A stretch of DNA of 22,275 nt from a virus: positions 1-22,275 of IMG/VR virus record IMGVR_UViG_3300036827_000054, one strand, 5' to 3'. Position 1 is the stretch's first letter. The number at the start of each line of letters is the position of its first letter. The notes beneath the pieces were generated by a model that saw only the letters and a list, made by a program, of their open reading frames with translations, did no database searches and was not told the DNA's origin. Of this stretch, positions 1 through 22,275 are shown piece by piece. The translations under genes were made by a program, and so were the position numbers.

Positions 1-2
1 TG

Positions 3-476
3 GCCATGTCGGGCATCCCCATTGCCCAGGCCCAGGAGGTCTACGACGGCTGGCACCGGGCCTACCCCGGCGTGAAGCGGTGGGGCCGCAAGGTCAAGCG
101 CTTCTGCTGGGACCATGGTTACGTCGAGACGCTGTACGGGCGCAAGCGGCGCCTTCCCGAGATCTGCTCATCCGATTCCCGCGACCGCAGCTATGCCGAA
201 CGCCAGGCCGTCAACCATCCCATCCAGGGCACCGCTGCGGACATCGCAAAAATCGGCATCGTCCAGGTCCGAAAAGCGCTGCGAGAATTCCACGCCACTC
301 TGACCCTGCAGATACATGACGAGTTTGTCATCGAGTGCCCCGAGGATGAGGTGGACGACGCCATACCGTTTATCAAGGCCGCGATGGAAGACATCCGGCT
401 GGGGGACCGTCCCGTCCTGGACGTGCCCCTGGAGGTGAACATCGGAGTGGGCATGAACTGGGCTGAAGCGAAATGA
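3..476 (+). CDS. polA: DNA polymerase I (family A), C-terminal fragment
   Basis: This is the C-terminal end of a family A DNA polymerase; the gene starts before the window, and the ATG at 6 is an internal methionine. The fragment covers the end of the palm/fingers region. The stretch after the O-helix (AMSGIPIAQAQEVYDGW) and YPGVKRW are visible. Next come GYVETLYGRKRRLP, then AERQAVNHPIQGTAADI (a Q-helix-like segment), then the motif C core QIHDEFVIE with the HDE triad that holds a catalytic aspartate. The order and spacing are those of Pol I enzymes. The likely role is synthesis of the phage genome. The TGA stop overlaps the next start (ATGA). Exonuclease domains cannot be judged because the N-terminal part is outside the window. 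Confidence 0.95.
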   Translation, partial: AMSGIPIAQAQEVYDGWHRAYPGVKRWGRKVKRFCWDHGYVETLYGRKRRLPEICSSDSRDRSYAERQAVNHPIQGTAADIAKIGIVQVRKALREFHATLTLQIHDEFVIECPEDEVDDAIPFIKAAMEDIRLGDRPVLDVPLEVNIGVGMNWAEAK

Positions 477-973
477 GTGACTGGTGGGCGAAGCAGTTGG
501 GTGGGGTAGTACCTCCCGCCCCTCCATCTCCACAACCGACTGGGACCGTCTCCTACCCGCAGAAGGCGGTACGGTGGCAGCCGCAGTACCCTCCGACTGG
601 ACCACGCCAGGAGGTGACGGAAGAGGTCCAGCCGGGGGGCAACGGCGACGATAGCTGGCAGCGGGTCCAGCGCCAGGGCTTCGTGTCCAAGGCCCCGGCC
701 AGCCTGGGCAGGGACGGCAAGTGCCCTGGGTGCGGCGGCTCCAACTACTTCCGCCGCAAGGGGCCGATGGGCGTCGAGGCCGCACCCCTCTGCACCGAGT
801 GCGGTTACAACGGCGAGTACTTCACCCAGTCCGGCACCCTGCTCAACGCCGTGGGCATGAAGTCCTCCGGCCCGACGCAGTTCGCCCGCACCGACAACCC
901 CGACGCCCAGGCGCACCTGTGGGCTGACCCCGGCCTGTCAGGCACCGACTTCAGTTGGTCCAGTGTGAGATAG
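473..973 (+). CDS. zinc-ribbon protein of unknown function
   Basis: This 166-residue protein starts in an ATGA overlap with the polymerase stop, so it is probably co-translated with it. Residues 1-60 are Pro/Gln/Gly-rich and probably disordered. Residues 84-110 hold two CxxC pairs (C84/C87 and C107/C110), a typical zinc ribbon. The segment after it (FTQSGTLLNAVG and onward) is hydrophilic and not recognised. Small zinc-ribbon proteins of this build are common beside replication genes in actinobacterial phages. A role in nucleic-acid or protein contacts is inference only. No catalytic motif is visible. Confidence 0.85.
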   Translation: MSDWWAKQLGGVVPPAPPSPQPTGTVSYPQKAVRWQPQYPPTGPRQEVTEEVQPGGNGDDSWQRVQRQGFVSKAPASLGRDGKCPGCGGSNYFRRKGPMGVEAAPLCTECGYNGEYFTQSGTLLNAVGMKSSGPTQFARTDNPDAQAHLWADPGLSGTDFSWSSVR

Positions 974-977
974 GAGG
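972..977 (+). promoter_or_regulatory. strong Shine-Dalgarno site AGGAGG
   Basis: A perfect AGGAGG lies five bases before the ATG at 983 and directly after the stop of the zinc-ribbon gene. It fixes the start of the DUF7218-like gene and makes this one of the better-initiated genes of the operon. Confidence 0.8.
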
Positions 978-982
978 AAGCA

Positions 983-1222
983 ATGCCAGGAGGTAAGGAT
1001 CCAGGACCGTCCATCAAAAAGAAGGACAGCTACGAGGCCCTAAAGGAGAAGGGTTTTTCCAAGGGCAAAGCGGCTGCCATCTCCAACGCTCAGGCCCAGG
1101 GCAGAGGCAGGCGTCACGAGATGGGCGAGAAAGCGGCTGCAACCCGAGAGTCCGGGCGCAAGCCCATGTCCAAAACCGGCGAAGCCAAGCCAACTGGTAA
1201 CCGTCGCAACAAGAAGACCTGA
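983..1222 (+). CDS. DUF7218-like small basic protein
   Basis: This is a 79-residue lysine-rich protein beginning MPGGKDPGPSIK. Residues 16-38 read SYEALKEKGFSKGKAAAISNA. From memory, that opening and the E/K-rich helix with its KAAxIxNA signature match the small actinobacterial DUF7218 family, whose function is unknown. Family members usually go on to a Rho-N-like helical part. Here the C-terminus is instead a basic, Gly/Arg/Lys-rich tail. The AGGAGG site five bases upstream supports the start. It is the first of several small, highly basic proteins between the polymerase and RecA, which suggests nucleic-acid contact, but that is inference. Confidence 0.8.
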   Translation: MPGGKDPGPSIKKKDSYEALKEKGFSKGKAAAISNAQAQGRGRRHEMGEKAAATRESGRKPMSKTGEAKPTGNRRNKKT

Positions 1223-1231
1223 GGAACCGCC

Positions 1232-1348
1232 ATGGCAACCAAGAAAAAAGAACCCTTTGGCGGCAAGCAGGCCGCTCCCTTCGGCAAGAAGGGTGACGAC
1301 AAGGACAAGGACGACAAGAAGAAAGCCCCTGCCAAGAAGGGCAAGTAG
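1232..1348 (+). CDS. 38-residue Lys/Asp-rich miniprotein
   Basis: This very short frame starts at ATG 1232 and ends at TAG 1346-1348. It begins MATKKKEPFGGKQAAPFGKK, follows with alternating Lys/Asp, and ends in APAKKGK. GAGGAA at 1221-1226 gives a ribosome site at good distance, and the next gene's ATG abuts the stop (TAGATG). The PFGxK motif occurs twice (about residues 8 and 16). The composition is that of a disordered, charged protein. No function is recognised. It sits with other Lys-rich small genes. The support is context and codon quality, not homology. Confidence 0.65.
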   Translation: MATKKKEPFGGKQAAPFGKKGDDKDKDDKKKAPAKKGK

Positions 1349-1858
1349 ATGCCTGAGGACGAGGACGATGGTTGGCTGATCGAGAAGCACGCCAACCATG
1401 GCTGGGAACAGGTGGGCAACCATGTCAACTGCGCTGAGTGCAACGTGCGTCTGTACTCCCAGGAACCCGACAGAAATCGGGTCTGTCGTCGCCCACCCTG
1501 GCCGATCATCTACGGAATCGTGTCCCAGCACCGATATGGCCCCCGGCATCGCCAGGGACAAGAACCCGAAGCCGAGGCCGACAACCTGCCCCACAGCGTG
1601 ATGACGAACAAGCGTCTGACCATCGCAGAAGTGCTGTGGGAGAACTGGGGGCAATGGATCCCCAAGGGGGAGTACCAGGAGGAGTTCCGGGACATGGGCG
1701 GGTTCTCCTTCGACCGGCGCATGCGTGAGGTGCGTACCGCTCTGGTGGCGGCGGGTCGTTACACCATCGAGCGGCAACCACACGGTCCGGGTGCTTGGGA
1801 TGTCCGCATGTTCAGGCTCGTGAAAGGCCCCAACGACCCAGCACCGAGAGGAGTCTGA
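1349..1858 (+). CDS. two-part protein: Cys motif plus winged-helix-like domain
   Basis: This 169-residue protein starts directly on the stop of the preceding gene. The N-terminal half has CAEC (C28, C31) and a later C46, a possible incomplete metal site. The middle (about 60-84) is polar and Arg/Glu-rich. The C-terminal half begins at an internal MTNKRLTIAEVLWENWG (about residue 85). Its helical pattern, followed by RQPHGPGAWDVRMFRL, looks like a small winged helix with a beta wing. An internal start at 1601 would encode only that part. No named family is recognised. DNA binding is inference. Confidence 0.75.
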   Translation: MPEDEDDGWLIEKHANHGWEQVGNHVNCAECNVRLYSQEPDRNRVCRRPPWPIIYGIVSQHRYGPRHRQGQEPEAEADNLPHSVMTNKRLTIAEVLWENWGQWIPKGEYQEEFRDMGGFSFDRRMREVRTALVAAGRYTIERQPHGPGAWDVRMFRLVKGPNDPAPRGV

Positions 1859-2025
1859 TGGCCCGCAAGAAAAATCCTGTCCTCCAGAAGTACCAGGTGG
1901 AGGTCCGAGGCAACCAGTACTACGTCATCAACACCAAGACCCACGTCACCGTGGGAGGACCGTTCAAGACTCGTGATGCTGCTCAGAACCGAGCGGACCA
2001 ACTAGAGAGGCAATCAAGTGGCTGA
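1858..2025 (+). CDS. 55-residue basic protein of unknown function
   Basis: The start is the ATG at 1858, which overlaps the previous stop as TGATG with GAGAGGAG just upstream. A longer frame from 1795 would run through the preceding gene and is rejected. The protein has a basic start (MARKKNP), a compact segment (KYQVEVRGNQYYVINTKT, then VGGPFKTRDAAQNRADQLE) resembling a small beta-beta-alpha fold, and a polar end. Many phages carry short proteins with such a display-then-helix layout, but I cannot assign a function. Confidence 0.75.
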   Translation: MARKKNPVLQKYQVEVRGNQYYVINTKTHVTVGGPFKTRDAAQNRADQLERQSSG

Positions 2026-2266
2026 CCTGAGGGCATCGCAGCGGGAGAAAATCCCGAAGAAGGAGTTCGCCATCCCGTCTAAGGCCAAGACTCCCGAGGC
2101 CAAGAAGGAGTCGGGGAACTACCCGATCGACACCAAGAAGCGTGCCCAGAACGCACTGTCCCGAGTGAGCCAGCACGGCACCACCGCTGAGAAGAAGCAG
2201 GTCCGCGCCGCGGTGGCCAAGAAGTACCCCGGCATCGAGCAGTCCAAGGGCAAGAAGAAGTCATGA
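2018..2266 (+). CDS. DUF6582-like basic protein
   Basis: This 82-residue protein starts at GTG 2018, inside the end of the preceding gene (8-base overlap), with AGAGAGG upstream. The pattern KKEFAIPSKA, then YPIDTKKRAQNALSRV, then a short Ala/Lys helix ending KKYPGI resembles the DUF6582 domain. That domain has a (L/F)P..FAIP start, a YPI-D-....ALARV helix and a final VRAAVxKKxPxI helix. In phages it occurs alone or attached to structural and protease proteins, and its function is unknown. The family call is from memory of the pattern. The Lys-rich tail (SKGKKKS) continues the local trend. Confidence 0.75.
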   Translation: MADLRASQREKIPKKEFAIPSKAKTPEAKKESGNYPIDTKKRAQNALSRVSQHGTTAEKKQVRAAVAKKYPGIEQSKGKKKS

Positions 2267-2820
2267 CGACCCGGCGTGGGCGTGATGGCCCGCGCATCGC
2301 GCAGGTGGGGAACTTCCACCCTGACGTGTCCCACCAGGGTGCTGAGAAAGTTCCGGCAGAGCATCAGGTCAAGCAGATCTGCTGGATCCTGTCACCCTGC
2401 GGCTACTGGGGAGGGTGTGCGGCAGAGATCGAGGAGATCCACTACGAGATCTTTGAGCCTCACTGCCCAGTGCCTTCCGGGAGCCGGTTCCAGACGGCAC
2501 GAGGCGAAGACGGGAACACCACGCCCCTGTACACCCCACCCTGGATCGAGTACATCTCAGAGAACTCAGAGTGGGAACTCATGGAGGGGGAGGAGTGGGG
2601 CAGTCGTCCCGCCAGGGTGGGCGGTGACTCGGACGAGCGCTACCTGAAGCGCCGAAACTACAGCGGGAACCTGGCCCTGGTTCAACGAGTGACCGATGCC
2701 CCGAAGCTGGTAGCCGCGGTCGCGGAGGTCGAGGACTACCTCGTCAACCGGTACAGCGAAGAGATAGTGACGAAGTGGAAGGAAGACATCCTCCACGTCT
2801 GCGGCTGGTTCCCGTCGTAA
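2263..2820 (+). CDS. conserved-looking hypothetical protein
   Basis: This 185-residue protein is translationally coupled to the preceding gene by an ATGA overlap. It contains two Cys near 40-52 (ICWILSPCGYWGGC), a DERY segment and a C-terminal helical region (EVEDYLVNRYSEEIVTKWKE). There are no membrane segments and no catalytic motif I can name. It directly precedes RecA, whose AGGAGG site lies on its stop codon, so it belongs to the recombination operon. The codon pattern is as GC-rich at third positions as its neighbours. Function not recognised. Confidence 0.8.
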   Translation: MTTRRGRDGPRIAQVGNFHPDVSHQGAEKVPAEHQVKQICWILSPCGYWGGCAAEIEEIHYEIFEPHCPVPSGSRFQTARGEDGNTTPLYTPPWIEYISENSEWELMEGEEWGSRPARVGGDSDERYLKRRNYSGNLALVQRVTDAPKLVAAVAEVEDYLVNRYSEEIVTKWKEDILHVCGWFPS

Positions 2821-2826
2821 AGGAGG
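2821..2826 (+). promoter_or_regulatory. Shine-Dalgarno site for RecA
   Basis: A perfect AGGAGG follows the TAA at 2818-2820 and lies just ahead of the ATG at 2830. The spacer is short (three bases), but the site leaves no other plausible start for the RecA gene. Confidence 0.7.
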
Positions 2827-2829
2827 AAG

Positions 2830-3918
2830 ATGACGAATCGCCAAGCGATCGACGCGGTCATCGCAGAGATCAACAAGGAGCTTGGGCCGGAGACGGTGGT
2901 CTGGGGTAGCCAGATCCGCTACTCCGATCTGCCCCGCATCTCCACCGGCTCGTTCGCCATAGACGTGGCCCTGGGGGGCGGCTGGCAGACCAACGCCTTC
3001 CACGAGCTTTACGGCGACGAGTCCTCCGGCAAGACCACCCTCATCCTCAAGACCATCGCCACCCAGCAGGCCCTCAACCCTGACCACACCACCTTCTGGG
3101 TGGCAGCCGAGGAGTTCGTCCCGGCCTGGGCACGGGATCTGGGCTGCGACACCGATCGCATCCTGGTCATGCAGACCAACATCTTGGAGGAGGCGTGCAA
3201 CGCCGCCATCCGGGTGCTGGAGAGCAGGACCGCCGACGTTCTGGTCATCGACTCCATGCCCGCCTTATCACCGATCAGTGAGGGTGAGGGCACCATGGAC
3301 GACACCCAGATCGGCCTGGCGGCGCGCCTGATCGGCAAGTTCTTCCGCAAGAGCTACACGGCCATGAAGCGCTCCCTGGTGGAGGACGACAGGGCCGTGA
3401 CCTGCTTCATCGTCAACCAATGGCGGGAGAAGATCGGCGTCCTCTTCGGGGATCCCCGCACCACGCCGGGAGGCCGTGCCAAGAACTACTGGTTCACCAC
3501 CCGTGTGGAGTTGAAGCGCGACGAGTGGATCACCGAGGGGGACCGGAAGAACCAGCGCAAGGTCGGGATCACGATCAAGGCCCTGACCAAGAAGAACAAG
3601 AGCTACCCGCCCGAGCGGGTGGCCACCTTCGACTTCTACTTCGACCACAACGAGGTTGGCATCTCACCCGGATCGTATGACTCAGCCAAGGAGTTGATCA
3701 CCCTGGGCCTGACCCTCGACATCTTCCGGGTCAAGGGCAGCTACTACCACCTGGATGAGGATTCCTGGCATGGTCGAATGGCGCTGGAGGAACAGTGCCG
3801 TTGGGACTTGACTTTGCAACAAAGGTTGCGAGATGCTGTCCAGTACCAGATAGTCAAGGGAAAACCAGCCGAGGAGGCCGGACCCTCCCCCCGCAAGCTG
3901 GTCAGGGCCAACAAGTGA
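2830..3918 (+). CDS. recA: RecA-like recombinase
   Basis: This 362-residue protein has the complete RecA ATPase core. Residues 35-50 (RISTGSFAIDVALGGG) are the RecA entry segment. The Walker A motif is GDESSGKTT (62-70). WVAAEE (90-95) carries the catalytic glutamate position. Walker B is VLVID (137-141). The L1-like ISEGEGTMDD is at 149-158. NQWREKIGVLFGDPRTTPGGRAK (196-218) corresponds to RecA's NQIRxKIGVxFGxPxxTTGGxALK, including the sensor Gln and the L2 start. It should form ATP-dependent filaments on single-stranded DNA and catalyse strand exchange during phage repair and recombination-dependent replication. The C-terminal domain is recognisable but divergent. It sits directly upstream of junction and end-processing nucleases. 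Confidence 0.95.
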   Translation: MTNRQAIDAVIAEINKELGPETVVWGSQIRYSDLPRISTGSFAIDVALGGGWQTNAFHELYGDESSGKTTLILKTIATQQALNPDHTTFWVAAEEFVPAWARDLGCDTDRILVMQTNILEEACNAAIRVLESRTADVLVIDSMPALSPISEGEGTMDDTQIGLAARLIGKFFRKSYTAMKRSLVEDDRAVTCFIVNQWREKIGVLFGDPRTTPGGRAKNYWFTTRVELKRDEWITEGDRKNQRKVGITIKALTKKNKSYPPERVATFDFYFDHNEVGISPGSYDSAKELITLGLTLDIFRVKGSYYHLDEDSWHGRMALEEQCRWDLTLQQRLRDAVQYQIVKGKPAEEAGPSPRKLVRANK

Positions 3919-3948
3919 AGAACCGCCGCCTTCTGTTGAGCAGACAGC

Positions 3949-3954
3949 AGGAGG
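3949..3954 (+). promoter_or_regulatory. Shine-Dalgarno site for the resolvase-like nuclease
   Basis: AGGAGG lies eight bases before the ATG at 3963, in the 44-base gap after RecA. It selects 3963 over the open frame that extends upstream through the RecA coding sequence. Confidence 0.8.
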
Positions 3955-3962
3955 AGAAAGGG

Positions 3963-4514
3963 ATGACGCGTTTTGGAGGCGTCCGGAACCCGCGTTCTGG
4001 TGCGCGTTGGGACCGCCGAAACGACGGTCGTACCGCCACAGAACTCATCGAGTTCAAACGGACTGACAATCAGCGCTACATCACGCTCCGCTACGACGAC
4101 CTCGATGCCCTCTACCGACATGCAGTGGCAGAGTGCCGCTTCCCTGTTCTCGGCTTTGAGCTACACGGAAGGCACTGGGTCGTACTCCCTGAACCCGACT
4201 ATCATGAACTGGCTGCTCATCGATTCCAGCCAGATCCTCCCGACCATCTACGAGCGGAGGACACCGACCTGGATGGACCGGGCCAAGTGTCACGGCCTGC
4301 CCGGAAACCTGTTCTACGCCGAGTACCAGCACAACAACAGCCAGGTCCAAGAGGCCCGAAGCGTGTGCCTGGGAACCCACCCGGACCACCCCGGTGTCTG
4401 CCCCGTGATCCGGGAGTGCCTCGACTACGCGATCAACAACGGGGAGAGGTACGGCGTCTGGGGCGGGTGTTCCGAAAGGGAGCGGCGGCGGATCAAGCGC
4501 CAACGGCATCGTGA
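3963..4514 (+). CDS. PD-(D/E)XK nuclease, Holliday-junction-resolvase-like
   Basis: The ATG at 3963 has a strong AGGAGG. The first about 82 residues form a compact nuclease. NPRSGARWDRRND (9-21) gives the first acidic position. TELIEFKRT (26-34) holds the E-x-K pair (E30, K32). A helix (DDLDALYRHAVAE) and beta strands (PVLGFELHGRHWVVLPEPDY) follow. This is the Hjc-like pattern; cleavage of branched DNA next to RecA is inferred. No stop occurs after residue 82, so the frame runs to TGA 4512-4514, which forms GTGA with the next nuclease gene. Residues from about 84 to 183 overlap WhiB in another frame and have the poor third-position GC of a shadow. The true C-terminus is therefore uncertain. 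Confidence 0.75.
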   Translation: MTRFGGVRNPRSGARWDRRNDGRTATELIEFKRTDNQRYITLRYDDLDALYRHAVAECRFPVLGFELHGRHWVVLPEPDYHELAAHRFQPDPPDHLRAEDTDLDGPGQVSRPARKPVLRRVPAQQQPGPRGPKRVPGNPPGPPRCLPRDPGVPRLRDQQRGEVRRLGRVFRKGAAADQAPTAS

Positions 4515-4695
4515 GGAAGCTCTCGCGAACGGGAACACCATCTCGCTCCATCCACCGCCCGGTGATCGACAAGAACCTGAGGGCCTTGTTAGAAACGACC
4601 AAGCGGGACACCCGACTCCTTGGCGACGTTCAGCGGCTCTTATTGCAACCTGGCGAGCAGAGCGGGCTGCGGAACGATGCGCTGCATCCCTCTGA
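4204..4695 (+). CDS. whiB: WhiB-type Fe-S transcription factor (WhiBL), nested
   Basis: Starting at ATG 4204, the frame encodes WMDRAKC, LPGNLFY, SVC, CPVIREC, a helix (LDYAINN), GVWGG and ERERRRIKR, in the order of WhiB proteins. WhiB proteins are found in Actinobacteria and their phages, bind a 4Fe-4S cluster and act on sigma-factor-dependent transcription. The cysteines are C29, C55, C66 and C72. Spacing between the second and third is C-x10-C, not the usual CxxC, because of a short HPDHPG-containing insert. C89 in VWGGC is extra. The WhiB-like part ends near residue 103. The rest (to TAG 4693-4695) overlaps the next nuclease gene and has shadow-like codon use. An alternative start is ATG 4273. 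Confidence 0.8.
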   Translation: MNWLLIDSSQILPTIYERRTPTWMDRAKCHGLPGNLFYAEYQHNNSQVQEARSVCLGTHPDHPGVCPVIRECLDYAINNGERYGVWGGCSERERRRIKRQRHREEALANGNTISLHPPPGDRQEPEGLVRNDQAGHPTPWRRSAALIATWRAERAAERCAASL

Positions 4696-5554
4696 GATCT
4701 CTCACTCCGACTGGTGCCCGAGGGCCAGCTACTACCGCCTGGCTGGGGTAGTACCCCAAACCGATCCGCCTGCCACCTACTGGCAGATGCAGATGGTCTT
4801 CGATGAGGGCAAGGAGATCCATCACAAGTGGCAAAAAAGGTTGTGGGATCTCGGGCGACTGTGGGGCACGTTTTATTGTCAGAAGTGCCACTACGCCTGG
4901 GGCGCCACCGCTCCCGACCTGTGCGCCAACTGCCGCGCTCCCAGGGAGTTCCTGCGTTACCACGAGATCCCGCTGGCCAACACCAATCTCCGCATGGCCG
5001 GTCATGCCGATGGTGGCGTGGAGGAGAGCCTGGTGGAGATCAAGTCCATCGGCCTGGGCACCCTGCGCTTTGAGGCCCCCGGCCTGATCAAGGACCACAC
5101 CTATCGCTTCAACCTCAATGGGAAATCTAGAGAATTTCTAGATTACGACGGCGTGTGGGACTCGATCCGCAGGCCCTTCCCTTCCCATGTGCGACAGGGC
5201 GATTTCTACTGCTACCTGCATCGCAAGATCACTGAGGTGATCTTCATCTACGAGTGCAAGTGGAACCAGCGGGTCAAAGAGATGATTGTTCCGCACCGGT
5301 TGGAGCGCATCGCGGACCGGCTAGACATGTGCAGCAGGATCATCATGGCGCTCCGGGGCGGGCGGATCCCAGAGTGCCCCTTCGGTGGATGCGCCGACTG
5401 TCAACGCTACGAGGAGAAGCATGCAGACAGAGGCCCCGTCCTCACCAGGCGAACGGCGTCTGAGGCGCAGGCCCCCGCTCGACCTGCACGAGACGCTGCT
5501 GAAAATGGTCAACGGCAGTCGCCGCGCCGTCTATCACGATCTGGGGATCGATGA
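4511..5554 (+). CDS. Cas4/RecB-like Fe-S PD-(D/E)XK nuclease with zinc ribbon
   Basis: The start is GTG 4511 in a GTGA overlap; GTG 4562 is an alternative. Within 347 residues, LHPSEI and C69 (DWCPR) open the domain. The catalytic set is GHADGG (D167), VEIKS (E176, K178) and a QGDFYCYL helix (Q229/Y233). C289, C294 and C297 (ECPFGGCADC) complete a four-cysteine Fe-S site with C69, as in Cas4 and AddB-type nucleases. Residues 123-141 are an inserted zinc ribbon (CQKC, CANC). The likely role is DNA end resection for RecA. The last about 40 residues overlap the next gene and look like frame run-on. An AT-rich palindrome lies at 5124-5144. Confidence 0.88.
   Translation: MRKLSRTGTPSRSIHRPVIDKNLRALLETTKRDTRLLGDVQRLLLQPGEQSGLRNDALHPSEISHSDWCPRASYYRLAGVVPQTDPPATYWQMQMVFDEGKEIHHKWQKRLWDLGRLWGTFYCQKCHYAWGATAPDLCANCRAPREFLRYHEIPLANTNLRMAGHADGGVEESLVEIKSIGLGTLRFEAPGLIKDHTYRFNLNGKSREFLDYDGVWDSIRRPFPSHVRQGDFYCYLHRKITEVIFIYECKWNQRVKEMIVPHRLERIADRLDMCSRIIMALRGGRIPECPFGGCADCQRYEEKHADRGPVLTRRTASEAQAPARPARDAAENGQRQSPRRLSRSGDR
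5124..5144. repeat. AT-rich 21-bp inverted repeat inside the Cas4-like gene
   Basis: The arms AATCTAGA and TCTAGATT (8 bp, perfect) flank the 5-base centre GAATT. Each arm contains TCTAGA. It is read as KSREFLD in the nuclease, using TCT, AGA, TTT and CTA codons that the GC-rich neighbours avoid. A protein-binding site or a small RNA hairpin is possible. The sequence alone does not decide. Confidence 0.6.
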
Positions 5555-5984
5555 GCCAGCCAGTCCCGACTTCCAACCGCCCAGGCTGGAACCCGACATC
5601 GATGACATCACCGATAAACAACTCATGGACCTCTTCGTCAAGTTCACCCGCTGGTCCGATTATTTCCAGAGTCAACTGGCCATCGAGGAGATCTACGAGC
5701 GCTATGCCGACGCCGAGGTGCGCCGCCTGGAGGGCCTGTACATGGCAGCCAACAAGCCCGATCGGGTCACGGAAGCTGTCACCTGGGTGCGGGCGCAGAT
5801 GGAGTCGGACCGCACCATCCAGGAGGCCCGAGACGCCCATCGGGTTATCTACGCCCGCCGGAAGCTGAAGCAGATGCTCTTTGAGTCCTCTGAGCGGGAC
5901 GCCGCCGTGGTCAGCCGAGAACTCACCCGGCGCACCGACGCCAAATCCCCTGGGTACCGGCGGGCGGATCGGGGAGCGCCATGA
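5421..5984 (+). CDS. helical protein, possible recombination accessory factor
   Basis: The ATG at 5421 is preceded by GAGGAGAAG; a longer frame from 5385 lacks such a site. This 187-residue protein has a basic start (GERRLRRRPP), then DITDKQLMDLFVKFTRW and a long helical or coiled-coil stretch through EEIYERYADAEVRRLEGLY and EARDAHRVIYARRKLKQML. It closes with the hydrophilic helix SERDAAVVSRELTRRT. That ending and the size resemble small helical recombination mediators such as UvsY-like proteins. Position after RecA and the resection nuclease fits, but this is inference from shape and context, not a recognised match. It ends in ATGA with the next gene. Confidence 0.8.
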   Translation: MQTEAPSSPGERRLRRRPPLDLHETLLKMVNGSRRAVYHDLGIDEPASPDFQPPRLEPDIDDITDKQLMDLFVKFTRWSDYFQSQLAIEEIYERYADAEVRRLEGLYMAANKPDRVTEAVTWVRAQMESDRTIQEARDAHRVIYARRKLKQMLFESSERDAAVVSRELTRRTDAKSPGYRRADRGAP

Positions 5985-6157
5985 CGCCTGAACCCACGGA
6001 TGAAGCTGACGAAGAAGCACGTCAAAACCATAAGAGTGTGTGGACCTATTGCGAGTACTGCTGTGATCTCGCTCTCTGCTACGCAGACCCTTGGAAGAAC
6101 CTTTTGGCATGCAGCGTGTGTTGGGATTTCATGTGTGGGATGAAGAGCGCACCGTGA
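5981..6157 (+). CDS. 58-residue Cys-rich miniprotein
   Basis: The ATG at 5981 overlaps the preceding stop (ATGA) and the TGA at 6155-6157 overlaps the next start (TGATG). The acidic N-terminus (MTPEPTDEADEE) is followed by seven cysteines at about 24, 27, 28, 33, 44, 47 and 52, in the patterns YCEYCC and ACSVC. The two CxxC pairs suggest one zinc site. Codons are less GC-rich than in neighbouring genes. No family is recognised. Confidence 0.7.
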   Translation: MTPEPTDEADEEARQNHKSVWTYCEYCCDLALCYADPWKNLLACSVCWDFMCGMKSAP

Positions 6158-6381
6158 TGAACATGACCGAGCAGGACGCCATCCACTGGGCCTTCCTGGG
6201 CTACTACCACCAGGACAAGGCCAACGCCTGCATGCACTGCGCCCCAGTGAGGTTCAGCCCCATCACCTTCCGGCTGGCCGAAGTGCTATCTAGCTACCCT
6301 CACAAATACGAGAACAAGACGCAGGAGTTGGCTGAGGTCAACAGCCACCGGGGCCGGTACGCAGAGGATCCAGGACGATGA
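6157..6381 (+). CDS. 74-residue small protein with CMHC motif
   Basis: The start at ATG 6157 is fixed by the TGATG overlap. A longer frame from 6091 would overlap the Cys-rich gene and is not used. The sequence has MTEQDAIHWAFLGYYHQD, an ACMHC pair (about residues 25-28) followed by FSPITFRLAEVLSSYP, and a charged tail. It could be a small metal-binding or adaptor protein; the function is not recognised. It ends in an ATGA overlap with the next small zinc-finger gene. Confidence 0.72.
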   Translation: MNMTEQDAIHWAFLGYYHQDKANACMHCAPVRFSPITFRLAEVLSSYPHKYENKTQELAEVNSHRGRYAEDPGR

Positions 6382-6542
6382 CCCTGACCAAGGTGGTGGA
6401 GGGCAAGGTGCAGGGCCGGTTCTCCTTTGAGTGCATCGTCTGCGGGTACTGCGGGGGCAACTACGCCACCAGGGAGGAAGCTCAGAAGTACGCCGATCTC
6501 CACGCCAACATGAAGGCCCCGGAACATGACCGACCTCGTTAA
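6378..6542 (+). CDS. 54-residue zinc-finger miniprotein
   Basis: The ATG at 6378 overlaps the preceding stop (ATGA) and the TAA is at 6540-6542. The core is FECIVCGYCGGNYATREEAQKYADLH: C19, C22 and C25 followed by a helix ending in H43. This looks like a classical beta-beta-alpha C2H2-type finger (C19, C22 or C25 with a helix His). It overlaps DUF3310 by 17 bases. Nucleic-acid binding is plausible but unproven. Confidence 0.75.
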   Translation: MTLTKVVEGKVQGRFSFECIVCGYCGGNYATREEAQKYADLHANMKAPEHDRPR

Positions 6543-6837
6543 CCACCCACCACACTACGGAAGTCATCCCTCCGGGGTGGAGTGCATCACGGTCACCGAG
6601 CATTACAACTTCAACGTCGGCAACGCCATCAAGTACCTGTGGCGAGCGGGCCTCAAGGATGGGGTCGACCCAGTGGAGGATTTGAAGAAGGCCGCATGGT
6701 ACGTCAACCGGGAGATCCACCGGCTCACCTCTACCGGGGCACCGACGAGAGCCGGTGCGCCGTCTGTGGCGAATACTGGGAACACGACAACCACCGGGCC
6801 GAGCATCAGCGGACCATTCAGTACATCCCACTCATGA
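6526..6837 (+). CDS. DUF3310 protein
   Basis: This 103-residue protein matches DUF3310. It has VNHPPHYG, then GVECITVTEHY, then FNVGNAIKYLWRAGLKDG and EDLKKAAWYVNREIHRL (to about residue 68). This compact helical domain is widespread in phages and is sometimes annotated as nucleotide kinase-like; its function is not established. After residue 68 the reading is Thr/Ser/Gly/Pro-rich with weaker third-position GC, while another frame takes over the coding signal (see 6696-6833). The TGA at 6835-6837 forms ATGA with the RuvC-like gene, which supports this stop being used. Confidence 0.9.
   Translation: MTDLVNHPPHYGSHPSGVECITVTEHYNFNVGNAIKYLWRAGLKDGVDPVEDLKKAAWYVNREIHRLTSTGAPTRAGAPSVANTGNTTTTGPSISGPFSTSHS
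6696..6833 (+). other. zinc-finger-like frame ahead of and continuous with RuvC
   Basis: In the RuvC reading frame, upstream of its ATG, the segment from about 6732 reads LYRGTDESRCAVCGEYWEHD, then NHRAEHQRTIQYIPL, with CxxC followed by His residues. Codons here are strongly GC at the third position, better than the DUF3310 frame over the same bases. The nearest in-frame start is ATG 6696. Either RuvC has a 46-residue zinc-binding N-terminus, or this is the remnant of a separate miniprotein gene that lost its stop, or it is dual coding. No stop separates it from RuvC. Confidence 0.4.
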
Positions 6838-7424
6838 CCGACGTCTACGTGGGCATCGACCCCGGCTCCAAGAACTGCGCCCTGGTGGCCTGGTCCCCGA
6901 GCAGGGGCCTCATCACCACCTGGAAACCCAAGGGCACTATGCCCACCGGGGTACTACGGCTCCGCAAGCTGATGGTGGAGATCAACCGGGAACTGGTGAA
7001 GCTGGAGGTCAACGGGACCATCAGGCAGTTCGCCGTGGAGGCGTACTCGATGGCCGAGCGGTACGGTCAGCACGCCTCTGGGGAGATCGGGGCGGCGATC
7101 AAGCTCACCATCCTGAGCCACTTCGACAGCGATGACCGGCGGGCCTTCCCGGTCCTGGTGGCTCCCCAGCAGTTAAAGAAGTTCGCCAGTGGCAACGGAA
7201 ACACCAAGAAAGAGATGCTGCCGAAAGAAATATTGAAGCGCTGGGGGATAGACTTTGACGACATGAATATTGCGGAGGCATTCGTCTTGGCCCGTATGGC
7301 GCATGCCGTCGAAGCCAGGCCAGAGGGCCTCACGCAGTTCCAGAAGGACGTGGTGACGGCTCTGGACGGACGGACCGAATGGATCCCTGTTCCACAGCGC
7401 CGACTGGTCCGGGTGGGGAGGTAG
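6834..7424 (+). CDS. ruvC: RuvC-like Holliday junction resolvase
   Basis: The ATG at 6834 sits in an ATGA overlap. This 196-residue protein has the RuvC/RNase H-like set: YVGIDPGSKN with D9, FAVEAY with E69, and a C-terminal acidic motif (FDDMNIAEAFVLA) with D142, D143 and E148. The segment APQQLKKFASGNGNTKKEM (110-128) is the conserved Lys-rich strand-helix of phage RuvC proteins. It should cleave four-way junctions or other branched DNA before packaging. The third acidic motif is DDMNxAE rather than the common DxxDA, so the acting acidic residue needs an alignment. The frame is open upstream to 6696. Confidence 0.88.
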   Translation: MTDVYVGIDPGSKNCALVAWSPSRGLITTWKPKGTMPTGVLRLRKLMVEINRELVKLEVNGTIRQFAVEAYSMAERYGQHASGEIGAAIKLTILSHFDSDDRRAFPVLVAPQQLKKFASGNGNTKKEMLPKEILKRWGIDFDDMNIAEAFVLARMAHAVEARPEGLTQFQKDVVTALDGRTEWIPVPQRRLVRVGR

Positions 7425-7445
7425 TCCCGCCGTAGGCTTTGGGGC

Positions 7446-7943
7446 ATGGCAGATCAGCGCAGAGTAGGACACGCGATTCGTCGCCGCATGGGTGCTTCCT
7501 CCAGCCATCTTGGTCAGGCTGGCGGTCCAGGCGGTTCCTGGAGTCCTCCGTTTGTTGCCTCTCCGGGAGGCGAAGCTGCTCTCTCCCAGGCCGAAGCCAC
7601 GGCCCAGGGGAACGTACAGGTTCCAATAGCAGGAGGTCGGTATATGGGAACAGGAGGACGAGCCAAGGGGGTGCCGCCGGAGTACCCGACCGCCACCAAG
7701 CCCCCACTGGGTGACAGCCGTGCCTTCGTGGCCGGGGTGAGCGCCGGGGTTCAGGCCGAGCCGCACCCGTCTCGCACTCGGGGCGGGCCGGAGTTGGCCA
7801 ACGCCAGGCTGACGGTGTCGCCGTCGATGAAGGTGCCCCAGGAGTCGCCGGTCCCGACTCAGGGTGGGGGCCGGATCGTGCCCTCGACTCCGAGCCGCCA
7901 GGGGTCGTTCAGTCAGGGGCAGTCGGAGATGTACGGTGGGTAA
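7446..7943 (+). CDS. Gly/Pro-rich protein of unknown function
   Basis: This 165-residue protein starts at ATG 7446, 21 bases after RuvC. After a basic start (RRVGHAIRRRM) it is Gly/Pro/Ser/Ala-rich almost throughout, with no predicted secondary structure blocks, Cys or transmembrane segments. Its position at the start of the structural half suggests a virion or assembly protein with disordered content. That is inference only. Confidence 0.72.
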   Translation: MADQRRVGHAIRRRMGASSSHLGQAGGPGGSWSPPFVASPGGEAALSQAEATAQGNVQVPIAGGRYMGTGGRAKGVPPEYPTATKPPLGDSRAFVAGVSAGVQAEPHPSRTRGGPELANARLTVSPSMKVPQESPVPTQGGGRIVPSTPSRQGSFSQGQSEMYGG

Positions 7944-8184
7944 CCGGGGAGTCTTCTCCGGCCCCGCTCCCATGAACACCGGACAGGGCGCGGGTGGCTA
8001 CGAGTACGCCGATCACGTCCTCAAGGAACCGCACGGGCCTGCCTACGACATGGTGGTGTCGGAAAAAGCGGCTGAGACCAAGGATCCTCAGAACCCGCAT
8101 TTTCTCGGGGGCCTTTTGCCAGCGGCGCACTCCCGGACTGAAGAGGTGCGGAGCTTCTTCGACGCCACCAGCATCACGGGGTAA
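7936..8184 (+). CDS. 82-residue hypothetical protein
   Basis: The GTG at 7936 overlaps the previous stop by 8 bases and has GGAG at good distance; the alternative ATG at 7972 has no clear ribosome site. The sequence includes GGYEYADHVLKEPHGPAYDMVV, split by polar turns, and ends AHSRTEEVRSFFDATSITG. It is hydrophilic, with no motif recognised. The gene lies between two other unrecognised genes with the same GC-rich codon use, and three bases before the next start. Confidence 0.68.
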   Translation: MGNRGVFSGPAPMNTGQGAGGYEYADHVLKEPHGPAYDMVVSEKAAETKDPQNPHFLGGLLPAAHSRTEEVRSFFDATSITG

Positions 8185-8187
8185 CCC

Positions 8188-8694
8188 ATGCCCAGGGGCG
8201 TGTTCACCCCGTTCCAATATCTGCCCCCCTACAACATGGGGGCACCAGGGAACGCGAATACTGTCGGGGGCGGCGGCGGCATGGGGCCGTATTTCCGCGA
8301 CGCTCTCGATGCCAGGCGATCGGCTTACAACCAGACCCCAGAGGCCATGTACCCCGATGGCTACCTGGGGACCATCAACACCCGGCGCCAGGACAGGCTG
8401 CTCGACAGTCTGAAGAACCGGGTCAACCAGCGCAGCTATCAGCGCGGCGTCCACAAGGGCGAGCGCATCGACCCGGCTGACTACTACTGGCCGGGACCGC
8501 TACAGCCCACGGACGGGATAATGCGCCAGGGTCGAGAGGCCGTGCCCGTCGACACGATGGTGCTGTCGCCCCGCTACGCCCCCAGACAAGATCTCGTGCC
8601 GCAGTTCAGTCCCCGCCAGCAAGCCATGTGGGGGGCCGATCCTGGCATCGGACGTACGACCCAGCTTAAGAAGCTGGCCCCACCCTGGAGGTAG
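8188..8694 (+). CDS. hypothetical protein, probably virion-associated
   Basis: This 168-residue protein starts at ATG 8188. A Gly run (VGGGGGMG) near residue 30 separates an aromatic N-terminus (FTPFQYLPPYNMG) from an Arg/Gln-rich body (RQDRLLDSLKNRVNQRSYQRG). The C-terminal part contains PADYYWPGPLQP and ends LKKLAPPWR. No catalytic or membrane signature is seen. The Tyr/Pro/Arg composition and its place just before the baseplate genes are compatible with a structural or tail-associated role, which cannot be shown from sequence. Confidence 0.75.
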   Translation: MPRGVFTPFQYLPPYNMGAPGNANTVGGGGGMGPYFRDALDARRSAYNQTPEAMYPDGYLGTINTRRQDRLLDSLKNRVNQRSYQRGVHKGERIDPADYYWPGPLQPTDGIMRQGREAVPVDTMVLSPRYAPRQDLVPQFSPRQQAMWGADPGIGRTTQLKKLAPPWR

Positions 8695-8696
8695 AT

Positions 8697-9332
8697 GTGG
8701 CCGAGGGCCTAGGACGACGACTGCTGCGGAAGGCAATGCCCGGTCTGGGCCAAGCGCAGACCAACTATCAGCCCGCGCCTCGCCCCGGCGTGGACCGGTT
8801 TACCCGCAACCTCAGTGATCAGTTCCGCCAGCCGGGGGTGGGTGAAGCGATCGAGCGCCACTCCAATAGCCTGGAGGTCGCTCAGCATTTCCGTAGCGCC
8901 GGACTGGGCGCCGCCCTCCACTACACCCTCACCGGCCATGTGCCTTACGGTCTACGGGAGACGCAGAGGCGCCGGATGCGGGCACTGAACCAGCCGACAC
9001 GAGGCATCGATCCCGAGGACGTACAGGTCAGCACCCCCCAGCAAGACTGGGTACGTCAGAGCCGGGAGGCTCGTAGGAATCAGCGGTTGAAGAACGCCTG
9101 GGGCGATCCGGCTCCTTCCGAGGAGCAGACGGCGGAAGACGACTGGATGGAAGGCCACCAGGCCCAGGCGCGCCGCCAGAACCGAGCCGCGTACGTACGC
9201 AACATGGGTACGCCAACCCGGCGCCCGCCGGATGTCTCCGGCACGGGGGGCACGTCTGACCTCAAGCAGCACATCGAATCCATGCAGAGGCCGAAGCCGG
9301 ACAACAGCGATCTGCGGCGGTGGACGCCGTGA
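8697..9332 (+). CDS. Arg/Gln-rich hypothetical protein
   Basis: This 211-residue protein starts at GTG 8697; the ATG two bases earlier is followed by an immediate stop in its own frame. Residues 45-90 (GVGEAIERHSNSLEVAQHF, then GLGAALHYTLTGHVPYG) could form a small helical domain. The rest is charged, rich in Arg, Gln and Pro. No family is recognised. It ends in a GTGA overlap with the first baseplate or fibre gene, so it is co-translated with the structural operon. Confidence 0.75.
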   Translation: MAEGLGRRLLRKAMPGLGQAQTNYQPAPRPGVDRFTRNLSDQFRQPGVGEAIERHSNSLEVAQHFRSAGLGAALHYTLTGHVPYGLRETQRRRMRALNQPTRGIDPEDVQVSTPQQDWVRQSREARRNQRLKNAWGDPAPSEEQTAEDDWMEGHQAQARRQNRAAYVRNMGTPTRRPPDVSGTGGTSDLKQHIESMQRPKPDNSDLRRWTP

Positions 9333-10177
9333 GTAGCTACGTCTTTGACGAGTTCTTCCCCTTCGACCCTGGCCATGGCGCCAGCGCCAACTCTGCCCGG
9401 TGGCGAAAGATGGCGCAGCTATGGGCGCCGGACGGCGTGGTGAACAACTACCTCAATGAGTTGAACGCCACCCAGGCCACCAACCAGGTCACGGTGCAGA
9501 CCGGCGCCGTCTTCATCCACGGCTATTACGCCGAGCTTGCCACCCAGCAGACCTTCACGGTGGGTACCAACGGCACCATCGTGGCCCAGGTGAACATGGC
9601 CGTCAATAGCGAGGTCATCAACCTGGTCTACCGGGACGGCGTGATCGACTACGGCAGCAGTCCCGGTACTAGCTATGAGCAGGACGCCAGCATCTGGGAG
9701 ATCCCCATCTGGTTGATCAGCGCCGGGAGCCTGGTCGATATCCGCACCAAGATCAATCCGGCCACCGGATTGCGATGGTGGGCGCAGTCCGCGGCGGCGA
9801 CACCGATCGCCACCAGCACCACCGTGAACTTCATTTTCGTGACCGCCCGCATCCCCTATAAGGCGTCGGGCTTCTTGCACGGCACCATGATGCTCCAGTT
9901 CTCAGATCTGAGCCAGGCCCAGAGTGCCGCTTGCACGCTGGTCTATCAGAACGGGCTGGGGGATCAACAACTCAGCCTCACCATCACACCGTCAATTTCT
10001 GGTGGAGGGCCAGCAGGCCAGAACATTTGGATACCGGTTTCATTGACCGGCGTCATACCCGTCACACAAGGAAAGAAGACCGCAGGATGGAGAGTGACCG
10101 CGGGGACCGGACCGGGGATTCAGGTGGCGTCGTTGACGCTGAGCCTGTGGACGGGGGGAGTACCAGCGGCGGCGTGA
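9329..10177 (+). CDS. baseplate/receptor-binding-type protein, copy 1
   Basis: This 282-residue protein (GTG 9329 in a GTGA overlap; GTG 9320 is an alternative) opens with FDEFFPFDPGHGASANSARWRKM. It continues with WAPDGVVNNYLN, then VTVQTGAVFIHGYYAEL, then a region ending IWEIPIWLISAGSLVDIRT. The same framework recurs in the gene at 10326, so the two are paralogs over about 150 residues. This N-terminal domain resembles the beta-rich attachment domain of tail or baseplate fibre proteins. The C-terminal half (MMLQFSDLS, LVYQNGLGDQQ, ASLTLSLWTGG) looks like a jelly-roll. Host recognition or baseplate decoration is inferred. Confidence 0.82.
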   Translation: MSSYVFDEFFPFDPGHGASANSARWRKMAQLWAPDGVVNNYLNELNATQATNQVTVQTGAVFIHGYYAELATQQTFTVGTNGTIVAQVNMAVNSEVINLVYRDGVIDYGSSPGTSYEQDASIWEIPIWLISAGSLVDIRTKINPATGLRWWAQSAAATPIATSTTVNFIFVTARIPYKASGFLHGTMMLQFSDLSQAQSAACTLVYQNGLGDQQLSLTITPSISGGGPAGQNIWIPVSLTGVIPVTQGKKTAGWRVTAGTGPGIQVASLTLSLWTGGVPAAA

Positions 10178-10329
10178 TCACCTACGTACTCGATGAGGAC
10201 GGCACCCTGATCAATGAGGAGACGGGCGAGCCGATGCCCGTGGAAGAAGACCCGGCCCCCTCTGAGACTTTGCCGGACTGGCTGTGGCAGCAGCATCTGG
10301 CCCAACCACCGCGGGAGGTTGAACCGTGA
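10174..10329 (+). CDS. 51-residue acidic spacer protein
   Basis: The GTG at 10174 overlaps the previous stop as GTGA and the TGA at 10327-10329 overlaps the next GTG start, so it is wedged between the two paralogs. The sequence begins ITYVLDEDGTLINEETGEP and continues with DPAPSETLPDWLWQQHL. Strong Glu/Asp content with a DWLWQQ end suggests a short peptide with a C-terminal amphipathic helix. Longer frames from 9931 or 10087 would overlap copy 1. It could be a chaperone or linker for the fibre proteins (inference). Confidence 0.65.
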   Translation: MITYVLDEDGTLINEETGEPMPVEEDPAPSETLPDWLWQQHLAQPPREVEP

Positions 10330-11162
10330 CCGTGGTCGACAGTTACTTCCCGTTCGATAGTGGTACCGGGTCCATCGCCACCCCGGCCCATTGGCGCTCC
10401 ATGTCCCGCAACTGGCAACCTCCCGGTGTCATCCCCGGCATTGCTAATCAGTGCAACCCGACCATCGCCGGGTCGGTGGTGACGGTGGGCACCGGGGCGA
10501 TGTGGATCGATGGGTTCTACGGAGAGATCACCGTGGCCAAGACCGTGAGCGTGAGCGGCAACGGCATGGTGGTTGGGCGAGCGGATCCCAACGACAGGAC
10601 GGTCAAGATCTACTTTGTCGCCAACCAGACCGTCCCCACCCAGCCCGCGAACAGCACCGGCATCTATGAGATTCCCATAGCCCAGGTCACGGGCACCACC
10701 CTCACGGACATCCGTCAGTACAGCTACGGGCTTGTCGTCCCCTGTGGTCAAGCGGGGGCTAACAACCAGACCATTCAGACTGCGGATGGGACATGGTTTC
10801 AGATCGGATACCTGGGCACGTACTGGGTCAAGGGCGGCATGACATTCGGTGGCAGCACACTGACCGTACCCACCGATGGGATCTATCAGGTGGGTGCTAT
10901 GGTCACCTATGAGGCCAGTAACAACGTGGTGCCAGCCGGTCGTTATGTCTGTGCGATCCGCCAGAACAATATCACCATAGCCCAGGGTGAAACCCATCCT
11001 TCCGTGAGTTCCACCCCCCAACCGAAGTGTTCGGTCTTGGCCAACTGCAAGGCGAAGGACACCATCAACATGTGGGGCTGGAAGCAGAATGGGGGCAGTT
11101 CCGTGGCCTCTTACGCTCTTAGCTTCATGACGTTCCTATCAGTGGCGTTTGTGTCGCGATGA
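10326..11162 (+). CDS. baseplate/receptor-binding-type protein, copy 2
   Basis: This 278-residue protein starts at GTG 10326 (GTGA overlap). Its N-terminal half mirrors the 9329 gene: SYFPFDSGTGS, AHWRSMSRNWQPPGV, VTVGTGAMWIDGFYGEI and IYEIPIAQV, then DIRQY. After about residue 155 it differs. TLTVPTDGIYQVGAMVTYEA, then a stretch of strands around CAIRQNNITIA and NMWGWKQNGG, form a C1q/TNF-like jelly-roll. That fold is common at the tips of phage fibres. Same base with a different tip is the classic layout for receptor-binding proteins. Binding target unknown. Confidence 0.82.
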   Translation: MTVVDSYFPFDSGTGSIATPAHWRSMSRNWQPPGVIPGIANQCNPTIAGSVVTVGTGAMWIDGFYGEITVAKTVSVSGNGMVVGRADPNDRTVKIYFVANQTVPTQPANSTGIYEIPIAQVTGTTLTDIRQYSYGLVVPCGQAGANNQTIQTADGTWFQIGYLGTYWVKGGMTFGGSTLTVPTDGIYQVGAMVTYEASNNVVPAGRYVCAIRQNNITIAQGETHPSVSSTPQPKCSVLANCKAKDTINMWGWKQNGGSSVASYALSFMTFLSVAFVSR

Positions 11163-11590
11163 GCTTCATCGTTCCCGCCCAGTTCCGACAGCTTCCTCCC
11201 GTCTGGGAGATCGCTCAGCCCTTCAAGGTTGACGCCTCCAACAGCATCGCCTTCGATACGGACCCGGTGATGTGGGCACGCAATCACATCCTGGCGTTGC
11301 TGCTGACCAACCCCGGCGAGCGGGTCATGCGCCCGAACTATGGCATCGGCATCTTCAGCCTGGTCTTTGAGAATGACAACCCGTTGGTCGAGGCGCAGGT
11401 CGTCGCCGCCATCAATGCGGGCGCGGCCACCTATGAGCCGAACATCACCGTCAACGAGTGCAAGTTCGTGCCCCAACCAGAGTACTCCGGGGCCATGGAG
11501 ATCCATCTCTCTTTCTCGGTAGGCAGCGCACCGACCACCTACAGCATGGCCTTCACCGTGGGTGGTACTGCTGTCGAGGTGACCCGATGA
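11159..11590 (+). CDS. GpW/gp25-family baseplate protein
   Basis: This 143-residue protein starts in ATGA at 11159. The family pattern is clear: VDASNSIAFDTDP, then WARNHILALLLTNPGERVMRPNYGIG (residues about 40-63), then IFSLVFENDNP and VEAQVVAAINAG, followed by two beta segments. GpW/gp25 (T4 gp25-like) proteins link the baseplate hub to the wedge in contractile-tail phages and related systems. It precedes baseplate J, as usual. The length is typical for the family. No sign of truncation. Confidence 0.9.
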   Translation: MSFIVPAQFRQLPPVWEIAQPFKVDASNSIAFDTDPVMWARNHILALLLTNPGERVMRPNYGIGIFSLVFENDNPLVEAQVVAAINAGAATYEPNITVNECKFVPQPEYSGAMEIHLSFSVGSAPTTYSMAFTVGGTAVEVTR

Positions 11591-13491
11591 GCAATCTGCC
11601 CGTGTCCCTGGGCACCGTGTCGGATGTGATGACGAGCGACATTGTCGTCCCGCCCATCGACTACACCTCCCGCGACTACGCCTCTCTCATCAATGACCTG
11701 CTGAACCTGGTCCCGAGCTACCTGCCGGAGTGGACTGATCGCTCTCCCGGTGATTTCGGGATCGTGCTGCTGGAGCTATTCGCCTATGTGGGCGACATCC
11801 TCAACTACTACTCGGACCGCATCGCCAACGAGGCGTTCATCGGCACCGCTCAGCAGCGCCAGTCCGTGCTGAATATCGCCAACCTGTTGGACTACACCCC
11901 ACACGGAAACGTCGCCGCCACTTGTTTGACGCAGTTCTCCATCCAGTCGCCCGCTCCCACACCGGTCCTGATACCAGCCCACACCCAGATCGCCTCCGCG
12001 CTCAGCGGCATCCAGCAGATCATCTTTGAGACGACCCAGGATCTGTGGATCTTCGGGGACGGCATCTCCAACATCAAGACGGTTACCAGCAACGGTCAGG
12101 CCAACCAGCAGATCGTTCTCAGTGACCCCAGCGCGGGGTATCCCACCTACAACTTCACCGGAGGCAGCGGCAATCAGTCTGTCACCGTAGGCGGCACAGC
12201 TTGGACCCTGGCTCCCGGCAATACCTTCGTAGGCCAACCCGGCACCGCCACCATGTACACCGTCATCGGCGGTAACCCCAACGCCATACCCTCCATACCC
12301 CCCAACATCATCAAGTTTGGGAATGGCACCAACGGCACCATACCGGCCAACGGCTCAGCCATCGTCGTCACCTATCAGCCCGCCGCCCCCAATAATTACC
12401 AAGGGGTGGTGAGCGCCATCCATGGCGCCACCAACGCAGGTGAGGGCATAGGAATCTCAGACGGCACCCCCAATCAGCAGTTCACGCTATTCAGCACTCC
12501 AGTGGTCGACGGCTCCGTCGTGGTCTATGTGAACGAGGGCGGGTCGCCGGTCAAATGGAAGTACTACCAGCGGATCGTGGACGCGTTCTCCTCCGAAGCG
12601 GCCTATACCTACACCACCGATGCCAACGGCGTCGTCACCATCCAGTTCGGGGACAACGTCGCCGGACGCGTCCCGGCACCAGGCGCCTTCATCACCGCCG
12701 ACTACATGGTGGGCGGTGGGGCCATCGGCAACGTAGCCACCAACTCGCTGACGCAGTTGATGAGCGGCCCCGACGCCGTCATCGCCGTTACCAACACCAC
12801 GCCCGCCACGGGCGGTGCCGATGTCGAGGCGACCGACCACATCCGCATCCACGCCCCGCTGTCGATCTCGGCCATCAACCGGGCCGTGTCCCTAGATGAC
12901 TATGCCGCCCTGGTGCTGAACATCCCCAGCATCGCCAAAGCCTCAGCCATGTCGACGGCCTACAACGCCGTGAATATCTATGTCCATCCAGCAGGCAACT
13001 TCCTGATGACCGGACCGTCTGACACCACCGGCCAATCGGCGCTGACCAACCGGGTCAATGCCCTGCTGCCCTCGATCACCAACGTGGGCCTGACCGGCTA
13101 CCTGGACGACAAGAAGATGGTGGGAACCTCCATCGTCGTCCTGCCCCCGCAATACAACAACGCCGGGACGCTCTCCACCGGCTATGTGCCGGTGTGCGTC
13201 AATGTGACGGTGCAAGTGCTGCCGCAGTACCACGCCTCCACCGTGCAGGCCGCGGTACAAGCCGCCATCTATAACCTCTTCCTTTTCTCGGTGGTGGACT
13301 TCGGCAGCCGCGTCAGCTTGTCGACCCTTTACCACGCCATCATGAGCCTGGAGGGTGTCGACTACGTGAGCGCGGCCAGCATGTGGCGAAACGAAAGTCC
13401 GGGCAGTCCCGGTGACATCGTGTGCGCCCCCTACGAGATCCCCATGGCGTACTCAGTCGCCGTTACGACGACAGGAGGCATCATCTACTAA
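11587..13491 (+). CDS. baseplate J/gp47-family protein
   Basis: This 634-residue protein starts at ATG 11587 in ATGA overlap; an earlier in-frame start at 11458 lies inside the gp25 gene. Residues 20-105 carry the family's opening block: DYTSRDYASLINDLLNLVP, PEWTDRSPGDFGIVLLEL, AYVGDILNYYSDR and NEAFIGTAQQRQSVLN. A beta-rich middle follows. The block near residue 420-460 (DHIRIHAPLSISAINRAVSLDDY, then NIPSIAKASA) matches the family's C-terminal part. It is a wedge component with the gp25-like protein, linking baseplate to fibres. The bulky middle domain is Gly/Ser/Thr/Pro-rich. Confidence 0.92.
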   Translation: MSNLPVSLGTVSDVMTSDIVVPPIDYTSRDYASLINDLLNLVPSYLPEWTDRSPGDFGIVLLELFAYVGDILNYYSDRIANEAFIGTAQQRQSVLNIANLLDYTPHGNVAATCLTQFSIQSPAPTPVLIPAHTQIASALSGIQQIIFETTQDLWIFGDGISNIKTVTSNGQANQQIVLSDPSAGYPTYNFTGGSGNQSVTVGGTAWTLAPGNTFVGQPGTATMYTVIGGNPNAIPSIPPNIIKFGNGTNGTIPANGSAIVVTYQPAAPNNYQGVVSAIHGATNAGEGIGISDGTPNQQFTLFSTPVVDGSVVVYVNEGGSPVKWKYYQRIVDAFSSEAAYTYTTDANGVVTIQFGDNVAGRVPAPGAFITADYMVGGGAIGNVATNSLTQLMSGPDAVIAVTNTTPATGGADVEATDHIRIHAPLSISAINRAVSLDDYAALVLNIPSIAKASAMSTAYNAVNIYVHPAGNFLMTGPSDTTGQSALTNRVNALLPSITNVGLTGYLDDKKMVGTSIVVLPPQYNNAGTLSTGYVPVCVNVTVQVLPQYHASTVQAAVQAAIYNLFLFSVVDFGSRVSLSTLYHAIMSLEGVDYVSAASMWRNESPGSPGDIVCAPYEIPMAYSVAVTTTGGIIY

Positions 13492-14243
13492 TGCCTGCCG
13501 CCTACCCCAACGCCCTCAAGGTCTTCCAGGTCTTCCATGACTACACGGACATCATCTGGGCGCAAAACATCACGGAGATCCAGTGGGAGATCGTGGCCCT
13601 GGAGTCGATCCTGGGCACCAGCCCATTCAGCAGCACGCCCTACACCAGTGTGGGTGGCGCCATCCAGGATCTGTACAACAACAAGGCCCCGATCAACCAC
13701 ACCCACACCCACAAGAACCTGCTGGACGACACCAAGGGCAACGATCACCCCCAGTACATCGAGGTGACCGGTTATCCGGGATTCTCCCATCCCGTCACCG
13801 GCAAGGCGGGCACCAACACCAACGACCTCGTACCTCTGGGCCAGCTTCAAGGCATGGGCTATCAGAACTCAACCCAGGTCCAGGCCGCAGTCAATGCCTC
13901 GCTGGGCAACCTCATGGCCGGGGCCTTGGGAGGGGCGCCGCTGGCCGGTCACGCCTCTTCACCGAACTGGCGTATCCAGGGCGGGCTGTTCTCGGGCTGC
14001 ACGGACGGCAGCGGTCGCATCACGGTGTCGTTCAACCCCGGCTATGCCCACTGCGTGCAGGGCTTCGCCTCCACCAAGCTCCCACCCCAGGGCAGCGGGG
14101 GCTGCCCACCTTACAACTGGATCGAGTCGCAGCAGACCCTGGTGGGTGTGTCTGGTTCCAGTGCCACCCTGCAGTTCTCCCATGACTATTCCTGGCAGCC
14201 GAACATGTGGGTGTCCTTCACCTGGATCGTCATTGGGAACTGA
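13491..14243 (+). CDS. tail fibre protein, His-rich, copy 1
   Basis: This 250-residue protein starts at ATG 13491 (TAATG). The N-terminal helical part (ITEIQWEIVALESILG, VGGAIQDLYNNK) leads into a His-rich knot (NHTHTHKNL, then GNDHPQY; 69-89). FSHPVTGKAGTNTNDLVPLGQLQ and a helix with QVQAAVNASL follow. Residues 160-250 form a beta-rich tip ending WVSFTWIVIGN. HxH-containing collars occur in phage short fibres and tail fibres, where histidines can bind metal and trimerise. A paralog follows directly. It would be a fibre or adaptor attached near baseplate J. Confidence 0.82.
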   Translation: MPAAYPNALKVFQVFHDYTDIIWAQNITEIQWEIVALESILGTSPFSSTPYTSVGGAIQDLYNNKAPINHTHTHKNLLDDTKGNDHPQYIEVTGYPGFSHPVTGKAGTNTNDLVPLGQLQGMGYQNSTQVQAAVNASLGNLMAGALGGAPLAGHASSPNWRIQGGLFSGCTDGSGRITVSFNPGYAHCVQGFASTKLPPQGSGGCPPYNWIESQQTLVGVSGSSATLQFSHDYSWQPNMWVSFTWIVIGN

Positions 14244-15115
14244 TGGCTCCCACTCCACCACCAGTACCTGCCGCCCAGCGCTATCCCTATTGGATCCGCG
14301 AGTTCGTCACCTACCTCAACCAGCCCTGGAATAGCAGCAAGAACCTGGTCACCACCAATCCCAATCCGCCGCCCGCCACCGTCACCACCGACCTGACCCT
14401 CTTCCTGGCGGCGGTCAACCGCGACCTGCAGACCGAGATCCTCAGCCTGGAGAAGACCATCGGGGTGCGGCCCTTCACCGTGCCGCGCCAACCCACAGTC
14501 GGGAAGTCGATCCAATGGCTGCACAACAACACCTCGCCTGGCTCGATCGATTCCCGTGGCGCCATCAACCCCCTGCCCACTCCTTCACACAGCCATGCCC
14601 ATAGGCAGTCAGCGGGCCTGAATGCCGACGATCATCCGCAATACGGCCGCGTCGACGGCACGCGTGGCTTCACCAAGCCGGTCACCGCTCCAGCCGGTAC
14701 GCATGCCAACAATCTGATCACGCTGGGCCAGGCCCAGGCGGCGGGGCTGACCGCGGCACAGGTCCAGTCCATCATCAACAGCACCCTGGCTAATGCCTCC
14801 GACTATCCCATCACCGGCCCGACCGCCGGTCGCTACCTGATGGCGGGCGGCTACTACTACGGCCCCAGCAATGAGTACGGCAACATCTGGATCGACTTCG
14901 GGGCCTGCAACTTTCACCGGGTGGTGTCCTTCGTCTATATGAAGATGCCCTTCCCCGGCAGTTCCATGCTGGGCTGGCCCGCCTTCCAGTACATGGAAGA
15001 CCAACTCATCCTCCTCACCCTGGATAACCGCGGAGCCACCATCCAGTTCATCGAGGACATCGTGGTGGACCGCTCAGCGACGGTGGCCATGACCTGGATC
15101 GCCCTGGGGGCCTGA
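14243..15115 (+). CDS. tail fibre protein, His-rich, copy 2
   Basis: This 290-residue protein starts at ATG 14243 (TGATG). It is a paralog of the preceding gene: LQTEILSLEKTIGVRPF and VGKSIQWLHNN, then a His cluster (SHSHAHRQ, DDHPQYGRV), GFTKPVTAPAGTHANNLITLGQAQ, QVQSIINSTL and a final ATVAMTWIALGA. The N-terminus is longer and Pro-rich (MAPTPPPVPAAQ) and the tip differs (around MKMPFPGSSMLGWPAF). Both members of the pair are probably displayed on the same particle, or one evolved for another target. Confidence 0.82.
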   Translation: MAPTPPPVPAAQRYPYWIREFVTYLNQPWNSSKNLVTTNPNPPPATVTTDLTLFLAAVNRDLQTEILSLEKTIGVRPFTVPRQPTVGKSIQWLHNNTSPGSIDSRGAINPLPTPSHSHAHRQSAGLNADDHPQYGRVDGTRGFTKPVTAPAGTHANNLITLGQAQAAGLTAAQVQSIINSTLANASDYPITGPTAGRYLMAGGYYYGPSNEYGNIWIDFGACNFHRVVSFVYMKMPFPGSSMLGWPAFQYMEDQLILLTLDNRGATIQFIEDIVVDRSATVAMTWIALGA

Positions 15116-17775
15116 TGGGCATCTACGGCATTGACTTCTATGGCGTAGGTCGCTTCGGTCGCGACCCGGCGGTAGTGCGTCCCGATTTCTCGGTGGCGCC
15201 GTTCAAGTCCACGCCGTTGGATTACTCCACTCTGCACATTCTCTGGCACAAGCCGGTGTCGACCGACTGCACCTGGTTGCGCCTGGTCCGCAACGCTCAC
15301 AACCTGTCCCAAGACGGTGGGCAACCTCCTGGCACCACCAGTGATGCCGACGCCCAGGCTGATGGCCTCACGCTCTTCACCGACTCTCCTGATCGACCTC
15401 AGAGCTTCACCGATACGGAGTTAGGGTCCGGGTTCTTCTACTACACCATGTGGGGCTGGTCGAACACATCAGGGATCTGGATGCGCTGCTCCGATCTCAT
15501 CGGCCTGGTGCCGCTCAACTGGGGCTACGGCTGGCGGCTTTACAGCCTGCTGCCGATGGCCTACCGCGACGCCGACATCCTCCTGGTTGACCCGTACAAC
15601 CCCTGGCCGGTCGACGGCCCCTACCCTCCACTACAGCGCTACCTGCAACTGATCGGCTTCCAGTTCGACTTCATCCGCACCGAGCTTGAGTCGCTCATGA
15701 GCATCAACGATGCCCAGAACTGCTCCGGGGCGCTCCTGCCTTTGCTGGCCCAGCAGTTCGCTCTGGTGCATGAGCCGGAGATCGGCATGCAACAGGAGCG
15801 ACAACTCGTCCAGAACGCCATCCACCTGTACAAGCTCAAGGGATCTCCCCGAGGGCTGACCGAGTTCGCCTCGATCATGACCAGCTACCCGAGTACCGCG
15901 CTGGTCCACCACGGCTACAACGTCATGCTGACCCAGAACGACTCGGCCATGACTGACGCCAGGGGCACTTGGCAGTCCTGGCCTCCGACCCCTTCGGCGG
16001 CGCCGGTACCAACCACACCGCCCGTGCCGGTCAAGACCTTCCCCGTCATCTCCGGGAGTAATGCCGGTCTGACGCTGACCCAGATCCCCAACATGCTGAG
16101 CAGTGTCTCGGGCATGACCAACCCGCTGAGCCTCTATCCAGGCTTCAATCCCGGCCCACCCACCTACAATTACAGCGGTCTGGCCATCCATGCCACCAGT
16201 GGTCAGCACGTCTACATCACCACTGGTCCGATTCCGATCACCGAGTTCATGTCGTCCGGCTACGGCCCCGGCACCGTCACCTTCCGAGTGCAAATGTGGG
16301 CGCCAACCGCCGGGGCACGCCAGGTCTACCTGTCGCTATGGGGCGACAACGGCACCGGCACGCCGGTCCAGATCGTGGGCGAGACCTCGTTCAACGAGAC
16401 GGTCAACACCTGGGTCATGATGACCATCACCGGCACCGTCAACCCCTATCCCAACACGGCGCCGCCAGGCGTCTATCCACCCTACGGTCCGGCCTCGTAC
16501 TACTGGATCTATCCCCGCATCCATATCGTCGGAGTCGGAACCGAGACGCATTACCTGACACTGGGTGGGGTCTGGAACTGCACCCCGGCGCAGATCGGCG
16601 TGGACACCCCGGTCTATGACTATCCCCGCGACGTGAAGATCGTCATGTCGCCCCAGCAATCCAACCTGCTGTCGAACACGCTGACCACCTTCACCCGCAC
16701 CAATCCGAATCCGCCCCCGGCGCAAGTGGGCATCGGCTTCGACGGCCTGAGCGCTTCTTCGGATCCGACCGTCCTTCCCGGCACAGCCACCGGCACCATG
16801 ATCGTTCGCTACCAGACGGTGGAGGATGTCATGGGCGGTATCGCCATCAATGGCACCGCCGCCCTGGAGGTCGACACCACCGGCCCTGGTGCCACGGTGT
16901 GGTTTGGCAAGGTGACCACTTTCTCGGCCTCACCGGCCAGCCCCAACGGTTGGTTCGCCAGCCCTCGCACTGGTGATCCTGCTTACTCGGACGGCAAGAC
17001 GAACTCTTGGTTCTTCGGCGCCACCCTGGGCACCTCTTCGTCCCGGCCCTGGGTGGATCCTGATCCTGGCATTCCCCCAACCAACTCCTGGTTCTTCATC
17101 AATGGGAACTACTTCGGTGTGGGCACTGGGTTTGCCAACGGCGTGTGGTACGCCGTGCCGCCCCAGCCGCCGCAGACCAACAACACATTGCAAATGGAAG
17201 CGTTCAACGTCCAGAGTGGCCAGCCCTTCAACTTCAGCGTGTACGCCCGCTACCAGTCGGTACAAGATCCCACCAACGCTCTGATGCTCCTGGGGTTCCG
17301 TTGGTATTACGCAGACGGCAACTACACCGAAACCTATGCCGTCACCAGCCTGACCGACACCTATCAGCGCTACGCCGTGGCCCCCGCGGCCAGTACGGCC
17401 TACCTGGGCGAGCCGCCTGCGGAGGGGTCAATGCCCAATGACCCGAACCCGCCCACGGGCGCCCTACCCATCCAGGTCTACCCGTTCGTCCGGTTCCCGG
17501 CGGCGCAGACAGCCAGCTTCCTGCTCAACTCGGCCATGCTGTCGCCCACCGTGCTGGAGCCGTCAAAATATATGGACGCCACTTCGTACTCGTCGGCTAC
17601 CGGTGATTTTGTTCAAGACCCTTCCGGCGCCAGCTATCTGTACAAGCAGCGCACCCCACGCATCGCCCGGTTGAACATGGAACTGTATCGTTGGCTGCCC
17701 ATGGGTAGTACCTACACGATCAGCTACATGTCCGGGGCCGTCATGCCACCCCTCGACCCCACCCTGTGGCCATAA
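15115..17775 (+). CDS. phage tail protein I-like, with long beta-rich extension
   Basis: This 886-residue protein starts at ATG 15115 (TGATG). Residues about 35-130 look like a fibronectin-type or Ig-like domain. Residues 138-255 are the tail protein I core: RLYSLLPMAYRDAD, LQRYLQLIGFQFDFIRTELES, LLPLLAQQFALVHEPEIG, QERQLVQNAIHLYKLKGSPRGLTEFAS. Tail protein I (P2 gpI type) is usually about 200 residues, so most of this protein is an added beta-rich arm. One late segment (FNFSVYARYQS, LMLLGFRWYYADGNY, SLTDTYQRYAVA) resembles a carbohydrate-binding module, and an earlier one (TVTFRVQMWAP and onward) may be another. The arm could bind host glycans (inference). Confidence 0.88.
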   Translation: MGIYGIDFYGVGRFGRDPAVVRPDFSVAPFKSTPLDYSTLHILWHKPVSTDCTWLRLVRNAHNLSQDGGQPPGTTSDADAQADGLTLFTDSPDRPQSFTDTELGSGFFYYTMWGWSNTSGIWMRCSDLIGLVPLNWGYGWRLYSLLPMAYRDADILLVDPYNPWPVDGPYPPLQRYLQLIGFQFDFIRTELESLMSINDAQNCSGALLPLLAQQFALVHEPEIGMQQERQLVQNAIHLYKLKGSPRGLTEFASIMTSYPSTALVHHGYNVMLTQNDSAMTDARGTWQSWPPTPSAAPVPTTPPVPVKTFPVISGSNAGLTLTQIPNMLSSVSGMTNPLSLYPGFNPGPPTYNYSGLAIHATSGQHVYITTGPIPITEFMSSGYGPGTVTFRVQMWAPTAGARQVYLSLWGDNGTGTPVQIVGETSFNETVNTWVMMTITGTVNPYPNTAPPGVYPPYGPASYYWIYPRIHIVGVGTETHYLTLGGVWNCTPAQIGVDTPVYDYPRDVKIVMSPQQSNLLSNTLTTFTRTNPNPPPAQVGIGFDGLSASSDPTVLPGTATGTMIVRYQTVEDVMGGIAINGTAALEVDTTGPGATVWFGKVTTFSASPASPNGWFASPRTGDPAYSDGKTNSWFFGATLGTSSSRPWVDPDPGIPPTNSWFFINGNYFGVGTGFANGVWYAVPPQPPQTNNTLQMEAFNVQSGQPFNFSVYARYQSVQDPTNALMLLGFRWYYADGNYTETYAVTSLTDTYQRYAVAPAASTAYLGEPPAEGSMPNDPNPPTGALPIQVYPFVRFPAAQTASFLLNSAMLSPTVLEPSKYMDATSYSSATGDFVQDPSGASYLYKQRTPRIARLNMELYRWLPMGSTYTISYMSGAVMPPLDPTLWP

Positions 17776-18086
17776 AAATGGCCGCAGACATCGGCTACGT
17801 CTTCCTGATCGGTTTTGCCTCCGTGCGGCTCACCGAGTTGTACAAGGAGATCACCCTGCGTATCGGCCTGCACCAGCCTCCCTGGTGGAAAGCCGCCGTC
17901 AACTTGCTTTGCTGCGCCCTCCTGGTGCTGCTGGTCGCGAACCGGTCGGGGGCAACCCGTGTACTGCTGGTGTTGGCGGCGTCAGGCGTGGCCATGCTGC
18001 TGCATGCCGGTGACACGGTGCTGCGCCACTACCGGGACGAGATCGTGAGTGAGGTACTGGCGAGGCGCTCGACCAGGCGCCGATGA
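17766..18086 (+). CDS. small membrane protein, possible holin
   Basis: The GTG at 17766 overlaps the previous stop by 10 bases; the ATG at 17778 is an alternative. The 106 residues contain three hydrophobic segments: GYVFLIGFASVRLTELY, AAVNLLCCALLVLLVA and VLLVLAASGVAMLLHAG. They are followed by a charged tail ending in ARRSTRRR. Small proteins with two or three membrane helices after the tail genes are often holins or membrane-associated tail or lysis factors, but no lysin is present in the window. Function not recognised. It ends the structural operon, followed by the hairpin region. Confidence 0.75.
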   Translation: MAIKMAADIGYVFLIGFASVRLTELYKEITLRIGLHQPPWWKAAVNLLCCALLVLLVANRSGATRVLLVLAASGVAMLLHAGDTVLRHYRDEIVSEVLARRSTRRR

Positions 18087-18089
18087 TGC

Positions 18090-18118
18090 TGGACTTGTAG
18101 TACCTGATCGGGTATGTT
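18090..18118 (+). promoter_or_regulatory. weak candidate promoter
   Basis: TGGACT (18090-18095) and TATGTT (18113-18118) are separated by 17 bases. Each matches the sigma-70-type -35 and -10 consensus at four of six positions. The position in the only clear gap suits a new transcript for the genes at 18297 and 19289. The match is weak and could be chance. Confidence 0.25.
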
Positions 18119-18139
18119 GCTGGTGTCTCCTAGTCCAGC

Positions 18140-18199
18140 CGGAGAAAGCGGTACCGAGGCCCTCCCTTTCCAGCCGGGGAGGGCCTCAAACTTTCTCCG
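18140..18199 (+). terminator. nested strong hairpin in intergenic region
   Basis: The inner perfect inverted repeat GAGGCCCTCCC (18156-18166) pairs with GGGAGGGCCTC (18177-18187) around a 10-base loop. An outer pair, CGGAGAAAG (18140-18148) and CTTTCTCCG (18191-18199), extends the same structure across small internal loops (7 and 3 bases). It has no T-run after it, so it is not a textbook intrinsic terminator. In GC-rich bacteria, stems without a U tract may still stop transcription. It lies downstream of the tail operon and upstream of 18297, so it could be a terminator, an attenuator or an RNA-stability element. Confidence 0.6.
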
Positions 18200-18216
18200 T
18201 TGAAGATTGCTCAACT

Positions 18217-18232
18217 CCGGTCATGGGACCGG
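18217..18232 (+). repeat. short inverted repeat CCGGTC-ATGG-GACCGG
   Basis: A six-base perfect stem with a four-base loop lies in the same gap, followed by a G-run (TGGGGGGG). It may fold with the hairpin upstream of the start at 18297. No other gene or site is seen in this roughly 210-base gap. Confidence 0.4.
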
Positions 18233-18296
18233 CTGGGGGGGACATAGTGGTTTCTCGTCAGTTCGTTCGTCGTCACCCGGCGGAAGGAGAGAATCC

Positions 18297-19292
18297 ATGC
18301 CACGAGGGACAAAATCAGAAGGCATCACCATCGGTTTCCTGGGGACAGGAGTGAAGGCCGTCGACCCGGCCACCGATCTCATCGAGGAGTACATCAACCA
18401 GGCAGTCAAGCCCGACGAACCGGCCCGATTCGTCTTCCCGCTCACCACCGACGAGTTCTCCGACTCCATGGCCGATCTGGCCCGCATGGCCCGGAAGTCC
18501 TCCATCACCTACGAGGTCATCAGCCACCAGGGTGATCGCAACCGGCGCCTGTTCACCGAGGTGGCCCAGGGCGCGGCCAAGCAGTACTTCGTCACCGACG
18601 TGTGGACCCAGATGGAACTCATCCTGACCGACGCCCCCAAGGCGGTACTGTTCGTGCTGCCCGACGAGCAGCGCCAGGAGGAGATCGACAACGTCAGCGC
18701 CAAGTTCCTTGACGCCGGTATCGAGGTACTCGATCTGCTCAACAACCTGGTGCCTCTGGAGTTGGACGAGGAAGAGGCCCAGGCCCAGGAGCCGGAGCCG
18801 CCCGAGGTCACGGATGTGACTGAGGCAGTCGAGGCCGAAGACCTCCAGGCAGAGGGGGAGCCTGAGGAAGACGCGGGTGAGCCACTCCAGAGTGAGGGTG
18901 ATGAGAGCGGCCACACCCGCGTCGAACTGGAGAAGATGAGCCACGCCGAGGTGAAGGACATCGCCGTAGGCATGGGCCTGGCTCCCCGCAAGGCGCGGGA
19001 GAACATGATCCAGGCCATCCTGGAGGCCCAGGGAACTCCTGACACGGCCCCAGTGGCGCCTGTACCGTCACAGGGGGCTGCAGAGACAGCGGTGGTGCCC
19101 ACGAGCCTCCTGGAGGGCTTCAAGGGGATCCTGGACGACTTTGGGTCACGGTTCATGGAGGGCCTGGACGACTGGCTCACCAAGTTCAGCCAGGCGGCTG
19201 AGGGCTGGGCCTTTAACACCAAGCCCGAGGAGACGTTGGATGTCGAGGACGAGGAGGAGCAGCCGCGCCGCCGTCTCATCCGTTCAAGGTGA
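18297..19292 (+). CDS. acidic protein with SAP/Rho-N-like helical motif
   Basis: The ATG at 18297 is preceded by GGAAGGAGA. The 331-residue protein has three parts. Residues 40-155 are a mixed alpha/beta domain (FVFPLTTDEFSDSM, AKQYFVTDVW, KAVLFVLPDEQ, AGIEVLDLLNNLVP). Residues 157-205 are an acidic low-complexity linker. Residues 207-245 (TRVELEKMSHAEVKDIAVGMGL) resemble a SAP/Rho-N helix pair, a DNA- or RNA-binding motif. A helical C-terminus ends in a basic RRRLIRSR. A non-structural DNA-associated role is inferred from this layout. No specific family is recognised. Confidence 0.82.
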   Translation: MPRGTKSEGITIGFLGTGVKAVDPATDLIEEYINQAVKPDEPARFVFPLTTDEFSDSMADLARMARKSSITYEVISHQGDRNRRLFTEVAQGAAKQYFVTDVWTQMELILTDAPKAVLFVLPDEQRQEEIDNVSAKFLDAGIEVLDLLNNLVPLELDEEEAQAQEPEPPEVTDVTEAVEAEDLQAEGEPEEDAGEPLQSEGDESGHTRVELEKMSHAEVKDIAVGMGLAPRKARENMIQAILEAQGTPDTAPVAPVPSQGAAETAVVPTSLLEGFKGILDDFGSRFMEGLDDWLTKFSQAAEGWAFNTKPEETLDVEDEEEQPRRRLIRSR

Positions 19293-19507
19293 TGGTGGAT
19301 CCCGACGAGGCGCCGGAGGGTGAGGAACCAGAACCTCTGCTCTACGATGCCGACGCCGCCGCTCGCATCCTGGGCGGCATCAGCAAGGCCATGGTCTACC
19401 GATACGTGCAGTACAAGCAACTGCATCCGGTGAAGCTGGGCACCCGCACCCTGTTCACCATGGCTGAGCTACAGCGATTCGTCAGGGAGCGCCAACAAGC
19501 CGGATGA
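19289..19507 (+). CDS. small HTH protein (excisionase/MerR-like)
   Basis: This 72-residue protein begins at GTG 19289, in GTGA overlap with the preceding stop, or at the next codon, ATG 19292. After an acidic leader it has LYDADAAARILG, SKAMVYRYVQYK, HPVKLGTRTLFT and ELQRFVRER. This is the helix-turn-helix plus wing of the HTH_17 group, found in excisionases and small regulators. No attachment site or integrase is in view, so a regulator is as likely as an excisionase. Its last 26 bases overlap the opposite-strand gene ending at 19482. Confidence 0.78.
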   Translation: MMVDPDEAPEGEEPEPLLYDADAAARILGGISKAMVYRYVQYKQLHPVKLGTRTLFTMAELQRFVRERQQAG

Positions 19508-19955
19508 AGTCGGTGTTGCGGTCCAGCCACTCATCGTGCCCTGAGCCAGTTGCCACGATCACAACTTCCCCGGCGATTTGGACGATCCGGCCTGACCCCA
19601 CCTGGCTCTGATGGCGGGGGCCGCTGGGGGCGGTGCGGTACTCTACGTATCCCCCCACCTGGAGGACGGGCGATTCCCCCGGCCCGTCCTCCAGGACTTC
19701 TCCTTCCTCTTCGTCGTCGGTCCCGTCGATGGCGCCCCACACCGCCGGGGGCGTGGGGGAGTGGGTGGCGATCAACGACAGACCGTGGGACTCCAGCCAG
19801 CGGCGTAGGCCCACAGGCGGATCCAGGTGGTCCAGTAGATCGTCACCGAGGAGAGCCAGCGCCGCCATCATGTGATCCGCGATGTCCTCGATGCGCTGGT
19901 CCCCGTATTCCTCCAGGACCACACAGATGGTGTCGAAGGTGACCTCTCGACTCAC
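19482..19955 (-). CDS. hypothetical protein, convergent with HTH gene
   Basis: This 157-residue protein starts at a GTG (minus strand) directly after the TGA of the preceding minus-strand gene. Residues 1-60 form a helical block (TFDTICVVLEEYGDQRIEDIADHMMAALALLGDDLL). Residues 78-95 are an acidic linker. The C-terminus (GGYVEYRTAP, SGRIVQIAGEVVIVATG, HDEWLDRNTDFIRL) is beta-rich, like a small SH3-type or KOW-like barrel. No family assigned. It is the last gene of the minus block and overlaps the plus-strand HTH gene by 26 bases, with no terminator between them. Confidence 0.72.
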   Translation of the reverse strand: MSREVTFDTICVVLEEYGDQRIEDIADHMMAALALLGDDLLDHLDPPVGLRRWLESHGLSLIATHSPTPPAVWGAIDGTDDEEEGEVLEDGPGESPVLQVGGYVEYRTAPSGPRHQSQVGSGRIVQIAGEVVIVATGSGHDEWLDRNTDFIRLVGAP

Positions 19956-20570
19956 TCAAGCAAGCGTAGGTAGCGAGCCGCGGTGGACGTTGGCGGTGCG
20001 GAGGAAATGGTCCTCGTCATGGCGGATCTCGATCATCTGCATGAGCCAGGCATCGCCCTCCGGGAGGTAGCCCCTGGGGTGAGCGCACAGGCGGGCTTGG
20101 AGATTGCCGTCCGGCTTGAGCAGGTCGACATTGCCTGACTGGCCCTCAGCGCGGATGCAGTAGCGCCGACCCTTGGAGCCGGTCACATGGAACCGACCGT
20201 GGCTCTCCAGTTCGGCCTTCTGCTCGTCGGAGAGGAACTCACCCAGTAGCATGCGTGCCCGAGTGCGAGCCGCATGACGTTGTTCCGTTAGCTCCCGGTT
20301 GCGCCGGTCTAGCTCCCGGATCTCCTCTGCCGTCTGGACCCGTGGCCGGTAGTCCATCGTCCCCTGGCCCATCACGATCCACTGACCCCACACTTCGTTG
20401 GTGTAGTTGTTCTGGGTAGTGATGGTGCAGTTCGCAGTGGTGTTCCAGTTTGTCCATGCCTGGCTGGTCCCGGTCTGCGTCCAGGTGTAGGAGCTATTGG
20501 CCGGGATGTAGTTCGTGGTGGTCGCCGTGGAGGTGTACCACTGCTGCGGCCAGTAACCAGTCTGAGGCAT
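19956..20570 (-). CDS. phage conserved protein with C-terminal recognised-type domain
   Basis: This 204-residue protein starts at the ATG of a TGATG overlap with the upstream minus-strand gene. The N-terminal 70 residues are rich in Trp, Tyr, Thr and Asn (QQWYTSTATTTNYIP and onward). An Arg/Glu helix (EELxR-type, residues 80-105) leads into a C-terminal domain: LGEFLSDEQKAELESHGRF, VTGSKGRRYCIRAEGQSGNV, and RLCAHPRGYLPEGDAWLMQM. The domain is familiar from phage and bacterial proteins of unknown function (SxGRxYxI, LCAHP), recognised from memory. Surface display or virion use of the N-terminus is a guess. Confidence 0.78.
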   Translation of the reverse strand: MPQTGYWPQQWYTSTATTTNYIPANSSYTWTQTGTSQAWTNWNTTANCTITTQNNYTNEVWGQWIVMGQGTMDYRPRVQTAEEIRELDRRNRELTEQRHAARTRARMLLGEFLSDEQKAELESHGRFHVTGSKGRRYCIRAEGQSGNVDLLKPDGNLQARLCAHPRGYLPEGDAWLMQMIEIRHDEDHFLRTANVHRGSLPTLA

Positions 20571-20839
20571 CAGCCCCCCTGGAGCGCCGGGGCGAAGATG
20601 ATCTTCTCGGCCTGGGGATCGAACTCGCTGATCTTGCGGTCCTTGTCGCCCTTGCGGGTCACCGACCAGGCTTGCATGCCCCTGGCCTTCATGCGGTCGA
20701 ACAACGACCGGGCCTCTTCGATCTCTACTGGGTTGTTGCGGTCCCAGATGTGCTTGGTGTCGCCGGTCGAGTCGAGGATGACCATCACCAGGCCCTCCCC
20801 ATCCTCGATCCGGTTGGCCTCAGATACCAGCGTTGTCAT
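20570..20839 (-). CDS. conserved phage protein of unknown function
   Basis: This 89-residue protein starts in ATGA overlap with the next upstream minus-strand gene and ends in TGATG with the downstream one. The segments GDTKHIWDRNNPVEIEEARSL, then FDRMKARGMQAWSVTRKG, then ISEFDPQAEKIIFAPALQGG match a small family from phages that often lies next to the protein described above. It appears to be an alpha/beta fold with a conserved GxTKxIWD start. The pairing of the two genes may mean a shared role. Function unknown. Confidence 0.78.
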   Translation of the reverse strand: MTTLVSEANRIEDGEGLVMVILDSTGDTKHIWDRNNPVEIEEARSLFDRMKARGMQAWSVTRKGDKDRKISEFDPQAEKIIFAPALQGG

Positions 20840-21024
20840 GTCTGCTCCTTTGGTTGTGCTGTTGGGATCTCGTTGCCTTGCTCATCGACCGGTGGGAACT
20901 TGCCCTGGCCGTAACAGGCTGGGCACTCAATCTTTTCAAGGGTGTCGGTCACTAGTCGGCCCACCCAGCCGTTCCCGTGGCAGAAGCCGCATTCCCCGGC
21001 CCGGTAGTGGTCACTCGGTTTCAT
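20836..21024 (-). CDS. DnaJ-like zinc-finger miniprotein
   Basis: The ATG at 21024 gives 62 residues; a GTG at 21039 would add five and has a weak AGG site. Two CxxCxGxG repeats, CGFCHGNGWV and CPACYGQGKF, form the zinc-binding motif of DnaJ. No J-domain is present. Small stand-alone proteins of this sort are frequent in phages and may be protein-binding or redox factors. It is coupled to the next minus-strand gene by ATGA and overlaps the preceding stop by 14 bases. Confidence 0.8.
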   Translation of the reverse strand: MKPSDHYRAGECGFCHGNGWVGRLVTDTLEKIECPACYGQGKFPPVDEQGNEIPTAQPKEQT

Positions 21025-21481
21025 GTTGCGCCGCGGCACAGATGACCTGGACTAGCTTGCACGTCTCGGCGTGACCGGCGAGGGCTTCTTCTTCGGTGCT
21101 GTAGCGCCACTGCTCCAGGTCCAGGTCACCACCGAAGATCATGGTCTCAAAGATCTTGATGGGGCCGTCCGGCATCCAGTTGTGGTTGAAGCCCAGCCAT
21201 ACCGTGGACACCTCCACCGGCTGGTCGCCCATGATGAACACGTCCTTGGCGACGACCGCATAGTCACGATCACCCTTTAGCTCCGCGGCCACCACCATGG
21301 GAATGGGCTTGCCCGTCTTGTCGTAGTGCCGACCACCAAACTCCTCCCCAAAGCCATGGAGATCGAGTTCCGCCCAAGTGTGGGGGCCGTCCTCGATGTG
21401 CTGGGTCTGATGGACCCGCCACCAGCCCCGCTCTCCGCGGTCCTCCCAGCGCCAGGGACCGGGCAGGTTACTCAGGGGCAT
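21011..21481 (-). CDS. conserved phage protein (STVWLGFNHN type)
   Basis: The ATG at 21481 overlaps the previous minus-strand stop by 14 bases, the same overlap length as the next junction; the longer frame from 21520 is less likely. This 156-residue protein contains WRWEDRGERG, then KDVFIMGDQPVEVSTVWLGF, then IKIFETMIFGGDLDLE and RYSTEEEALAGH. The last blocks are familiar from a family in phages and bacteria (VSTVWLGxxHN...FETMxFGG...RYxTxEEAxAGH) of unknown function. The recognition is from memory. Confidence 0.8.
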   Translation of the reverse strand: MPLSNLPGPWRWEDRGERGWWRVHQTQHIEDGPHTWAELDLHGFGEEFGGRHYDKTGKPIPMVVAAELKGDRDYAVVAKDVFIMGDQPVEVSTVWLGFNHNWMPDGPIKIFETMIFGGDLDLEQWRYSTEEEALAGHAETCKLVQVICAAAQHETE

Positions 21482-21794
21482 CGCCTTCGACCTCGATCTT
21501 GACGAAGGGGATGCCGTCACGCTCCAGTTCGGCTTCCAACCACTCCGGCATGGTCATCCGGCGCTGCTGGGCCTCCTGGATGGAGGAGAGCATGGTCATC
21601 CGGCCCTCCAGCCAGCCGCAGCGAAAGCCGCGCCGGAACACCTTGCTCCAGAAAAAGGGCTGGGCTGCCATGCACAAGCCAAAGATGGCGAAGGCCGCAG
21701 CGAAGATGTAAAGCCCGAGTCCCATCAAGGCTCCGGCCAGGCCAAACCAGAGGGCGACAATCGCGATGTTGGCGACAGGCCACCACCTGCTCAT
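21468..21794 (-). CDS. membrane protein with two hydrophobic segments
   Basis: The start chosen is ATG 21794. An upstream in-frame GTG at 21872 would make an N-terminus that is only the antisense of a plus-strand membrane gene. The 108 residues contain two hydrophobic segments (NIAIVALWFGLAGALMGLGL and YIFAAAFAIFGLCMAAQ), then RRGFRCGWLEGRMTMLSSIQEAQQ and a cytoplasmic-looking acidic tail. The sequence fits a small inner-membrane phage protein. No family assigned. Confidence 0.72.
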   Translation of the reverse strand: MSRWWPVANIAIVALWFGLAGALMGLGLYIFAAAFAIFGLCMAAQPFFWSKVFRRGFRCGWLEGRMTMLSSIQEAQQRRMTMPEWLEAELERDGIPFVKIEVEGDAPE

Positions 21795-21809
21795 GGGTAG
21801 AACCCAGGC

Positions 21810-21977
21810 ATGCTTGGAATCGTGCTGATCATTGTCGGCATTGTCCTGCTGTTCCTTGTATTTCCGCTGCACGTTCTGCTGGGCGTCCTAGCGATAATCC
21901 TGGGAATCGCGGACCTCTTTTGGGCCGGTCGGACCTGGGGAGGTGGTTACGGCGGTCCCCGTCGCTACTGGTATTAG
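21810..21977 (+). CDS. 55-residue small hydrophobic protein
   Basis: The ATG at 21810 and TAG at 21975-21977 give 55 residues. It starts MLGIVLIIVGIVLLFLVF, continues HVLLGVLAIILGIADLFW and ends RTWGGGYGGPRRYWY. Two helices with a Gly/Arg/Tyr tail resemble small hydrophobic proteins common in Actinobacteria, and the reading is far better than chance. It is on the opposite strand to its neighbours. Its TAG interlocks with the TAA of the minus gene at 21974, and its start is 15 bases from the start of the membrane gene on the minus strand. No strong ribosome site is seen. Confidence 0.62.
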   Translation: MLGIVLIIVGIVLLFLVFPLHVLLGVLAIILGIADLFWAGRTWGGGYGGPRRYWY

Positions 21978-22275
21978 CGCATTAGAGCGCGGACTGTTTC
22001 GCGTATTACCAGAGGCTTGTCAGCAGGCCCCTTCTGGTATGCCTCGATGAGTTTGGGGGCATGCTCTCCCTTGGAGGGATACCACTGGTTGCGCCAGTGC
22101 CGTCCCACCAACCAACGGTGGCTCCATTCCACAGGGCCACCCTCGCCGGACGAGGTGCGGGTAGTCGGCTCCCTCAAACGGATTACCCGCACCTCGTCCA
22201 GCTTGCGACCCTCGCGCTGCGCCTGACGCATGGCGGCGCGGCCCCCCGGTCGCTCGACGGTCTCCACCACGATGC
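21974..22275 (-). CDS. C-terminal part of a basic phage/actinobacterial protein (partial)
   Basis: The stop TAA is at 21974-21976. The frame stays open to the window edge, so the N-terminus is missing; a GTG at 22270 is unlikely to be the true start. The visible about 100 residues have an Arg-rich stretch (RPGGRAAMRQAQREGRK), VRVIRLREP, then HRWLVGRHWRNQWYPSKGEH and a C-terminal KGPADKPLVIRETVRALM. The WRxQWYPSxGxHxP....KGPxxxPL pattern is recalled from proteins of Actinobacteria and their phages, usually at the C-terminus of a longer DNA-binding-type protein. Exact function unknown. Confidence 0.7.
   Translation of the reverse strand, partial: IVVETVERPGGRAAMRQAQREGRKLDEVRVIRLREPTTRTSSGEGGPVEWSHRWLVGRHWRNQWYPSKGEHAPKLIEAYQKGPADKPLVIRETVRALMR

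Follow-up and report, generated by a model that had tools for sequence, protein, structure and literature searches.

The window, by which we mean the whole stretch of DNA analysed here (22,275 nucleotides of IMG/VR virus record IMGVR_UViG_3300036827_000054), carries at positions 3915–4695 two long open reading frames on the same strand. One encodes an Hjc-like Holliday junction resolvase (HJR, frame 0) and the other, in the +1 frame, a WhiB (Wbl) protein. They follow a recombinase gene and run into an exonuclease gene, and the features of the region are listed below.

2830–3918, + strand: RecA/UvsX-like recombinase gene (Pfam RecA, E 1.8e-52; PHROG 97 UvsX-like, E 2e-49)
3915–4514, + strand: HJR-frame ORF in frame 0, consisting of an Hjc-like Holliday junction resolvase that contains the ExK motif VEFK, about 100 codons of unconserved filler and the stop TGA 4512–4514
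3949–3962, + strand: internal Shine-Dalgarno-like purine stretch AGGAGGAGAAAGGG, preceding ATG 3963 (sequence and Shine-Dalgarno scan)
3967–4695, + strand: WhiB-frame ORF, lying +1 to the HJR frame; it follows the ATGA stop at 3964 and has no stop before TGA 4693–4695
3973–3975, + strand: candidate WhiB-frame start TTG, just after the stop-free stretch begins
4156–4158, + strand: alternative start TTG, made possible by TTT, a disfavoured Phe codon that never varies at this site
4200–4208, + strand: hand-off site, where amino-acid constraint leaves the HJR frame at the Tyr80 codon and is taken up by the WhiB frame at Thr-Asn-Trp, as judged by codon-position variability
4270–4551, + strand: WhiB (Wbl) domain (Pfam Whib; AlphaFold model matching WhiB3 and WhiB1)
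4288–4290, 4366–4368, 4369–4398, 4399–4401, 4417–4419 and 4453–4467, + strand: parts of the WhiB domain, respectively C1, C2, the insert, C3, C4 and GVWGG, then the basic tail
4511–5554, + strand: Cas4/RecB-like exonuclease gene (PHROG 2506 exonuclease, E 5.6e-21; PHROG 1706, E 2.5e-12)

Elsewhere in the window, a baseplate wedge protein at 11458–13491 (PHROG 219, E 4.5e-42) suggests a contractile-tailed phage.

The resolvase assignment comes from a profile search, in which phrog_2002 matches HJR residues 3–84 (E 1.1e-5), and from comparison with phage Alone3, to whose annotated resolvase it is 35% identical (E 4e-7). As to a PD-(D/E)xK-type fold, the E-x-K motif (VEFK) is invariant in the HJR relatives, but the structure model of HJR is of low confidence (pLDDT 51.8). 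Relatives were collected from viral contigs, 16 near ones in the first search and 26 distinct ones after two further searches, and the HJR-frame ORF is kept in 26 distinct IMG/VR relatives. Its start overlaps the recA stop TGA as GTGA (3915–3918), an RTGA overlap being found in most relatives, and its stop is overlapped in turn by the GTG start of the exonuclease (GTGA 4511–4514), with CGTGA in all 17 of the aligned relatives. In L029 (position 2754), and also in L027, L028, L105, L107, L108 and L110, the codon corresponding to the resolvase ATG (3963 in the window) is ACG, and therefore the resolvase starts upstream there, at the RTGA overlapping the recA stop. The preliminary description had placed a WhiB factor out of frame within the nuclease gene, with no stop separating the frames, and this is what we find: the HJR frame is free of stops until TGA 4512, in the window and likewise in every relative read across the region. 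The WhiB frame does not end at 4518 as had been proposed; it stays open to TGA 4693–4695, inside the next gene.

Read from ATG 4204, the +1 frame gives MNWLLID...RAKC29...SVC55-LGTHPDHPGV-C66PVIREC72...GVWGGC...RRRIKRQR, so that the previously noted cysteine order, ten-residue gap, HPDHPG insert, VWGGC and basic tail are all present. The similarity to WhiB is confirmed by profile searches with Pfam Whib (PF02467, 66.9 bits, E 2.3e-18, against a curated cut-off of 23.6) and PHROG 472 (WhiB, E 1.2e-21). The Wbl family is marked by four invariant cysteines and a G[V/I]WGG motif (PMC6282962). In the window the four are C29, C55, C66 and C72, counted from ATG 4204, and in the alignment of the clade GVWGG is invariant and all four cysteines are kept, with the sole exception of C1 in contig L015. 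In that contig (3001–3279), which is near-identical to L012, Arg replaces the first cluster cysteine (AKRHDVC). Several relatives (L009, L011–L013, L016 and L017) have an additional cysteine four residues past C1. An AlphaFold model built from 28 sequences (pLDDT 69.6, about 80–90 over the cysteine core) matches WhiB3 with a Z score of 10.1, WhiB1 with 9.6 and Streptomyces WhiB with 9.0, and therefore the WhiB fold has room for the insert. By profile, cysteines, GVWGG and fold, the +1 frame at 4204–4518 encodes a genuine WhiB.

The structurally known proteins WhiB1, WhiB3 and Streptomyces WhiB (PDB 6ono, 8cwt and 8dy7) share with it the fold, the four cysteines, G[VI]WGG and a basic C-terminal helix. 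WhiB3 binds region 4 of sigma-A through F31, F32 and W76 (PMC10245118), and residues that appear from the sequence to be equivalent, two aromatics after C1 (NLFYA) and the Trp of GVWGG, are kept in the clade. The window protein differs in having about 20 extra conserved residues before C1 and in the spacing C2-x10-C3 in place of C2-x2-C3. The ten residues LGTHPDHPGV separate C55 from C66, whereas two separate C37 from C40 in WhiB1, x2 being the norm of cellular Wbl proteins, although C2-x2-C3 is not among the defining family features given in the same source (PMC6282962). In WhiBs scored from bacterial-genome contigs the spacing is x2 in 79 of 79, a biased sample gathered with a GVWGG-based pattern.

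The wide spacing is no sequencing error, as it is kept in all 23 relatives scored, none of which has CxxC. The suggestion that such a changed pocket would be new for WhiB proteins does not hold for the family at large. WhiBs of the Streptomyces phages Alone3, GiJojo, BRock and pSt2308 have C2-x8-C3, and among other IMG/VR WhiBs the spacing is x8 in L049, L072, L076 and L239, x5 in L077 and its kin, and x9 in L087. Several viral WhiBs with widened spacing also stand behind a resolvase, and the complete order HJR-WhiB-Cas4 is found in Alone3-type phages, L087 and L239. Because widened viral WhiBs recur beside resolvase or Cas4, the wide loop marks a phage WhiB group of the replication and repair neighbourhood. 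Actinomycetia phage DSL-LC01 (L120, 3001–3210) contains a WhiB-like frame that is unannotated and has the normal CxxC spacing.

The closest known gene arrangement is that of the Streptomyces phages Alone3, LuckySocke, GiJojo, pSt2308 and BRock (Borockvirus), in which the order HJR-WhiB-Cas4 is the same as in the window. WhiB is likewise +1 relative to the resolvase in these BRock-type phages, and C2–C3 is widened (x8). There, however, the resolvase ends at a stop of its own and WhiB begins at a separate, conserved ATG, the two genes overlap by about 35 nt, and the alternative frames are full of stops. The GenBank start of WhiB in BRock (L124) and pSt2308 (L125) is apparently too late, at 2958 in locus coordinates compared with an ATG near 2814 that is common to all four BRock-type phages compared; in pSt2308 the resolvase is unannotated. 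The lambda spanin genes Rz/Rz1 (PMC6139136) resemble the window in that one gene is embedded in the other's +1 frame and is of a kind often overlooked by gene callers. They differ in that one gene lies inside the other, whereas in the window each domain faces the filler of its partner and the stop of the upstream gene serves a second time, in the start of a third gene. Loss of an upstream stop has been suggested as one route to embedded genes (PMC6139136). A literature search on WhiB together with resolvase and frameshifting found no report, and a survey of WhiB in actinobacteriophages mentions neither cysteine spacing nor a resolvase. The spacing of this WhiB is thus wide but not unique, and the two-frame arrangement is the new part.

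Codon-position variability places the division of labour between the frames sharply. At most positions amino-acid constraint lies in frame 0 through the Tyr80 codon (4200–4202) and in +1 from about 4207 onwards. Synonymous variation is normal with respect to the neighbouring genes, the ratio of observed to expected being 0.93 for HJR and 0.94 for WhiB, and because it is near normal for each single frame, neither filler half shows conservation at the protein level. The part of the +1 peptide that precedes the boundary contains suggestive conserved W, F, L and E residues; amino-acid selection on it was rejected in a resampling test, in which it scored no higher than controls.

Both frames are nevertheless free of stops over the halves in which they carry filler, and beyond chance. 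This double openness, which the preliminary description had missed, is the new result. Expected stops were obtained by resampling synonymous codons according to the usage of the same phages and counting stops in the other frames, for 23 sequences. In HJR codons 2–79 there are 0 WhiB-frame stops against 37.7 expected, and in WhiB codons 1–100 there are 0 HJR-frame stops against 61 expected. Since the 23 sequences share kinship, nominal P values overstate the evidence and are upper limits on it, and the fairer comparison is with the six most divergent sequences, where the counts are 0 against 11.7 (P about 9e-6 if independent) and 0 against 17.1 (P about 4e-8 if independent), respectively. The third frame is not depleted (82 seen against 59 expected, and 44 against 37). 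In recA and the exonuclease, control windows mostly lie at 0.6–1.4 times expectation. The depletion is specific to the clade, as BRock-type phages carry 5–8 such stops in HJR and 7–9 in WhiB. One control window is strongly depleted (4 seen against 20.6 expected); it is the exonuclease C-terminus (5385–5554), which the next ORF (5385–5984) overlaps in +1. Long +1 overlaps may be common in the phage of the window. Just upstream of 3966, WhiB-frame stops occur in several relatives and in the window (3937 and 3964), and with stops upstream of the resolvase ATG 3963 the open stretch therefore begins at about 3966, near TTG 3973.

Several starts for the WhiB frame were considered. Those named earlier, ATG 4204 and 4273, were rejected, neither being conserved among relatives; the codon at 4204 is ACG or ACC in nearly all of them, and 4204 is therefore unlikely as a start. 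Read-through of the stop of recA, which shares the WhiB frame, was rejected as well, since further stops lie between in the window, L006–L009, L016 and L117. TTG 3973, with AAGGG about 10 nt ahead of it, is present in 24 of 27 sequences, and L004 and L013 have a GTG 1–2 codons further on. TTG 4156 is present in 26 of 27, and its Phe codon is TTT in 23 of 23 sequences, although in recA and the exonuclease gene TTT accounts for 16% of the Phe codons. No Shine-Dalgarno sequence was found at TTG 4156 in the scan. No WhiB-frame start codon common to all 27 sequences was found; L042 lacks TTG 3973, the GTG further on and TTG 4156.

We consider it on balance probable, from the sequence comparisons, that the two ORFs overlap almost from end to end in +1, each domain standing opposite the unconstrained filler of the other, and we infer that both are translated. 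Entry into the second frame has two other explanations. A separate WhiB could start at the internal TTG 4156, or in a few relatives at a TTG that lies seven codons on and follows GGAGG, the upstream openness being largely inherited composition. The near-universal TTG and its invariable, disfavoured TTT codon fit such a short nested gene, as does the fact that the window of unusual, conserved HJR codons peaks at codons 54–69, around this TTG. L017 and L042 carry a TTG at −9 behind GGAGG, and the WhiB of BRock-type phages starts inside the resolvase end. We still hold this explanation to be rather unlikely: TTG 4156 has no Shine-Dalgarno sequence, L042 has kept TTT but lost TTG, and the depletion in HJR codons 2–64 (0 WhiB-frame stops seen against 30 expected) would be left unexplained. 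The second explanation is a programmed +1 frameshift at UAY-CAC-GAA (4200–4208) producing a resolvase–WhiB fusion, unshifted ribosomes reaching TGA 4512 and the exonuclease. One gene would then yield plain resolvase and resolvase with an iron-sulphur WhiB domain by an undescribed kind of +1 recoding that uses no known slippery motif. In its favour, constraint changes from frame 0 to +1 over two or three codons, with synonymous change free in each frame up to the switch; the boundary has neither stop nor conserved start, and a conserved NWLxID..Q.LPxIYER segment begins exactly at the switch. We regard it as unlikely. No known slippery motif is found at 4200–4208, nor a conserved RNA structure (RNAalifold gives only −3.4 kcal/mol, and single-sequence z-scores are mostly weak), and a frameshift-suppressor tRNA was rejected because ten related records contain no tRNA match. 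Relatives carry resolvase and WhiB as separate genes, and a frameshift leaves the stop-free +1 frame upstream of the switch without explanation.

Two further proposals concern the protein and the data. The insert might alter the cluster, a His of HPDHPG replacing a cysteine or the VWGGC cysteine joining in, to give a different cluster or a non-Fe metal site. The widened loop contains THPxHPG in most of the clade and L015 has Arg at C1, both of which fit, but apart from L015 all four cysteines are kept, L016 and L101 have Phe in place of the second His, the His pair is absent from the loops of the x8, x5 and x9 relatives, and the model retains the WhiB fold over the cysteine core. The extra cysteine reported in VWGGC is indeed present in the window; as an invariant ligand it is ruled out, because family members have C, T, S or R at this position. 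Altogether we find an altered cluster very improbable. A sequencing or assembly error, whether a frameshift or a spurious insert, has nothing in its favour beyond the odd anatomy and is effectively eliminated by 26 distinct contigs of many samples, in which the frames, the x10 gap and the missing stop are the same.

According to the preferred reading, that of two overlapping translated frames, 3915–4695 would be two genes in two frames of one strand. Ribosomes finishing recA would restart at GTG 3915, a start coupled to the end of recA, and make the Hjc-like resolvase from the 5′ half. Frame 0 would then pass through about 100 unconstrained codons to TGA 4512, with a restart at GTG 4511 for the exonuclease that is probably coupled, and we propose that frame 0 stays open because of selection for this coupling. 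A second set of ribosomes would enter the +1 frame and make the Wbl protein, whose WhiB domain lies in the 3′ half, most likely starting near the resolvase start (TTG 3973 or a neighbour behind AGGAG/AAGGG) or at another internal start, not at ATG 4204. By homology the Wbl protein would hold a [4Fe-4S] cluster with its four cysteines and would dock on region 4 of host sigma-A through the conserved aromatics, and it would tune host or phage transcription during replication.

Phage WhiBs adjoining the resolvase/Cas4 module form a distinct group, and the x2, x5, x8, x9 and x10 loops are a natural series on how far the WhiB cluster site tolerates change. If the preferred reading is right, a nuclease for DNA repair and a transcription factor are encoded in two frames of one 0.6-kb stretch, each using the filler of the other. 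Two unrelated foldable domains would then overlap to an unusual degree, in an arrangement that ordinary gene callers miss, and the 26 natural variants would be available for asking how the second frame is entered.
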